Assembly: GCF_000760095.1 (NCBI RefSeq)
Contig: NZ_JNAR01000016.1
Coordinates: 186,001 to 250,000, forward strand
Direction: 5' to 3'
DNA: 64,000 bases
Source: Prochlorococcus marinus str. MIT 9401
GTDB lineage: Bacteria; Cyanobacteriota; Cyanobacteriia; PCC-6307; Cyanobiaceae
Positions within the stretch are counted from its first letter, which is position 1. Each line of letters opens with the position of its first letter. The notes below the pieces were generated by a model. That model did no database searches, had not been told where the DNA came from, and saw only the letters and a list, made by a program, of their open reading frames with translations. This document shows, piece after piece, positions 1-64,000 of this stretch. A program made the translations under genes and the position numbers.

Positions 1-261
1 AATATTTCTTTTCTCAGGACTAAGAATTTTTTTACTACTCGAAATTTCCTTATCATTTAGAGTAATCCTGCCTTTAGAGGGATATTCGAACCCCGCAATT
101 AATCTTAAAAGTGTAGTTTTTCCGCAACCAGAAGGACCAAGCAACCCTAACAATTCGCCATTTTCAATTTTCAAGTTAATTTCGTTTAATATCCAATTTG
201 AACATTCTCGCTTATCATATTTATGATACAAATCATCAATTATTAACGCATCATTTTTCAC
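1..261 (-). CDS. ABC transporter ATP-binding subunit, partial (possibly ferric iron type)
   Basis: This is the N-terminal part (about 87 residues) of an ABC-type ATPase cut by the left window edge. The Walker A motif GPSGCGKTT lies near residue 40, followed by [16 protein letters not shown], which is typical of the FbpC/FutC/PotA/CysA group of importer ATPases. It would hydrolyse ATP on the cytoplasmic face to drive uptake through a permease encoded elsewhere. I place the start at GTG 261, but the frame stays open upstream and TTG 279 is an alternative. It is divergent from nth. The substrate cannot be read from this fragment; iron is only a guess from the closest-looking family. Confidence 0.8.
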
Positions 262-320
262 TAAGTTCTTCTCATTCAAATATATTAAGTTAGCAGAAAA
301 TATTCACCTAAAATATCCTA

Positions 321-336
321 TGTATAATTTTATACA
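321..336. promoter_or_regulatory. TATAAT -10-like box inside a 6-4-6 inverted repeat, ABC ATPase/nth divergent region
   Basis: TGTATA and TATACA (321-326 and 331-336) form an inverted repeat with a 4-base spacer. A perfect TATAAT (323-328) sits inside it, about 30 bases before the nth start and in the spacer shared with the divergent ABC ATPase. A promoter with an overlapping operator is possible. The sequence is very AT-rich, so the repeat could be chance. Confidence 0.3.
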
Positions 337-356
337 CCATGTAATTTTCAAATTTA

Positions 357-1010
357 ATGAGAAAGTCTGAAAGAGCTGAAATAATCCTCAAGGAACTCAA
401 AAAGCTATATCCATCGCCTCCAATACCCCTTGATCATACAAATGCATATACACTTCTAGTCGCCGTAGTTTTAAGTGCCCAATCAACAGATAAGAAAGTT
501 AATGAATTAACAAAAAGCTTATTTAAAGTTGCAGATAACCCAGAAAAGATGATGCAGTTGGGTATTAATGGCATTTACGAATACATAAAATTTTTAGGTC
601 TATCTAATCAAAAATCAAAAAACATCTATAACTTATCTAAATTGTTGATTGAAAAGCATAATGGTACGGTCCCAGATTCTTTTGAGAAGCTTGAATCTCT
701 TCCAGGCGTAGGTCATAAAACAGCATCAGTTGTAATGTCTCAAGTGTTTAAAATACCCTCATTTCCAGTAGATACTCACATACACAGGTTGGCGCAAAGA
801 TGGGGACTATCAAATGGCGATAGCGTAGTTCAAACAGAAAAAGACCTAAAAAAAATATTTCCTGTTAATGATTGGAATACCTTACATTTGCAAATAATCT
901 TTTATGGAAGAGAATTCTGTACAGCAAGAGGTTGTGATGGAACAAAATGTTATTTATGTCGCACTCTTTATCCCAAAAGAAAAAAGAAATTTATATGTAA
1001 AAAGCCTTAA
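357..1010 (+). CDS. nth: Endonuclease III (DNA glycosylase/AP lyase)
   Basis: Base-excision repair enzyme that removes oxidised pyrimidines and nicks the abasic site. The 217-residue length is normal. The helix-hairpin-helix LPGVGHKTASVV is at residues 115-126, with the catalytic lysine K121. The catalytic aspartate D139 lies in VDTHIHRLAQRWGL, matching E. coli K120 and D138. The C-terminal cysteines are C188, C193, C198, C201 and C214. Their spacing does not fit the enterobacterial C-X6-C-X2-C-X5-C iron-sulfur motif, so the cluster may be held differently or be absent. The ATG start agrees with the usual N terminus of the family. Confidence 0.95.
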   Translation: MRKSERAEIILKELKKLYPSPPIPLDHTNAYTLLVAVVLSAQSTDKKVNELTKSLFKVADNPEKMMQLGINGIYEYIKFLGLSNQKSKNIYNLSKLLIEKHNGTVPDSFEKLESLPGVGHKTASVVMSQVFKIPSFPVDTHIHRLAQRWGLSNGDSVVQTEKDLKKIFPVNDWNTLHLQIIFYGREFCTARGCDGTKCYLCRTLYPKRKKKFICKKP

Positions 1011-1045
1011 GAAATTTATATAATAATTAAATTAGTTTTTTAATC

Positions 1046-1705
1046 ATGAAAATAGCAATTACTGGTGCCTCGGGGAAAACAGGTTATAGAATTTCCGAAG
1101 AAGCAGTTAAGAAAGGATATAAAGTAAGGCAAATCATCAGAAAGAATTCAAAAGTACCAGCAGGACTAGAGCGTTTAGAAACAATTAGGATTTCATTAGA
1201 CAAAAAAGGAGAACTTGATGAAGCTTTAAAAGATATTGATGCTTTGATAATCGCGACTGGAGCGAGGGCATCATTAGATTTAACTGGTCCTGCAAAGGTT
1301 GATGCATTAGGTGTATACAGGCAATTAGAGAGTTGCAAAAGAGTTGGTATTAAAAGAGTTATTTTAGTTAGTTCCCTTTGTACTGGTAAATTATTTCACC
1401 CATTAAACTTATTTGGTTTAATTCTTATTTGGAAGAAATTAGGTGAAAACTTTCTACGCAATTCAAACTTTGAATGGACTATTATTAGACCTGGAGGATT
1501 AAAGGAAAATGAAGATATTAAATCTGAAAATATAAATTACTCAAAAGAGGATACTCAAATTAATGGATCAATCCCAAGAAGATTAGTTGCCCAATGTTGT
1601 ATAGATTCTCTAAAAAACAAAGAATCCATTAATAAATTAATAGAAGTTACAAGTTCGAATGATAATAAAAAGATTTCTTTTAAAAAAGCTATGCAAATGA
1701 TTTAA
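1046..1705 (+). CDS. Atypical short-chain dehydrogenase / NAD(P)-binding NmrA-like protein
   Basis: A 219-residue Rossmann-fold protein. The nucleotide-binding motif TGASGKTG is at residues 6-13 and VILVSSLCTGK lies at the end of strand 4. It has the layout of atypical SDR proteins (NAD(P)H-binding, NmrA/HSCARG-like), including the IIRPGGL segment typical of this group. Members act as reductases, as redox sensors or as non-catalytic assembly factors in cyanobacteria and chloroplasts. No substrate can be inferred here. It lies 35 bp after nth and 26 bp before the next small gene, all rightward, so co-transcription is likely. Confidence 0.8.
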   Translation: MKIAITGASGKTGYRISEEAVKKGYKVRQIIRKNSKVPAGLERLETIRISLDKKGELDEALKDIDALIIATGARASLDLTGPAKVDALGVYRQLESCKRVGIKRVILVSSLCTGKLFHPLNLFGLILIWKKLGENFLRNSNFEWTIIRPGGLKENEDIKSENINYSKEDTQINGSIPRRLVAQCCIDSLKNKESINKLIEVTSSNDNKKISFKKAMQMI

Positions 1706-1731
1706 AAGATGTAAATATATAAACTAAAACT

Positions 1732-1920
1732 ATGAAAATAAATCCCAAAATTGATGCATTACAATTAATGCTTACTGATTTAAGAACTAGAAATGAGCCA
1801 ATAAGACATAAAGCTGCATTTAAAGGTTGTCAACCCGAATTTCAAAGTCTTGTATCAAGATTAATAAAGCAGTTAGAGGACGAATTAGTTGCTGAAAAGC
1901 TTACTAATCGTGATAGTTAA
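1732..1920 (+). CDS. Conserved small hypothetical protein, 62 aa
   Basis: Short soluble protein with no signal peptide or membrane segment and a single cysteine (KGCQPEF). The sequence looks mostly helical, with an acidic C-terminal helix. It follows the SDR gene by 26 bp and shows the codon usage of its neighbours, so it is probably a real gene of the same transcript. I do not recognise a named family and cannot give a function. Confidence 0.6.
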   Translation: MKINPKIDALQLMLTDLRTRNEPIRHKAAFKGCQPEFQSLVSRLIKQLEDELVAEKLTNRDS

Positions 1921-1930
1921 AAAATTTAGA

Positions 1931-2542
1931 TTACTTAAATGAAATTAAGTTATCCAATTTTGCTTGTTCTGAAAGTTCATCATATCCTCCAAAAAATTTA
2001 TTATCCAAAAATATTTGAGGGAAAGTATTATGGCTACTTTGAGCCATAATTTTTTGAAAGCTTTCATCATTGTCTATTAGAGTAACTTCATGAGGGATAG
2101 ATAAAGAATTAAGCAACCTAATTGCTCTTTTAGACCAAGGACAATCCGCTAAAATATATGCTTTTACGCGTGATTCATTAGTGATTAAATCATGATTTGA
2201 GATATTAATAATTTTCTGTTCAAAAGAAAGTAATAATATATCAGTACCTTTTTTTACAATACATCCCTCCTCAAGATGCCCGCCAAACACATTACATCCC
2301 TCATCTGCAAAACTCAAATGTAAATGAACATCTCCTTTATTAAAATGTCCGTTTAAAGAAACTATCTCTAGATTTCCTTCAAATTTATTTATCTCTTGAT
2401 TACCTGGGCATTGAATACAAACTTTTCTAAGATTACCAACCACTCCAGAAACATAGCCGTATAAATTATTCGATAAAGAATATTCTTTAATTGAATTTAT
2501 CAAATCAGATTCTGGAGATAGCTTTAGGCTATGAGGCTGCAT
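1931..2542 (-). CDS. PPC/DUF296 domain fused to a glutaredoxin domain
   Basis: This 203-residue protein has two parts. Residues about 1-110 resemble the PPC (DUF296) domain, with HLHLSFAD (72-79) and GGHLEEGC (87-94) holding its conserved histidines. Residues about 125-203 are a glutaredoxin fold: VKAYILADCPWSKRA gives the active site C134-P-W-S137, TFPQIFLD (173-180) carries the cis-proline, and GGYDEL (185-190) is the glutathione-binding end. A single active-site cysteine suggests a monothiol mechanism. In bacteria PPC domains stand alone and have unclear roles. The pairing implies redox control of, or catalysis alongside, the PPC trimer. It is divergent from pgsA. Confidence 0.8.
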   Translation of the reverse strand: MQPHSLKLSPESDLINSIKEYSLSNNLYGYVSGVVGNLRKVCIQCPGNQEINKFEGNLEIVSLNGHFNKGDVHLHLSFADEGCNVFGGHLEEGCIVKKGTDILLLSFEQKIINISNHDLITNESRVKAYILADCPWSKRAIRLLNSLSIPHEVTLIDNDESFQKIMAQSSHNTFPQIFLDNKFFGGYDELSEQAKLDNLISFK

Positions 2543-2755
2543 TAGAAATTAAGGAATAATTTTGTAATATAAAACATCATCATTCATAAAGAGAAGTTGA
2601 GTTTATAATCTTTAGGATTCAGATTTAAATTTATATTTTAGAATCTAACATCAAAAACAATATAATATTTCTACTAAAAATTTAAGCTTGTTGAGAGTGT
2701 AAGATATTTTTTATATACAAAAACTAATTTGTTATTAAGAAAAAATCTTAAAAAT

Positions 2756-3268
2756 ATGGGATTGAATATTCCTAATTTATTATCGATATCTCGCCTTTTC
2801 CTTGTATTTCCATTAATACTTTTTTTAGAAATTAACAGACCTTTTTATGTCTTTGTATTGATTATTATTGGAGGTTTAACTGATTATTTTGACGGGTTAA
2901 TTGCAAGGAAATTTAATCTTAAAACCAGATTAGGTGCAATCCTTGATCCCTTAAGCGATAAAGTATTCTATTTAATTCCTTTGACCTTCCTTTGTAAAAA
3001 TAATTTTATACCCTTCTGGTCTTTGTCATTAATTTTATTTAGAGAATTAATCATCTCTAGCCTAAGGAACTCGACAAGAGACGGTTTACCAGCATCAATG
3101 TTAGGAAAATATAAAACATTTTTCTTTTTTATTTCAGTAATTACCTTCTTTACACCATTAAAAATTGGCTTATTAAATAATTTGGCTTTGATTTTTTATT
3201 GGTTAGGATTCTTACTGACTTTTATGACTTTATTAGGCTATTTAAGAATTAAAAAGAATATTGTCTGA
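2756..3268 (+). CDS. pgsA: CDP-diacylglycerol-glycerol-3-phosphate 3-phosphatidyltransferase
   Basis: Makes phosphatidylglycerolphosphate, the precursor of phosphatidylglycerol, an essential thylakoid lipid. The CDP-alcohol phosphotransferase signature is complete: D43, D46-G47, A50-R51, G60, D64 and D68 with exact family spacing (counted from ATG 2756). Several hydrophobic helices follow. I chose ATG 2756 (170 aa), which begins MGLNIPNLLSISR as in other PgsA proteins. An upstream TTG at 2729 would add nine residues. Its 3' end overlaps the convergent CSP41-like gene by 27 bp. Confidence 0.9.
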   Translation: MGLNIPNLLSISRLFLVFPLILFLEINRPFYVFVLIIIGGLTDYFDGLIARKFNLKTRLGAILDPLSDKVFYLIPLTFLCKNNFIPFWSLSLILFRELIISSLRNSTRDGLPASMLGKYKTFFFFISVITFFTPLKIGLLNNLALIFYWLGFLLTFMTLLGYLRIKKNIV

Positions 3269-4162
3269 ATTTTCATCAAACTCCTCACTATTTTTATTAT
3301 TAAAATCATTCTCAAAACTATCCTTTAGACCATTAAGCAAATCAAAAGATGGCGCCCACTCTAAATCACGTTTTATCTTAGAGATATCAGTCTGATAATG
3401 ATTTAATCTAATTGGAAATCCCTTTCGAGACTTAGGATCTAATTTTTGATAATCAAATGTTCTTAAAGAAATTTCATTTTGGTTTAATCCAAGAACATTC
3501 GCACAGAAATAAATTAAACCCTTGATTGTTACTCCTTTTTCACCTGAACAATTATAAATATTATTTTTGGAATTTTCAAAATTTATGCACCTAATCATTA
3601 CATCAGTTAGATCCGAAACATGGCCTAGCTGAGTAATTAAAGAACCGTCACCAGGGATTGGTATAGATTTTTTAGTAAATAACCTTTCAAAAAACCAATT
3701 TTCAATTTTATTATAATTTCCTGGTCCATAAATATAAGTAGGTCTAAAACTTGTAAAAGGAATTTTTTGGTTTTTTAACCAACTTTCTGTCTCAAACTTT
3801 CCTTTATGCCTACTTTCTGGATCAATTGGATCAACTTCGGATAAGGGTAGTTCACAATTATCTTTATAAACACCTGCAGAGCTTACATATATATATCTCT
3901 GGAAAGAGTGATCTAAATTTTCTATAAGAAGTTTGGTTTGTTCTAACTCTCGTCCAGAAATATCAAAAACAACATCATACTTTTCATTTCTTAACTTGAT
4001 GATATCTTCTGAATTATTTCTATCCCCCTTAATTAAATTTGTTTTTTCAGGATTACTTTTATTACCTCTCGTGAAAATATCAATATCATAATTTTGACTT
4101 AATAACTTTCCAACCAAAGACTTGCCAACAAATCTAGTGCCACCCATTACAAGAATTTTCAT
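3242..4162 (-). CDS. CSP41b-like NAD-dependent epimerase/dehydratase family protein
   Basis: Extended-SDR protein of about 306 residues. MKILVMGGTRFVGK is an N-terminal glycine motif of the variant seen in the chloroplast RNA-binding protein CSP41b and cyanobacterial relatives. YVSSAGVY and RPTYIYGPGNY sit where the catalytic region and substrate loop of epimerases lie. CSP41 proteins bind RNA and affect rRNA and mRNA stability in plastids, so the cyanobacterial protein may act on RNA rather than sugars; that is inference. ATG 4162 is preferred over TTG 4168. The C terminus (residues about 285-306) is acidic and asparagine-rich and overlaps the end of pgsA by 27 bp. Confidence 0.8.
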   Translation of the reverse strand: MKILVMGGTRFVGKSLVGKLLSQNYDIDIFTRGNKSNPEKTNLIKGDRNNSEDIIKLRNEKYDVVFDISGRELEQTKLLIENLDHSFQRYIYVSSAGVYKDNCELPLSEVDPIDPESRHKGKFETESWLKNQKIPFTSFRPTYIYGPGNYNKIENWFFERLFTKKSIPIPGDGSLITQLGHVSDLTDVMIRCINFENSKNNIYNCSGEKGVTIKGLIYFCANVLGLNQNEISLRTFDYQKLDPKSRKGFPIRLNHYQTDISKIKRDLEWAPSFDLLNGLKDSFENDFNNKNSEEFDENSDNILFNS

Positions 4163-4254
4163 ATTCAAAAAATATTTAACTGAAGTAGTAATCTTAAATA
4201 GAATTACATATTGAATAGTACTACTAATAAGTAATTAATGAAAAGGATGATTCT

Positions 4255-5022
4255 ATGGACCTAATACCAGCAATTGATTTAATGAATGGTAAGTGTGTAA
4301 GGCTTTTTAAAGGAGACTTTAATAGAAGAAAAGACTTCACAAAAGAGCCTCATGAGCAAGCTAAATTTTGGGAAAGCGAAGGAGCAAAATATATACATAT
4401 AGTTGATTTGGATGCTGCAAAAACTGGATCCCCAACAAACGATAAATCAATAAAAAAGATTGCAAAAACAGTTAACATACCTATTCAAATAGGTGGGGGG
4501 ATAAGGTCTCAAGAAAGGATAGAACAATTATTTTCTTATGGTATTGAGAAAGTTATCATGGGAACCTCTGCAATAGAAAATAAAGAACTAGTTAAAGACT
4601 TATCAAATAAATTTCCTGGAAGGATAATTATTGGGATAGATGCAAAAGATGGAAAAGTTAGTACAAGGGGTTGGCTTGAGCAATCTAATATTTTTGCCAC
4701 AGATCTAGTAAAGGAGTTTTCATCATTTAAAATTGCTAGTTTTATTGTTACAGATATAAATACAGATGGTACTTTAGAAGGGACAAATGAAGAATTCATA
4801 AAAAGCATACTTGAAATTACAGATATTCCAGTAATAGCCTCAGGAGGTGTTGGTTCAATTTCTGATTTATTATCATTAGTAAAATTTGAAAATTCTGGAC
4901 TCTTTGGAGTAATTGTAGGTAAAGCTCTATATGAAAATAAATTCACAATAAACGAAGCGAATAATGTATTGTCATCAGAGAGATTAAATGATTTTGATCT
5001 AAACAGAAATTACTACGCTTAA
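4255..5022 (+). CDS. hisA: ProFAR isomerase, histidine biosynthesis
   Basis: Phosphoribosylformimino-5-aminoimidazole carboxamide ribotide isomerase, a TIM barrel of 255 residues. The catalytic aspartates are D8 (LIPAIDLMNG) and D129 (GIDAKDGKV). Phosphate-binding segments IQIGGGIRS and VIASGGVGS lie in each half of the barrel, as expected for this duplicated fold. It is a stand-alone gene, not in a his operon, as is usual in cyanobacteria. It opens the long rightward gene run of this window. Confidence 0.95.
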   Translation: MDLIPAIDLMNGKCVRLFKGDFNRRKDFTKEPHEQAKFWESEGAKYIHIVDLDAAKTGSPTNDKSIKKIAKTVNIPIQIGGGIRSQERIEQLFSYGIEKVIMGTSAIENKELVKDLSNKFPGRIIIGIDAKDGKVSTRGWLEQSNIFATDLVKEFSSFKIASFIVTDINTDGTLEGTNEEFIKSILEITDIPVIASGGVGSISDLLSLVKFENSGLFGVIVGKALYENKFTINEANNVLSSERLNDFDLNRNYYA

Positions 5023-5101
5023 AAGAGTATAAAAATTGATTAAAGGCTGGTGTTTGCAGTAATTGTTAGTTAATTTTGTATAAGAGATAAGAAATCTAGT
5101 C

Positions 5102-6718
5102 TTGGAATTAATTTCAAAAAAATCGATATTGATTATTGCTCCAAGCTTAATAGCAGAATCTTTGTCACTTAAGTTAACATCACTAGACCGAAGTTTAGAT
5201 ATTAATTTTAATAATGGAAAAGGTGATAAAACTCCCGATTTAGTTATATGGAATGTTCTTAATTTCCAATCAGAAGATCTTATAAGACTAGAATTATTAA
5301 AATTAAGAGAAAGATATGATGAGTCAAAGTTCCTTATAATTCTCTCTGGCGAACTTGTTTATGAAGCAAACACCACTCCATCATTAAATGCTGAAGGTTT
5401 TCTTTTAAATCCAAGTGCAGAAAAAGTTCTTGAATCTATTGATACCATTTTTAATGGAGGAAGGGTATTTGATATTGAAAATAATTCCCGAGTTCAATTA
5501 AACAAAAACAAGCCTCTCTCTTTTAGTCAAAAAATTCTAACTTCAGGTCTTAAACAAATAGATTCTGAAATCAATTATATATTCAAATATGTTAACTCTG
5601 ATTCAACACCAGAATTTTATAAATTCATATTAAAAGGAAGATTAAGAGAACTTATTACTGCAAAATCTTTTCTAATTTTCTTATGGGGTAATTCACTAGA
5701 ACTTTATACAGAGGCATTTTACACCGAAAATAAAATTAATCTTGAAAACAAGAACACTGTATTCATTAAAGATAAAAACACTACAGAAATATGGAATATA
5801 ATATTAGATAGACTAAAAGAAAGGTATAGCGCAACTAACTTACAGGTTGAATTTAATAATTCATCAATAATTCTCTCTGGGATAAAGAAAGAATTTATTT
5901 CACGATTAATTTGCAAAATGTTAGATGAGTTAGATAATTTAGTAAAAAATATTAAAGAAAACTATAAGGAGAAAAATTTTAAAGATGATTTAAATTCTCT
6001 TATAAAAGAACTTAAAGTTAATACAATTTCAAATATCACAGACAGCTATTTTCGATTAAAAAAAGGAAGCGAATCTATCTCAATAAATGATTTTATATAT
6101 AGTGAGGTAAGTTGCGAAGAGATAGATAGAGAATCACATGAATCAATAATGTTTATTGAGCCAATCATTAAAAATGAAGCTCTTGAATATGATGGGAAAT
6201 TACTTCCTCTATATGAAACAGAATCATTTTTGATTCTTGAAAATATAATTTCAAATTGGACAATAAGGAACTGTAATTTGTTAGCTTCAGAAATCTTTAA
6301 TATTTGTTCTTCTTGGCCTGAATTAAGAACTGTACTTATAAATCCCGAATTACAATCGACAAGAAGTTTTGAAAGATTTAGAAATAATATTAATAACTAC
6401 AATCGCTGGCATGACTATATTTATATGCCTATCTATTTGTATGAGAGTAAACGAGAATATATTGATATTATCGATAAAAAATTTACCCGTTACTTTAAAA
6501 ATGAAAATAGGGAGAAAGAATTAGAGAATCTAGAATGGCTACAAAAACAAGTTACATTGTTAGTGGAGATAAGAGATGCCGTAGCACCGCAGTTAGAAGT
6601 TGCGGTAAAATATATCGGTAATCTCTTCGTAACTTTCCTTACAAAGGTTGTTGGCAAAGCTATCGGTTTAGTGGGGAAAGGAATCCTGCAAGGATTAGGA
6701 AGATCAAATTCAAAGTAA
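5102..6718 (+). CDS. DUF3685 / Ycf55-like protein
   Basis: A 538-residue protein with the layout of the cyanobacterial DUF3685 family, related to plastid Ycf55. Residues about 1-125 look like a degenerate response-regulator receiver domain (KSILIIAPSLIAESL, then DLVIWN where the phospho-acceptor region would be). The C terminus (about 480-538) is conserved and hydrophobic, with LEVAVKYIGNLFVTFL and GKGILQGLG. The start is TTG 5102. Function is unknown; conservation in cyanobacteria and red-lineage plastids suggests a role tied to photosynthetic cells. It is followed 14 bp later by the lumenal thioredoxin-fold gene. Confidence 0.75.
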   Translation: MELISKKSILIIAPSLIAESLSLKLTSLDRSLDINFNNGKGDKTPDLVIWNVLNFQSEDLIRLELLKLRERYDESKFLIILSGELVYEANTTPSLNAEGFLLNPSAEKVLESIDTIFNGGRVFDIENNSRVQLNKNKPLSFSQKILTSGLKQIDSEINYIFKYVNSDSTPEFYKFILKGRLRELITAKSFLIFLWGNSLELYTEAFYTENKINLENKNTVFIKDKNTTEIWNIILDRLKERYSATNLQVEFNNSSIILSGIKKEFISRLICKMLDELDNLVKNIKENYKEKNFKDDLNSLIKELKVNTISNITDSYFRLKKGSESISINDFIYSEVSCEEIDRESHESIMFIEPIIKNEALEYDGKLLPLYETESFLILENIISNWTIRNCNLLASEIFNICSSWPELRTVLINPELQSTRSFERFRNNINNYNRWHDYIYMPIYLYESKREYIDIIDKKFTRYFKNENREKELENLEWLQKQVTLLVEIRDAVAPQLEVAVKYIGNLFVTFLTKVVGKAIGLVGKGILQGLGRSNSK

Positions 6719-6732
6719 GTTTTTAAACTTTA

Positions 6733-7281
6733 ATGAAAATAATTCAATGGATCCTAATAGCATTAATTTTCTTAAGTCCATATCAAGCAAATGCCTCTAG
6801 AGATTCTGATAGTTACGATGGCAACATCTTTCCTATATACGCAGGTAATGGAGCTATAGTTCCTCCCCAGACAACTCTTCAGGAATCATTAAAAAATAAT
6901 AGAGTCGCAGTTTTATTTTTTTATCTTGATGATAGTTCTGATAGTAAAGCTATGGCTCCAATAATATCTGGTTTAGATTTGATTTGGAGAAATAATATAG
7001 ATATCATTGCTCTAACTACTGATGAATTGCAGGGTAAAGAAAAGTCTGATCTACCAAATGAACCTAATTATTATTGGAACGGATTAATTCCACAAACGAT
7101 TATTATAAACAGTGATGGTGAAGTTAAATATGATCAAAATGGAATGATTAATATCGATGAATTAAATAAAGTTATAGGAGAACTAAAAGGAATTAATCTA
7201 GAAGATACAGAATTCTCTGTTGAAAGTTTTAATGAATACAACAGCATCATTTCTGAAAAAAAAAATAAAAAGAAAAATTAA
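6733..7281 (+). CDS. Exported thioredoxin-fold protein without active-site cysteines
   Basis: A 182-residue protein with an N-terminal signal peptide (IIQWILIALIFLSPYQANA, cleavage near residue 21), then a thioredoxin-like fold: VAVLFFYLDDSSDSKAMAP, IDIIALTTDEL and the cis-proline region GLIPQTIIINSDGEV. The position where CXXC would sit reads DDSSDS, and the whole protein has no cysteine. It resembles thylakoid lumen or membrane thioredoxin-like factors that affect photosystem I accumulation in cyanobacteria; the assignment is by pattern only. The C terminus is lysine-rich. It is 8 bp before the next gene, so they are co-transcribed. Confidence 0.7.
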   Translation: MKIIQWILIALIFLSPYQANASRDSDSYDGNIFPIYAGNGAIVPPQTTLQESLKNNRVAVLFFYLDDSSDSKAMAPIISGLDLIWRNNIDIIALTTDELQGKEKSDLPNEPNYYWNGLIPQTIIINSDGEVKYDQNGMINIDELNKVIGELKGINLEDTEFSVESFNEYNSIISEKKNKKKN

Positions 7282-7289
7282 CTAAAAAA

Positions 7290-8456
7290 ATGATATTAAT
7301 AAATGTCCTATTACTCCTTTTGATTTTTTTAGTTTTTTCAGATTTATATATTAAAAACTCACCCAAATCAAAGTTAAATCTGGTACCTATAAATTACAAA
7401 GTTAAAAAAAAGGATGGTTTAAACGAATTAATTATTGATTTAAAAATAACTAATAAAAGTAAAACCAAAGAGACGATGGTATCTAATATAAATTTTGAAT
7501 TAGATTTTTTTAAAAATAAAGGTAACGAATATTCCCAAAATTTTAATTATCAAGAAGATATTTATATATATGAAAATAATAAAATTAAGAATTTAAATAA
7601 TTACTGGCCAACAACAATTATCAAGTCAAATTCAGAATTATTTGTAAGAATCATATATAAATTTAGCAATAATAATTTTAGAAAAAAAATAAAATATCTA
7701 TGGTTAAAAGTATTTTGGGAGAACTATGGACATTTCGGTATTTCAAATAATAAGGATTGTTTTTTAATTAATTTAGATGGCCAAAAACAAAAACCGAAAG
7801 AAGTTTTTGAAATTACTTTAAATAATAAATACAAAGCTTTTGCTATTAAAACTGATTTACTTGGTTGCTTTGATAATCCAGTTAATACAGTGATTGAATA
7901 CTGCAAAGGAATTGTAGAAAAAAATGATATTTTAACAATCGGTGAGAGTCCGCTAGCGATTATGCAAAATAGATATATTTCTCCTCAAAATCTAAAATAT
8001 AGTTTATTTTCGAAAGCTTTATGTTATTTTTTTCACCCTACAAGTAGTCTCGCAACTGCTTGCGGCATGCAACTATTAATCAATAGAATAGGAGTCACAA
8101 GAATAACCTTTTCACTATTAGTTGGATTTCTCTTCAAATTAGTTGGTATTAAGGGTTTGTTTTATAGGTTAACTGGTTCAGAATCATCTCTCATTGATGA
8201 TATAAGCGGTACAGTTACACCCTACGACAAGAGTATAGTTATGGGTCCTATCAATGCAGATTTATTTTGTAGGGAGGTCTCTAACCATCTGAATATAAAT
8301 GTTGCTGTAGTAGATGTTAATGATCTTGGAGGTGTTAAAGTCTTAGCTAGTTCAAATAAATCAGTAAATAAAATACTCAAAAGAAACTTAATATCTAATC
8401 CAGCTGGCAATGGAGATGAAAAAACCCCTATAGTATTAATAAGAGAAAAAAAGTAA
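7290..8456 (+). CDS. CofE-like (F420-0:gamma-glutamyl ligase-related) membrane-anchored protein
   Basis: A 388-residue protein with an N-terminal hydrophobic anchor (residues about 3-19). A lysine- and asparagine-rich middle leads to a C-terminal half (about 180-388) resembling cyanobacterial F420-0:gamma-glutamyl ligase-like proteins: IVEKNDILTIGESPLAIMQ, then SLIDDISGTVTPYDKSIVMGPINA and VAVVDVNDLGG. Cyanobacteria of this type are not known to make true F420, so the ligated substrate is unknown. The stop codon directly abuts the ATG of the next gene, indicating translational coupling. Confidence 0.65.
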   Translation: MILINVLLLLLIFLVFSDLYIKNSPKSKLNLVPINYKVKKKDGLNELIIDLKITNKSKTKETMVSNINFELDFFKNKGNEYSQNFNYQEDIYIYENNKIKNLNNYWPTTIIKSNSELFVRIIYKFSNNNFRKKIKYLWLKVFWENYGHFGISNNKDCFLINLDGQKQKPKEVFEITLNNKYKAFAIKTDLLGCFDNPVNTVIEYCKGIVEKNDILTIGESPLAIMQNRYISPQNLKYSLFSKALCYFFHPTSSLATACGMQLLINRIGVTRITFSLLVGFLFKLVGIKGLFYRLTGSESSLIDDISGTVTPYDKSIVMGPINADLFCREVSNHLNINVAVVDVNDLGGVKVLASSNKSVNKILKRNLISNPAGNGDEKTPIVLIREKK

Positions 8457-9512
8457 ATGAAAAAAGATACCTCTTATTCTTTTCGATCTAAAAAAGGAAT
8501 GGAAGTAACTTTTGAAGAACTCCATATAAGACACATTAACCTTTTAATAGATATTAAAAATAAGGAATTGAATAATTGGTTTTTAAAGATGGCAATTATA
8601 AATACCTTTGATGATTTAAAAATTTTTTTAAATAACCTTAAGAAAAATAAAAATAAATGCATAATTGCTATATTTGGAAACGAAATTATTGGTTATTTGA
8701 ATATTTTTCCATTAAACAAAAAAGAGACTTGCTTAAAAATATCTAAGCCAAAGTTGATTAACAACAAGTGTTCTTTAACAGATAAACAATTAACTTTAGG
8801 ATTGATAAAAAAATCTATCTCAATAAAAGACATCAAAACTTCTAGTTGGATAATTAACGCTGATATAAATAATTTTGACCTCATATCAACCTCCAGAGAA
8901 TTAGGCTTTCAACCGTTAGGAGAGATAATCCTTTGGGATGGTTCTGATCTAAATAGATCTATAAAGCAAGATCCCAATGCTTATGCATTAATTAATGAAT
9001 TCCAAAATATTAATAAACAAAATATATTAAAAATAGTGAATTTCATAAGATCAAATCAATCCCCCTTAATAAGAAATATTTTAAATTTTGATCAAGACGA
9101 CATTCTTAAAAGAAATAACTCTAAAAGTGGTGCCTTAATATATGAAGATTCAGTTTTATGTACCATTTTAAAAGATATAAATTATCAAAACGAAGAAATT
9201 TACACTTTAACTATAAGTAGATATTGGGATAAGAGGTTCAATTCTATCTTAAAAGAATTTATAAAAAGATTTTTTGAAAATTCACCTATTTCATATCTAA
9301 AAACCTACAAAGAAAATTCTCAATTAAATCTTTTTCTCGAGGAGTGTAATCTCAAAGAAAAAAATCAAAAAGTAATTCTTATCAGAAACACAATAGTTAA
9401 GAATGAAGCCAAACAAGTAAATATAATAAACCAATCTTTGGAATCAATCTTTGAAAAATTAAGCCCACAAGGTAACCCATATCCGTCTCCATTTCCATTA
9501 AAAACAAAGTGA
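8457..9512 (+). CDS. Hypothetical protein with a GNAT-like N-terminal region, upstream of ruvX
   Basis: A 351-residue soluble protein without signal or membrane segments. The N-terminal part (about 15-175) alternates strands and helices in a manner reminiscent of GNAT acyltransferases: a [19 protein letters not shown] strand pair and an [18 protein letters not shown] ending typical of acetyltransferases. A clear acetyl-CoA loop was not seen. The C-terminal half repeats a similar pattern. It starts one base after the previous stop and overlaps the GTG start of ruvX by 4 bp (GTGA). I do not recognise a defined family. Confidence 0.6.
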
Positions 9513-9970
9513 AATTTTGCAAACCCAAACCCAAGTCAATTTTGAGTTTGGATGTAGGCACCAAAAGAATAGGTTTAGCTTATTGTGATCCCCTATGTAT
9601 AACATCAAATATACTTCCAGCAGTAAAACGGTTTGAAAATAATCTAGAGATTAAAATAATTAGGGAATATATAAATGAATATAATTTGACTGGGTTTATT
9701 GTGGGTATTCCACTAGATGAGAGAGGTCAAATGACCACTCAAGCTATTGACTGTAAAAATTACGGTCAATTACTTTCAAATGAATTAAAATTGCCTTTTT
9801 CTTTTGTCAACGAACATAGTTCAACTTGGGAATCTTCGAATAGATTTGGAATAAAAAAAGATAAATCCGGATTAATTGATAGTTTTTCAGCAAAAATAAT
9901 ACTTGAACAATGGATCGAAGAAGGTCCTGAATTAGAAGAATTAACTGGTAAACGTCAGATAAAATATTAG
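9509..9970 (+). CDS. ruvX: RuvX/YqgF-type Holliday junction resolvase-like nuclease
   Basis: An RNase H-fold protein of 153 residues, the usual size. [14 protein letters not shown] carries the first catalytic aspartate, [13 protein letters not shown] is the conserved YqgF segment, [11 protein letters not shown] holds the catalytic glutamate region, and [15 protein letters not shown] supplies the C-terminal acidic residues. In E. coli the homologue takes part in pre-16S rRNA processing; a junction-resolving role is predicted from the fold. It starts at GTG within the previous stop codon (4-bp overlap). Confidence 0.9.
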
Positions 9971-9996
9971 TATTAAGGAGGATAGATAATTTTTAA

Positions 9997-10533
9997 ATGA
10001 AAGAAACCAACTCAAGTGATAATTATGATGCACAGACACTAATATTAAACGATTCAAATGGAAACGAGCTATTTTGTTATCTTGAACAATTAGTAAATGT
10101 TAGAGGAATAGAATATGCTTTATTAACACCAGTTGATACTCCAGTAAGTCTTTTCAAAATAAATGAAAAAGATGAACCTGAATTAATTGAGAAAATAGAT
10201 AAAAATGAACAACTACTAAAAAATGCTGAAGCCGTTCTTCAAGAACATGATTTAAGACTCATCAGATCAGCAGTTACTCTTACGGTGTCAGGAGAACTTG
10301 AAGAACCAATTTACGATGAACTAGAAGAAGATTATGTCGATGATGATAGTGAGAGTTATGAATTGCTTGTTAACTTTAATCTTTTTGACCAAGAATATGG
10401 CTTATATATTCCACTAGATCCTTTTTTTATTGTTGGTAGATTAAAAGACAAAGGTGCCTTATTAGTTGAAGATGATGAATTTGATAAAATTCAACCTTTG
10501 ATCGAAACTGAGCTTGAGAAAAGTAGTTCTTAA
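9997..10533 (+). CDS. DUF3727 (DUF1292-containing) family protein
   Basis: A 178-residue acidic soluble protein matching the cyanobacterial and plastid DUF3727 pattern. The DUF1292-like N-terminal part (about 12-60) reads LILNDSNGNELFCYLEQLVNVRGIEYALLTPVDTPV, a helical linker rich in acid follows, and residues about 125-165 (LFDQEYGLYIPLDPFFIVGR) form the conserved second part. A purine-rich AAGGAGG (9976-9982) lies about 14 bases upstream of the ATG. No biochemical role is known. It sits between ruvX and yqeG. Confidence 0.75.
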   Translation: MKETNSSDNYDAQTLILNDSNGNELFCYLEQLVNVRGIEYALLTPVDTPVSLFKINEKDEPELIEKIDKNEQLLKNAEAVLQEHDLRLIRSAVTLTVSGELEEPIYDELEEDYVDDDSESYELLVNFNLFDQEYGLYIPLDPFFIVGRLKDKGALLVEDDEFDKIQPLIETELEKSSS

Positions 10534-10538
10534 ATTAA

Positions 10539-11033
10539 ATGAAATCTATCCTAAAAGTAAATTGGGATTCAAACTTACCAATATATAAGATTTCGCAATA
10601 TGAGTTGCAAAAAAAAGGGATTCATTCATTATTACTTGACGTGGATGGGACTCTAGTAAATAGAAAATCAAATATGATCCCAAAAGCTGTAAAAAATTGG
10701 ATCATAGAATCAAAAAAACTTTTCTCCTTATATCTAATAAGTAATAATCCATCGAAAAAAAGAATCTCAAAAATAGCGAAAGAATTAAATTTAAGGTATA
10801 AATGCAATGCATCAAAACCAAGTAAAAAAGCAACTTTATGTGCTATCAAAGAAATTGGCAGTGAGCCAAAAAATATAGCTATTATTGGCGACAGAATTTT
10901 TACAGATATTATTGTTGGTAATAGATGTAATATAAAAACAATATTAGTTAAGCGATTGAGTAAAGATGGCTTGCCTATAAAATTTAATTTAACTTTGACA
11001 ATAGAAAAATTAATTTCTCACTTTATAAAATGA
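10539..11033 (+). CDS. YqeG family HAD-IIIA phosphatase
   Basis: A 164-residue HAD hydrolase. [18 protein letters not shown] supplies the nucleophile and acid/base aspartates, [11 protein letters not shown] is motif II, the NASKPSKKA lysine is motif III, and [16 protein letters not shown] carries the motif IV aspartates. The YqeG group includes phosphatidylglycerolphosphate phosphatases of plastids and fungi, so this could supply the dephosphorylation step after pgsA in this genome; that is inference. The stop overlaps the proB start (ATGA), which suggests coupled translation. Confidence 0.85.
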
Positions 11034-12112
11034 AAACTTGGGTTATAAAAATTGGTACTAGTATTTTAAGAGGAACAGAGGAAACATCTACAGAAGAAGT
11101 TATTGAAACCCTTTCAAGATCCTTTAAAAATTTCCTCTTTAAAGGAAACAAATTAATTTTAGTAACGAGTGGAGCAGTTGGATTAGGTTGCCAAAAATTA
11201 AATATTAAAACTAGACCAAATGATTTAAGTACCCTTCAAGCTACGGCGGCAGTAGGTCAAGTTAATTTAATGTCCTTGTACGAAAAGGTATTTAATAAAT
11301 TAGGTCATAATATAGCTCAAATTTTGATAACTAAAGCTGATTTCAATTCACGAGAATCCTTTAATAACGCCTCTAAAACTTTAAAAAAATTAATCGATTT
11401 GAATGTTATCCCGATAGTAAATGAAAATGATACTGTTGCAAATGAAGAGCTTAAATATGGAGATAACGATACTCTCTCCGCTTTAGTTGCATTAGCTATA
11501 AATGCTAACAAGCTTATTTTATTGACTGATATTGAAAATCTATACTCAAAAGATCCACGTAATAATAAAGATGCGAAACCCATTAAAGAAGTGCATAATA
11601 TTGAATTAAAAGAAATTAAAGATAAAAATATGCAAAACTCAAATAATGAGTGGGGAACGGGAGGGATTTCTACAAAATTAATTTCTGCGGAAATAGCAAC
11701 AAAAGGAGGAGTTGAAGTCCAACTAGTTGATGGAACTAATAAAAAAAACTTAATTGAAATTTTTAATGATAATAAAATCGGAACTTTATTTTATCCAGTA
11801 GCAAAACCTATAGGAAACAAAAAAAGTTGGCTTTCACATGCTATTCAAACAGTAGGGAAAATCACTTTAGATGATGGAGCTTCATATGCAATTAAAAAAA
11901 AAGGTGCATCACTTTTAGCAGTTGGTGTTAAGAATGTAGAAGGAAACTTTACGGTTAATCAGGCAGTCAAAATCGTAAATACAAATGATAAAGAAGTTGC
12001 AAAAGGTTTAGTATCAATAAGTAGCGACAAATTAAGAAGTATCTTAAATAATAAACAAAAAATCAACTCTTCGATAATTGTCGTACACAGAGATGTTCTT
12101 GCTCTCTCTTAG
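11030..12112 (+). CDS. proB: Glutamate 5-kinase
   Basis: First step of proline biosynthesis, phosphorylating glutamate. The 360 residues comprise an amino acid kinase domain (about 1-250; [54 protein letters not shown]) and a C-terminal PUA domain (about 270-350; [25 protein letters not shown]), the usual bacterial form in which proline feedback acts on the kinase domain. It is translationally coupled to the upstream yqeG. Confidence 0.95.
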
Positions 12113-12131
12113 AAAAAATTAAAACTGAAAA

Positions 12132-13166
12132 ATGCTTTTAAGTGATTTAGTTGATCTAATAAAAAAAGGAAATTCAAATTTTATTGGTGCCAATATTTTT
12201 GACGATTTAAATATAAATAATGCTGCCTCATTAGATACTGCAGTAAATAATCAAATTTCTTTTTTAGAAGAAAATAATGTCCTTAAAGAAAAATTAGATC
12301 AAACTAAAGCAACAGCAATAATAACTACTAACAATGATGAAATCGTTAGTGCCCTAAAAAAACGAAACATATCAAACATAATTGTTAAAAATCCAAGAAT
12401 TGCATTTGCAGAAGTATTGAATTGTTTATATAAAACTATCAATTACAAACCAGGAATTCACGCTTCAGCCGTTATAGATAAAACAGCAATAATTGGATCA
12501 GATTGCCATATTGGACCTAATGTCTATATTGGAGAAAATACCGTAATTGGAGACAATAATCATATTCTTCCTGGATCATCAATTTTAGGCAATGTTCAAA
12601 TAGGAAATAATAATATAATCCATCCAAATTGTGTTATTTACGAAAATACCACTCTAAAAAATAATTGTGTAATTAATTCAAATTCTGTTATCGGATCAGA
12701 GGGATTTGGTTTTATTCCTGAAAATGGCAAATGGGTAAAGATGCCGCAAAAAGGTGGTGTAAAAATAATGAGTTTTGTAGAAATTGGAACTAATTGTTGT
12801 ATTGATAGACCCGCAGTTGGATTTACTTTTATTGATGAGGGAACAAAGTTGGATAATTTAATACAAATAGGTCATGGCGTAAAAATTGGAAAGAATTGTG
12901 CATTTGCAGCACAAGTTGGTATCGCTGGAGGCGCAAATATTGGAGATGGCGTTATTTTGGCAGGGCAAGTAGGAGTTAATAATAGAGTAAAAGTTGGTAA
13001 TAATGTCATTGCGAGTTCAAAATGCGGAATCCATTGTGACATAGAAGATGGCAAGGTAATAAGTGGTTTCCCCGCGATGGAAAATAAATCATGGCTAAGG
13101 AGTTCAAGTATTTTTAAAAAATTACCAGAATTAGCAAAAAAACTTAGACAATTAGACAAGCAATAA
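12132..13166 (+). CDS. lpxD: UDP-3-O-acylglucosamine N-acyltransferase (lipid A synthesis)
   Basis: LpxD transfers a hydroxyacyl chain from acyl carrier protein to UDP-acyl-glucosamine. The 344 residues begin with the uridine-binding domain (SFLEENNVLKEKL region). A left-handed beta helix of hexapeptide repeats follows (about 105-315; DKTAIIGSDCHIGPNVYIGENTVIGD and onward), with the catalytic histidine in IQIGHGVKIG. The C-terminal helix lies at about 320-344. With lptB further along, it shows that the cell makes a lipid A-based outer membrane. Confidence 0.93.
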   Translation: MLLSDLVDLIKKGNSNFIGANIFDDLNINNAASLDTAVNNQISFLEENNVLKEKLDQTKATAIITTNNDEIVSALKKRNISNIIVKNPRIAFAEVLNCLYKTINYKPGIHASAVIDKTAIIGSDCHIGPNVYIGENTVIGDNNHILPGSSILGNVQIGNNNIIHPNCVIYENTTLKNNCVINSNSVIGSEGFGFIPENGKWVKMPQKGGVKIMSFVEIGTNCCIDRPAVGFTFIDEGTKLDNLIQIGHGVKIGKNCAFAAQVGIAGGANIGDGVILAGQVGVNNRVKVGNNVIASSKCGIHCDIEDGKVISGFPAMENKSWLRSSSIFKKLPELAKKLRQLDKQ

Positions 13167-13194
13167 TTTATTGTTCTATTAAACAAAAATTTAA

Positions 13195-14268
13195 ATGAAG
13201 AAATATAAGATTGTTTTATTGTCAGGAGACGGAATTGGACCAGAAATTTCAGAAGTTTCAAAAAAAGTTTTAAAAAAGCTTTCAAAAAATCATAATTTCG
13301 ATATTGAGATTATTGAGAAATTATTTGGAGGGATAGCGTATGAAAAATATGGTACTCCTGCTCCAGATGAGACACTAGATCAATGCAAAAATAGTGACGC
13401 AGTACTTTTAGCATGTGTTGGAGATATTAAATATGATTCTCTTGCAAGAGAATTAAGGCCAGAAAGTGGGTTACTAAAGTTAAGATCTGCCCTAAACCTT
13501 TTTGCAAATATCAGACCTGTCAAAATAAGAAAATCTCTATTAGATGCAAGTACATTAAAAAAAGAAATCGTTGAGCATGTAGATCTTATTGTTGTAAGAG
13601 AATTAATAGGAGGAATTTATTTTGGAAAACCAAGAGGACACATAACAAATACAAAAATCCCAAAAGCTTTCAATACGATGGTTTATGATTCGACTGAAAT
13701 AGAAAGAATAACCGAAATAGCAATAAAAATTGCTAACCAAAGAAATCAAAAAATATGTTCTGTTGATAAATCAAACGTTCTTGAGGTTAGTCAATTGTGG
13801 AGAGATACAGTTTTAAATATAACCTCAAAAGATAAAAATATATCTCTAAGCAATATGTACGTTGATAATGCAGCAATGCAATTAGTTAGAGATCCTAGTC
13901 AATTTGATGTGATTTTAACTAGTAATTTATTTGGAGATATTTTAAGCGATTTAGCCGCAATGTTAACTGGTTCTATTGGTATGCTTCCATCTGCTTCTTT
14001 AAACAATAATGGTCCAGGCGTTTTTGAACCTGTACATGGTTCGGCTCCTGATATAGCTGGTAAAAACATAGCTAATCCTATTGCAATGCTTTTATCTGCT
14101 TCCATGATGTTAAAAATTGGATTAAATGAAGAAGAAGCTGCAGAAAATTTAGAAACTGCCATTGATAAAGTTTTATCAAAAGGATTTAGAACAGCAGATT
14201 TAGCTGATGGGTCTACTGAAGTTTTATCTTGCAGTGAAATCGGAGATAAAATAATGGATGAAATTTAA
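13195..14268 (+). CDS. leuB: 3-isopropylmalate dehydrogenase
   Basis: NAD-dependent oxidative decarboxylase of leucine biosynthesis, 357 residues. Recognisable parts are LLSGDGIGPEI at the N terminus, LRPESGLLKLRSALNLFANIRP with the substrate arginines, VVRELIGGIYFG, and the metal-binding aspartates in NMYVDNAAMQL and LTSNLFGDILSDLAA. The NAD-binding loop is EPVHGSAPDIAGKNIANP. The start ATG lies 28 bp after lpxD, so co-transcription is likely. Confidence 0.95.
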   Translation: MKKYKIVLLSGDGIGPEISEVSKKVLKKLSKNHNFDIEIIEKLFGGIAYEKYGTPAPDETLDQCKNSDAVLLACVGDIKYDSLARELRPESGLLKLRSALNLFANIRPVKIRKSLLDASTLKKEIVEHVDLIVVRELIGGIYFGKPRGHITNTKIPKAFNTMVYDSTEIERITEIAIKIANQRNQKICSVDKSNVLEVSQLWRDTVLNITSKDKNISLSNMYVDNAAMQLVRDPSQFDVILTSNLFGDILSDLAAMLTGSIGMLPSASLNNNGPGVFEPVHGSAPDIAGKNIANPIAMLLSASMMLKIGLNEEEAAENLETAIDKVLSKGFRTADLADGSTEVLSCSEIGDKIMDEI

Positions 14269-14357
14269 AAAAAAATTAATAAATAAAAAAATATTTTTAA
14301 GTAAAACATAAAGTTGGCATATGACCTGTCAGAATCATTAGATATTGTTTTTAAAAA

Positions 14358-15254
14358 ATGTCAAAACGTCATCCAGTAGTTGCTGTAACAGGATCTTCAG
14401 GAGCAGGAACTAGTACAGTAAAAAGAGCCTTTGAGCATATTTTTGCCAGAGAAGATATTGTTCCCGCAGTTGTTGAAGGTGATAGTTACCACAGATTTGA
14501 AAGAATGCCTATGAAAAAAGCTATGGCAGACGCACTTTCAAAAGGTGAAAATTTCTCACATTTTGGTCCAGAGGCTAATCTTTTTGACAAGCTAGAAGAA
14601 CTTTTTAAAATCTATGGTGAAACTGGAGGAGGAAAGAAAAGATATTATCTACATAGTCTTGAAGAAGCAGAAGAACATAATACAAGACTTGGGACATCCC
14701 TAGAACCTGGGCAATTTACTCCATGGGAAGATATTCCGGAGGGAACAGATGTACTTTTTTATGAAGGTTTGCATGGCGGGGTAGAAGGTGATGGATACAA
14801 TGTTGCCTCTTATGCTGATCTACTTGTTGGAGTTGTTCCGATAACTAATTTAGAGTGGATTCAAAAAATCCATAGAGATAACGCAGAAAGAGGTTACTCA
14901 GCGGAAACCATTGTAGATACCATATTGAGAAGAATGCCTGATTATATAAATCATATATGCCCACAATTCAGCAAAACCGATATTAATTTCCAAAGAATTC
15001 CCACAATTGACACTTCTAATCCTTTCATATGCAGGAATATCCCAACCCCTGATGAGAGCTTTGTGATCATACATTTCAGAAAAGGGGCAAGAGAGAAATG
15101 GGGGATCGATTTTCAATACTTACTTGGAATGATTAATGATTCATTCATGTCAAGTCCAACAAGTATCGTTGTAAATGGAGGGAAAATGGGATTCGCAATG
15201 GAACTAATTCTCACTCCAATAATTCATAAAATGATTGAGGAGAAAAATAAATAA
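14358..15254 (+). CDS. prk: Phosphoribulokinase, class I (proteobacterial type)
   Basis: Makes ribulose-1,5-bisphosphate from ribulose-5-phosphate and ATP in the Calvin cycle. The 298 residues match class I PRK (proteobacterial CbbP, E. coli PrkB): P-loop GSSGAGTS at 12-19, VVEGDSYHRFERMPM (39-52), HFGPEANLFD (68-77), DVLFYEGLHGGV (131-142) and GGKMGFAMELI near the C terminus. Cyanobacterial and plant enzymes described best are class II, with a redox-active cysteine pair near the P-loop. Here the only cysteines visible are C201 and C225, so that thiol switch is absent. accD follows 139 bp later. Confidence 0.88.
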   Translation: MSKRHPVVAVTGSSGAGTSTVKRAFEHIFAREDIVPAVVEGDSYHRFERMPMKKAMADALSKGENFSHFGPEANLFDKLEELFKIYGETGGGKKRYYLHSLEEAEEHNTRLGTSLEPGQFTPWEDIPEGTDVLFYEGLHGGVEGDGYNVASYADLLVGVVPITNLEWIQKIHRDNAERGYSAETIVDTILRRMPDYINHICPQFSKTDINFQRIPTIDTSNPFICRNIPTPDESFVIIHFRKGAREKWGIDFQYLLGMINDSFMSSPTSIVVNGGKMGFAMELILTPIIHKMIEEKNK

Positions 15255-15393
15255 TAATTAATTTTCGATTATCAACTTAAATCATTATTTTTTGATTTTG
15301 AGAAGTTTTTAATCTAGTGGATCTCAAATTTTTATATATCTTTCTTGATAAAAGTACCTTACTTAGATTTAAATAGAAAAAACAGGAAAAGTT

Positions 15394-16275
15394 GTGTCAT
15401 TAATCGACTGGTTTGCCGCAAGGCGTAAAGATCAATTTGTTGGGAAAGTTTCCCAAGATACTGACGAAGGAGATGGTTTGTGGGTTAAATGTTCAGAGTG
15501 TTCGCAAGTAGCCTATAGAAAAGACCTAATTTCAAATTTCAATGTTTGCAGTAATTGTGGACACCATAATAGGATTAATAGCGATGAAAGGATAAATATA
15601 ATTGCTGATAAAAATTCATTCAAAGAATTTGATAGTTCACTAAGTCCTACAGATCCTTTGGGTTTTAAAGATAGAAGAGCGTATGCTGATCGAATTAAAG
15701 AAAGTCAAGCAGGTACAGGTTTAAGAGATGGAGTCGTAACAGGTATCTGTTCTGTGAATTCAATGCCTTTAGCATTAGCTGTTATGGATTTTAGATTTAT
15801 GGGAGGATCCATGGGTTCAGTAGTTGGTGAAAAAATTACAAGGATAATTGAGAGAGCAACTTTGGAAAATTTTCCAATTCTTATTGTTTGCGCATCAGGA
15901 GGAGCAAGGATGCAAGAAGGTATGTTAAGTCTCATGCAAATGGCAAAAATATCTGGAGCACTAAAAAAACATAAAGAGAAAAATCTCCTATATATGCCTT
16001 TGTTAACTTATCCAACGACTGGAGGGGTAACAGCCAGCTTTGCGATGTTAGGTGATTTAATTTTGGCGGAACCTAAAGCACTTATTGGATTTGCGGGAAG
16101 AAGGGTTATAGAACAAACATTAAGAGAAAAATTACCTGATAATTTTCAAACAGCTGAATATCTGCTTGAGCATGGTTTTGTTGATGTAATAGTGAAAAGG
16201 AAAGATCTAAAGGATACTCTTACTAAAATTTTAAAAATTCATGGTGTAAAAGAACTCACAGAATCAAATATATAA
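15394..16275 (+). CDS. accD: Acetyl-CoA carboxylase carboxyltransferase subunit beta
   Basis: Beta half of the carboxyltransferase that makes malonyl-CoA for fatty acid synthesis. The four-cysteine zinc ribbon C33-X2-C36...C52-X2-C55 is intact. The crotonase-like core follows with [28 protein letters not shown] and [17 protein letters not shown], the acetyl-CoA binding glycine motifs. At 293 residues it is standard length. The start is GTG 15394. Two bases separate its stop region from the next small exported gene. Confidence 0.96.
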
Positions 16276-16276
16276 A

Positions 16277-16675
16277 ATGAGAATAATTTCTAATATATTT
16301 TATTTTTCTTTAAGCCTTCTACTCTTTATTTTAAACTTTGCCTCCTATTCATATGCGATAGGAAATGTTGATTGGGTTCTCCTTAAAGAGAATGATGATG
16401 GTAAGGAATGGCTTGATAAAGGGAGTATTAAGTCGCTCCCAAATGGCGAAATAAGTGTATTAACAAAGTTCTTTAAGAATCCATCTAATTCTGATGATGA
16501 CGGAGAGTTATCACTTTATGTAATGAGAATTAATTGCAATGAAGAAAAGTTCAAAGATACATCAATAAATGGAATTCCTCAATTCAATTCAAAATGGCAA
16601 ACTTCTAATAATGATGAACTTATAGATGTTGTTATTGAAAATAGCTGTTCGGAGTTTATTAATAAATCAGAATGA
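16277..16675 (+). CDS. Exported hypothetical protein, 132 aa
   Basis: A signal peptide (ISNIFYFSLSLLLFILNF, cleavage after ASYSYA near residue 27) leads a mature domain of about 105 residues. The mature part has WVLLKENDDGKEWLDKGSIKSLPNGEISVLTKF, two cysteines (INCNEEKF and ENSCSEF) that could form a disulfide, and no known motif. Similar small exported proteins describing a tolerance or surface-antigen-like beta fold occur in cyanobacteria, but I cannot assign one. It starts 2 bp after accD and overlaps the next gene by 4 bp (ATGA). Confidence 0.65.
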   Translation: MRIISNIFYFSLSLLLFILNFASYSYAIGNVDWVLLKENDDGKEWLDKGSIKSLPNGEISVLTKFFKNPSNSDDDGELSLYVMRINCNEEKFKDTSINGIPQFNSKWQTSNNDELIDVVIENSCSEFINKSE

Positions 16676-17769
16676 ATACTAAAAATAAAAAATTAAAAAT
16701 AGCAATCGCTGGACTAGGATTTGGTAAAAAAGTTCATTTAGAGGCATTAAAAGAGTCTGATAAATTAACTCCTGTAGCAATTTATCATTACGAGAAAAAG
16801 CAAAAATCGATATTAGAAAAAGAAACGGGCTTAGATTTTTTTCACAATTGGGAAGACTTAGTTAAATCTCCAAAAATTGATGGAATTATTATTGCCACTC
16901 CTCCAGAATCAAGATTTAAGTTAGCAAAACAAGCCCTTGAGAACAATAAAAATTTGCTCCTAGAAAAACCAGTTTCAATATCCTCCTCAGAAATTGAAGA
17001 GCTTCAGAGACTATCTTTGATTAATAATTTAACCGTATGTGTTGATTTTGAATATAGAGCAGTACCTCTTTTCCTACAGACAAAAAAACTTATTGATGAG
17101 AATATCTTAGGCGATATATATTTAGTCAAATTAGATTGGTTAATGGGCAGTAGATCCGACCCCAAAAGATTCTGGAATTGGTATTCATTGGAAGAAAAAG
17201 GTGGGGGAGTTATTGGCGCCTTAGGTACTCATGCATTCGATATGTTGAATTGGTTTTTTGGAGAAGCAATAAACGTATCAGGCAAGTTAGCAACATCAAT
17301 AAAAAAAAGACCTTTACCTAATTCATCTGATTTAAATGAAGTTACGAGTGAAGATATATGTTTAGCCAATATAGAAATATCAAACTACAGCTCGAATCTT
17401 ATTCCATGTCAAGTATCTTTATCATCTATTTCTAAAAATGGTAGAGGATTTAGTTTAGAAATTTATGGAAGCGACGGTTCACTTATTCTTAAAAGCGAAA
17501 ACCAAAAAGATTATGTACATGGTTTTAATTTGAAATATTCAAACAACGAAAAACAAATACAAAATCTTACTGCAGATTCAAGTTTTAATTTTGATAAAAC
17601 ATGGACTGATGGGCGAATAGCTCCAGTTTTGAGAATTCAAAATTTATGGGCTGATAGTATAATAAATAGAACTCCTATAATCCCAGGCTTAAGTGAGGGA
17701 CTTGCTAGTCATAAAGTTTGCGAAGCCATAAGAGAATCTTCGAAAAGTGGATTAAATATCAAAATTTAA
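16672..17769 (+). CDS. Gfo/Idh/MocA family oxidoreductase
   Basis: NAD(P)-dependent sugar or polyol oxidoreductase family, 365 residues. The Rossmann motif AIAGLGFGKKVH lies at residues 10-21, IIATPPESR precedes the hallmark LLLEKPVS lysine motif, and GGGVIGALGTHAFDMLNWFFG provides the conserved catalytic histidine helix. The C-terminal half is the usual beta-sheet substrate domain. The substrate is not predictable. It is coupled to the upstream exported gene by ATGA overlap. Confidence 0.88.
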   Translation: MNTKNKKLKIAIAGLGFGKKVHLEALKESDKLTPVAIYHYEKKQKSILEKETGLDFFHNWEDLVKSPKIDGIIIATPPESRFKLAKQALENNKNLLLEKPVSISSSEIEELQRLSLINNLTVCVDFEYRAVPLFLQTKKLIDENILGDIYLVKLDWLMGSRSDPKRFWNWYSLEEKGGGVIGALGTHAFDMLNWFFGEAINVSGKLATSIKKRPLPNSSDLNEVTSEDICLANIEISNYSSNLIPCQVSLSSISKNGRGFSLEIYGSDGSLILKSENQKDYVHGFNLKYSNNEKQIQNLTADSSFNFDKTWTDGRIAPVLRIQNLWADSIINRTPIIPGLSEGLASHKVCEAIRESSKSGLNIKI

Positions 17770-17873
17770 GGTTATACATTTATAAGTAGCAATTATTACC
17801 CGATAAAGTATTAGATTGATTTTATTTTTTTTTCATATTCTGGAAAAATCAATTGAATTGAATTTACTAAAGA

Positions 17874-18941
17874 ATGGCTTTAAATTATTACAAAAATGAG
17901 CTTAAAGAAAATGCTCAATTACTAGCTTCTAAAGGAAAAGGGATATTAGCGGTAGATGAATCCACCAAAACAGTAGGTAAAAGACTCGCTGGAATTGGCG
18001 TTGAGAATACTGAAGACAATAGGAAGGCATATAGAGGAATGCTTTTTACTACAGAAGGTCTTGGCAAATATATAAGTGGAGCAATCCTCTTTGAAGAAAC
18101 TCTTTACCAGAATCACCAAGATGGTGAGTCAATGGTTAAGAAACTAAATGATTTAGGTATTATTCCAGGTATTAAGGTCGATAAAGGCCTAAATCCACTT
18201 CCAGGGGGTGGAGAGGTAGAAACTTTTTGCTCAGGCCTAGATGGGTTAGTTGAAAGAGCAGCAAAATATTATGAACAAGGTGCAAGATTTGCAAAGTGGA
18301 GAGCAGTTCTGCAAATTACAAATGATGGTTGTCCTTCAAAACTATCAATTCAAGAGAATGCTTGGGGATTAGCAAGGTATGCAAGATCAGTTCAAGAATC
18401 TGGGTTGGTGCCAATTATTGAACCCGAAATATTAATGGACGGCGATCATACTATTGAAAAAACTGCTGAAGTCCAAGAAGAGGTAATAAAGCAGGTTTAT
18501 ATTGCCTGTCAAGCAAATGGAGTTTTTCTTGAAGGCACTCTATTAAAACCTTCTATGACTGTTAATGGAGCAGATTGTCCAACAAAAGCTGATCCTATGA
18601 AGGTTGCTGAAATGACAATCAGAACTATGGAAAGATGCGTTCCTGCATCTGTTCCTGGAATAGTTTTCTTATCAGGAGGGTTAAGCGAGGAAGCTGCTTC
18701 TGTTTACTTAAATAATATGAACACTCTTTACAGGAAAGCTTTATGGAATGTTTCATTCTCTTATGGAAGAGCATTACAGCACTCATGCTTAAAGGCCTGG
18801 AAAGGAAGCGACATTGAGGGAGGTCAAAAAGCATTAATAGCAAGAGCTCAAGCAAACTCCGAAGCTTCAAAAGGTGCCTATGTAGCAGGATCTCAACCTT
18901 CATCTGATGAGCAATTGTTCGTAGCAGGCTATACTTACTAA
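17874..18941 (+). CDS. fda: Fructose-bisphosphate aldolase, class I
   Basis: Schiff-base aldolase of 355 residues. Class I hallmarks are GILAVDESTKTVGKRL at the N terminus, IKVDKG, ARFAKWRAV and the lysine-bearing FLEGTLLKPSMT; VFLSGGLSEEAA forms the phosphate loop. It resembles the plant-like class I family, and the C terminus ends in tyrosine as in eukaryotic class I enzymes. It lies directly before an unrelated class II aldolase, so both mechanisms are encoded in tandem. Confidence 0.95.
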   Translation: MALNYYKNELKENAQLLASKGKGILAVDESTKTVGKRLAGIGVENTEDNRKAYRGMLFTTEGLGKYISGAILFEETLYQNHQDGESMVKKLNDLGIIPGIKVDKGLNPLPGGGEVETFCSGLDGLVERAAKYYEQGARFAKWRAVLQITNDGCPSKLSIQENAWGLARYARSVQESGLVPIIEPEILMDGDHTIEKTAEVQEEVIKQVYIACQANGVFLEGTLLKPSMTVNGADCPTKADPMKVAEMTIRTMERCVPASVPGIVFLSGGLSEEAASVYLNNMNTLYRKALWNVSFSYGRALQHSCLKAWKGSDIEGGQKALIARAQANSEASKGAYVAGSQPSSDEQLFVAGYTY

Positions 18942-19035
18942 CAAAAAAAATTCTAAAAATATACTCTGGGTCATAAAATTAGTTTCTTTAATTTAGTATT
19001 TTGTATATCTAATGACGTGACATTTGATACCTCTT

Positions 19036-19041
19036 TATACT
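19036..19041 (+). promoter_or_regulatory. Possible -10 element of the class II aldolase gene
   Basis: TATACT matches a bacterial -10 box and lies 50 bases before the class II aldolase ATG in a 149-bp spacer. A small 6-bp inverted repeat, ATGCTT/AAGCAT (19059-19075), lies between the box and the start. A convincing -35 was not found. Confidence 0.3.
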
Positions 19042-19090
19042 AAACTCTCGGAAACATATGCTTTATTTAAGCATTTAACTCATTTTAATT

Positions 19091-20164
19091 ATGGCCCTCG
19101 TTCCACTAAGACTACTTTTAGATCACGCTGCTGAGAATGGTTACGGTATTCCAGCTTTCAATGTTAATAACCTTGAGCAAGTTCAATCAATCATGGAAGC
19201 TGCAAATGAAACAGATAGTCCTGTAATCCTTCAAGCATCAAGAGGGGCAAGAAATTATGCAGGAGAAATTTTCCTACGTCATCTAATACTTGCCGCTACA
19301 GAAACATATCCTAATATTCCAGTAGTAATGCACCAAGATCATGGTAATGAGCCATCAACATGTTATTCAGCAGCAATAAATGGTTTCACATCAGTAATGA
19401 TGGATGGTTCTCTAGAAGCAGATGCAAAAACACCCGCTAGTTACGAATATAATGTTGCAGTCACTAAAAAAGTAGTAGATTTTGCTCACTCAGTTGGAGT
19501 TAGTGTTGAAGGAGAGTTGGGTTGCTTAGGTTCATTAGAAACAGGCAAAGGTGAGGCAGAAGATGGTCATGGATTTGAAGGTGAACTTTCTACAGATATG
19601 CTTTTGACTGATCCTGAGGAAGCGGCAGATTTTGTTGCTAAAACAAAAGTTGATGCATTAGCAATTGCTATAGGGACAAGTCATGGTGCATATAAATTCA
19701 CAAGAAAACCTACAGGCGAAGTTCTTGCAATCAGCAGAATTGCTGAAATCCATAAAGCGCTTCCAAATACACATCTTGTAATGCATGGATCAAGTTCAGT
19801 TCCTCAAGAATGGTTGGATATTATTAACAAATATGGTGGTGAAATTCCTCAAACATATGGTGTTCCTGTTGAAGAGATTCAAGAGGGAATAAGAAATGGA
19901 GTTAGGAAAGTCAACATCGATACCGATAACAGACTTGCTTTCACTGCCGCGGTAAGAGAGGCAGCATTTGCCGATAAAGCAAACTTTGACCCAAGACATT
20001 TCAACAAGCCTGCTAGAAAATACATGAAGCAAGTTTGTCTTGATAGATACAAGCAGTTCTGGTGCGAAGGTCAAGCAAGTAAGATCAAGCAAAACAGCAC
20101 CAATTACTTTGCTGATCTTTACGCTAAAGGTGAATTAGATCCCAAAGTAAAAGCTACTGTTTAA
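19091..20164 (+). CDS. fbaA: Fructose-bisphosphate aldolase, class II
   Basis: Zinc-dependent aldolase of 357 residues, the form used for fructose-1,6- and sedoheptulose-1,7-bisphosphate in cyanobacterial carbon fixation. VVMHQDHGN contains a zinc histidine and the catalytic aspartate, [13 protein letters not shown] and [13 protein letters not shown] hold further metal ligands, and [12 protein letters not shown] and [11 protein letters not shown] bind phosphate. Its own 149-bp upstream spacer suggests a separate promoter from the class I gene. It ends just before a strong bidirectional terminator. Confidence 0.95.
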
Positions 20165-20181
20165 TTTTTCCCAAATAAAAT

Positions 20182-20215
20182 AAAAAAGACCTCCAGAATT
20201 GGGGGTCTTTTTTTT
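20182..20215. terminator. Bidirectional intrinsic terminator between class II aldolase and purQ
   Basis: The sequence reads A6-GACCTCC-AGAATT-GGGGGTC-T8: a stem of seven pairs, one of them G-T, extended by A-T pairs, with a T run on both strands. It sits between two convergent genes and can stop transcription from either side. It is the clearest terminator in the window. Confidence 0.85.
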
Positions 20216-20879
20216 ATTTCAATATTAATGATTTTAATGTAAAGAGACCATCAGTCCCACCAATTATCTCGTCACATGCTCGCTCTGGATGAGGCATTAA
20301 ACCTAGAACATTACCCTTTTCATTAGTTATGCCTGCGATATCGAATAAGGATCCATTAGGATTATTTTTATATCTCAAAGATATCAATTCATTATCTACA
20401 AGTTTTTTTAAAGTATCAGAATCACAATGATATCTTCCTTCCCCATGCGCTATGGGTAACTTAATAGTTTGTTTTTCAACCCCATCATTAAACCAACCTC
20501 CCTTTGAAGAAACAATATCAAGTTCAACATCATCACAGATGAAATTAAGATTTTTATTTGTAGTAAGGGCACCAGGCAAAAATCCTGATTCTGTCAAAAT
20601 TTGGAACCCATTACAAATTCCTAAAACTCTTCTTCCACTTTTCACAAAGTCATCCAAAGCATTTATTAATGGAGAGAATCTCGCTATTGCTCCGCATCTT
20701 AAATAATCACCATAGCTAAATCCTCCGGGTAAAACTATTGCATCTACATCGCTTAAATCTGAAGACTCATGCCACAAGTATTTTGTTCTTATGTCTAAAC
20801 AAGCTTCCAATGCCCATGAAACATCACGATCACAATTAGAACCAGGGAAAACAACAACTCCTACAGTAAAATTATCCAT
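20214..20879 (-). CDS. purQ: FGAM synthase, glutaminase subunit
   Basis: Supplies ammonia to PurL for formylglycinamidine ribonucleotide synthesis in the purine pathway. The 221 residues form a class I glutamine amidotransferase: [12 protein letters not shown] at the start, [16 protein letters not shown] forming the oxyanion region, the nucleophile in [11 protein letters not shown], and the catalytic histidine and glutamate in [13 protein letters not shown]. purS lies one base upstream, giving a purS-purQ pair as in other small-PurL organisms; purL is not in the window. Confidence 0.96.
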
Positions 20880-20880
20880 C

Positions 20881-21135
20881 CTATAATTTTTCTAGTGAAT
20901 AGTCATAATCTTCAATAACAGTATTTGCGAATAACCTATCACACAATAAATCAATTTTTTCTCTTACTTCGTTTTCACCATTACCTTCTATTTTCAGCTC
21001 AATCATTTTTCCTATACGTAGTGATTTTATTCCTTTGGCTCCAAGTTTTATAGAAGCAGATTTGGTAGCTTCCCCTGCTGGATCTAAAACTGAGGGTCTT
21101 AGTCTTACAAAAACTTTTACAGCGAATTGGTCCAA
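20881..21135 (-). CDS. purS: FGAM synthase, PurS subunit
   Basis: Small structural subunit (84 residues) that bridges PurQ and Pur[19 protein letters not shown] is the family's conserved first strand, and [16 protein letters not shown] the second. The start ATG 21135 matches family length. It is separated from purQ by one base. Confidence 0.93.
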
Positions 21136-21232
21136 TTAAAAATTAATTTCTATTAGAAGATTAGTTTAAATTCTAATAAAAAAAACTATTGATTAATAAA
21201 CAAATATTTTTACCTTAAGGTTTTCTGAGTTA

Positions 21233-21397
21233 TTAAATATTTATGTAGCCTCTACCAAAACAAACTAAACAAGTTCTTCTTGAATTTTCATGTGTTTTAA
21301 AATTTCCTGCCCCTCCACATTTTGAACATTTTATTTTATCAATTGATGTGACGTCGTCAGAGATTATTTGTTTTAAAGTAATTTTTGAATTTTCCAT
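21233..21397 (-). CDS. Small zinc-ribbon (DnaJ cysteine-motif-like) protein, 54 aa
   Basis: This ORF starts at ATG 21397 and stops at TAA 21233, filling an otherwise empty 307-bp space between purS and the GTPase gene. Residues 24-31 read CSKCGGAG and residues 43-50 CLVCFGRG: two CXXCXGXG-type knuckles like those in the DnaJ zinc-binding domain. They would bind one zinc ion. The N-terminal 20 residues are hydrophilic. Short stand-alone proteins of this kind occur in cyanobacteria and plastids, often as assembly chaperones; the specific role here is unknown. The neighbour is a metal-chaperone-family GTPase. Confidence 0.8.
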   Translation of the reverse strand: MENSKITLKQIISDDVTSIDKIKCSKCGGAGNFKTHENSRRTCLVCFGRGYINI

Positions 21398-21442
21398 CTT
21401 GGGCTGTCTACTGTTTAAGTATCCCGACAGCTAACTATAAAG

Positions 21443-22507
21443 TCAAATTGCTATTTTTGGTTCACTTAAAATCTTAAATTTCTCTTTAATTTTTTTATTG
21501 AAAGTTTTTATAGATTTTTCATCAAAGGAAATTATTACTAATTCAAGCCCAGCATTATCATTTGGTCTCCAACAATTGTCTGGAGCTTCTTCAAACCAAG
21601 TATTAATTTTCTTTCCAACAATTTGTATTTGTAAAGGCAATGATTTATTTGGTATCCAAATACGTCCTTTTATTCGAAGAATGTTTAATTCATCCAAGAT
21701 TTTTGACATCTCTTTTTCAAAGTCATTTTTTTCAAGGAAATAATTTGATTTAAATGAATCTGATACAAGCTCTACATGATTATGATCATGTTCTTCAGTT
21801 AAAAATTCTTTATAAGTCTCTTTTTTAAAATTAGAATCAAATATATAATTTAAATCAATTTTGCCATTCTTGGATTTAAGGACTGGTGTAGATGAGTTTA
21901 GACTTCCCTGGATTTTATTTTTTACAACATCAAACTGATGATCATTTAAGATATCTGATCTAGAGACTAAAACGATATCAGAGACTTCAAGTTGTTCCTC
22001 AAAGAGTTCTTCAATAGAGGTGTTGTGATCAATTCTATCTGTTTGATTATATTGTTTTGTTATTTTATTTAAATCATTAATTGGTGAACCATTAAGCATT
22101 GATTCTCCATTAACGATACCAACAACTACATCAAGATAGATGGAAGACCTAATCTCAGGCCAGTTAAGTGCTTGAATTAAGGGAATTGGTAGTGCCAAGC
22201 CACTTGTTTCGATAATTATTGATTCGATAGGATGATTAAATTCTAGAAGAGCTTTTATTGAGGGAACAAAATCATCTTGAACAGTACAACATAAACATCC
22301 ATTGTTTAATTCGATAACGCATTCTTCTTCAGATTCATCACATTTATCACAACTTTTAATCAAGTCCCCGTCAATTCCAACATCACCAAATTCATTAATT
22401 ATTAAACCAAATTTTTTATTACTCTCTTTTAATAGATATCTCAGAAAAGTTGTTTTACCTGAACCAAGAAATCCCGAAACAATAATAACTGGAATTTTTT
22501 TTTTCAT
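21443..22507 (-). CDS. COG0523 / CobW-family GTPase (metallochaperone-like)
   Basis: A 354-residue G3E GTPase. Walker A GFLGSGKTTFLRYLL sits at residues 12-26, the family metal motif CLCC (in NNGCLCCTVQDDF) is intact, and IIETSGLALP is the switch region. The guanine-specificity motif appears as VSRSD. EEHDHNHVE, a histidine-rich stretch near residue 240, can bind metal. The CobW C-terminal domain follows. The family delivers zinc or cobalt or serves cobalamin synthesis; sequence alone does not decide. A second cysteine cluster CDKCDESEEEC precedes CLCC. Confidence 0.88.
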   Translation of the reverse strand: MKKKIPVIIVSGFLGSGKTTFLRYLLKESNKKFGLIINEFGDVGIDGDLIKSCDKCDESEEECVIELNNGCLCCTVQDDFVPSIKALLEFNHPIESIIIETSGLALPIPLIQALNWPEIRSSIYLDVVVGIVNGESMLNGSPINDLNKITKQYNQTDRIDHNTSIEELFEEQLEVSDIVLVSRSDILNDHQFDVVKNKIQGSLNSSTPVLKSKNGKIDLNYIFDSNFKKETYKEFLTEEHDHNHVELVSDSFKSNYFLEKNDFEKEMSKILDELNILRIKGRIWIPNKSLPLQIQIVGKKINTWFEEAPDNCWRPNDNAGLELVIISFDEKSIKTFNKKIKEKFKILSEPKIAI

Positions 22508-22516
22508 CTTTGATTA

Positions 22517-23029
22517 TTAACAACCTAAACTATATTCTGTACTTTCTCCTGTAGAACTATTTGTGCCATTAGCAATCGCACATAATTGTTTTTGTTGTGT
22601 ACGACTAAGAACAGCATCAGTAAAATCTGCACCATCTATTTTTGCACCTTCAAAATTACTCTCCATTAATAAGGCATTAGTAAAATTAACATCCGAAAGA
22701 TCAGCATTTGTAAAGTCTGTTGCATAAGCTAGTGCATCTCTTAAATTTGCTCCAGTAAACTTTGAGTTTTGTAATTTACTATTATTGAACACCGCCCCTT
22801 CTAAATTACTTTCACTGAAATTAAACCCATTCAAATCAAACTTAACGTATTCGTTACCGCTTAAGTCTTGTCCATGCATATCTGGCTCTAAATTAAGGTC
22901 TTGCTGGTTTCTAATCTCAGGAGGTCTTTTAGCCCATGCAGAATTTACAGAATTAAAAAATAAAATCCCAACGAATAACAAAGTAATTAATGCATTCTTT
23001 AGTGAGGGGAAAACAATTGATTTAATCAT
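22517..23029 (-). CDS. Exported pentapeptide-repeat protein
   Basis: 170 residues with a signal peptide ending NSVNSAWA (about residue 33). A run of A(N/D)LXX-type pentapeptide repeats at about 65-135 (FSESNLEGAVFNNSKLQNSK and onward) folds as a right-handed quadrilateral helix. The tail has two cysteines (KQLCAIANG and YSLGC) that could form a disulfide. Such lumenal pentapeptide proteins are common in cyanobacteria and of unknown function. It precedes the GTPase gene by 9 bp. Confidence 0.85.
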   Translation of the reverse strand: MIKSIVFPSLKNALITLLFVGILFFNSVNSAWAKRPPEIRNQQDLNLEPDMHGQDLSGNEYVKFDLNGFNFSESNLEGAVFNNSKLQNSKFTGANLRDALAYATDFTNADLSDVNFTNALLMESNFEGAKIDGADFTDAVLSRTQQKQLCAIANGTNSSTGESTEYSLGC

Positions 23030-23092
23030 AATAAGACTGTATTTTAGAACTTAAGTATTTAAAGTTTGTAAGAGTATCTTAAAGGAAAATAT

Positions 23093-23710
23093 ATGGCAAT
23101 GTCACTAAAGGTTATTGTTCCTCCTCATCCATTAATAAAACATTGGCTTTCAATATTACGAGAAAAAAATACTCCAAATATTTTGTACTCAACAGGATAT
23201 GAGCAATTAGGGAAATGGCTTACATATGAAGCATTACGTAATTGGCTGCCATATAAAAAAGAAATAGTAAATACTGATCATGGAGACGCAGATGGATTCT
23301 TTATTAATAATGATTATCCAATAAAAGTACTCGCAATGTTGCCCGAAGGGTTATCTCTTTGGTTTGGATCTAAAGAAGTAATTCCTAATTCAACCCTCTC
23401 ATTAGGAGAACTTCCTAAAACTATTAAATCAAATGAAGGAGTTATATTTTATTCAGAACAAATAACAACAAAATCAGCAACATTAGAAACTTTAATTAAA
23501 TTAAAGGAATTAGGTGTTGATTCAAATAGGATTCTTTTAATTACTGCTATTTGCTCAAACAAAGGTTTAAATGAAATTGCGAAATTACTCCCTAATCAGG
23601 TAATTTATACTTCTTGCATAGATGAAGAAGACGAAAAAACACAATTATTAGTACCGGGTATTGGGAATCCTCTATCTCGTTTAAGTACTATATTTCAAGA
23701 TAAGAACTAA
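23093..23710 (+). CDS. Uracil phosphoribosyltransferase-like protein with degraded active site
   Basis: The 205 residues align by eye with Upp: PPHPLIKHWLSILREKNTP at the N terminus, LGKWLTYEALRNWLP, and IYTSCIDEE...LLVPGIGNPLSRL at the C terminus. Key catalytic parts are changed. The PRPP loop (DPMLATGGS in E. coli Upp) reads SEQITTKSA, the ILRAGLG segment reads MLPEGLS, and the uracil-site GLGDAGDR reads GIGNPLSR. It may therefore not bind PRPP or uracil, and may be a regulatory or scaffolding relative. Annotation as a working uracil phosphoribosyltransferase would be risky. Confidence 0.8.
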   Translation: MAMSLKVIVPPHPLIKHWLSILREKNTPNILYSTGYEQLGKWLTYEALRNWLPYKKEIVNTDHGDADGFFINNDYPIKVLAMLPEGLSLWFGSKEVIPNSTLSLGELPKTIKSNEGVIFYSEQITTKSATLETLIKLKELGVDSNRILLITAICSNKGLNEIAKLLPNQVIYTSCIDEEDEKTQLLVPGIGNPLSRLSTIFQDKN

Positions 23711-23739
23711 TATAGAATATAGGAGTAAATATTTTACCA

Positions 23740-24030
23740 ATGTCTGAATACAGAGATTCGTCTTCAAATAATCTTTTATCATTAATAAGCGGTGCTTTTA
23801 TTGGAGCAGCAGGTCTAGCTTGGTGGTTGATATCCGAAGCAGACAAAAGAAAGGAGGAAAAAAAACAAAAAGCAATGATGTATTCCTCCAGAATTCAAGA
23901 CGGCTCAGAAGCGATCGATTCTAATGAAAATATAAATGAAATTGAAGGAGAGAATCTGGAGAAGAAAGTTGAGCAACTTAATTCTGCAATTGCTGATGTG
24001 AGGAAGCAACTTGAAGAGTTGGGGCAATAG
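23740..24030 (+). CDS. Small membrane-anchored coiled-coil protein, 96 aa
   Basis: One N-terminal hydrophobic segment (LLSLISGAFIGAAGLAWWLI, about residues 12-31) is followed by a basic stop-transfer stretch ADKRKEEKKQK and a C-terminal amphipathic coiled coil (about 68-94; LEKKVEQLNSAIADVRKQLEEL). The layout resembles YtxH-like envelope proteins. It lies 29 bp after the UPRT-like gene and 23 bp before ilvD. Function unknown. Confidence 0.7.
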   Translation: MSEYRDSSSNNLLSLISGAFIGAAGLAWWLISEADKRKEEKKQKAMMYSSRIQDGSEAIDSNENINEIEGENLEKKVEQLNSAIADVRKQLEELGQ

Positions 24031-24053
24031 AATAAAGAAGGTTCTCAAATAAT

Positions 24054-25727
24054 ATGAATAAACTCAGATCATCTGCAATAACCCAAGGTGTGCAAAGATC
24101 CCCTAACAGATCGATGTTAAGAGCTGTTGGATTTAATGATGAAGATTTTAATAAACCTATTATTGGAGTTGCGAATGGATACAGCACCATAACACCTTGC
24201 AATATGGGTTTAAATAAGTTAGCTCTAAAAGCTGAAGAGTCAATAAAAAGATCAGGTGGGATGCCTCAGATGTTTGGGACTATAACAGTAAGTGATGGAA
24301 TTTCTATGGGAACAGAGGGCATGAAATATTCCCTAGTTTCAAGAGAAGTTATTGCTGATTCAATTGAAACAGCATGCAATGCTCAGAGTATGGATGGGGT
24401 ACTTGCTATAGGTGGATGTGATAAGAATATGCCAGGTGCCATGATTGCGATTGCAAGAATGAATATTCCCTCAATTTTCATTTATGGAGGGACAATAAAA
24501 CCTGGGAAATTGCATGGAGAAGATCTTACTGTTGTTAGTGCATTTGAAGCTGTTGGACAATTAACATCAGGCAAAATTAATGAAGAAAGGCTAATCCAAG
24601 TTGAGAAAAATTGTATTCCTGGTGCTGGTAGCTGTGGAGGAATGTTTACAGCTAATACAATGTCTGCGGTTATTGAAGTATTAGGGTTAAGTCTTCCTCA
24701 CAGTTCCACTATGGCTGCTGAAGATCTTGAAAAAGAACTAAGTGCAGGTAAAAGTGCTGAGATATTAGTCTCTGCAATAGATAAAGATATAAGACCTCTA
24801 GACCTAATGACAAAGAAAGCATTTGAAAATGCAATATCAGTAATTATGGCAATTGGCGGATCAACAAATGCAGTATTGCACATCTTAGCTATTGCGAATA
24901 CTGCAGGAATAGATATCAACATTAATGATTTTGAGAGAATCAGACAAAAAGTACCCGTTATTTGTGACCTTAAACCGAGTGGTAAATATGTGACGGTGGA
25001 TCTTCATAAGGCAGGTGGTATTCCACAAGTAATGAAAATACTTTTGAATGCAGGATTAATTCATGGCGATTGCAAAAATATTGAAGGCAAAACCATCTCA
25101 GAATACTTACAGAATATTCCAGATAAGCCTCCAACGAATCAAAATGTCATAAGAGACATAGATCACCCTCTTTATAAAAAAGGACATCTAGCGATATTAA
25201 AAGGCAACTTAGCGAGCGAAGGTTCTGTAGCCAAAATTAGCGGAGTAAAAAACCCTGTATTAACAGGTCCCGCAAAGATTTTTGAAAGTGAAGAGGATTG
25301 TTTAAAATCGATATTAAATAACGATATCAAAGCTGGTGATGTTGTTGTTATTAGAAACGAAGGTCCTGTAGGAGGACCAGGCATGAGAGAGATGTTAGCT
25401 CCAACATCTGCGATTGTTGGTCAAGGGCTAGGAGAGAAGGTGGCTTTAATTACCGATGGCAGATTTAGCGGAGGTACCTATGGTCTTGTTGTGGGTCACA
25501 TAGCTCCGGAGGCTGCTGTAGGAGGAAATATTGCTCTAATAAAACAAGGTGATTTAATTACAGTAGATGCCGTAAAACAACTAATTGAAGTTGATTTATC
25601 AGACGAAGAATTAGAAAAAAGAAAAAAAGATTGGGTAAAACCTATTCAAAAATACAAAAGAGGAATTCTTTCAAAATATTCGAGAATCGTAAGCACATCA
25701 AGTTTAGGGGCTGTTACTGATTTATAA
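24054..25727 (+). CDS. ilvD: Dihydroxy-acid dehydratase
   Basis: Third enzyme of isoleucine and valine biosynthesis, 557 residues. Iron-sulfur cysteines are in [23 protein letters not shown] and [14 protein letters not shown]. The substrate and magnesium region [14 protein letters not shown] and the C-terminal [19 protein letters not shown] are typical. Length and architecture are those of functional bacterial IlvD. It ends convergently 22 bp from the next leftward gene. Confidence 0.96.
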
Positions 25728-25749
25728 ACCAACTCAAATTTTATTTTTT

Positions 25750-26136
25750 TTAATCAATAAAACTTTTTATCCTATTTGCTAAATTTTCCAATCTAGCGCT
25801 GTATTTTGGTGAGTTGCATTTTTTCCCATTATTGCTATCCATCCATAATGTTTTAACTCCACACCATAATATTGGTTCATCAGGAAAGTTAAGCTTAGAG
25901 ATTACTAAAACCAACTCTTTATTTGATTTAAAAAGTTCTAATTCAAGATCATAAATTTCTAATCTTTTGCCTTCTTTATCTCGACATAAGATATTAACTG
26001 TTAAATCAATATCTTCATCTTCAAATTCGTATTCACCATTTATTTTTACTACAGAATGAACAAAAGGTTTATTTGTTAAATCTGCTGACTTAGCTATTAA
26101 GCCCTCTATATTTTTAGGTGGATTTTCAAATAACAC
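25750..26136 (-). CDS. Conserved hypothetical protein, 128 aa
   Basis: Soluble protein without signal or membrane segment. Alternating strands appear in VVKINGEYEFEDEDIDLTVNILC and LELELFKSNKELVLVISKL, with a tryptophan pair in LWCGVKTLWMDS. A C-terminal helix ends the protein. It overlaps the 3' end of the CIA30 gene by 11 bp, so the two are translated together and may share a function. Family not recognised. Confidence 0.65.
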   Translation of the reverse strand: MLFENPPKNIEGLIAKSADLTNKPFVHSVVKINGEYEFEDEDIDLTVNILCRDKEGKRLEIYDLELELFKSNKELVLVISKLNFPDEPILWCGVKTLWMDSNNGKKCNSPKYSARLENLANRIKSFID

Positions 26137-26674
26137 TTATTGATTTAATTAAAACTTTTATTGAACCCTGTTTAAACTCGTTATTAAGTAATCCATCATC
26201 ACCGAACTTAGAGTGTAGTAGTTGCAATCTTTTAATTTTAGATGGCTTGAATTTAAATGGAAAACGTACTTTATTAGCTCTTACTGAAGGTTTTAACTCA
26301 CTAAAAGGAATTTGGACATTTGTTGTCCCAAATTTTTTTGTTGGGAATGATTTAATCCATCTAAGTCCACCCGGAATAAATTCGGTTAGTCCTAGTAGAT
26401 CATCTTCACAAGCGACAGCAAATTTAAAAGTTCTTCCTTGTCCATCAATATTTAATTCAAAGGATGAATACTCAGATACATTTAAAGAAGGTTTATATAT
26501 AGACGATCTACAACTAACAAATCCTCCTGCTTTCTCGACAATATTACCCTTTAATATCAAACCCGAATTTGAAATTTCACAAAAAGCTGAACTTGATCCG
26601 CCCATAACAGTATCATTTAATGTTTTCCAACCTTCGAACTCCTTTTTCTGGAATAAAAATTTTTTCTTACTCAT
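26126..26674 (-). CDS. CIA30-domain protein (complex I intermediate-associated type)
   Basis: 182 residues covering a CIA30/galactose-binding-like beta sandwich: EGWKTLNDTVMGGSSSAFCE, GGFVSCRSSIYKPSL, FELNIDGQGRTFKFAV and VQIPFSELKPSVRA are the conserved stretches. CIA30 aids assembly of mitochondrial complex I; plant HCF173 uses the same domain with an SDR domain in psbA translation. The cyanobacterial stand-alone form has no settled role, with NDH-1 or photosystem biogenesis as reasonable guesses. Confidence 0.82.
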   Translation of the reverse strand: MSKKKFLFQKKEFEGWKTLNDTVMGGSSSAFCEISNSGLILKGNIVEKAGGFVSCRSSIYKPSLNVSEYSSFELNIDGQGRTFKFAVACEDDLLGLTEFIPGGLRWIKSFPTKKFGTTNVQIPFSELKPSVRANKVRFPFKFKPSKIKRLQLLHSKFGDDGLLNNEFKQGSIKVLIKSISVI

Positions 26675-26704
26675 TAAATAATTTAAATTATTAATAGACT
26701 TTAA

Positions 26705-27442
26705 CTAAATTTCTAATTCTTTTGCTGATTCCTGATCACAAAATATTGAAATTTGATTAATAGATTTTATTAATTTTGATGGTGTTCTATCTGGTGGCTC
26801 TTTTTCATCTAATAACCTCTCAAGAGCAATTCTTTTAGAAGCTCCACTAACTAAAAATACTATCTTTGAAGAAGCCGAAAGAACTTTTGGAGTTAATGAA
26901 ATTCTTTTTAATCCCTTACCTTCATTAAAAATCACAAAATCATCTACATTATTATTTTTTTGATATGGGAATAGTGAAGCTGTATGACCATCGTCTCCAA
27001 GACCCAATAATGTTAAATCAAAGGTTGGAAGGTTTGATCCGCATTTTTCAAATAATTTAGAAATAAATTGATTTTTTATAGCTTCATCATCAGCCTTTAA
27101 ATCATTGAAAATTTCATAAAAAAAAGATTTAGACCCAAAATTAGTTAACAATGACTTTTTCAACATTAACGAGTTACTTAATTCTGAATTTGGATCTACA
27201 CATCTTTCATCTCCTAAAAAAACATCAACCATATCCCATCTAAGATCACTTTTTGATAAAAGCTTATATACAGATTTAGGAGTTGAACCTCCACTTACAC
27301 AAAATTTGAATCTATCTTTCTTTTTTAGAGTATGAATAATTTGACTTTCAATAAATTTAAAAACAGCTGTCGATAGTTCTAACTTGTCTTTGTATACATG
27401 TAAGTTATATCCATTTTTAACTTTTTCAATCATTTCATCCAT
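26705..27442 (-). CDS. pgl: 6-phosphogluconolactonase
   Basis: Hydrolyses 6-phosphogluconolactone in the oxidative pentose phosphate pathway. The 245 residues contain FCVSGGSTPKSVYKLL, VDVFLGDERCVDPNSELSNS and LTLLGLGDDGHTASLFP, the three conserved blocks of the DevB/NagB-like family, and SLTPKVLSAS. Its start overlaps the end of gnd by 13 bp, so lactonase and dehydrogenase are translated from one message. Confidence 0.95.
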   Translation of the reverse strand: MDEMIEKVKNGYNLHVYKDKLELSTAVFKFIESQIIHTLKKKDRFKFCVSGGSTPKSVYKLLSKSDLRWDMVDVFLGDERCVDPNSELSNSLMLKKSLLTNFGSKSFFYEIFNDLKADDEAIKNQFISKLFEKCGSNLPTFDLTLLGLGDDGHTASLFPYQKNNNVDDFVIFNEGKGLKRISLTPKVLSASSKIVFLVSGASKRIALERLLDEKEPPDRTPSKLIKSINQISIFCDQESAKELEI

Positions 27443-28848
27443 TCAGTATGAAAACTACCTTCTCTATCAATTCTTTCGTATGTATGAGAGCCAAAACAAT
27501 CTCTCATTGCCTGAACAAGATTCTGAGGAAGTCTATTGGTTCTATAACTATTCAAGTAATCTAAAGTACTGGATAGGCATGGAACTGGTATACCAGCTTT
27601 AGTGGATAAAGAAACTACATTGGCTAAGTTATCTAATCTTGAAGCAACTTCATTATTAAACCAATCATCAAAAATTAAGTTTTTTAGATTAGGGTCTTTG
27701 TTATAAGCATCTTGAATTTTACTTAATAATTTTGATCTAATTATGCAACCACCTTTCCATATTTGAGCAATTGACGGCATATTCAAGCCATAGTTATATA
27801 CTGAAGATGCTTCTCTTAAAATATCCATACCTTGCGCATAGCTTGCAATTGTGGCAAGGACTACAGCATCAAATAAAGGTTTCATTCCATCTGATATATT
27901 TCCCAAATCAAAATTCTCTATCTCTTTTCTAGGAATAGTTTTTTCAATCTCACTACGTTGATCTTTTAAAGAACTCATTACTCTTGCATTTAAAGATGCA
28001 TAAATAGTTGGGACTGACACCCCAAGTTCTAAAGCACTTACAACAGTCCATAATCCAGTACCTTTCTGGCCTGCTTTATCTAATATTTTCTCAACAACAT
28101 CATCTCCAGTTATCTCATCTTTTGTCTTTAGACAAATCTCTGTTATTTCAACAAGATAAGAAGCTAATTCATCAGTATTATTCCACATACCAAATACCTC
28201 TGACATCTCTTGTCCATTCATACCTTTGACTCTCTTCATAAGGTCATAAGCTTCTGCGAGTATTTGCTCAATTCCATATTCAATGCCGTTATGAACAGTT
28301 TTTACAAAATGACCTGAGCCTCCTGGTCCAACATATGCAACACATGGTCCGTCTTCAACTTTGGCAGCCATTTTTGTTAGTAAGCTTTCTATTGCATCAT
28401 ATGAAGCCTTAGTTCCACCGGGCATCATACTTGGACCCTCTAGAGCTCCTTTGGCACCTCCAGAGACTCCCATCCCAATGTATCCAAAACTTTTACTTTC
28501 AAGAGTATTCACCCTTCTTTCTGTATCTTTAAATTGAGAGTTACCGCCATCTATTAATAAATCTCCTTCCTCTAGATATCCAGAAATATTATCAATGACA
28601 GCATCTGTTGCTGGCCCAGCTTTTACCATCATTAGAATTCTTCTAGGTCTCTCTAGCTTATTAACAAATTCTTGAAGAGTTTCAGCTCCTTCTATATTCT
28701 TCCCAAGGCCACGACCTTGTAGAAATTCTTCGGTTTTTGAGTAAGTCCTATTAAAAACTACACTAGAAAATCCATTTCTCTCTGCGTTAAGAACTAAATT
28801 TTCGCCCATAACACCAAGACCTATTAAACCAAAATGTGCCTTGGACAT
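27430..28848 (-). CDS. gnd: 6-phosphogluconate dehydrogenase, decarboxylating
   Basis: NADP-dependent enzyme giving ribulose-5-phosphate and carbon dioxide. 472 residues: the Rossmann motif GLIGLGVMGENL at the start, NRTYSKTEEF after the second strand, YIGMGVSGGAKGALEGPSMMPGG forming the substrate loop, and VKTVHNGIEYG with the catalytic lysine. The C-terminal tail YERIDREGSFHTEW is complete. It heads the gnd-pgl pair used for night-time NADPH production. Confidence 0.97.
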   Translation of the reverse strand: MSKAHFGLIGLGVMGENLVLNAERNGFSSVVFNRTYSKTEEFLQGRGLGKNIEGAETLQEFVNKLERPRRILMMVKAGPATDAVIDNISGYLEEGDLLIDGGNSQFKDTERRVNTLESKSFGYIGMGVSGGAKGALEGPSMMPGGTKASYDAIESLLTKMAAKVEDGPCVAYVGPGGSGHFVKTVHNGIEYGIEQILAEAYDLMKRVKGMNGQEMSEVFGMWNNTDELASYLVEITEICLKTKDEITGDDVVEKILDKAGQKGTGLWTVVSALELGVSVPTIYASLNARVMSSLKDQRSEIEKTIPRKEIENFDLGNISDGMKPLFDAVVLATIASYAQGMDILREASSVYNYGLNMPSIAQIWKGGCIIRSKLLSKIQDAYNKDPNLKNLIFDDWFNNEVASRLDNLANVVSLSTKAGIPVPCLSSTLDYLNSYRTNRLPQNLVQAMRDCFGSHTYERIDREGSFHTEWMK

Positions 28849-28943
28849 AAAAAATTAAAAAACTCAATAAATATAGTTTGCCTGCAACTCAACAAAATTG
28901 CTCAAAAAAAATACTTATGTCAGCGAAAAATGATGGAAAAGAT

Positions 28944-30239
28944 TTAAATAACAGTTCCGTTTGCAATAGTTGCATTTTTAACTACTACAACAATTCCGTT
29001 TCTGATATAGAAGCCTAATTCTGGCTTATCAGCTTCTTCTACTCGATCTTTATTAATAATCACGACATTATCACCAATTCTTGTATTCTTATCAAGAATT
29101 GCTCTTTTTACAGTAGTCCCTTCACCAACTCCAAGAGGCGTTCCGCCCCCTTTTCTTAATGCAATCCTCTCTTCAGGGGATTCAAAGAAATCGGCTCCCA
29201 TAACAAGAGTATCCTCAAGAACCGATTCACTTTCAATCCTGCTTCTTACACCTAAAACACAATGCAAAATACTGCATGACTTCAGAATTGTACCTTCACA
29301 AACAATTGAATCAGTAATTTGAGCATCTACAAGTTTAGAAGGCGGTAAAAATCTGGGTCTAGTATAAATTGGAAATTTCTCATCATAAAAACTAAAGGGA
29401 GGTTTTGGTTGCTCAGTTAATGCAAGGTTTGACTCAAAGAATGCCCCAATGGTACCGATATCTTCCCAATAATCATCGAATACATAACTTTTAAGAGTAT
29501 CGCCTCTCTTGAGGGCCTCTGGAATTATGTCCTTACCAAAATCCGTATAATTAGGAAATTTATTTAGAAGATCGAAAAGAGTATTTCTGCTAAAAACGTA
29601 AATACCCATAGAGGCTAGATATGGTTTTTCAGCAGCTGACTCCTTACTTAATCCAAATTTTGAAGTATCTACTGCCATAGCCTTCAACTTCTCTCCAGTC
29701 GGCTTTTCACTAAATTCTTTGATATTTCCCACATCATCTGTTCTCATTAGGCCAAAACCTTCTGCTTGAGCTTCATCAACAGGCAAAGCTGCAACAGTTA
29801 AATCAGCACCATTATCTCTATGATGTTGAACAAACAAACTATAGTCCATTCTGTAAAGTTGATCACCCGACAATATTAAATATTCATCAACATCCCATTC
29901 TTGAAATAACCATTGGTATTTTCTTACAGCATCAGCAGTGCCTTCAAACCACTTGGGACTATCAGGAGTCTGTTGTGCTGCTAAAACCTCCACAAAACCT
30001 TGGCCGAAAGGTCCATTTAAATTATAGGTTCTTCCTATATGTCTATTTAGGGATGCACTATTGAACTGGGTCAATACGTACATTTTTTCAATGCCTGAAT
30101 TTATACAATTACTTATCGGAATATCTATCAAACGATATTTACCTGCCAATGGCACAGCAGGTTTAGCCCTCATTTTTGTTAGAGGGTAAAGTCTAGAACC
30201 TTTTCCTCCTCCGAGGATTATGGCCAACACACGCTTCAT
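28944..30239 (-). CDS. glgC: Glucose-1-phosphate adenylyltransferase
   Basis: Makes ADP-glucose for glycogen synthesis. 431 residues: [29 protein letters not shown] is the pyrophosphorylase signature, [11 protein letters not shown] the catalytic aspartate region, and [16 protein letters not shown] the substrate site. The C-terminal left-handed helix (about 295-431) carries the allosteric region seen in 3-phosphoglycerate-activated cyanobacterial and plant enzymes. It follows hemA on the same strand with a 130-bp spacer, enough for its own promoter. Confidence 0.97.
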
Positions 30240-30369
30240 TCAATCTAATGGAGGTAGATATACAACTACTTAAAGTAACTGATTATGGGCATATTTAGAA
30301 ATACAAATGGTCAGTTTACAAAGGTATTTCGATAAATCACTGGAAAAACTTAATATAAATCGAAAAAAG

Positions 30370-31680
30370 TTAGTTATTTTTGTCCTCTTCTACCAAAGAA
30401 AACAATTTTTCAACGATTTTCAAAGAAACTTGTCTTTCTTCTCTTGATTGAGGACTTCTCAACTTGGTAACAGGCGTATGAAGTATTTTATTAATTATTC
30501 CTTTAGTCAGAGCTTCCACAACTTTTCTTTCTCGAGCCGAAAAATCTGGTCCCATTCTGCTAAGTGCCTTTTGCAATTCCTCTTTTCGAATTAACTCCAA
30601 ATCTGATCTAAGTTTATTAATTACTGGAACGGCCTCTAAACTTGCCCACCATTCTAGAAAAATGATTCTTTCTTCTTCTACTAAAGATTCCGCTTCCCTT
30701 GCTATTTTCTGTCTAAATTCCTGATTTCTTGAAACGACCTCTTGTAAGTCATCAACATCAAATGATTTTACAAATTCATGTTGTTTGACATCATTAGATA
30801 TATTTCTCGGAACACCAATATCAATAAATTTAAGTCTATTACTCAAATTTATTTTTTTAATTTTTGTGAGATCAATAATTGGCTCTTCAGAAGCAGTACT
30901 GGTGAAAACAAGCGAAGATAATGATATGTTTTCTTCTAATTCGTTTAACCCTTTACAAACAATCTCTAAATCAGGGAAGTCTTGAGCAAGATTTAATGCT
31001 CTATCAATATTTCTATTTAAAAGGATAAGTTTATGACATCCTTTTGATTTTAAATGAGTTATTAAAAGCCTACTCATTCGTCCGGCGCCAACAACTAGAA
31101 CGTTCTCTGATTCCAAACTTACAAGATTATCAAAACCCTTTTCTTGTCCTATTTTTAATTGAGCTAATTCTACCGCTGCTGAACTGATTGACACAGCTCC
31201 AGTTCCTAAATTTGTTTCGGATCTTACTTTTTTACCTGTACTAACTGATTGAGTTAATAATCTATTAAGAATTGGTCCAGTAGATTGATTCTCTTGACCT
31301 AATCTCATCATTTTTTTTACCTGTGAGAGGATTTGTCCTTCCCCTAAAACAAGGCTATCTAGTCCTGCTGAGACTTTCATCAAATGTAAAACTGCTTCTT
31401 CCTGCCTAAAGCAAAAAAGATGTGGATTTAAATCTTCAAAAATAATTCCAGAATATTCTGATATGAATTCTTTAATTGATGAAATTCCAGTAATTTTATC
31501 CTTTACTAGCGCATATATTTCCAGCCTATTACAAGTGCTTAAAATTGACACCTCTAATACATCATTGAAAGCTTTTAACGCTTTCAATGACTCTGTTATG
31601 GATTGGTCAGGAATACTTAACTTCTCACGCACTTCGACAGGTGCCGTGCGATGACTCAGTCCGACGACAACAATATGCAT
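30370..31680 (-). CDS. hemA: Glutamyl-tRNA reductase
   Basis: First committed step of tetrapyrrole synthesis, giving glutamate-1-semialdehyde for chlorophyll, haem and bilins. 436 residues: GLSHRTAPVEVREKL at the start, catalytic C50 in LSTCNRLEIYA, the GEGQILSQVKKM segment, the NADPH domain VLVVGAGRMSRLLITHL, and a C-terminal dimerisation helix. It lies 18 bp downstream of glpX on the same strand, so carbon-fixation and pigment genes may share a transcript. Confidence 0.96.
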   Translation of the reverse strand: MHIVVVGLSHRTAPVEVREKLSIPDQSITESLKALKAFNDVLEVSILSTCNRLEIYALVKDKITGISSIKEFISEYSGIIFEDLNPHLFCFRQEEAVLHLMKVSAGLDSLVLGEGQILSQVKKMMRLGQENQSTGPILNRLLTQSVSTGKKVRSETNLGTGAVSISSAAVELAQLKIGQEKGFDNLVSLESENVLVVGAGRMSRLLITHLKSKGCHKLILLNRNIDRALNLAQDFPDLEIVCKGLNELEENISLSSLVFTSTASEEPIIDLTKIKKINLSNRLKFIDIGVPRNISNDVKQHEFVKSFDVDDLQEVVSRNQEFRQKIAREAESLVEEERIIFLEWWASLEAVPVINKLRSDLELIRKEELQKALSRMGPDFSARERKVVEALTKGIINKILHTPVTKLRSPQSREERQVSLKIVEKLFSLVEEDKNN

Positions 31681-31698
31681 AAAATCAAAAGTGAATTT

Positions 31699-32700
31699 TT
31701 AAAGGCTGATACTCTTAGCACCATCTTTTATATGGACAGTATTTGTGAACCTTGCAGTACTATCTAATGTACTAATAACTAGACTACTCGTTCTAACACA
31801 ATCCCTTTCAAATTTAACTCCGTCAAATAATAATCCATCAGTTATTCCACTTCCAGCGAAAACAACATTTTCCCCCGATGCCAATTCATTCGCTTCATAG
31901 ATTTTATCTATATCTGTTATGCCCATTTCATTAAGGCGTTTTATATTTCCTTCTTTTGTGTAATCAGCCCATTCAGAAGTTTGAGCGATTGCTGGATCAT
32001 AAACTAGTTGTCCTTGAAAGTGTCCGCCGAGAGCTCTCATTGCAGCCGCTGAAATAACTCCCTCTGGAGCTGCGCCTATACCCATTAAGCAATGTGTTCC
32101 AGTACCTGCAAAGCCACATGCAATCGCAGCTTGAACATCACCATCAGAAATCGGTTGTACTTTTGCACCACATCCTCGAATCTCTTTAATCAAATCTTTA
32201 TGCCTAGTTCTATCCATTACAACTACAGTAAGCTCATCAATAGAAAGGCCCAAGCAATCACTTAGTATCTTCAAGTTTTCAGTAGCTGAATTTCTAATAT
32301 CTACTTTACCTTTGGCCGCAGGAGGCGCTGCTAATTTATTCATGTAAAAATCAGGCGCATTGAAAAGGCCACCTGTATCAGAGGCAGCTAAAACCGCCAT
32401 AGAACCTCTTTGATTATTCGCACAAAGATTTGTTCCTTCACAAGGATCTACTGCAAAGTCAACCCCTGGGCCATTTCCACTACCAACCTCTTCACCTATA
32501 TAAAGCATAGGTGCTTCATCTCTTTCCCCTTCTCCAATAACAATTTTCCCTTTCATTTCAATTTTGCCCATGCGCAATCTCATTGCTTCTACGGCTGCAG
32601 CATCAGCTTCATCTTTTTGACCAAGTCCTGTTAGTTTTGCTGAGGCAATAGCTGCTTGCTCGACAACTTCGAGAATTTCTTGAATTAAAGTTTGATTCAC
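31699..32700 (-). CDS. glpX: Class II fructose-1,6-/sedoheptulose-1,7-bisphosphatase
   Basis: Calvin-cycle phosphatase of the GlpX type, 333 residues. [21 protein letters not shown] and [25 protein letters not shown] supply the metal ligands; [16 protein letters not shown] and [28 protein letters not shown] are further conserved blocks. In cyanobacteria this enzyme handles both bisphosphates. It is divergent from rpe; the 187-bp shared spacer contains a long palindrome 41 bp before this start. Confidence 0.96.
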
Positions 32701-32740
32701 AATTAAATTTTGAGGATTTTCTTAAAGGTTTTGAGTATGA

Positions 32741-32769
32741 TCTCATAAAAAATGTCATTTTTTATGAGA
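32741..32769. promoter_or_regulatory. 29-bp perfect inverted repeat between divergent glpX and rpe
   Basis: Two 14-base arms, TCTCATAAAAAATG (32741-32754) and CATTTTTTATGAGA (32756-32769), are exact reverse complements around one base. Both flanking genes read away from the site, so it is not their terminator. It could be an operator for a dimeric regulator of two Calvin-cycle genes, or a hairpin in the glpX leader. The AT content raises the chance of random palindromes, but 14 perfect pairs is long. Confidence 0.5.
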
Positions 32770-32887
32770 ATTATTATGCTAGTAAGCTTTTTTTAACTCT
32801 TTACAGGTGATACTTTATCAGGCCGTGACTTGAAATTAGGAATAAACAACTAAATATAGTATCTTTATTAAATATTTTAAAAATTAA

Positions 32888-33646
32888 ATGACTGAGTCAA
32901 ATCAAACAACTTTAGCTGGTGTTAATAGACCAATTCAAATAATTCCTTCAGTTTTACCAGCAGATTGGGCAAATATGGGGGCATGTGTGAAAGAGCTCGA
33001 GGAAGCTGGGGTAGATAGAATTCAATTTGATGTAATGGATGGGAATTTCGTGCCAAATCTTACATTCGGTCCTGAAATGATTGCGGCATGCAGGAAATAT
33101 TGCAATGTCCCTTTTGAAACTCAATTAATGGTGAGTCAATACAACTGTGAAACCATGCTTGAATCTTATGTAAACGCTACAAAGGGAGCGAATGGTGAAC
33201 CAGGAGTAGTAATAGCTCATGCCGAAGCAAATATTCATTTGCATAGAGTTCTCGGAAGAATAAGAGATTTAGGAGGATCTCCTTCTGTTGCTTTAAACCC
33301 TCATACTCCTTTTGAAATGATTAAAAACATTATGGATATGGTTGATCATGTTTTAGTTATGACAGTTAATCCAGGCTTTGGTGGACAAGCTTATATACCA
33401 ACAATGCTTAATAAAATTAGAGAAATAAGAAACTTTGTTATTGAAAAAAACTTAGATGTCGACATTGAAGTTGATGGGGGAATAAAAGCAAATTGGACTA
33501 TTTCACAATGTGCAGACGCTGGAGCTAATTGTTTTATTGCAGGTAGTGGAATGTTTGCTTACCCAACATTAAAAGAGGGATGTGATGACTTGAGAAAAGT
33601 TGCACAAGACGCTCAAAAGGGGAATGTTCTTTCTGAACCTCAATAA
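32888..33646 (+). CDS. rpe: Ribulose-phosphate 3-epimerase
   Basis: Interconverts ribulose-5-phosphate and xylulose-5-phosphate in the Calvin and pentose phosphate cycles. 252 residues in a TIM barrel: IIPSVLPADWANMG, FDVMDGNFVPNLTFGPEMI with the first catalytic aspartate, LMVSQYNCE where the family has a conserved LMV block, VLVMTVNPGFGGQAYIP, and IEVDGGIKANW with the second aspartate. Divergent from glpX with a shared control region. Confidence 0.96.
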   Translation: MTESNQTTLAGVNRPIQIIPSVLPADWANMGACVKELEEAGVDRIQFDVMDGNFVPNLTFGPEMIAACRKYCNVPFETQLMVSQYNCETMLESYVNATKGANGEPGVVIAHAEANIHLHRVLGRIRDLGGSPSVALNPHTPFEMIKNIMDMVDHVLVMTVNPGFGGQAYIPTMLNKIREIRNFVIEKNLDVDIEVDGGIKANWTISQCADAGANCFIAGSGMFAYPTLKEGCDDLRKVAQDAQKGNVLSEPQ

Positions 33647-33673
33647 ATATAAACATTACGGGAGAATAACAAA

Positions 33674-34603
33674 TCAGCCAAATATCCAGCCATAACTATG
33701 TAAACCTATCCCTAAGAAATTAACTCCTAAATAACATACTAAAACTACTAAAAAGCCTGTAGATGCTAATAATGCTGGTCTACGTCCTTGCCAACCTTTG
33801 CTTATTCTCATATGCAGATAAGCGGCATAAAATAACCATGAGATAAATGCCCATGTTTCTTTTGGATCCCAACTCCACCATGTGCCCCAAGCCTCATTAG
33901 CCCAGACCGCCCCTGAAATTAAACCAAGGGTTAAAAGAACAAAGCCTATTAATATAGAACGATAACTTAATGTATCTAATTCTTCTGAATGAGAAAATTC
34001 AATAGGTTCAACTAAATCATTTAAAGGATAGCTATTTGAAATTTTAAATCCTCCTATACCTGTAGAGCTACTTCTGATTTGAAGCGGCTTATTTTTATTA
34101 ATAAACAAAACGGACATTGAAAGTAAAGAACCTATTATTAATGCTGCATAACTAAGCATTACGACACTAACATGCATTACTAACCAACTAGACCTTAAAG
34201 CTGGAACTAAGTTGGATGATAATTTCAAATCCTCAGGTAAAACAAAACAAGCAAATGCCACAGTCAGTAACTCAATAGGTATAGCAATTGAAGGAATTAT
34301 TGGAGCTTGGTATTCTCTTTCAACCAATAGTTGACCTAATGTAATACCCCAAGTAAGGAAATAAAGAGATTCATACAAATTGCTAATAGGAAAGTGCCCA
34401 GAAATTGACCACCTAAAAAGCAATTGTAATGTTATCAATAAGTTCACTAAAATTGTAATAAGTCTTACAGCAGAAGAAGACTTTTTTTTAAAAACTGCAC
34501 CCAAAGATATTGGTAGATTAATTAATAAAAAATAAAAAACTAAAAGACCTAAAACTGAAACCGGTTCATATATTAAATTTTTAAAAAAATTATCTAGTAT
34601 CAT
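33674..34603 (-). CDS. ccsA: Cytochrome c biogenesis protein CcsA (system II)
   Basis: Haem-handling membrane protein, a partner of Ccs1/CcsB, that attaches haem to c-type cytochromes on the lumenal side (cytochromes f and c6). About eight membrane segments in 309 residues. The tryptophan-rich haem motif WGTWWSWDPKETWAF lies near residue 241, and the conserved histidines include LVMHVSVVMLSY and GIGLHSYGW. Homologous to plastid Ycf5. It is last in the leftward series typA-DUF309-lptB-ccsA. Confidence 0.94.
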   Translation of the reverse strand: MILDNFFKNLIYEPVSVLGLLVFYFLLINLPISLGAVFKKKSSSAVRLITILVNLLITLQLLFRWSISGHFPISNLYESLYFLTWGITLGQLLVEREYQAPIIPSIAIPIELLTVAFACFVLPEDLKLSSNLVPALRSSWLVMHVSVVMLSYAALIIGSLLSMSVLFINKNKPLQIRSSSTGIGGFKISNSYPLNDLVEPIEFSHSEELDTLSYRSILIGFVLLTLGLISGAVWANEAWGTWWSWDPKETWAFISWLFYAAYLHMRISKGWQGRRPALLASTGFLVVLVCYLGVNFLGIGLHSYGWIFG

Positions 34604-34717
34604 TTCTAGAAATTTCTCAAGTTTTAATATTCAATGACAAACAAATAATAATTTAAATCATTCTTATATGAGTAAATCTTTAATAAAAAAGTTTTAATTT
34701 ATTTTTAAAAAAACATT

Positions 34718-35446
34718 TCAAAGTTTGAAATTATCTCCTAGATAATACTTCTTGACTATTGGATTATCAGCCAATTCACTTGATGAACCGTAAGCTAAAA
34801 TTTTTCCTTCACTTAATACATATGATTTGTTAGTAATTAACAGGGTTTCCCTCACATTATGGTCTGTAATAAGAATCCCGACCCCATTACTACTTAATTT
34901 AAGAATTAGTTTCTTTAGATCATTAACAGCTAGAGGATCGATCCCAGCAAAAGGTTCATCCAATAACAAATATTTAGGTCCTTTTCTCCCTACAGTTAGA
35001 GCCCTAGCTATTTCACACCTCCTCCTCTCTCCTCCGGAAAGTTGATAACCATAATTATCTACAAAGTTATTCAAATTAAATTCATTTATTAATTGTTCTC
35101 TTCTATTTCTAATTGCCGCTCGACTATAAGACGAATTCTGCAAAGCCAAATCTATATTATCCTTAACAGTTAGGTCTCTAAATATACTTGCTTCTTGAGT
35201 TAAATAACCTAACCCAAGTCTTGATCTAATTGGGAGAGGAAGTTTGGTTATATTTTTCCCATTCATTAAAATTTCACCTTTATCAGGTTTCATATTCCCA
35301 ACTGCGAGATTAAAAGTGGTAGTTTTCCCTGCGCCATTAGGTCCCATCAAACCTACAACTTCCCCTGGATTTACAGTGATGGAAACATCATTTACGATTA
35401 ATCTTCCTTTAATTGAAAGGGATACATTATGAATCTTTAGGTTCAT
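34718..35446 (-). CDS. lptB: LPS export ABC transporter ATPase
   Basis: Cytoplasmic ATPase that powers movement of lipopolysaccharide to the outer membrane with LptF/G. 242 residues: Walker A GLMGPNGAGKTTTFN, Q-loop GYLTQEASIFRDLTV (the YLxQ-x-SIFR sequence typical of LptB), signature YQLSGGERRRCEIARAL, Walker B YLLLDEPFAGIDP, and switch histidine ITDHNVRETL. LptF/G genes are not in the window. With lpxD it marks lipid A-based envelope synthesis. Confidence 0.94.
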   Translation of the reverse strand: MNLKIHNVSLSIKGRLIVNDVSITVNPGEVVGLMGPNGAGKTTTFNLAVGNMKPDKGEILMNGKNITKLPLPIRSRLGLGYLTQEASIFRDLTVKDNIDLALQNSSYSRAAIRNRREQLINEFNLNNFVDNYGYQLSGGERRRCEIARALTVGRKGPKYLLLDEPFAGIDPLAVNDLKKLILKLSSNGVGILITDHNVRETLLITNKSYVLSEGKILAYGSSSELADNPIVKKYYLGDNFKL

Positions 35447-35540
35447 TTTTCTTGAGATAGATTAGTTTTCTTGTTTTCTTGAAAAAATAATTGGATAAAA
35501 AATAATAATTTCATTGAAGATAAAGATATATTCATAATCA

Positions 35541-35909
35541 TCAAAGAGGTTTCAAAAAAGGCTTATCGCTCTCATTTAATAGCTCTTTATATTGTAATTT
35601 CCGCAATAAATCTTCCAAACATTGGCAGAAGGATTCCAGATCAATTCCTAAATTAATATTGGTTCTACTTTTTATCCTACCTAAACCCTCTCCAAGCAAA
35701 ATAGTGGCTCCATTTAAATTACCCTTACTTAAGTGAAACTGAGAAACAGATACTTGTAAAATACCCTGGATAACTTGTCTTTCGTCTCCATCAACGGAAT
35801 TCCATATTTCTTCAAAAGCATCATGAGCCTCATACCATTCATGATTATTAAAAAGATTTAAAGCAGTAAGAAGAGAATCTTTAAAAATTTTTGTACTTTC
35901 TTCATTCAT
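35541..35909 (-). CDS. DUF309 domain protein
   Basis: 122-residue helical protein with the DUF309 core: NNHEWYEAHDAFEEIWNSV, followed by ERQVIQGILQVSVSQFHLSKGNLNGA. The H/E residues of YEAHDAFEEIW are the conserved feature and could bind metal. Function unknown. It starts 11 bp after typA and precedes lptB by 94 bp. Confidence 0.85.
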   Translation of the reverse strand: MNEESTKIFKDSLLTALNLFNNHEWYEAHDAFEEIWNSVDGDERQVIQGILQVSVSQFHLSKGNLNGATILLGEGLGRIKSRTNINLGIDLESFCQCLEDLLRKLQYKELLNESDKPFLKPL

Positions 35910-35920
35910 GAAATTAATTA

Positions 35921-37717
35921 TTAATTTCTTTTCTTTTTATTTATTTTTCTCATTCTTATTGAATCCGGTGTTACCTCTAGCATTTCATCAGGACCAATAT
36001 ATTCGAGGGCTCTTTCAAGGGTAATATCAACAGGTGACTGCAAAGTATCAAGTTCTTCCGCCCCTGCAGACCTCATATTGGTCAACTGCTTAGTTTTACA
36101 TATATTCAACTCAAGATCTTGAGGTCGATTATTCTCTCCAATTATCATTCCCTTATAAACTTTTACTCCAGGTTTAATGAAATATACTCCCCTATCTTCA
36201 GCGTTCTTTAAAGCATAAAATGTGGCCACACCTTCCTCAAAGGCTATAAGAACACCATTTCTTCTTGTTTCAAAGTCTCCTGTTTTAGGTTTATATTCAT
36301 AAAAAGAATGACTCATGATACCTTCACCTCTGGTTATCCTTACAAATTCCCCGCGAAATCCAATTAATCCTCTTGATGGTACAAGAAATTCTAATTGAGT
36401 TCTACCATCTGAACTTGTCTGCATGTTTTTCATCTCTGCCTTTCTAGATCCAAGTTTTTCGATGCAAGAACCAACAGATTCTTCAGGTACATCTAAAACC
36501 AAAGTCTCTATAGGCTCACATTCAACATTATCAATTTCTCTGAAAATTACTTGAGGTTGTGAGATTTGAAACTCAAAACCCTCTCTTCTCATAGTTTCAA
36601 TTAATATCCCTAGATGTAATTCTCCTCTTCCTGAAACTGAAAACCTGTCAGGAGAATCAGTTTCTTCTACTCTCAAGGCAACATTTGTTAAAAGTTCCCT
36701 CTCCAATCTATTTTTTAATTGCCTACTAGTAACAAATTTCCCTTCCTTACCTGCAAATGGTGAATCATTTACTACAAAAGTCATATTTAAGGTAGGTTCA
36801 TCAACTTTGATTAATGGAAGAGGATGAGGAGAATCCGGACATGCTATGGTCTCACCTATATTGACGTCATCGAAACCAGAAACAGCAACGATATCACCTG
36901 CAAACGCTTCATTTATATCAATTCTTTGTAATCCTTCAAATCCTAAAAGTTTACTAACCTTACCTTTAATAGTTTTTCCGTTTTCTTTAATTAAACTAGC
37001 CTGTTGGCCATTTTTTATAGTTCCATTATGGATCTTTCCAATTACTATTCTGCCTAAGAAATCAGAATAGTCCAAAGTTGTTATTTGTAGCTGAAGAGGT
37101 TTATTAGAGTCACCTACTGGAGGAGGAACGTGCCTTATAATAGCTTCAAAAAGAGGCATCATATTGTCACTATTAGATTCCATCTCTTCTTTTGCGAAAC
37201 CAGATAAGCCACTCCCAAAAAGATAAGGGAAATCACATTGATCATCATCAGCTCCTAACTCCAAAAACAAATCAAGGACCTTATCAATTGCTATTTCTGG
37301 TACTACTCGTGGTCTATCAATTTTATTTACAAAGACTATAGGCCTAAGTCCTTTTTCTAATGCTTTTTTTAAAACAAATCTTGTTTGAGGCATAGGCCCC
37401 TCATTTGCATCAACAATAAGCAGACAACCATCAACCATTCCCAAAACTCTCTCAACTTCTCCTCCAAAATCAGCATGACCAGGTGTATCTATAATATTAA
37501 TTCTGGTGTCTTTATAGTTAACTGCAGTATTTTTTGAGAGAATTGTTATCCCCCTTTCTCTCTCAAGATCATTTGAATCCATTACACATGTAGGGACAAC
37601 TTCATTGTCTCTAAATATTCCTGATTGAGATAACAATGCATCTACAAGTGTTGTCTTCCCATGATCTACGTGAGCAATAATTGCAACGTTTCTAATTTCT
37701 TTTATCGAAGATGGCAT
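35921..37717 (-). CDS. typA: Ribosome-associated GTPase TypA/BipA
   Basis: Translational GTPase of 598 residues acting on ribosome assembly and stress responses. G1 AHVDHGKTTLVDAL, the switch I region with RERGITI, G3 DTPGHADFGGEVERV and G4 VNKIDRP are intact; the EF-G-like domains III and V and the TypA-specific C-terminal domain (SRGLIGFRGEF, NICKTKQLTNMRS) follow. Divergence from EF-G and LepA is clear from the C-terminal block. Confidence 0.97.
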   Translation of the reverse strand: MPSSIKEIRNVAIIAHVDHGKTTLVDALLSQSGIFRDNEVVPTCVMDSNDLERERGITILSKNTAVNYKDTRINIIDTPGHADFGGEVERVLGMVDGCLLIVDANEGPMPQTRFVLKKALEKGLRPIVFVNKIDRPRVVPEIAIDKVLDLFLELGADDDQCDFPYLFGSGLSGFAKEEMESNSDNMMPLFEAIIRHVPPPVGDSNKPLQLQITTLDYSDFLGRIVIGKIHNGTIKNGQQASLIKENGKTIKGKVSKLLGFEGLQRIDINEAFAGDIVAVSGFDDVNIGETIACPDSPHPLPLIKVDEPTLNMTFVVNDSPFAGKEGKFVTSRQLKNRLERELLTNVALRVEETDSPDRFSVSGRGELHLGILIETMRREGFEFQISQPQVIFREIDNVECEPIETLVLDVPEESVGSCIEKLGSRKAEMKNMQTSSDGRTQLEFLVPSRGLIGFRGEFVRITRGEGIMSHSFYEYKPKTGDFETRRNGVLIAFEEGVATFYALKNAEDRGVYFIKPGVKVYKGMIIGENNRPQDLELNICKTKQLTNMRSAGAEELDTLQSPVDITLERALEYIGPDEMLEVTPDSIRMRKINKKKRN

Positions 37718-37810
37718 TTATAGAATCTATAAATAGTAGTTTGACTTTATTAAGGCTAACTCAAAGTATGCTTATTATGAAAATTTTCTCTTTAAGACTT
37801 TGAAAAATAT

Positions 37811-37847
37811 AATCTAATTGAATAATGAAATCAATCAATTAGATTTA
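37811..37847 (-). terminator. Hairpin downstream of the VanY-type peptidase gene
   Basis: Arms AATCTAATTGA (37811-37821) and TCAATTAGATT (37835-37845) are 11-base perfect complements with a 13-base loop. Read leftward, the hairpin begins in the peptidase stop codon and is followed by ATATTTTTC. The stem is AT-rich, so termination may be partial before typA. Confidence 0.5.
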
Positions 37848-38561
37848 TAATTTTCTATTTGCGCTTTCAAAAACTTTTAATGCTTCAATTGAACCCTCAT
37901 ATCTCCAATGCCAGGGTTCGTAATCTATATATTTATTATCTTTGTTGAACGATAACTTAAAGTGAAACTTAGCTGCATTTTTTATGAGCCATTTAAAGGC
38001 GTCAGTATTTTCGAAGTCGGTTTCAAAGTCTGTCTCTCTTTGAGTAGCATCACCAATATCGATTGCGAAACCAGTACTATGTTCAGAATATCCTGGAGGG
38101 GCTGAAACTCTAGCTCTCTCAGCCGCTTCTTGATTTCTAATAGATTTTAAAGAATAAAAGATATCGTTTTGCAAATTTATTGATCTATAACCACTCAAGA
38201 AGACCAAATATATCCCATCCTTTTTGGCTTCTTCTCTCATCTTTAGTAGAGAATCGCGCATATCAATATGAACTTCAATATTAGGCTCAATTAAAACTAG
38301 TTTCTCTTTAGGGGCTTCGTTATAGGGAAGATGACCTAAAATTCTGGCATCAAGATTTCTTTCAACCTGCAATTTGACATTATTATTAAGAGGTTTTAGT
38401 TCTACATTTCTAATTAATCGCAATGCAACGAAAGAAAACATAAGAAAAAGAAATGGAGAAAATATTAATAATTTTTTTAATATTGTTGAATTTGGATTAT
38501 TTATGTAAGTTCTTTTGGCAAGCGGTATATCAAATTGATCGATATCTTTGTTTAGTTCCAA
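37845..38561 (-). CDS. VanY-type D-alanyl-D-alanine carboxypeptidase (M15B)
   Basis: Zinc peptidase trimming D-Ala from peptidoglycan stem peptides. 238 residues: an N-terminal membrane anchor (KKLLIFSPFLFLMFSFVAL, about 29-47), then the M15 domain with FLSGYRS, the SEHSTGFAID motif giving zinc ligands H161 and D168, and YEPWHWRY giving catalytic E215 and zinc ligand H218. The catalytic domain would face the periplasm. The window also holds a VanX-type dipeptidase. Confidence 0.92.
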   Translation of the reverse strand: MELNKDIDQFDIPLAKRTYINNPNSTILKKLLIFSPFLFLMFSFVALRLIRNVELKPLNNNVKLQVERNLDARILGHLPYNEAPKEKLVLIEPNIEVHIDMRDSLLKMREEAKKDGIYLVFLSGYRSINLQNDIFYSLKSIRNQEAAERARVSAPPGYSEHSTGFAIDIGDATQRETDFETDFENTDAFKWLIKNAAKFHFKLSFNKDNKYIDYEPWHWRYEGSIEALKVFESANRKL

Positions 38562-38674
38562 TATTTAGATGTGAATTTGGAAAAGATATTTCGATATTAA
38601 CTATTATTTTAAGAAATGCACTTTTATAAGCAAAAAAGATGTAGTTTTTATATACAGTATTATTTTTTTTTCAT

Positions 38675-40015
38675 ATGTTGAGGGTAGCTGTTATTGGAGG
38701 AGGTCCAAGTGGTTCATGTGCGGCAGAAATACTTGCTAAAGCTGGAATAAAAACTTGGCTTTTCGAGAGAAAATTAGATAATGCAAAACCATGTGGAGGA
38801 GCAATTCCACTTTGCATGGTAGAAGAATTTGATTTGCCTGAGTCAATTATTGATAGAAAAGTAAGGCATATGAGAATGATATCTCCGTCTAATAGAGAGG
38901 TAGATATAAGCTTAGATAGAGTTTATGGGAAAAGTGATAATGAGTTTATTGGGATGTGTAGAAGAGAAGTTATGGATGCCTTTATGCGCAATAGAGCATC
39001 AGATCTTGGTGCTACATTAATAAATGGATTAGTTACTTCTATTGATACTGGCGATAATAATCAAGGGCCATATAAGCTTTCCTACTCAGATTTTACGAAT
39101 GGAGATAAAAAAGGGGAACTCAAAGAGCTTACTGTTGACCTTTTAATCGGAGCTGATGGAGCCAATAGCAGAGTTGCAAAAGCAATGGATGCAGGAGATT
39201 ACAAAGTTGCCATAGCATTTCAGGAAAGAATTAAATTGCCCAAAGAAGAAATGAGTTACTACGAAGATCTTGCTGAAATGTATGTCGGAACTGATGTTTC
39301 TCCTGATTTTTATGGGTGGGTATTTCCTAAATATGATCATGTTGCTGTAGGCACTGGAACCATGCAAAAGAATCAGGCATTAATTAAAGGACTTCAAGAG
39401 GGTGTAAGAAATAGGGCAAAAAAAAGACTTGTTAATGGTGAAGTAATAAAAGTAGAAGCTCACCCTATTCCTGAGCATCCAAGGCCAAGAAGAGTAGTTG
39501 GGAGAATGGCATTGGTTGGTGATGCAGCTGGTTATGTTACAAAAAGTTCTGGAGAGGGAATTTATTTTGCTGCAAAAAGCGGAAGAATGTGTGCCGAAGA
39601 AATTGTTGAAGCATCAAAAAACGGTCAAGTAATTCCATCAGAAAAAGATTTAAAAAACTATCTTAAAAAATGGGATAAAAAATATGGCACAACTTATAAA
39701 GTACTAGAAATCCTTCAAAATATTTTCTACAGAAATGACTCTGCTAGAGAAGCCTTTGTTGAGATGTGTGATGACATGGATGTACAAAGACTTACTTTTG
39801 ATAGTTACTTATATAAGAGAGTTGTCTCTATGAAACCATTACAGCAACTTAAAATTACAATGCTTACACTTGGTTCGATTTTAAGAGGAAAAGCCCTAGC
39901 ACCTCTAAAATATAAACCTGTTGATAGTGCTGTTAGGGAAAATAAAGAAGTAGAAAAAATGCTAGAAAATTATTCAATAAAGGGAGGAATTAAAGTTAAG
40001 AGTTCAAAAGTGTAA
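38675..40015 (+). CDS. chlP: Geranylgeranyl reductase
   Basis: Reduces geranylgeranyl groups to phytyl for chlorophyll and tocopherol. 446 residues: the FAD motif VAVIGGGPSGSCAAEILAKAG at the N terminus, the CGGAIP block of the family, VDLLIGADGANSRVAKA, and the second FAD site RMALVGDAAGYVTKSSGEGIYFA. The C-terminal domain is complete. Its last 20 bp overlap the convergent glyS. A 113-bp upstream spacer from the VanY gene suggests its own promoter. Confidence 0.96.
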   Translation: MLRVAVIGGGPSGSCAAEILAKAGIKTWLFERKLDNAKPCGGAIPLCMVEEFDLPESIIDRKVRHMRMISPSNREVDISLDRVYGKSDNEFIGMCRREVMDAFMRNRASDLGATLINGLVTSIDTGDNNQGPYKLSYSDFTNGDKKGELKELTVDLLIGADGANSRVAKAMDAGDYKVAIAFQERIKLPKEEMSYYEDLAEMYVGTDVSPDFYGWVFPKYDHVAVGTGTMQKNQALIKGLQEGVRNRAKKRLVNGEVIKVEAHPIPEHPRPRRVVGRMALVGDAAGYVTKSSGEGIYFAAKSGRMCAEEIVEASKNGQVIPSEKDLKNYLKKWDKKYGTTYKVLEILQNIFYRNDSAREAFVEMCDDMDVQRLTFDSYLYKRVVSMKPLQQLKITMLTLGSILRGKALAPLKYKPVDSAVRENKEVEKMLENYSIKGGIKVKSSKV

Positions 40016-42158
40016 AGTCGGCTATTTTTAGAGAATAATTTCTAATTAAGCTCAACAAATTGAGCCTATTATTTCTTATTTTTAAATCCTCTGACATAAT
40101 TAGGACTCCCTTTTCATTATCAAATAAATCCTCGATAGTGTTTACATTAATCTCAAACAAATTTAGAAGTTCCACATAATTGCAATAACCTTCTGAAAAA
40201 AGTTTTTCTAATTCTTCAATAAATTCAAAAACTTTCAATTCACAATCTTTTTCAAAAAGATTTGTGTTTACACAATTTCTTGTTGAGAGAACGTCTCTTG
40301 AAACATCACTATTATTTGCTAATTTGCTTACCCTTGTAATTACCTTTTGGATTTCAAAAAAATTATCTTTTTCGATGAAATTAATAATAGATTTAACCCT
40401 ATTTTTAAGATCAACAATATTCAATACTCTTTCTTGAGATAATTCATCAGAGGAGCAAACGGCCTTTATTAATCCTTTACTTAGTGATATTTCTTCTAGA
40501 TGACTTACAATTCTTTGAACTAAAAATTCATTTAGATCATTAAATACTGTTTCTTTTGAGAAGTTTAATTTCGGAAATACGATTTTCCAAAAATCAATAA
40601 GTTCATTGAATAATTTATCTAAAGGTAAATCAAGTTCATAATCCCATATTATTTTAATCACTCCATTTAAATTTCTTCTCAAAGCATAAGGATCAGATGA
40701 TCCACTGGGACGTTTACCAGAAATAAATATACTTATTAGAGTTTCGACCTTATCTGCTATCGAAACTATTGCACCATATTTTGTGGAGGGCAAAGCATCT
40801 TTATAAAAAGAAGGTAAATAATGTTCAGCGACAGCCAAACAAACATCCTCACTAAATCCCTCATATTTAAGATATTTTCCACCCATTATTCCTTGCAGCT
40901 CAGGGAATTCGAAAACAATTTCGCTACATAAGTCGTTTTTACAGTATTTAGCAGCTTCTATTATTTTTTTTTCTTCTAAAGACTTATCATTTAAAAATTT
41001 AAGAATTTTTTTTGTAACTTCCTCTATCCTCTCTACCCTCTGAAATATATTTCCAAATCCACTCAAATATGAAACAGATTTAAGCTTTTCGTTTCTTTCG
41101 ATTGAAGGAACTTTTTTGTCACTTTCTACGAAAAACTTTGCATCTGAAAACCTTGCCCTTAATACTTTCTCATTACCTTTGGCAATATTATTATTTGATT
41201 CTTCAAGACCATTAGAAATAACGCAGAAAGTTGTACTAATATTTTTTTCAGAGTTTAAATCTAGTTTAGAAAAACTTTCGTTTTTCAATAAAAGAGGAAC
41301 GTATCTCTGATGATTTTTCATGACTGTTGAGAGAACTTCAACAGGAAGATCAAGAAATTCATCACTAAATTTGCCAACAATTAAGTCTGGCCATTCAACT
41401 AAATCAGTTAGTTCATTAAGTAATCCTTCTGAAAGGTCAGGTTTCAGATTTAAAGATTTAGATGCCTGATTTATTAAACTTTCAATTTTTTCTTTTCTTT
41501 CTTTTCGAATAGCTATTACCCTATTTCGTTTCAATAATTCAAAAAAATCATCAGGTTTCTGAACTTCTAAAACTTCATTGATTAGCCTATGACTTTTTGT
41601 TTGATTACTTATTTTGATCTTTGGATCACATTCATCAAATTCAAATTCAAGAATTTCATTATTATAAATAGAGGCAATCCATCTAATAGGTCTTGAGAAC
41701 TTTATGTTCCCAGCACCCCATTTCATAAATCGAGGGCCTTGAAGACTCTTTATTAATTTTGGGATAATCGAAGACAAAGAATTTTTTGTTGATAGGCCTT
41801 TCTCAATTCTCTTTCCAAAGACAAAATCACCCTTTTCTGTGTTTTTTATTTCTAGCTCACCTACATTTATATTTAAGCTATTAGCAAATCCTAAAGCAGC
41901 ATTAGTAGGACATCCATTTAAATAAGCTGAATTTGCTTTAGGTCCTTTTCTTTCTATTATCTTATCTTCTGCATAATCAACTAAACCTTCGAGAAGTAGC
42001 ACTATCCTCCTTGGTGTGGAGGTGACGACTATATGTTCGAATTTGATTAACTTTTTATCCAATTCAAATTCTATTAGAGATTTAAATTGCTCTAGAACAG
42101 AATGAGAAAATTTTGCGGGCAACTCTTCTGTACCTATCTCAAGTAAATATTTAGACAA
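39996..42158 (-). CDS. glyS: Glycyl-tRNA synthetase beta subunit
   Basis: Beta chain (720 residues) of the two-subunit bacterial glycyl-tRNA synthetase. It begins LLEIGTEELPAKF, the family's conserved N terminus, then WGAGNIKFSRPIRWI, the HD-like KTxADKV-type block SIADKVETL and SSDPYALRRNLNG, and the anticodon-binding C-terminal domain. The alpha subunit glyQ is not in this window. Convergent 20-bp overlap with chlP. Confidence 0.96.
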   Translation of the reverse strand: MSKYLLEIGTEELPAKFSHSVLEQFKSLIEFELDKKLIKFEHIVVTSTPRRIVLLLEGLVDYAEDKIIERKGPKANSAYLNGCPTNAALGFANSLNINVGELEIKNTEKGDFVFGKRIEKGLSTKNSLSSIIPKLIKSLQGPRFMKWGAGNIKFSRPIRWIASIYNNEILEFEFDECDPKIKISNQTKSHRLINEVLEVQKPDDFFELLKRNRVIAIRKERKEKIESLINQASKSLNLKPDLSEGLLNELTDLVEWPDLIVGKFSDEFLDLPVEVLSTVMKNHQRYVPLLLKNESFSKLDLNSEKNISTTFCVISNGLEESNNNIAKGNEKVLRARFSDAKFFVESDKKVPSIERNEKLKSVSYLSGFGNIFQRVERIEEVTKKILKFLNDKSLEEKKIIEAAKYCKNDLCSEIVFEFPELQGIMGGKYLKYEGFSEDVCLAVAEHYLPSFYKDALPSTKYGAIVSIADKVETLISIFISGKRPSGSSDPYALRRNLNGVIKIIWDYELDLPLDKLFNELIDFWKIVFPKLNFSKETVFNDLNEFLVQRIVSHLEEISLSKGLIKAVCSSDELSQERVLNIVDLKNRVKSIINFIEKDNFFEIQKVITRVSKLANNSDVSRDVLSTRNCVNTNLFEKDCELKVFEFIEELEKLFSEGYCNYVELLNLFEINVNTIEDLFDNEKGVLIMSEDLKIRNNRLNLLSLIRNYSLKIADFTLLNS

Positions 42159-42245
42159 GAAAAAAATATGACTTCACTTACTATAATTTACTACCAGTTA
42201 AATAAGCTTTTCGCTAATGTATAAAAAGAGATATGTTTTGGTCCT

Positions 42246-44039
42246 TTGATCAAAGTTGAGAAAGTAAAAAAGAAAAAAGATTCTGCAAAGGAAGAGACTG
42301 TTTGTTTAGCAAATGGTCTAGAAGTTTCTAAATTTGAAAATTTTAAAAAAAGTAGCCAATTTCTTAAGGAACCACTCGCTACGGAATTAGTCAATGAGAG
42401 TGATCATTTTACTAATGATGCAGTTCAATTATTAAAATTTCATGGTAGTTATCAACAAGATAACAGGGAAAATAGAAAGCCTGGCAAAAGTAAAGATTGG
42501 CAAATGATGCTTAGGTTAAGAAATCCGGGCGGTGAAGTCCCTGGGAAATTATTTTTAGCATTAGATGAATTATCTGACAAACTAGGGAATGGAACACTTA
42601 GGGCCACTACAAGACAAGCCTTTCAAATGCATGGAATCAGAAAGGAGAACCTAAAGGAAGTAATTCAAACAATAGTAAATTCAATGGGCTCCACATTAGC
42701 TGCATGTGGAGACATAAATAGAAACGTTATGGCCCCTGCGGCTCCATTTGATTCGCCAGACTATATTATGGCAAGAGCATTGGCAAAAAAAGTTGCAGAT
42801 CTTCTTACCCCAATGGCTGGCCAAGGCACTTTTTTAGAACTTTGGGCTGATGGAGATTTAGAGTACACCATAAAGCCTGACAATGATATTGAAGCAATTA
42901 GGAAGCTCCAATTCAAAGATAATGTTTTTAGTGGGATAAAAGATGAGCCTCTTTATGGTGCAACTTATTTACCTAGAAAATTCAAATGTGCTGTTACAAT
43001 TCCTGGGGACAACTCTGTTGATCTTCTTACCAATGACATAGGAATTGTTGCCTTTACATCTAAAGATGGAAACTTAGAAGGGTGCAACTTCTATGTTGGA
43101 GGTGGTATGGGTCGCACACATAACAATGAGGAGACCTTTGCCAGAATTGCAGATCCACTTGGATATGTTGAAGAACCTGATGTTTATGAATTAATACAAA
43201 GCATTGTGGCTATTCAAAGAGATTATGGTGATAGAAAATCAAGAAAAAATTCGAGAATGAAATATCTTCTTCATAGAAAAGGTATTAAATGGTTTAAAAA
43301 GATACTTTTTGAAAAGTATTTCAAAAAAGAAATTAAAAAAGTCAGAAAAGAACCGGATAAGGTTCTTATTGATTACCTAGGTTGGCATAAACAAAATAAA
43401 ACCTCCTATTTCGTAGGTTTACCATTATTATCAGGGAGATTATCTGGAGAAAAGAAGAATACCATCACAAGTATTGTTAAAAAATATAAGTTAGATTTAA
43501 GACTCACTCCTAATCAAGATATTTTACTTTGTAATATCGCCAATAAAAATAAAGGTGAGATTCAAAAATCTCTATCAAAAATTGGATACGAAAATTTAGA
43601 AAATATTAATGAAATACAAAGACATGCATTAGCTTGTCCTGCTTTACCACTTTGTGGTCTTGCGATGACTGAAGCTGAAAGAATATTACCTGATGTATTA
43701 AAAAGGATTGAAAATTTACTATTAGATTTAAAAATACAAAAGACAATATTATTCAGAATGACAGGATGTCCGAACGGATGTACCAGGCCTTATATGGCCG
43801 AATTAGCACTTGTTGGAAGTGGGCAAAACAAATACCAATTATGGTTGGGGGGAAGTAAAAATCTTCAAAGGCTGGCTAAACCATTCTTACAAAGAATGGA
43901 ACTTAACGATTTAGAAAAAACTCTTCAACCATTATTTGTTAATTGGAAGAGTAATTTGGATTTGGATTTCGGAGATTTTATAGATTCTCAAGATGAAAAT
44001 TACGTACTTGATTTGCTAAATAAAATCAATAGAATTTAA
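42246..44039 (+). CDS. sir: Ferredoxin-dependent sulfite reductase
   Basis: Six-electron reduction of sulfite to sulfide for cysteine synthesis, with ferredoxin as donor. 597 residues: RATTRQAFQMHGI binds sirohaem, and the siroheme-4Fe-4S cysteines lie in CPALPLCGLA and TGCPNGCTRPYMAEL. The duplicated ferritin-like halves are typical of Sir/NirA. I favour Sir over NirA from the overall length and RNPGGEVPGKLF type sequence. The start is TTG 42246, preceded by a lysine-rich leader. Divergent from glyS; its stop overlaps the next gene in TTAA. Confidence 0.92.
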   Translation: MIKVEKVKKKKDSAKEETVCLANGLEVSKFENFKKSSQFLKEPLATELVNESDHFTNDAVQLLKFHGSYQQDNRENRKPGKSKDWQMMLRLRNPGGEVPGKLFLALDELSDKLGNGTLRATTRQAFQMHGIRKENLKEVIQTIVNSMGSTLAACGDINRNVMAPAAPFDSPDYIMARALAKKVADLLTPMAGQGTFLELWADGDLEYTIKPDNDIEAIRKLQFKDNVFSGIKDEPLYGATYLPRKFKCAVTIPGDNSVDLLTNDIGIVAFTSKDGNLEGCNFYVGGGMGRTHNNEETFARIADPLGYVEEPDVYELIQSIVAIQRDYGDRKSRKNSRMKYLLHRKGIKWFKKILFEKYFKKEIKKVRKEPDKVLIDYLGWHKQNKTSYFVGLPLLSGRLSGEKKNTITSIVKKYKLDLRLTPNQDILLCNIANKNKGEIQKSLSKIGYENLENINEIQRHALACPALPLCGLAMTEAERILPDVLKRIENLLLDLKIQKTILFRMTGCPNGCTRPYMAELALVGSGQNKYQLWLGGSKNLQRLAKPFLQRMELNDLEKTLQPLFVNWKSNLDLDFGDFIDSQDENYVLDLLNKINRI

Positions 44040-44719
44040 ATTTTTCCATAAAGGGCATTTGCTTTTTTATTTTTCCAAGCCCATAATTGATCACCATAAC
44101 TAAAATGCCACCATTCATTAGGATGTTGAGCGAATCCGAATTTTGTCATAATTTCTTTTAATAAATTTCTTCTATTATTCCAAATAATTGATTCTTCATT
44201 CTTTTTATTTGCATAAAAATAAGGATTTGAGGTCTCATCCATTTGATCAACCAAGCTTCCCATTTCAACAAGATTTCCGTCTTTATCTGATAAACAAACA
44301 TCTAATGCACCCCCAGTTGAATGAGGGGGAGGACACCTAGTGTCATAAGAAGGATATGCCCAAAATTTTTCAACTTTTTTTAAAATGGATGGATAAGATT
44401 TTATGTTTTCAAAAGAAATATTAATATCGGATTTTTCACACTCTAATAAAAATGCTCTTTTAAACATAAATTCCTGGACTTCTAACGGTCGCCAACTGTC
44501 ATAAATTAAAAGGTTAAAGCTACTGTTTAAAATCAAATAATCATTTACTTTTACTAATCTATTTACGACCTCCTCTCTTAATTTCCAAATAGAAGTTTTA
44601 TCTTTGTAAGGTGCTCCTAAATGAGAGTAAGGGTGGGGATCTAAAAACTTTAGGCAGCTAGGTATAGCTATTAATTTATCTCCATTATCTTTAATTGGTA
44701 TTTTATTCCAAATTTTCAA
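44036..44719 (-). CDS. VanX/DdpX-type D-alanyl-D-alanine dipeptidase (M15D)
   Basis: 227-residue zinc dipeptidase. YDSWRPLEVQ carries the conserved arginine, HSTGGALDV supplies zinc ligands H133 and D140, and EWWHFSYGDQ supplies catalytic E202 and ligand H205. No signal peptide, so it acts in the cytoplasm and probably salvages D-Ala-D-Ala from wall turnover; in other bacteria this family also confers vancomycin resistance, but no vanH/vanA neighbours are present. Convergent with sir and 57 bp downstream of recG. Confidence 0.9.
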   Translation of the reverse strand: MKIWNKIPIKDNGDKLIAIPSCLKFLDPHPYSHLGAPYKDKTSIWKLREEVVNRLVKVNDYLILNSSFNLLIYDSWRPLEVQEFMFKRAFLLECEKSDINISFENIKSYPSILKKVEKFWAYPSYDTRCPPPHSTGGALDVCLSDKDGNLVEMGSLVDQMDETSNPYFYANKKNEESIIWNNRRNLLKEIMTKFGFAQHPNEWWHFSYGDQLWAWKNKKANALYGKI

Positions 44720-44776
44720 TTGAAATTTGCTATTGATTTATAGTGGCATATATATCAAAAATTACAATGATAGTTT

Positions 44777-47236
44777 TCAATTTAAGAAATCATGAATGAA
44801 TTTATTATCAGAGTTATCAATAAGTATCTTCCTTAAAACAATATTTTCTTTTAAATCAGGATCATCGCTAACAATCTTAATAGCCTCTTCACGAGCCTTA
44901 TCAATAAGAAATTTATTATTAGGTAAATTGTCCAGTACAAAATCAGGCAATCCGGATTGTCTATATCCTAAAATCTGACCTGGTCCTCTAAGCTCCAAGT
45001 CTTTTTCAGCGATATAAAAGCCATCATTAGATTTTTGCAAAACACAAAGTCGTTTATTTTCTAATCCATTTTTATCAGGGGTTACAAGATAACAAAAAGA
45101 TTTTGTTGATCCTCTACCAACTCTTCCCCTTAATTGATGTAGCTGGGACAATCCAAATCTGTCTGAATTATAAATAATCATAATTGTGGCGTTAGGTACA
45201 TCAATGCCAACCTCAATTACTGTGGTTGAAACCAATATATTAATTTCATTCTTTAAAAAAGAATTAATCACTTCATTCTTTTCTTGTGAACTTAATTTGC
45301 CATGTAATAATCCAACTTTTTTGTTAAAAAAGACCTCTTCTGATAAATGTTTGAATGTTTTCTTTGCGGAGCTTAAATTCATTTTTTCTGAATCTTCTAT
45401 AAGTGGCAAAATAACATAAGCTTGCTTTCCCTTATTGATCTCATCTTCAACAATCTTGAACAAATTAGTTAAATCGTCTTCTGAAATTATTTTTGTTGTT
45501 ATGGGAACTCTCCCAGGAGGGAGTTCTGTAATTTGACTCACATCTAAATCACCATAAATAGAAAGCGCAAGAGTTCTTGGAATTGGCGTTGCTGTCATTG
45601 ATAACAAGTTAGTATTTTCTCCTTTATTTAGTAATCTATTTCTTTGAGTAACTCCAAATCTATGTTGTTCATCAATTACGACCATGCCTAATGCATTAAA
45701 GATGACTTTATCCTCAAATAATGCATGAGTACCTACGAGGATATCAACTAATCCATTGTTCAAATTAGAGAAAATTTCTTTTCTCTTTTTTTGAGGAGTA
45801 TTCCCAGTAAGTAGTTCAACAGAAACAAAAAGGGGGTTCAAATATTTTAATAAATTTTTATAATGCTGTTCTGCCAATACCTCAGTTGGGACCATAAATG
45901 CACCTTGCAGGTTTTTTTCAATGACAAGCAAAAGAGACGCTATTGCAATTATTGTTTTACCGCTTCCCACATCGCCCTGAAGCAATCTAGACATTGGTAC
46001 GGGATTAGATAAATCTTTCTTAATTTCAGTCAAAACATTTTCTTGAGATTTTGTTAATTCAAAAGGAAAAGTATTTAAAAATTCTTTTAACAAAGATTTC
46101 TTTTGAGGTAATTGTTGGGAAGTTACATTTTTATTCGTCTTTCTTTTTCTAAGTAGGAACTTTATTTGAAGTAGGAATAACTCATCAAAAACCAAACGTT
46201 TTTTTGACTCAATAAGTGCCTGTTGAGTTGGTGGAAAATGAATATTAATCAACGACTCGCCTTTTGATAATAAAGATAATGAATCAAGTTGCTTTTTATT
46301 TAAAATTTCTGGATATTGCTTTGCATAAATTAGTACCTTTTTCATAAGTTTTATAAAACTCATATTTGATAATGCTTCACCTAATGAATATAAGGGTAAT
46401 ATTTTGCCTGAGAAATTAAAATTATCATTGTTGTCCTTTAGAATTTCAATCTGCGGATCTACAAAAGTTTTGCCATACTCTGTCAATTTAACTTTACCGG
46501 AAATTGCTAATTTAGTTCCAGGAGTATACAAAGATTTTTGAGATGTGAAGAAGGAGTAAGATCTAAATCTTCTTCCTAAAAAAAATTTTGTAACCTTTAT
46601 TGAAGACGTTTCATCAAAAACCACAATATTCATTATTGATAAATTACTATTTTTTTTACTCTTATGAATATAAAATCTTTTAACGTTTGCAATGCACGTG
46701 TATAAATTATCTGGTTTTAAATTTATTATCTTAACTCTATTCGTATAGTCTAGATATGTTCTTGGGAAATAATTAATTAGATCTTTTATATGAAATATCC
46801 CTAATTCATTTAGCTTATTTTTATAAACTTTTCCTACATTTTTTATTAATGAAATATCTGAATCAAAAGACAAACTTGAATCAGCTTTATTCAGAAAAAT
46901 ATTATTAGAAATATTACTAGAACTTTCTATTTCTAGAGTTTTTCCTAGTTTATAAAGATTTTTTCTTGTATCTATAACTAACCTTTTTCTTTGATTCTCA
47001 TCTAATTTATTATACTCATTATATTTTTTTGAAAATTCACAAAATATTCTTAAATATTCGTCTGAGAGATTTAGGTTATCTAGTTGTTTTAGTGATTCAT
47101 GCAAATAATCATTAAAATATTTTTCTCTTCCTAAAGTATTAATAAATTTGTTTTCAGTCTCAATAGTAAGAGATTTTTGAAGAGGTCTTATCCAATCTTT
47201 AATTAATTTATTATCATTATTTCCGCTAATAGTCAC
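44777..47236 (-). CDS. recG: ATP-dependent DNA helicase RecG
   Basis: Reverses stalled replication forks and branch-migrates junctions. 819 residues: an N-terminal extension (about 1-130) common in cyanobacterial RecG, the wedge OB domain (about 150-330; TCIANVKRFYI), helicase motif I LLQGDVGSGKTIIA, motif II VIDEQHRFGV, motif III SMTATPIPRTLALS, motif V IEVGIDVPNATIM and motif VI QLHQLRGRVGRG, then ELRGPGQILGYRQSG. All catalytic motifs intact. Confidence 0.97.
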   Translation of the reverse strand: MTISGNNDNKLIKDWIRPLQKSLTIETENKFINTLGREKYFNDYLHESLKQLDNLNLSDEYLRIFCEFSKKYNEYNKLDENQRKRLVIDTRKNLYKLGKTLEIESSSNISNNIFLNKADSSLSFDSDISLIKNVGKVYKNKLNELGIFHIKDLINYFPRTYLDYTNRVKIINLKPDNLYTCIANVKRFYIHKSKKNSNLSIMNIVVFDETSSIKVTKFFLGRRFRSYSFFTSQKSLYTPGTKLAISGKVKLTEYGKTFVDPQIEILKDNNDNFNFSGKILPLYSLGEALSNMSFIKLMKKVLIYAKQYPEILNKKQLDSLSLLSKGESLINIHFPPTQQALIESKKRLVFDELFLLQIKFLLRKRKTNKNVTSQQLPQKKSLLKEFLNTFPFELTKSQENVLTEIKKDLSNPVPMSRLLQGDVGSGKTIIAIASLLLVIEKNLQGAFMVPTEVLAEQHYKNLLKYLNPLFVSVELLTGNTPQKKRKEIFSNLNNGLVDILVGTHALFEDKVIFNALGMVVIDEQHRFGVTQRNRLLNKGENTNLLSMTATPIPRTLALSIYGDLDVSQITELPPGRVPITTKIISEDDLTNLFKIVEDEINKGKQAYVILPLIEDSEKMNLSSAKKTFKHLSEEVFFNKKVGLLHGKLSSQEKNEVINSFLKNEINILVSTTVIEVGIDVPNATIMIIYNSDRFGLSQLHQLRGRVGRGSTKSFCYLVTPDKNGLENKRLCVLQKSNDGFYIAEKDLELRGPGQILGYRQSGLPDFVLDNLPNNKFLIDKAREEAIKIVSDDPDLKENIVLRKILIDNSDNKFIHDFLN

Positions 47237-47258
47237 ATTTGAAAAAAGAGTTATTTTT

Positions 47259-48371
47259 TCAACGTATCTTATTCAAAGTTATTTCTTTTTGCCTCCAATA
47301 TGTCTCTTTTTTAATCAAACCCTGAAATTGATTTTTTAGCTCATTTATTTTCTGCCTTTGAATAGAAAGATTTAAGTTTTTAAACTCTAACTCAACAGTA
47401 GATATATTGAAGAAAATAATGCTTGGAAAATTATTGCCGGTTAATGATGTACGATTTAATTCTAATTCGAAATTAATAACAAAAGGATATGGATGTTTTA
47501 TCATAAAATTTTTGCCTACTAAGTAATCAAAGGAATCTTTGGATATCATCTTTTTTATTAGATTTGCTTTGAATAATTGTTGGTTAATACTATATGAAAG
47601 ATTTAATAGTAAATTTTCCAATGACTTGTCTATTAAATCAAAATTATTAAGAATCTGATTTTTTGGTAAATTATCTAATTGATTGATATTTTCTTTTTCT
47701 TGATATATTTGTTTTTCCACCTTTTCTTCTCCTGTTAATTCAATTAAGGAAGAAATAAATTGTTTTTCAACTCCTAAATTTTCAAAAATAATGTTTTTAG
47801 ATAAATAATTATTATGGTGGTTATTATCTAAGTCAAGTGATATGAATTTCCCATCATTATCAGTTTGATAATATTCAGAAGCATTTGAAATGTCTTTACT
47901 AATCTTGAACTGAATGGGTTCTTCTAGTTGAAAATCATCTTCATGTTGAATTTTTTCTTTTTGATTATCCTTTGTTTTTGTAAAACTATCTAAGCTATGA
48001 AAATTAATTTGTTTTTTTATATTTTTTTTAATTTCATTTATTTTTAATTGTTCTACTGTTAATAAGGGCAAATTCGAATAAATAAGCCTTCTTATTTTTT
48101 TTTCAAAAAGACTATAGAATTCATTTTCATATAAGAAATTATCATTAATTTTTGGATAACTATATATATGGTTAAGCCCCTTTTCTGCAGAGATATAAAG
48201 TACATCTCTTACATGATTAAGATAAAGTTCATATTCCCTATAGATATTTCTAATTAATATTCTTTTTTGTATCTCTGCTCTCTTTAATTGAGAATTAATT
48301 TTATCTATATCTAAGTAACTATTAAAATTATTCAAATCATTCAAGTGACTAGTTTGATTGCATTGATGCAA
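47259..48371 (-). CDS. Hypothetical protein, 370 aa, between tsf and recG
   Basis: Asparagine- and lysine-rich soluble protein with no signal or membrane segment. Residues 20-110 are helical and charged (coiled-coil tendency); 115-240 look low in complexity; 245-370 form a more ordered part with a strand-rich [19 protein letters not shown] and [13 protein letters not shown], then a helix ending [25 protein letters not shown]. The start appears to be TTG 48371, overlapping the end of tsf by 23 bp, with no ATG nearby. Family not recognised; synteny suggests a picocyanobacterial gene. Confidence 0.6.
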
Positions 48372-49005
48372 CCTCTTCAGCGAAGTCCATCTGATTTTTT
48401 TCTATACCTTCACCTAGTGTATATCTTGTAAAGCGTCTTACTTTGATATTTTCCCCAATTTTTGCAGCTGCTTGTTTAACGAGATCCTCAACTGTAAGAG
48501 AACTATCTTTAATATAAGGTTGTGAAAGTAAAACCAGCTCATTAAGTCTTTTCGTTATTCTCCCTTCAACTATTTTTTCTTTAATCTGTTCTGGTTTTCC
48601 AGATAAATCATCTCGCCCCATTTCAATCTGCTTTTCTTTTTCCACTACATCTTCTGGTATTTGATCAATTGAGACATATTCAACATTTGGGCAGGCTGCT
48701 ACTTGCATTGAGACATCCTTCAAAAGAGATTGGAAAATATCACCTCTAGCGACAAAATCAGTTTCACAATTTAACTCAAGTAAAACGCCCACTCTTGATC
48801 CAGTATGTATGTAACTACCAATTGAGCCTTCAGCCGCAACTCTTCCTGATTTCTTTTCAGCACTAGCTATGCCTTTCTTTCTTAACCATTCCAAAGCTTT
48901 ATCAACATTTCCATCAGTTTCTTTAAGTGCTTTTTTGCAATCCATCATTCCTGCGCCAGTCTTGTCTCTAAGATCTTTAACAAGTTTTGCTGTAATGTTT
49001 CCCAT
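48349..49005 (-). CDS. tsf: Elongation factor Ts
   Basis: Nucleotide exchange factor for EF-Tu, 218 residues, the short cyanobacterial/plastid size class. The N-terminal UBA module [19 protein letters not shown] and the core [13 protein letters not shown] (EF-Tu-contacting TDFV) are complete. It follows rpsB with a 39-bp spacer in the usual rpsB-tsf order. Confidence 0.97.
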
Positions 49006-49044
49006 TTGAAGTAATAAAGTAATTAGTAAATTTTAAAGTGTAAT

Positions 49045-49749
49045 TTAATTTTTTCTTTCAGCATTAGAACCCTTTCTGCCCTCATTAATAGCATCTGCAA
49101 GCCTTCCTAAAATAAGTTGAACAGATCTAACGGCATCATCGTTACATGGAATGGGAACCTCACACAAATCCGGATCGCAGTTTGTATCCAACATTGATAC
49201 CAATGAGATATCTAATTTTCTGGCTTCTAGTACTGCATTAGATTCTCTTCTCTGATCAACTAAAACAACTACATCAGGTAATCTTCTCATACCCTTAAGT
49301 CCGCCTAAATATTTTTGTAATCTTTCAAGTTCTCTCCTTAAAACTGCAGCTTCTTTTTTAGGCCTCATTGCTATTGAACCACTACTTTCCATTCTTTCTA
49401 GATCTTTTAATCTTTCAATCCTAGCTTTCATTGTTGTCCAATTAGTCAACATCCCTCCAAGCCATCTTTGATTTACATATGCAGCTCCACATCGAGTAGC
49501 TTCCTGAGCTACTACATCTGATGCTTGTTTTTTTGTACCGACGAATAAGAAACGTTTACCACTTTTTGCTGCGTTTCTTGTCCATTTATACGCATTGTTC
49601 ATACACAATGCTGTTTTCACAAGATCAATAATATGAACTCCGTTTCTTGCGCAATAAATATACTTAGACATCTTGGGATTCCAACGTCTAGTTTGATGCC
49701 CAAAATGAGCACCAGCTTCCATCATTTCCGATAGTGATACAACAGCCAT
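49045..49749 (-). CDS. rpsB: 30S ribosomal protein S2
   Basis: 234 residues beginning [25 protein letters not shown], the family signature, with FVGTKKQA and [12 protein letters not shown] and the C-terminal [18 protein letters not shown]. Structural part of the small subunit. The leader between this gene and the upstream glycosyltransferase gene contains two interleaved inverted repeats ending 10 bases before the ATG, a likely site of autoregulation. Confidence 0.97.
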
Positions 49750-49759
49750 AATTTAAAAG

Positions 49760-49823
49760 GGTTTCGGGTTAGCCTCCATCTGACGGGGAATTTATATTAC
49801 TAAATCACCCGAAACTGTCAGAT
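49760..49823 (-). promoter_or_regulatory. rpsB leader with interleaved inverted repeats (pseudoknot candidate)
   Basis: In mRNA order: CATCTGAC (49823-49816), one base, GTTTCGGGT (49814-49806), 22 bases, GTCAGATG (49783-49776), seven bases, ACCCGAAAC (49768-49760). The first pairs perfectly with the third (8 bp) and the second with the fourth (9 bp). The crossing order gives an H-type pseudoknot or two exclusive hairpins. The last arm ends 10 bases before the rpsB ATG, covering the ribosome-binding region, as expected for S2 autoregulation. Confidence 0.75.
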
Positions 49824-49877
49824 GTGTGAATTTGGATTTCATTGATTCTAGCAAGTGATGCGTATTTATAAAAGCTT

Positions 49878-50789
49878 TTACCTTGATTTACTTAATTGTT
49901 TAATGTAAATCATATTTAGAGGGATCCTAAGTATTTCAAGTGCAAGTCTATTTCTTCTTATATTTACTAGTAATTTTAATAAAGGTAGAATTCTATCAAT
50001 ACTGATTAATCCCCCCAAACAAAGAATTTTCCAAAACAAATTATGAAGAGGAGTTAATTGAATCATAAATCTAACCCTTAAATTTGGATGTTTATTATAA
50101 AAAACCAAAGCCATTTTTGCCCTTTCTTTTTCTTGAGCTATTAATGAATCTATTTGTTCGCAATTAAATGGTGGATGCCAATGAAAACCAACTGCATTAG
50201 GACATTTAATTAATTTTGTCCCAATTTTTTTTAATCTTTCTCCAAGTTCTAAATCCTCCCAGCCATAAAGACTAAAAGAGGTATCAAATAAACCTGCCCT
50301 TAAAATCAATTCTTTTGATATCGCAACATTCCCAGTAGCGAAGTAAGCAAAAGAAGTGTCCATTATTTTATGTTTTTCACTCTGGGGATTTAGAAAATTA
50401 GATGTATTGACCACAGAGCCATAGGTAAAACATTTCTTATCATTTTTTTTCCAATAGGAAAGTAATTTATCAACGTGGCAATTTATAAAATTATCTAAAA
50501 CAATAAGATCACTATCAATAAATATAATGATTTCATATTTTGATTTAATTACACCAAGATTTCTTCCCAGCGCAGGTCCTCCATGTTCTTGCTGAAAGAG
50601 AATCACGTGTGGGAGATTAGCTTTATTTTTATTTATCCATGAGCTTGTTCCATCAGTAGATCCATCATCAACTACTAAAACTTCATAATTACTTAAATTT
50701 GGATTTAATTTTTGATTCTCAAGCGCAGCGAGACATTTCTTTAATATAGGTAATCGATTGTAAGTCGGTATAATAATACTTACATTCAT
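49878..50789 (-). CDS. Glycosyltransferase family 2
   Basis: 303 residues. SIIIPTYNRLPILKKCLAALENQ opens the GT-A fold; VVDDGSTDGT and FIDSDLIV give the nucleotide-sugar and metal-binding acidic residues; YGWEDLELGERLKKIG is the ED-type acceptor-site motif. The C-terminal part is a helical tail without clear membrane segments. Likely adds a sugar in surface polysaccharide or LPS synthesis. It is not in a large polysaccharide cluster. Confidence 0.88.
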   Translation of the reverse strand: MNVSIIIPTYNRLPILKKCLAALENQKLNPNLSNYEVLVVDDGSTDGTSSWINKNKANLPHVILFQQEHGGPALGRNLGVIKSKYEIIIFIDSDLIVLDNFINCHVDKLLSYWKKNDKKCFTYGSVVNTSNFLNPQSEKHKIMDTSFAYFATGNVAISKELILRAGLFDTSFSLYGWEDLELGERLKKIGTKLIKCPNAVGFHWHPPFNCEQIDSLIAQEKERAKMALVFYNKHPNLRVRFMIQLTPLHNLFWKILCLGGLISIDRILPLLKLLVNIRRNRLALEILRIPLNMIYIKQLSKSR

Positions 50790-50851
50790 GATCAGGACTT
50801 AAATATGCATAGTATATTGAACTCAAAAAAGATAAAAATAAAAAATATCCC

Positions 50852-51001
50852 CTAATCAGCTGCACCGCCATTATTAAGTGTACCTGTAACGTTTCCACCC
50901 TCAGGTCTTCCATCAGTTCTTAATTTCCTTTTTTTGAATTTTCTAGCATACGCTCTATTACGATCCTGCTTTTCTTTTTTTAGATTCCTTCTCTTAGACA
51001 T
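50852..51001 (-). CDS. Very small basic protein, 49 aa
   Basis: ATG 51001 to TAG 50852. The first 30 residues are strongly basic (MSKRRNLKKEKQDRNRAYAR, then KFKKRKLR), and the last 19 are glycine- and asparagine-rich (GGNVTGTLNNGGAAD). The basic part suggests RNA or ribosome binding. It sits 40 bp downstream of devA on the same strand. Family not recognised. The frame is uninterrupted and starts at a clear ATG. Confidence 0.7.
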   Translation of the reverse strand: MSKRRNLKKEKQDRNRAYARKFKKRKLRTDGRPEGGNVTGTLNNGGAAD

Positions 51002-51041
51002 GAAATTTTTAACTTTAGATTATATTAGCTCACTATGAGCA

Positions 51042-51749
51042 CTAATATATTTTACCATCCTCCATATTTAATATCCTATCCGCCATATCAGAAATTCTCG
51101 GATCGTGGGTCACCATAAGTACAGAACAATTTTGCTCTTTTGCTAGTTTTCTTAAAAGGGTTACTATTTCTCTTCCTGTGACGCTATCTAAAGCAGAAGT
51201 GGGCTCATCAGCCAATAAAAGTTTTGGGTTAGCAGATAAAGCTCGAGCAATTGCTACTCTTTGTTTCTGCCCACCAGATAAGTCATTTGGCAACTTTTTA
51301 TGATGTTCTTCTAGTCCTACTGCTGACAACCAATTACGAGCTATTTCACGTCTCTGCAAATATGTTAAACCTTTTATTAAATCGGCACCCATTTGAACAT
51401 TTTGTTCTGCTGTTAAACATCTCAGAAGATTGTGCCCTTGAAAGATCATTCCAATACTTCTTCTAAGAATCTGACGCGTTTTCCTTGATGCACCATTTAA
51501 TTGATTACTTAATACAGTTAAATCTCCACTTTGACAAGTTCTCAAGGCCCCAATTAAGGTTAAGAGAGTTGTTTTACCGCATCCAGAAGGTCCTTTTAAG
51601 AGAACCAACTCTCCTTTATCAATATTTAAATTAACGTCATTAAGAACTTGTTTTTTATTCTCATTTTTTCCATAAAAATGACTCAAATTATTTATTGAAA
51701 CTGTTTTAAAGTTTTTAACATTGGTTTTTAATTTATTAGCTTTAACCAT
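51042..51749 (-). CDS. devA: DevA-type ABC exporter ATPase
   Basis: 235 residues of the MacB/LolD/DevA ATPase group: Walker [22 protein letters not shown]-loop IFQGHNLLRCLTAEQNV, signature NDLSGGQKQRVAIARAL, Walker B LLLADEPTSALD and the switch histidine VMVTHDPRISD. It is third after devB and devC. In filamentous cyanobacteria DevBCA exports heterocyst glycolipids through a TolC-like channel; unicellular species use related sets for other envelope molecules. Confidence 0.92.
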   Translation of the reverse strand: MVKANKLKTNVKNFKTVSINNLSHFYGKNENKKQVLNDVNLNIDKGELVLLKGPSGCGKTTLLTLIGALRTCQSGDLTVLSNQLNGASRKTRQILRRSIGMIFQGHNLLRCLTAEQNVQMGADLIKGLTYLQRREIARNWLSAVGLEEHHKKLPNDLSGGQKQRVAIARALSANPKLLLADEPTSALDSVTGREIVTLLRKLAKEQNCSVLMVTHDPRISDMADRILNMEDGKIY

Positions 51750-51762
51750 TTATGTTTAATTA

Positions 51763-52935
51763 TTAGAAAATTTCAGCAGGATCAGCGTCAACTAGTTTAC
51801 GCATCGCAACAGCAGCAGATCCCATACACATTACTAAAACTAATACGAAAATTAAAATCGTTTTGTCTGCATCCATTATTATTGGGAGTTTGGTAGATTT
51901 CCTTATTACTGAGTAAAGAACTTGACCAGAGAAATAAGCAGGTAAATAACCAAATAATGCCAACAAAAAACCCTCTCTAGCTACTACAAAGAAAAGCGAT
52001 TTAAGTCTATACCCCATTGCCAACAAGGTGGCGTACTCTGGGAGATGGTCTGTAACGTCACTATAAAGTATTTGATAAACGACAACACACCCTACAACGA
52101 AACCCATCAATGCTCCCAAACTAAATATAAAACCTATTGCAGTACTATTTTTCCAATAATCCTTCTCAAAATCTATAAATTGATTTTTTGTAAGAACTCG
52201 AACATCATTTGGAAGTGAGTTATTTAATATTCTTGAAATCAATTCAGGATCAGATCCTTTTTTTAGCTTTACCAAACCAATCTCTATACTTCCAGGAGGA
52301 TTAGCAGGAAAAAGTCTTAAGAAGGTTTCTCGGCTAGTTATCAAATTACCATCTGCTCCAAAAGATGGTCCCAACTCTACAAGGTCTTCAACAATTACTC
52401 TTTTCCCAGCGACCTCAGTCTCAACTTTTTTTTCTGATAAAAACCATTCTTCAATTGGTCCAAATTCAGGTCTAGATAGTTTGTCAAAAAGAACTCTTGA
52501 TGGATTTCTCAATTTATAAGCTTTCCTTGCGAATCCATCATCCAAAAGAAGTGAATCGGAGGGATTAAAACCTAATGCAAGTATCGATCTAGTCTTAAGA
52601 CTTTCGGGATTCCTCCAAAGTAAATAATTTAGATTAACGGGAGCAGTTTTTTCAACATCTTCTAATGCCAAAGTTTGTATCAACCTTCTTTTTGGGAATC
52701 CACTCATACTTATAGAACTTTTTGATCTAGGACTTATTAAAACAAGATCAGCATCTAAAAGTTTATGGATAGTTACGCTCGTGTCAAATAAACCATCTCT
52801 AAAACCTAATTGCATAAACATCAAAATCCCTGCAAAACTTATTCCTGCTATGGCAACTGCAAGCCTCAATGGTTGCCTAGTTAATAACAACCAAGCTAAA
52901 GGTATTTTTCTGAATTTTAAAAAAGAAAAACTCAT
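51763..52935 (-). CDS. devC: DevC-type ABC exporter permease
   Basis: 390 residues. One N-terminal membrane helix (LAVAIAGISFAGILMFMQLGFRDGLFDT, the DevC signature), a large periplasmic domain (about 55-255), and three C-terminal helices (IGFIFSLGALMGFVVGCVVVYQIL onward). This four-helix FtsX/MacB topology matches mechanotransmitting exporters. Its ATG overlaps the devB stop by one base (TAATG). Confidence 0.92.
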   Translation of the reverse strand: MSFSFLKFRKIPLAWLLLTRQPLRLAVAIAGISFAGILMFMQLGFRDGLFDTSVTIHKLLDADLVLISPRSKSSISMSGFPKRRLIQTLALEDVEKTAPVNLNYLLWRNPESLKTRSILALGFNPSDSLLLDDGFARKAYKLRNPSRVLFDKLSRPEFGPIEEWFLSEKKVETEVAGKRVIVEDLVELGPSFGADGNLITSRETFLRLFPANPPGSIEIGLVKLKKGSDPELISRILNNSLPNDVRVLTKNQFIDFEKDYWKNSTAIGFIFSLGALMGFVVGCVVVYQILYSDVTDHLPEYATLLAMGYRLKSLFFVVAREGFLLALFGYLPAYFSGQVLYSVIRKSTKLPIIMDADKTILIFVLVLVMCMGSAAVAMRKLVDADPAEIF

Positions 52936-53846
52936 TAGGGAATAAATTTTGCAATCACTTTCATTCCTGCATAATTTTGCACGATATCTATTGAATCTTG
53001 ATCTAGTTTTACTAGTACCTCAATAATTCTCGAATCAGCATCCCCTGTTGGGTCAGTCGACAAGACTTTTCTTTGTTTTACTTGAGGACTAATCCTAATT
53101 ACCTTTCCTTTAAGACTTTTTTGGAAACCACCATTCTCACTGATCAATTCAACATTCTGAGAAATAAAGACTCTGTCGATATCAGATTCATAAACCTCTA
53201 TCAAGGCTTCCATTTTTTGACTAGAACCAATTTCCAAGATCCCTTCATTTTTTGGCCTCTCGCCAACTCTCGTGTTTATTCCAAGGATAAAACCATCAAT
53301 TGGACTCCTTAGTTTTGAATTAAATAAATCTATCTTGATATTTTTTTGATCTCCCATGAGGTTTATTTTTTGTTTTTGTAATTTTAGTAATTCATCTTTT
53401 CTCTGCGAAAACTGTACAAAAGAATATGCATCCTTGCTCAAAGCTGACTCATACCTTTGAATTTGATCTTTCTTTAGGGTAATTTCATCGTTAATGTTAT
53501 TAATTAAATTTTCATTTCTTTCAAGATCAGAAATTAACTTTTCTCTATTTTCAAAAATTGCGAGAATATCTCCTTTTTTCACAAAATCACCCTCATTTAC
53601 CAAAATCTGTACAACTCGAGGGGATGAGCCAAACTGAGTTATTGGAGCAGCCAATTGCCTTACCTCTCCCGAAGGGGAAAGTTGACCGAGTGCGGCGACA
53701 GCTGCAATAGTAGGAATAATATCTGAATTTATTTCCTCTTTAAATGTTGAATCTGAATTTTTGCTAGTACAGGAAATGATCCCAAGAGTTAATGGTGAAA
53801 ATAATAATAAATAAATAAATAAATTTTTAAATGTTTTTAATTTCAT
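52935..53846 (-). CDS. devB: DevB-type membrane fusion protein (HlyD family), lipoprotein candidate
   Basis: Periplasmic adaptor joining DevCA to an outer-membrane channel. I use ATG 53846 (303 aa), giving [20 protein letters not shown] and a lipobox-like IISC cysteine near residue 27. TTLEs upstream to 53888 would run into pcyA. The biotinyl-lipoyl halves are VVQILVNEGDFVKKGDILAIF and LRSPIDGFILGINTRVGERP, with a coiled-coil hairpin between them (about 105-170). The start codon shares a base with the pcyA stop (TAATG). Confidence 0.9.
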   Translation of the reverse strand: MKLKTFKNLFIYLLLFSPLTLGIISCTSKNSDSTFKEEINSDIIPTIAAVAALGQLSPSGEVRQLAAPITQFGSSPRVVQILVNEGDFVKKGDILAIFENREKLISDLERNENLINNINDEITLKKDQIQRYESALSKDAYSFVQFSQRKDELLKLQKQKINLMGDQKNIKIDLFNSKLRSPIDGFILGINTRVGERPKNEGILEIGSSQKMEALIEVYESDIDRVFISQNVELISENGGFQKSLKGKVIRISPQVKQRKVLSTDPTGDADSRIIEVLVKLDQDSIDIVQNYAGMKVIAKFIP

Positions 53847-54571
53847 TAAAAATCGAAGAGCACTGTTTTTATATATTTCTTGACCCATTTTTCATCAAAA
53901 TATTTTAAAAGAACCATGCTTGTCTTTTCATTTTTCATCTGTTGCACACAATAATTTTTTTGATAATCCATTCTCTCTTTAATAATATCCTCCTTAAAAT
54001 CAGGTTTAGTTTCTTTACTTAATTTGATCAAAATAGTAAGGTATTCTTTAACAACTCTGCAAAAATCATTTTTTTCAGATGTGCTTTTTAAAGAAGCAAA
54101 AAATACATTTTTAGAAAAAATTTCCCCCCAGTTAGGAATTTCTCTCAATGAAGTGAAAGAACTTTTATCAACTTCAGAAAGAGATTTTTCATATTTAACA
54201 CCTTGATTTCGAGATGCTGGTGACAAATCAACAATAGCAGCAGAGACAATATCATTTATTTTTACTAAATCCATCCCAAAAATCGGAATATCAAATTTTG
54301 GATCAGGGAAAAAAACGCAGTGTAAAATCTTAAGGTTCTTTGAAAATTCTGCTACTTCGATATGTAACTTTCTAAATCCTTTTGCTTTATGAAATTCATT
54401 TTCAATATAAAGTTCTCTACCTATTTCGTTAGATATTATATTAGTAAAATTTGGATCGATTTTTATACTCTCAAGCTCCTCAAGCATGGATCTATGATCT
54501 CTGATATTTTGTAACAAGTCCAAAATAAGAGGGTCTTTTAATTTTGTTTTAGTAAAAGATTCAGACAACAA
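53846..54571 (-). CDS. pcyA: Phycocyanobilin:ferredoxin oxidoreductase
   Basis: Four-electron reduction of biliverdin IX-alpha to phycocyanobilin. 241 residues. The catalytic residues known in Synechocystis PcyA (E76, H88, D105) correspond to E72 in [12 protein letters not shown]84 in KILHCVFFP and D101 in FGMDLV. So the enzyme looks active, although such cells use divinyl chlorophyll antennae rather than phycobilisomes. It leads a coupled operon with devB, devC and devA. Confidence 0.93.
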
Positions 54572-54612
54572 GGCTAAAAAGTACCAAAATAGAGTTTAAA
54601 GAGAGGTTTTAA

Positions 54613-55875
54613 ATGAATGTAGGAGTCGTTAACTACTATACCCATTCAAGCAAAACTAAATGTGTGTTTGTGGATAATAAAGAATTACCGCTTATAAGCA
54701 TTGATATTTGGTGCAAAGCAGGTTCATCATTTGAGGAAGTTGATAAAAACGGCACTGCTCATTTTCTAGAGCATATGATTTTTAAAGGATCTAACAAAAT
54801 AATGCCAGGCGAATTTGATTATAAAATTGAATCACTTGGCGGATTAAGCAACGCTTCAACAGGTTATGATGATGTACATTACCACGTCCTAGTTCCACCA
54901 TGTAACTTTAGAGAATCACTTGCTCTTTTGACAAATATTGTCGTTTCTCCAAATTTTAATCCTGATGAATTTATAAAAGAAAAAGGGGTTGTTATTGATG
55001 AAATAAAACAACAAAATGATCAGCCTGAGGAAAGATTATTTAATTATTTTTTGAAAAGGGTTTGGCTAATTCCAAATTATGCAAATTCGATTCTGGGAAG
55101 TGAAAATAGTATTAAAAACTTAGAGATAAGTGACCTTGAGAAATTTCATAGAAAACATTACACTACCGATAAAATTTGTATTGCAATAGCTGGTTGTCTT
55201 TCAAAGGAAATTTATAAAACTTTTGAAAAAAGTGACCTATCTGACATATATAAAAATTTCAATTATCAAGATTCAAATCCAATAAATCTAAAAAAAAATA
55301 ATCCTATTTCAAAAATCAGGAATGGTAGAGAGTTAATTAAGTTTGACAATTTAGAATTTTCAAGAATTTTTATGGCATGGTTAATCCCAAACCTAAATGA
55401 TCAAAAAAATATTATTGGACTTGAGATATTAGCATCAATACTCTCTGTAGGAAGAAACAGCAGGTTAGTAAAATCTTTAAAAGAAGATAGTAATCTTGTT
55501 GAGTCAGTATATGTTGATGTGAACGCTGGGGAATTAGCTGGATTATTTATAGTGGAAGCAAGTTGTGAATCCAAAGATATTTTCTTAGTAGAAAAACAAA
55601 TCAATAGAATATTAGATGAAGTTTCAAATTTTAATGACTTAACTTTGGATGAAATAAATAAAGCAATAAATATTGTAAAAAGTAATTATATTTTTAATTT
55701 AGAGACATCCACACAGCTTTCTTCATTCTTTGGTAATGAATTGCTTTGGGGTAGAGAATCTTCAATCGATAATTTAGAAAATAATTTAAAATATTGGAAT
55801 GAATTGGATAATTTCAAAGAGATAACAAAATATATAGATGGAGACAAATTCACCTTACTTGCCTCTCCTAGTTAA
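54613..55875 (+). CDS. M16 zinc peptidase, catalytic subunit
   Basis: 420 residues with the inverted zinc motif H50-F-L-E53-H54 in TAHFLEHMIFKGS and the distal acidic ligand in GVVIDEIKQQNDQPEERLF. The two-domain pitrilysin/processing-peptidase fold is complete. It degrades short peptides or acts on signal peptides in similar bacteria. Its stop overlaps the start of the non-catalytic partner by one base (TAATG). It is divergent from pcyA with a 41-bp spacer. Confidence 0.93.
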   Translation: MNVGVVNYYTHSSKTKCVFVDNKELPLISIDIWCKAGSSFEEVDKNGTAHFLEHMIFKGSNKIMPGEFDYKIESLGGLSNASTGYDDVHYHVLVPPCNFRESLALLTNIVVSPNFNPDEFIKEKGVVIDEIKQQNDQPEERLFNYFLKRVWLIPNYANSILGSENSIKNLEISDLEKFHRKHYTTDKICIAIAGCLSKEIYKTFEKSDLSDIYKNFNYQDSNPINLKKNNPISKIRNGRELIKFDNLEFSRIFMAWLIPNLNDQKNIIGLEILASILSVGRNSRLVKSLKEDSNLVESVYVDVNAGELAGLFIVEASCESKDIFLVEKQINRILDEVSNFNDLTLDEINKAINIVKSNYIFNLETSTQLSSFFGNELLWGRESSIDNLENNLKYWNELDNFKEITKYIDGDKFTLLASPS

Positions 55876-57092
55876 TGTTAAAAAAATATTTTATAGATAA
55901 CAAAAAGAGAAATTTTTCAATAGCTTCTATTTGGATTAAAGGGGGCAGTGACATGGATAGCACCAACAAAAAAGGGGTAAATAAGATTCTTTGTTCATTA
56001 CTTACCAGAGGATGCGAAGGTTTTAATAATTTCACTTTCGCCGATTATATTGAATCCTATGGAGCAGAATTAAATCAAGAAGTATTTGAAGATGGTATAT
56101 CAATTAGCATTAAATGCCTAAATGAATATTTCTGCAAATTATCTCCCTTATTAGATTTAGTGATTAATAAGCCAATTCTTTCAGAAACTGAATTTAAAAA
56201 AGTAAAAAAATCTTCTATTGATAACATTAAAAGAAATAAAGAGAATCCGTTCAATATCTGTTTTGAAAAATGGAGAAAAATTGTTTACTCAAATCATCCC
56301 TATGCTTTCAACACAATTGGCGTTGAAAATGATGTCTTAAAGATTACATATGAAGATGTCCTACTTGAGTTTAAAAATTTCAAAAATAGAGAAAAGTATT
56401 TAATTTCAAATAATCACGAAATAAATGGAGAAGATATTGGAACATTAGGAAAAATAATCCTAAAAGAGAAATCAGTACGTGTAAATAATAATTTAAGTCC
56501 TATAAATAGATTTGATTACATCAATAATAATTCAAATCAAACAATAATAATGATGGGGGACCAAACTTGCTCTCGAAGAAGTAATGAGTATTTGCCTCTT
56601 AAAGTTTTGGAGTCATATTTATCTTATGGAATGAGCGCTGCTTTATTTAAACTTTTTAGAGAAAAACATGGTATTACTTACGATTTAGGTGTTTATTATC
56701 CTATCAGGAGTGGAAATGCCCCATTTTTAATTTATTTATCAGTATCCAATAAACAAGCCCTTTTTGCTTTTGAACTTTTAACAAATCTATGGAAAAATTT
56801 AATCTCTAATCCATTGACTGATGCTGAAATATTTTTAGCAAAAGAAAAACTAAAAGGTTCTTTTCTCTTGGGAAATCAATCACTAGATGAAATTTTACAG
56901 AGAGATATACAATTAATTAGTTATGGAATATTACCTAATTCCGAAGTTGATTTACATACAAAAATAGAGGAAATATCATCGCTAGATATTTTTAAAATAG
57001 TAAATAAGTATTTTTCAAAACCATTTTTAAGCATTTCTGGCAATGAAGAAATATGTTTAGAAATTTCTAAAAGGTGGAAAAAAAACTTTTGA
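55875..57092 (+). CDS. M16 family peptidase partner lacking the zinc motif
   Basis: 405 residues homologous to the previous protein but without HXXEH at the N terminus (where IASIWIKGGSDMDSTNKKG is followed by LCSLLTRGC). The C-terminal half keeps FKLFREKHGITYDLGVYYP, the arginine/tyrosine element that completes the active site in heterodimeric M16B enzymes. The pair is expected to form a heterodimer of alpha/beta type. Confidence 0.9.
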   Translation: MLKKYFIDNKKRNFSIASIWIKGGSDMDSTNKKGVNKILCSLLTRGCEGFNNFTFADYIESYGAELNQEVFEDGISISIKCLNEYFCKLSPLLDLVINKPILSETEFKKVKKSSIDNIKRNKENPFNICFEKWRKIVYSNHPYAFNTIGVENDVLKITYEDVLLEFKNFKNREKYLISNNHEINGEDIGTLGKIILKEKSVRVNNNLSPINRFDYINNNSNQTIIMMGDQTCSRRSNEYLPLKVLESYLSYGMSAALFKLFREKHGITYDLGVYYPIRSGNAPFLIYLSVSNKQALFAFELLTNLWKNLISNPLTDAEIFLAKEKLKGSFLLGNQSLDEILQRDIQLISYGILPNSEVDLHTKIEEISSLDIFKIVNKYFSKPFLSISGNEEICLEISKRWKKNF

Positions 57093-57093
57093 G

Positions 57094-57303
57094 TTAATTT
57101 TTTTCAATCTTATTAATGTCGATTAAAAACGAACCTCTTCTAAACTTTACTTCAACAGTATCTGGGGATTTGATTGATAGGATTTCTCCAACTTCATCGA
57201 TTGCAACAAGATCAGGTGGTCTTAACATAGGCATATTATCTGAAGTCTTTAAGTAAGAGACTGGAGCAATCAACTTAACCTTATCGTTGATCTCAAATTT
57301 CAT
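57094..57303 (-). CDS. sipA: SipA-like regulator (DUF3148)
   Basis: 69-residue SH3-like protein. The family core YLKTSDNMPMLRPPDLVAIDEVG is recognisable and is followed by the strand VEVKFRRGSFLIDIN. SipA binds the sensor kinase NblS in Synechococcus and increases its activity in high-light and nutrient signalling. The sensor itself is not in this window. It ends two bases from the convergent M16 gene. Confidence 0.88.
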   Translation of the reverse strand: MKFEINDKVKLIAPVSYLKTSDNMPMLRPPDLVAIDEVGEILSIKSPDTVEVKFRRGSFLIDINKIEKN

Positions 57304-57411
57304 TTATAATTTTGGATACATTCAACAGTAGTATAAGCATAAAGTTAGAGAAAATATCAACGAAATGCACTGATTCATTCTAGAATCTCTGCATTGATTA
57401 TCGACAAATTA

Positions 57412-59325
57412 ATGAATCAAAAATTTAAAACATTAATATTATGGGCTTTACCTATACTTTTAGTAATAGCACTTTCCTACCAATTTTTATCTTCAAGCAA
57501 TGTTGATTCACTAAAATCTAATGGGACTACTGTCGCACCAAGAAACTCTGCGGTAGCAAGAGTTAGTTACGGCAGATTTTTAGATTACATTAATTCCGGT
57601 AGAGTTACCTCTGTTGATATTTTTGAAGGTGGTAGAAATGCGGTTATAGAGACAGTAGATTCAGATTTAGATAATAAAGTTCAAAGGTTGCGTGTAGACC
57701 TTCCCGGCTTAACCCCAGAACTTATAAATACATTAAAAAATGAGGGAATTAGTTTTGATGTTCATCCTGTTAAAACAGCCCCTCCTGCCTTGGGAATTTT
57801 GGGTAATTTACTTTTCCCAGCTATTTTGATTGGAGGTTTAATTTTATTAGCTCGTAGATCGAATGGTATGCCTGGAGGTCCTGGTCAAGCAATGCAATTT
57901 GGTAAAACAAAGGCCAGATTTGCAATGGAAGCTGAAACAGGAGTTGTTTTCGATGATGTTGCAGGGGTTAATGAAGCCAAACAGGATCTACAAGAGGTTG
58001 TTACTTTTTTAAAAAAGCCAGAAAAATTTACTTCTGTAGGAGCAAGGATTCCAAAAGGCGTTTTATTGGTTGGTCCTCCTGGTACTGGTAAAACTCTTCT
58101 AGCAAAAGCAATTGCAGGTGAAGCGGGTGTACCATTTTTCTCATTATCAGGTTCTGAATTTGTTGAAATGTTTGTTGGTGTTGGTGCAAGTAGAGTAAGA
58201 GATCTTTTCAAAAGAGCTAAAGAAAATAGTCCTTGCTTAATTTTTATTGATGAAATCGATGCTGTCGGAAGACAAAGAGGAGCTGGTATTGGTGGAGGTA
58301 ATGATGAGAGAGAACAAACTCTCAACCAATTACTTACTGAAATGGATGGCTTTGAAGGTAATAGTGGGATAATTATAATAGCAGCCACAAATAGACCCGA
58401 TGTTCTAGACTCAGCTTTAATGAGACCTGGGAGATTTGATAGACAGGTAACAGTAGATGCACCTGATATTAAGGGCAGACTATCAATATTAGAGGTTCAT
58501 GCTAGGAATAAGAAACTTCAAGAAGATTTAACACTTGAAAGCATTGCGAGACGAACACCAGGTTTTACTGGAGCAGATTTAGCAAATTTATTAAATGAGG
58601 CTGCTATATTAACCGCCAGGAGAAGAAAAGATTCTATCAGCATCTCAGAAATAGACGATTCTGTAGATAGGATTGTTGCAGGAATGGAAGGTTCTCCACT
58701 AACAGATGGTAGAAGCAAGAGATTAATTGCTTATCATGAAGTCGGTCATGCCCTAATAGGTTCACTAGTAAAAGCACATGATCCTGTTCAAAAAGTGACC
58801 GTCATTCCAAGGGGTCAGGCTAAAGGATTAACTTGGTTTACTCCAGACGATGAACAAACCCTTATTAGCAGGGCTCAGCTAAAAGCCAGAATAATGGGCG
58901 CTTTAGGAGGAAGAGCTGCTGAGGATGTAGTTTTTGGAAAAGGTGAGATTACAACAGGAGCGGGAGGTGATTTCCAACAAGTTGCTTCTATGGCTCGTCA
59001 AATGGTAACTAGATTTGGAATGAGTAATTTAGGTCCGATAGCTTTAGAAAGTGGTAACCAAGAAGTTTTTGTTGGTAGAGATTTAATGACTAGAAGTGAA
59101 GTTTCCGACTCAATTTCTAAACAAATAGATGAAAGTGTAAGAGTAATGGTCAAGGAATGTTATAAAGAAACCTACGCTATAGTCAGCAACAATAGAGAAG
59201 CAATGGATAAAATAGTAGATTTATTAATAGAAAAGGAAACTTTAGACGGCGAAGAATTTGTGAGTATTCTTTCCAAGTTCACCAAAATTCCCAATAAAGA
59301 AAGAACTCCTCAATTATTAAGCTAG
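57412..59325 (+). CDS. ftsH: ATP-dependent zinc metalloprotease FtsH
   Basis: Thylakoid-membrane AAA protease for photosystem II repair. An N-terminal membrane helix ([16 protein letters not shown]), a lumenal domain, a second helix ([21 protein letters not shown]), Walker A GPPGTGKT, Walker [16 protein letters not shown], second region of homology [19 protein letters not shown], and zinc motif HEVGH. I chose ATG 57412 (637 aa) over TTG 57394. The stop codon shares CTAG with clpP on the other strand. Confidence 0.96.
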
Positions 59326-59909
59326 ACTTTAACAGGTTTCTTATCTAATACCGAATCAATTAATCCATACTCAACTGCTTCGTTTGGAGACATGTAAAAA
59401 TCTCTATCAGTATCTTGTTTAATTGTGTCATAATCCTTTCCAGTTCTTTCAGACAATTCAGTATTAAGTCTCTCTTTTAAGAACAAAATTTCATCTGCTT
59501 GAATTCTTATGTCACTAGCTTGACCTCTAGCACCTCCAAGAGGCTGATGAATCATAATTCTTGAATGTCTTAGACTGCTTCTTTTACCTTTAGTGCCTGC
59601 AGCGAGCAAAAATGCACCCATACTTGCTGCCAATCCTACACAAACTGTATGGATGTCAGGCTTAACATGCTGCATTGTGTCAAAGATGCCCAACCCATCA
59701 TAGACAGATCCTCCTGGAGAATTTATATACATATATATATCTTTGTCTGGGTCCTCTGCTTCAAGGAATAATAATTGAGCAACAATTCTATTAGCAGTTT
59801 CACTAGTAACTTGTTCTCCTAAGAAGATTATTCTTTCTCTTAATAATCTCGAATAAATATCAAAGACTCTTTCACTGCCGCCAGATTCTTCTAAAACTAA
59901 AGGGATCAT
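59322..59909 (-). CDS. clpP: ATP-dependent Clp protease proteolytic subunit
   Basis: 195 residues with catalytic S96 in [16 protein letters not shown]121 in [14 protein letters not shown], and the aspartate in [15 protein letters not shown]. All residues for activity are present, so this is not a ClpR. It works with ClpC/ClpX in the cytosol. It lies between ftsH and the divergent thf1, in a protein-quality and PSII-repair neighbourhood. Confidence 0.95.
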
Positions 59910-59990
59910 AATAATATTTATCTGTTTATTAGATACTAACGATATTGAGTCAACATACGCTAACCTTATTAAGGTTTACATATAAAAAAA

Positions 59991-60593
59991 TTGAAAGAAA
60001 ATTTGACTGTTTCCGATAGCAAAAAGTTATTTCATGAACAATTCCCATACGTTATTCCTGGTTTATATAAAAGGATAATTGATGAAATGCTTGTCGAACT
60101 TAATCTTTTAAATCATCAAAATGAATTTACACAAGATTATCTTTTTTGTGTTGGTCTCGAAGAAACATTCAAAGAATTAACAAAAGGATATAAACCTGAA
60201 AAACATTTGGATCTCCTTTTTGAATCCCTATGTAGTTCTACAAATTTTGAAGCGAAGGAAATTAAGGAAATATCTCAAAAAACTCAAAAGGAATTTAAGG
60301 ATAAATCATCTAAAGATATATTGAAATTAATTAAAGAAAAAGGTAATTCCAAACTTTATCCTTCCAGGATATTGAATCTAGGAATTTATTTAATAATAAT
60401 TAACTCGCAAGATATTAAAGAGAAAAAAGAATCAGATACAAATAAGATCGTTTCAGATTTTTTTCAAAAGTTAAACTTATCTACCATTAAAGCTGAAAAA
60501 GATATAGGGATCTACAAAAGTACCATATCAAGAATGGAACAAGCAAAAGAATTAATTGAAGAACTAAAAATAAAAGATAAGAAAAAAGATTAA
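59991..60593 (+). CDS. thf1: Thf1/Psb29 photosystem II biogenesis protein
   Basis: 200 residues: TVSDSKKLFHEQFPYVIPGLYKRIIDEMLVELNLL and DYLFCVGLEETFKELTKGY are the family's conserved N-terminal blocks; the C terminus (about 140-200) is a charged helix. In Synechocystis Psb29 interacts with FtsH and is needed for PSII repair, so its closeness to ftsH here fits. The start is TTG 59991; the lack of an ATG in the conserved N terminus decided this. Confidence 0.88.
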   Translation: MKENLTVSDSKKLFHEQFPYVIPGLYKRIIDEMLVELNLLNHQNEFTQDYLFCVGLEETFKELTKGYKPEKHLDLLFESLCSSTNFEAKEIKEISQKTQKEFKDKSSKDILKLIKEKGNSKLYPSRILNLGIYLIIINSQDIKEKKESDTNKIVSDFFQKLNLSTIKAEKDIGIYKSTISRMEQAKELIEELKIKDKKKD

Positions 60594-60605
60594 AAAGAAT
60601 ATTAT

Positions 60606-60746
60606 TTATTTCTTCAATCTTCTTTTATCTTTCCAAGAGACATAAGATATATAAATTACAGCTAATGTTATAAATATCAGTAAAACGAAAGAGATTAATA
60701 TTAGAAAGTTACTTAAATAGATTTCATCAGTTAAAAATGAGATCAT
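60606..60746 (-). CDS. 46-residue single-pass membrane protein coupled to petN
   Basis: ATG 60746 lies inside the petN stop (ATGA overlap), and the frame ends at TAA 60606. The protein has one long hydrophobic helix (about residues 13-36, [20 protein letters not shown]), a short acidic N terminus ([10 protein letters not shown]) and a basic C terminus (WKDKRRLKK). It looks like the tiny subunits of cytochrome b6f and photosystems but matches none I know (not PetG, PetL, PetM or Psb30). Confidence 0.7.
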
Positions 60747-60844
60747 ATATCAATCGAACCGTCACCATTTCTCCCCCAAACAACCATTGCAATTGAAAAA
60801 GTAAAAATTGCGGCTAACGCAGCCCATCCTATCTGAAAGATCAT
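60743..60844 (-). CDS. petN: Cytochrome b6f complex subunit VIII
   Basis: A 33-residue protein beginning [20 protein letters not shown] and ending [12 protein letters not shown]; the WGRNG-x-GSID tail is diagnostic of PetN. One transmembrane helix. The stop overlaps the start of a second small membrane protein. It is too short for routine gene finders, and it lies in an otherwise empty 367-bp space between thf1 and the DUF2103 gene. Confidence 0.95.
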
Positions 60845-60961
60845 TTGATATAAATCACTTATTTAAATATAACAGAACTTCAAAAATATTTAATCATTCC
60901 TAAGCAAAAGTTAACTTCTCGGAAACAAAAAAATTTAAATATAATAAAAAAAAAATTTAAA

Positions 60962-61240
60962 TTGGGTAGGTTAGTTTTAAACCACAGTTCAAATATCGAG
61001 GGTTTAATTCCTATTCTTCAGAAGTTAGCTTTAAACATAAATATCAAGACAATAACCCCCGCTGTGATCTCAAGGGTAAAAGGAAGATCTTCTAAATTAA
61101 TAATAAGGATATCAGTTAAAACTATAAACGGATACAAAGCTATAGCGAGAAAGGGTAAAACAGCACAAGAAGTTTTTATTTCAACAGACTTAAGTAAAGA
61201 TCAATTAAAACAAATAATAGATATTTACAATAGAAATTAA
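60962..61240 (+). CDS. DUF2103 family protein (predicted metal-binding)
   Basis: 92 residues: MGRLVLNHSSNIEGLIPILQKLA, then ITPAVISRVKGRSSKLIIRISV and YKAIARKGKTAQEVFISTDL match the cyanobacterial DUF2103 pattern by eye. Start TTG 60962. Named predicted metal-binding in family tables, but the expected cysteines are absent here; only the N-terminal histidine is seen. Function unknown. Confidence 0.75.
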   Translation: MGRLVLNHSSNIEGLIPILQKLALNINIKTITPAVISRVKGRSSKLIIRISVKTINGYKAIARKGKTAQEVFISTDLSKDQLKQIIDIYNRN

Positions 61241-61280
61241 TTTCAAAATAGGTTATTAAAATTCATATAAAAATAAACAA

Positions 61281-61487
61281 ATGAAATTAGCAATAAATAT
61301 CTCTTTATTTATATTTACTTTATTATTAATTGATAATAAATCATTCTCACTCACTGATAACAAAATAAAAAAAATCTGCGAAACACAAAAGAGGAAAACA
61401 ATTTGTATAAAAATTCTAAAAGAGAAAAGGTACAATCTACAAAAAGGTAATTTAATTGAGATCCCAGTAATACCATATAAAAGGTAA
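61281..61487 (+). CDS. Small exported or membrane-anchored hypothetical protein, 68 aa
   Basis: An N-terminal hydrophobic segment (LAINISLFIFTLLLIDNKSFS, about 3-23) could be a signal peptide. The mature part has two cysteines (KKICETQKRKTICIKI) ten residues apart and is strongly basic. It lies between the DUF2103 gene and a convergent 92-aa gene. No family recognised. Confidence 0.5.
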   Translation: MKLAINISLFIFTLLLIDNKSFSLTDNKIKKICETQKRKTICIKILKEKRYNLQKGNLIEIPVIPYKR

Positions 61488-61494
61488 TTTCAAT

Positions 61495-61773
61495 TTAAAT
61501 TTCAAATTCTGATTCAAAAAGTTTAAAGGCACTATCATAATCTTTCAGAAGTTGTTCTGAATCATCCTTAAATCCTTGCTGTTCGTAATCTTCTTTTAAA
61601 TGCTCGTATATGCAAACCACCCCGTTGAATGCGCTAAAATATTCTTTTTGTATATCTTCATCATCAATATCATAGATTTTTGCTAAAACTAATTCGACAT
61701 TTTTTTTTGATGAATGTAATTTTTTCTCAAAATCTTTATTTAACTTCCTTCTTTTTTTTGGCATTAACAACAA
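61495..61773 (-). CDS. Conserved hypothetical protein, 92 aa, helical
   Basis: Highly charged, helical, no signal: MPKKRRKLNKDFEKKLHSSK near the N terminus is basic and the rest is acidic (IYDIDDEDIQKEYFSAF, DDSEQLLKDYDSAFKLFESEFEI). The start could be ATG 61764 rather than 61773. Looks like a small DNA/RNA- or protein-binding factor. Family not recognised. Confidence 0.6.
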   Translation of the reverse strand: MLLMPKKRRKLNKDFEKKLHSSKKNVELVLAKIYDIDDEDIQKEYFSAFNGVVCIYEHLKEDYEQQGFKDDSEQLLKDYDSAFKLFESEFEI

Positions 61774-61900
61774 CTTTTATTTTCAGTACAAATTTACAAT
61801 ACTCAAATTCATAGATAAATTAAATTAAAACTTATAAAATAAAAATATAGTTTCCATATCAAAATAAAACTTCTAGATTCCAAATAAATTATTCGATGAT

Positions 61901-62338
61901 ATGAATAAAAAAGGAAAAAGTAATCTCAAAGAGGTTAAAAACCAAAACTATGAATTTAATAAAATGAGTACTTCAGAAAGCTCAAAGAGAAAAAAAAGAA
62001 AAGACCTTCCATGGTGGGTAGAGTTATTATTTGTTCAAATAGGATTGCCAGACAAGTTATTAATAAAAATCCTAAAAACCAGAAAGGAAACCAAAGAGTT
62101 AATTAAAACTGAAAAAAAATCATTAATGATCATCTTTTTTGCATTTATTATTTTGGCATATTTTTATCCAGTTATTAAACATACAAAAAACAAATTGGAT
62201 TGCGAAGCTATAGCTAAGAGCTATATTATTAAAAATAAAAATATAATGGAAATTAACAAACGAGAATTAAAAATGTTAGCTACAAATTTTTGTTATGGCG
62301 GCGAAGAGATTTATGAAATTGAAAATTTAAAAATTTAA
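61901..62338 (+). CDS. Hypothetical membrane protein, 145 aa
   Basis: Basic N terminus (about 1-40), a tryptophan patch LPWWVELLFVQIGLPDKLLIK resembling a membrane-surface helix, one clear transmembrane helix (SLMIIFFAFIILAYFYPVI, about 94-112), and a C-terminal domain with two cysteines (KLDCEAIAKSY and ATNFCYGGEE). An alternative start is ATG 61964. It is among the small unknown genes at the right end of the window. Confidence 0.6.
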   Translation: MNKKGKSNLKEVKNQNYEFNKMSTSESSKRKKRKDLPWWVELLFVQIGLPDKLLIKILKTRKETKELIKTEKKSLMIIFFAFIILAYFYPVIKHTKNKLDCEAIAKSYIIKNKNIMEINKRELKMLATNFCYGGEEIYEIENLKI

Positions 62339-62349
62339 TTTTTAATACT

Positions 62350-62526
62350 ATGACTGATAAAAGAGAAAAGAAAGAATATGTAAAAATGCATTTAAAGGAT
62401 TTGAGGCAAAACTTAAAGAAAATGCATTTAGAAGTTACTAAAGAATTGATATTACCTCAGCCAAATGATATAAAAAAATTGATTAATAAAATGGATCAAC
62501 TATTAATATTAATAGAATCAAAATAA
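62350..62526 (+). CDS. Short hypothetical protein, 58 aa
   Basis: Open frame from ATG 62350 to TAA 62526: a basic helix (MTDKREKKEYVKMHLKDLRQ) followed by NLKKMHLEVTKELILPQPND and a hydrophobic amphipathic C-terminal helix. It begins 11 bp after the preceding gene. Charge pattern and spacing favour a real small gene, but no family is recognised. Confidence 0.5.
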   Translation: MTDKREKKEYVKMHLKDLRQNLKKMHLEVTKELILPQPNDIKKLINKMDQLLILIESK

Positions 62527-62567
62527 ACTATACTTTAAATAATTTATAATTATCAAAAGATAAAAGA

Positions 62568-62918
62568 ATGAAAAGAATTAAGCAATTATCACAAATAATT
62601 TTAATTTCAATTTTCCTAAGTTCATGTAAAACATCCATCAATAAAGAATCTCAAATAATTAATTCTGGAGAAAATATTAACGATAATAATTATTCTGAAA
62701 AGAAAAGAATGGAAATAAAGTTTTCTTGTGGAAATGATGGGATTTCAGATTATTTAGATGATGGATGGATAATCTTAAAAGAAGATTCTCAAGAAAAAAT
62801 TTGCACTTGGAAATCTGTTCCTGCTTCAAAAGATTGTGATATGGAAAAAGATAAAGGATGTAAAATAACGCAGCCAGATAAAATTGGTGAAGAGAAAATT
62901 TATTTATTAGAAAAGTAA
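62568..62918 (+). CDS. Small lipoprotein, 116 aa
   Basis: Signal peptide IKQLSQIILISIFLSSCKTS with lipobox LSSC and the lipidated cysteine at residue 20. The mature domain holds four more cysteines (FSCGNDG, KICTWK, KDCDMEK, KGCKIT), enough for two disulfides, and the stretch DDGWIILKEDSQEKICTW. Similar DGWxI-type small lipoproteins may be periplasmic; function unknown. Confidence 0.65.
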   Translation: MKRIKQLSQIILISIFLSSCKTSINKESQIINSGENINDNNYSEKKRMEIKFSCGNDGISDYLDDGWIILKEDSQEKICTWKSVPASKDCDMEKDKGCKITQPDKIGEEKIYLLEK

Positions 62919-62927
62919 TTAAGTATA

Positions 62928-63056
62928 ATGAATACAAAAGCAGTATATTTAGTTGATTCAATTTTTGAGAAACTAAAGGAATATAAGACTAAAGAAATCT
63001 ATTTAGAAAAAGAAGATTTAAAGAAATTTGTTTTGTCACTTTTTAAAGAAATTTAA
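62928..63056 (+). CDS. Short hypothetical protein, 42 aa
   Basis: ATG 62928 to TAA 63056, nine bases after the lipoprotein gene. Sequence is helical and charged (MNTKAVYLVDSIFEKLKEYK, then TKEIYLEKEDLKKFVLSLFKEI). No signal or motif. Spacing suggests the same transcript as the lipoprotein. Small size keeps this tentative. Confidence 0.4.
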   Translation: MNTKAVYLVDSIFEKLKEYKTKEIYLEKEDLKKFVLSLFKEI

Positions 63057-63112
63057 TCAATAGTAAATATCAATTGAAATGTTATAGTTGAAATGATCAA
63101 GTAGGGATAATT

Positions 63113-63208
63113 ATGTATAATTTCTCTTCTATAACAATTATTTTGATAATTATTTTTATCTTAAGCCTTTATTTTTTATTTAGGGTTACTTCTAATGCTA
63201 AAGATTAA
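63113..63208 (+). CDS. Possible 31-residue single-pass membrane peptide
   Basis: ATG 63113 to TAA 63208 encodes MYNFSSITIILIIIFILSLY followed by FLFRVTSNAKD: one hydrophobic helix and a short polar tail, the shape of a photosystem or b6f small subunit. In AT-rich DNA such frames arise by chance, and no known subunit was matched. Confidence 0.35.
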   Translation: MYNFSSITIILIIIFILSLYFLFRVTSNAKD

Positions 63209-63228
63209 AAATAGTTCTTAGATCAACA

Positions 63229-63411
63229 TTAGATAATTGGGTCCTCTCTAAGCAATAAAACTGTATGCATTGTTAAACCGTCATTGATCCATTCCCTATA
63301 TTCTTCTAAAACACATTTTTTATCAGAGTTATCTAAGAGAGTAATTCTTTTTTTTGCATTATCTAAAGCTAAATTAATACAGAATTCATAATCTTTGGAA
63401 TCTTTTTGCAT
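63229..63411 (-). CDS. Conserved-looking hypothetical protein, 60 aa
   Basis: Soluble helical protein with two cysteines (FCINLALDNAKKRITLL and KKCVLEEYREWINDGLTMHT). The tryptophan and histidine near the C terminus and even codon use suggest a real gene. No named family recognised. Confidence 0.5.
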   Translation of the reverse strand: MQKDSKDYEFCINLALDNAKKRITLLDNSDKKCVLEEYREWINDGLTMHTVLLLREDPII

Positions 63412-63553
63412 TAGTTTTTTTAAAATTTTAGTAAAAAAAATTATTTATTATGTATTGTTAATTACAAAAAAATGCTTTTATTTGATAAGAGTATCAAGCA
63501 ATACTGAACATTTTTTTTTATATTTGTGATAATAAATTCAATTATAGAAATCT

Positions 63554-63748
63554 ATGTCATACGAAGCAGGTAGTAAAGAATGTAGACATTTAATAGAAGC
63601 TAAGGAAAGTCTTCTATCAGCAATGGATGCTTTAAGCAACATTAGCTCAACTGATCTAATACAAATACAAATTAAAGAAATTTACGTAAAATTAGAACAA
63701 ATGCATGATAATCGCAAAAAGATTGAATCTGCATCTAATTATCTATAG
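63554..63748 (+). CDS. Hypothetical helical protein, 64 aa
   Basis: Starts MSYEAGSKECRHLIEAKESL with a helical continuation SAMDALSNISSTDLIQIQIKEIY and ends in a charged amphipathic helix. It resembles a four-helix or coiled-coil fragment. Length and layout are similar to the convergent 63-residue protein downstream, which also looks like a two-helix protein. Function unknown. Confidence 0.55.
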   Translation: MSYEAGSKECRHLIEAKESLLSAMDALSNISSTDLIQIQIKEIYVKLEQMHDNRKKIESASNYL

Positions 63749-63777
63749 TTAATTCGTATAATTTAAAATTTATTAAA

Positions 63778-63969
63778 TTAAGTTTCTATCTTCTTTACTC
63801 TTTTATCAGTCAATAAATCCAACAAAGCATCAAGTTGAGCTAGTACTTCCTTTGCATGATTTAGATCTGGTAATAAATCTTCTTTTATAAGCATTTGATG
63901 CATCTCCCTAAGCTCTAACCTTATATATCTAAGATGAGAACTTACTTCCTCTCTTTTAGTTGCACTCAT
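63778..63969 (-). CDS. Hypothetical helical protein, 63 aa
   Basis: MSATKREEVSSHLRYIRLEL continues into REMHQMLIKEDLLPDLNHAKEVLAQLDALLDLL: two amphipathic helices separated by a short turn. No signal, no cysteines. It is convergent with the 64-aa gene, 29 bp away. No family recognised. Confidence 0.5.
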   Translation of the reverse strand: MSATKREEVSSHLRYIRLELREMHQMLIKEDLLPDLNHAKEVLAQLDALLDLLTDKRVKKIET

Positions 63970-64000
63970 ATTTGCTTTTCGTTACTTATATTATACAATA

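Follow-up and report, generated by a model that had tools for sequence, protein, structure and literature searches.

The rpsB motif described by Meyer et al. (2009; PMC2704228) has a closing stem P1 and variable stems P2 and P3; its pseudoknot joins the junction J2-3 to a 3' extension that follows P1. This pseudoknot is described as having five base pairs, or three in Firmicutes, and Cyanobacteria are named among the carriers, with a P2 that is absent or very short. In Escherichia coli, according to a review (PMC10931766), rpsB and tsf form an operon, and surplus S2 acts on the rpsB leader, with the help of S1, to repress its own mRNA; the S2 operator does not include the ribosome-binding site, and the review calls the mechanism unclear. 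On S2 autoregulation through the leader in enterobacteria the review agrees with the preliminary description of the locus analyzed here, where a link to S2 is supported by homology to the E. coli motif. A 2005 screen for picocyanobacterial RNAs (PMC1242208) gives leaders of other ribosomal operons. Among the matches listed in a search of mostly open-access papers, none beyond the class description deals with the leader of rpsB in Prochlorococcus or marine Synechococcus, and no description of a leader anatomy specific to the picocyanobacterial lineage was found in the literature searched. The class is known; what is new here is its covariation in cyanobacteria and a picocyanobacterial form without the usual ribosome-binding sequence.

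The locus lies on the minus strand of a 64-kb window from a Prochlorococcus genome, by which window we mean the whole stretch of DNA that was analyzed (Table 1). The rpsB product has matches in 56 of 60 relatives at 63–100% identity and in 366 of 400 genomes of the family. Four genomes of the same genus that are 93–99% complete (G236, G395, G435, and G448) gave no rpsB match, probably owing to contig breaks. The gene order rpsB-tsf and the class of leader resemble the autogenous S2 system of E. coli, and tsf is probably co-transcribed with rpsB. In the RNA sense, the 5' arm of P1 is followed by one base (49816), the 5' arm of the pseudoknot (PK), a 22-base loop, the 3' arm of P1, the bases GAGGCTA, the 3' arm of the PK, 11 bases, and the ATG at 49749–49747. 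Locating the arms confirmed the reported perfect repeats, 8 bp for P1 and 9 bp for the PK, interleaved in the order a-b-a'-b' with all pairs Watson–Crick on the minus strand, and supports the H-type-like pseudoknot proposed from them. The crossing arms do lie ahead of rpsB as had been described, but they span 49761–49824 rather than 49760–49823, and the gap between the last arm and the start codon, put at 10 bases, was counted as 11. Energies calculated for the separate duplexes are −10.3 kcal/mol for P1 and −13.0 kcal/mol for the PK, with no pseudoknot energy included.

The leader also contains a third stem, P3, and conserved unpaired motifs, which are absent from the preliminary description. 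The P3 hairpin GATTTA/TAAATT appears in the minimum-energy fold of the window leader. The unpaired motifs are CGCACA on the 5' side of P1 and GGAGG on its 3' side, the latter 23 bases before the ATG in the window and also present in the E. coli leader.

Upstream of P1, the hexamer TAGAAT is likely, judged from its sequence, to be the −10 element of a promoter. It is a weak consensus match with TTTATA as the first hexamer (two such sites, versus 1.2 in shuffles), and of 114 distinct leaders (loci L001–L137 and the window), 110 have TAnRAT in the 40 bases upstream of P1. The next ORF upstream, presumably glycosyltransferase-like from a motif in its translation, ends 53 bases before P1, and the rpsB promoter likely sits in this gap.

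Table 1. Features of the rpsB leader and neighboring genes (positions are those of the window; PK, pseudoknot; MFE, minimum-energy fold).
Feature	Position	Strand	Basis or remark
P1 5' arm, CATCTGAC	49817–49824	−	Leader sequence and repeat search; covariation
PK 5' arm, GTTTCGGGT	49807–49815	−	Carried by each of the 67 distinct element types listed for Cyanobiaceae (L164 excluded)
P3 5' arm, GATTTA	49801–49806	−	Hairpin within loop; MFE
P3 3' arm, TAAATT	49789–49794	−	MFE and cyanobacterial covariation
P1 3' arm, GTCAGATG	49777–49784	−	Leader sequence and repeat search; covariation
Final P1 base and loop L3, GGAGGCTA	49770–49777	−	Holds conserved GGAGG
PK 3' arm, ACCCGAAAC	49761–49769	−	Followed by 11 bases to ATG
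Whole rpsB-motif leader RNA element	49761–49830	−	Cyanobacterial model R1, 66 bits
Candidate promoter −10 element, TAGAAT	49845–49850	−	20 bases upstream of P1
rpsB, ribosomal protein S2, 234 aa	49045–49749	−	ORF with ATG start; relatives
tsf, elongation factor Ts	48349–49005	−	ORF, identified from sequence
Glycosyltransferase-like ORF upstream of rpsB leader	49878–50789	−	Translation judged by eye

As in the rpsB motif, the window element stands ahead of rpsB, is closed by P1, has a P3 of the variable kind and no P2 of note, and forms its pseudoknot between the same partners, J2-3 and the extension after P1. Whether the fold belongs to an existing class of leader RNA had been left open; it does, the class being the published rpsB motif, as indicated by this match of layout and by recognition of the E. 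coli rpsB leader with a cyanobacterial covariance model (R1). An Rfam search, also suggested at the outset, yields a weak t44 match when permissive and none at the cut-offs. At gathering scores the whole window is without a match. A permissive search with 4227 families ranks t44 (RF00127) first in the leader, at 27.7 bits (E 3.4e-4 over 201 bases), which does not reach the gathering score of 44, and the window element is thus treated as a homologue of the class and not filed as an Rfam t44 member. RF01815 (gathering score 40) bears the name rpsB and is assumed by us to be the same motif as that of Meyer et al.; it gave no match in the window at the gathering score or at E ≤ 10. At E up to 1, weak matches to t44 or rpsB were found in 5 of 20 leaders from other cyanobacterial families and in 0 of 19 further Cyanobiaceae leaders; the best RF01815 score among the former was 28.7, and the latter gave none. 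A very abundant marine phototroph is in this way assigned to a known class of leaders whose cyanobacterial members escape the Rfam cut-offs, since neither the t44 nor the RF01815 cut-off is reached by any of these 40 cyanobacterial leaders (the window, the 20, and the 19).

Model R1 was built from 52 cyanobacterial rows using P1 and P3 only, with the pseudoknot left out. In 64.6 kb of sequence, of which the E. coli portion is 601 bases, it matches the rpsB leader of E. coli with 23.8 bits (E 3.4e-5). That leader is annotated as tff/T44 (tff at 213–348 of locus L208) and scores 83.5 bits on the t44 model. It shares with the window the cores CACACA, GGGUG, and GUGGAGGC-UAACCC together with P1, all in the same order, whereas it differs in having 12 bases between P1 and the PK as parsed, a PK of 5 bp, and a Shine–Dalgarno (SD) sequence, GAGG, 12 bases after the PK, where the window has no SD. 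In the genome of the window, R1 gives one strong match, whose 66 bits are expected because the window is one of the 52 training rows, and the next match has an E of 7.3. Genome-wide, 74 of 78 genomes of the class are matched at E ≤ 0.01, about half of the 78 having also supplied training rows. Of the resulting 75 matches, 72 lie 7–25 bases upstream of rpsB on the same strand, two are in genomes without a listed rpsB position, and one is a weak second match elsewhere. The sole R1 match known away from rpsB, at G468:C1:1406166-1406207 (minus strand; E 0.005, 21.9 bits, 42 bases), is probably noise. The genomes without a match are G039, G453, G454, and G500; long-loop leaders were parsed for G039 and G453 (L207 and L230).

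Leaders were gathered from the best 80 of 582 contig loci and from further genome searches for rpsB. Removal of five same-genome repeats and of identical leaders left 186 distinct leaders from Cyanobiaceae and 69 from other families, L059 (a contig without leader) and L051 (34 bases of leader) being unusable for structure. Nearly all of the cyanobacterial rpsB leaders sampled are shown here to keep P1, P3, and the crossing PK helix. Of 211 Cyanobiaceae loci, repeats included, a structure-aware parser recovered the architecture in 210, the sole miss (L164) having a wrongly placed start. It returned 68 of the 69 other-family leaders, with P1 misplaced in L206, all elements misplaced in L244, and L260 missed. 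Unlike the five-pair pseudoknot of the published motif, the PK has nine pairs in 207 of the 210 parsed Cyanobiaceae loci and ten in the other 3; in other families it ranges from 5 to 10 bp and has seven or eight in 49 of 68 leaders. The 3' arm of the Cyanobiaceae PK varies only to G-U pairs, and across 185 leaders the PK stops 6 to 15 bases short of the start codon.

Covariation was assessed on leaders aligned with anchors that use sequence only, and was compared with shuffles and slides. These anchors were found in 185 of 186 Cyanobiaceae and 62 of 69 other-family leaders, so that 8 of 255 distinct leaders were dropped (L196, L205, L206, L224, L231, L247, and L266 from other families, and L273 from Cyanobiaceae). 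The PK arms of the seven dropped other-family leaders pair as parsed, in a check that is biased towards pairing, and the element of L273 parses normally under the structure-aware parser. Rows L201, L245, and L267, whose weak P1 reflects a wrong register or anchor, were kept in the counts together with the misanchored L149. In the 185 Cyanobiaceae leaders, 1435 of 1480 P1 cells are paired (97.0%) and 123 are changed on both sides, where shuffles give 35.0 on average and at most 47; in other families, 472 of 496 P1 cells are paired and 93 are doubly changed (shuffled mean 31.8, maximum 49). The Cyanobiaceae PK is paired in 1661 of 1665 cells, all four failures belonging to L149, and compensatory changes occur in 0 of its 9 pairs across 185 leaders. 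Covariation of the PK is silent within Cyanobiaceae because the helix is invariant there apart from G-U changes, and this invariance could also reflect recognition of the sequence. In other families, 482 of 558 PK cells are paired, more than in any of 500 shuffles, and the 16 double changes are within the shuffled range (mean 8.9, maximum 19).

A 52-row MAFFT alignment combined 39 of the 69 other-family leaders (loop of at most 40 bases, trusted parse), 12 hand-picked Cyanobiaceae leaders, and the window, the rows having been located and chosen with the structure-aware parser. Overall, 91.6% of cells are paired and 17 of 22 pairs are changed on both sides; the covariation score is 0.404, against 0.182 for shuffled alignments and 0.138 for the best slid alignment, and was equaled in 0 of 500 shuffles, although such shuffle figures are not probabilities because the rows are related. 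P1 is 98.9% paired, and changes on both sides occur in each of its 8 pairs, of which the eighth has letters in only 15 of the 52 rows. The PK core is 94.2% paired with 4 of 8 pairs changed on both sides, and the ninth PK pair is 46.2% paired. P3 is 85.4% paired with 4 of 5 pairs changed on both sides, in a register slipped by one relative to the best pairing of the window itself. Covariation is thereby supplied for all three stems in a phylum named by the class description, and the conservation among relatives confirms that the leader pseudoknot is real. Breakage of one stem in most relatives had been put forward as a sign against the fold, and compensatory changes as a sign for it. Neither P1 nor the PK is broken; compensatory changes are abundant in P1, but in the PK they are absent inside Cyanobiaceae and present only between families. 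Three leaders of one family (L231, L244, and L260; f26) carry ACCCA in place of ACCCG in the 3' arm of the PK, and in L231 this pairs as UGGGU/ACCCA, which is a compensatory change within the core of the helix.

The two groups of leaders differ in what follows the knot. With SD scored as GGAG, GAGG, or AGGA between 20 and 4 bases ahead of the start codon, an SD is present in 69 of 69 other-family leaders and in 0 of 187 distinct Cyanobiaceae leaders (including L051). Other cyanobacterial families, unlike picocyanobacteria, place the SD directly after the PK: the 4-mer begins 2 to 8 bases beyond the ACCC in the 3' arm of the PK (68 of 69 leaders measurable), and the SD thus overlaps or closely follows the PK helix. 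In Cyanobiaceae the ninth PK pair, G-C, occupies about the place of the other-family SD. In cyanobacteria in general, SD sequences are reported to raise expression (PMC6847405). A loss of the SD specific to rpsB was considered and toned down, because an SD precedes only 4 of 43 window ORFs (ATG-start, hand-picked from 63 to avoid overlaps) and 0 of 142 tsf starts in Cyanobiaceae loci (genome repeats included; 5 from genera other than that of the window; row L228, labeled as coming from other families, belongs to the genome of the window).

The reading that we favor, to which we assign a probability of about 0.8, is that this leader represents the rpsB motif in its cyanobacterial branch and serves as an autogenous control element, with control by S2 presumed from E. 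coli. S2 in excess of uptake into 30S subunits would bind the folded leader, in E. coli together with S1, and stabilize the fold; the stabilized leader would then prevent ribosome loading at the rpsB start, and tsf would be lowered too. In cyanobacteria outside this family, the folded knot may mask the adjacent SD, as the position of the SD suggests. A distance of 6–15 bases before the AUG is within the usual ribosome footprint. In picocyanobacteria the knot would most likely gate an SD-independent, perhaps S1-assisted loading, because the PK lies within this footprint and no SD follows it. A more specific scenario, which we regard as doubtful, is the rewiring of an ancient S2 autoregulator in picocyanobacteria: the SD would be gone with the ninth pair in its stead, the knot would control SD-independent, S1-dependent loading, and S2 and S1 would sense their own supply on an mRNA that itself needs S1. 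Leaders with and without an SD after the knot offer a natural comparison for how S2, bound away from the ribosome site, represses translation.

Among other explanations, the one that survives best, though improbable, is that the knot promotes translation by hiding nine bases and so turning GGAGG into an SD at a workable distance, with S2 or a competing structure opening the knot. By eye, the leader has no strong SD-like sequence other than GGAGG; this motif lies 18–28 bases from the AUG in 211 Cyanobiaceae loci, repeats included, and deducting nine bases brings it to 14 in the window. However, GGAGG or a close variant is kept also beside a separate SD, in 69 of 69 other-family leaders and in E. 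coli, and is for this reason better explained as part of the recognized element; the rarity of SD sequences among the window ORFs likewise argues against the proposal. Somewhat less probable still is that the leader answers another ligand or a small RNA and not S2. The literature searched contained no S2-binding test and no report of S2 binding or regulation in a cyanobacterium, which leaves room for such a ligand, but the genome-wide placement of R1 matches at rpsB (72 of 75) and the core held in common with an E. coli leader under S2 control speak for the favored S2 reading. We give slightly less credence again to a role in transcription attenuation or mRNA stability with no translational part. 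The sequence CCCTTTT directly after the PK 3' arm in the window, and the T runs of 2–7 bases, mostly 5, in 118 Prochlorococcus-type leaders, would suit an attenuator, yet the T run shrinks to 0–2 in 60 of 67 leaders of other Cyanobiaceae genera with the fold unchanged, and a terminator scan covering loops of 3–8 bases found none.

Perfect crossing repeats had been described as uncommon, which is an overstatement at the scale of 64 kb. Two crossing perfect pairs of such size within 70 bases are present in the whole window, and first-order Markov copies of it contain a mean of 0.375, and 59 of 200 copies have one or more; scaled to the 128-base intergenic leader, the expectation is about 0.0008. 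Because a stretch of 64 kb can readily hold crossing repeats this long, the weight of the case is on conservation, and a chance origin, for which this expectation and the existence of the second pair might be cited, is refuted by the covariation counts, the fold being conserved with compensatory changes in many leaders, and has a negligible probability.

The second crossing pair, of 9 and 8 bp at window positions 3456–3520, sits inside a minus-strand ORF (3242–4168), and the number of such pairs matches the chance level for 64 kb. In a leader from another cyanobacterial family, a glutamine riboswitch match (L189:350-406, plus strand; 43.3 bits against a cut-off of 35) shares a 461-base stretch with the rpsB leader, on the opposite strand.
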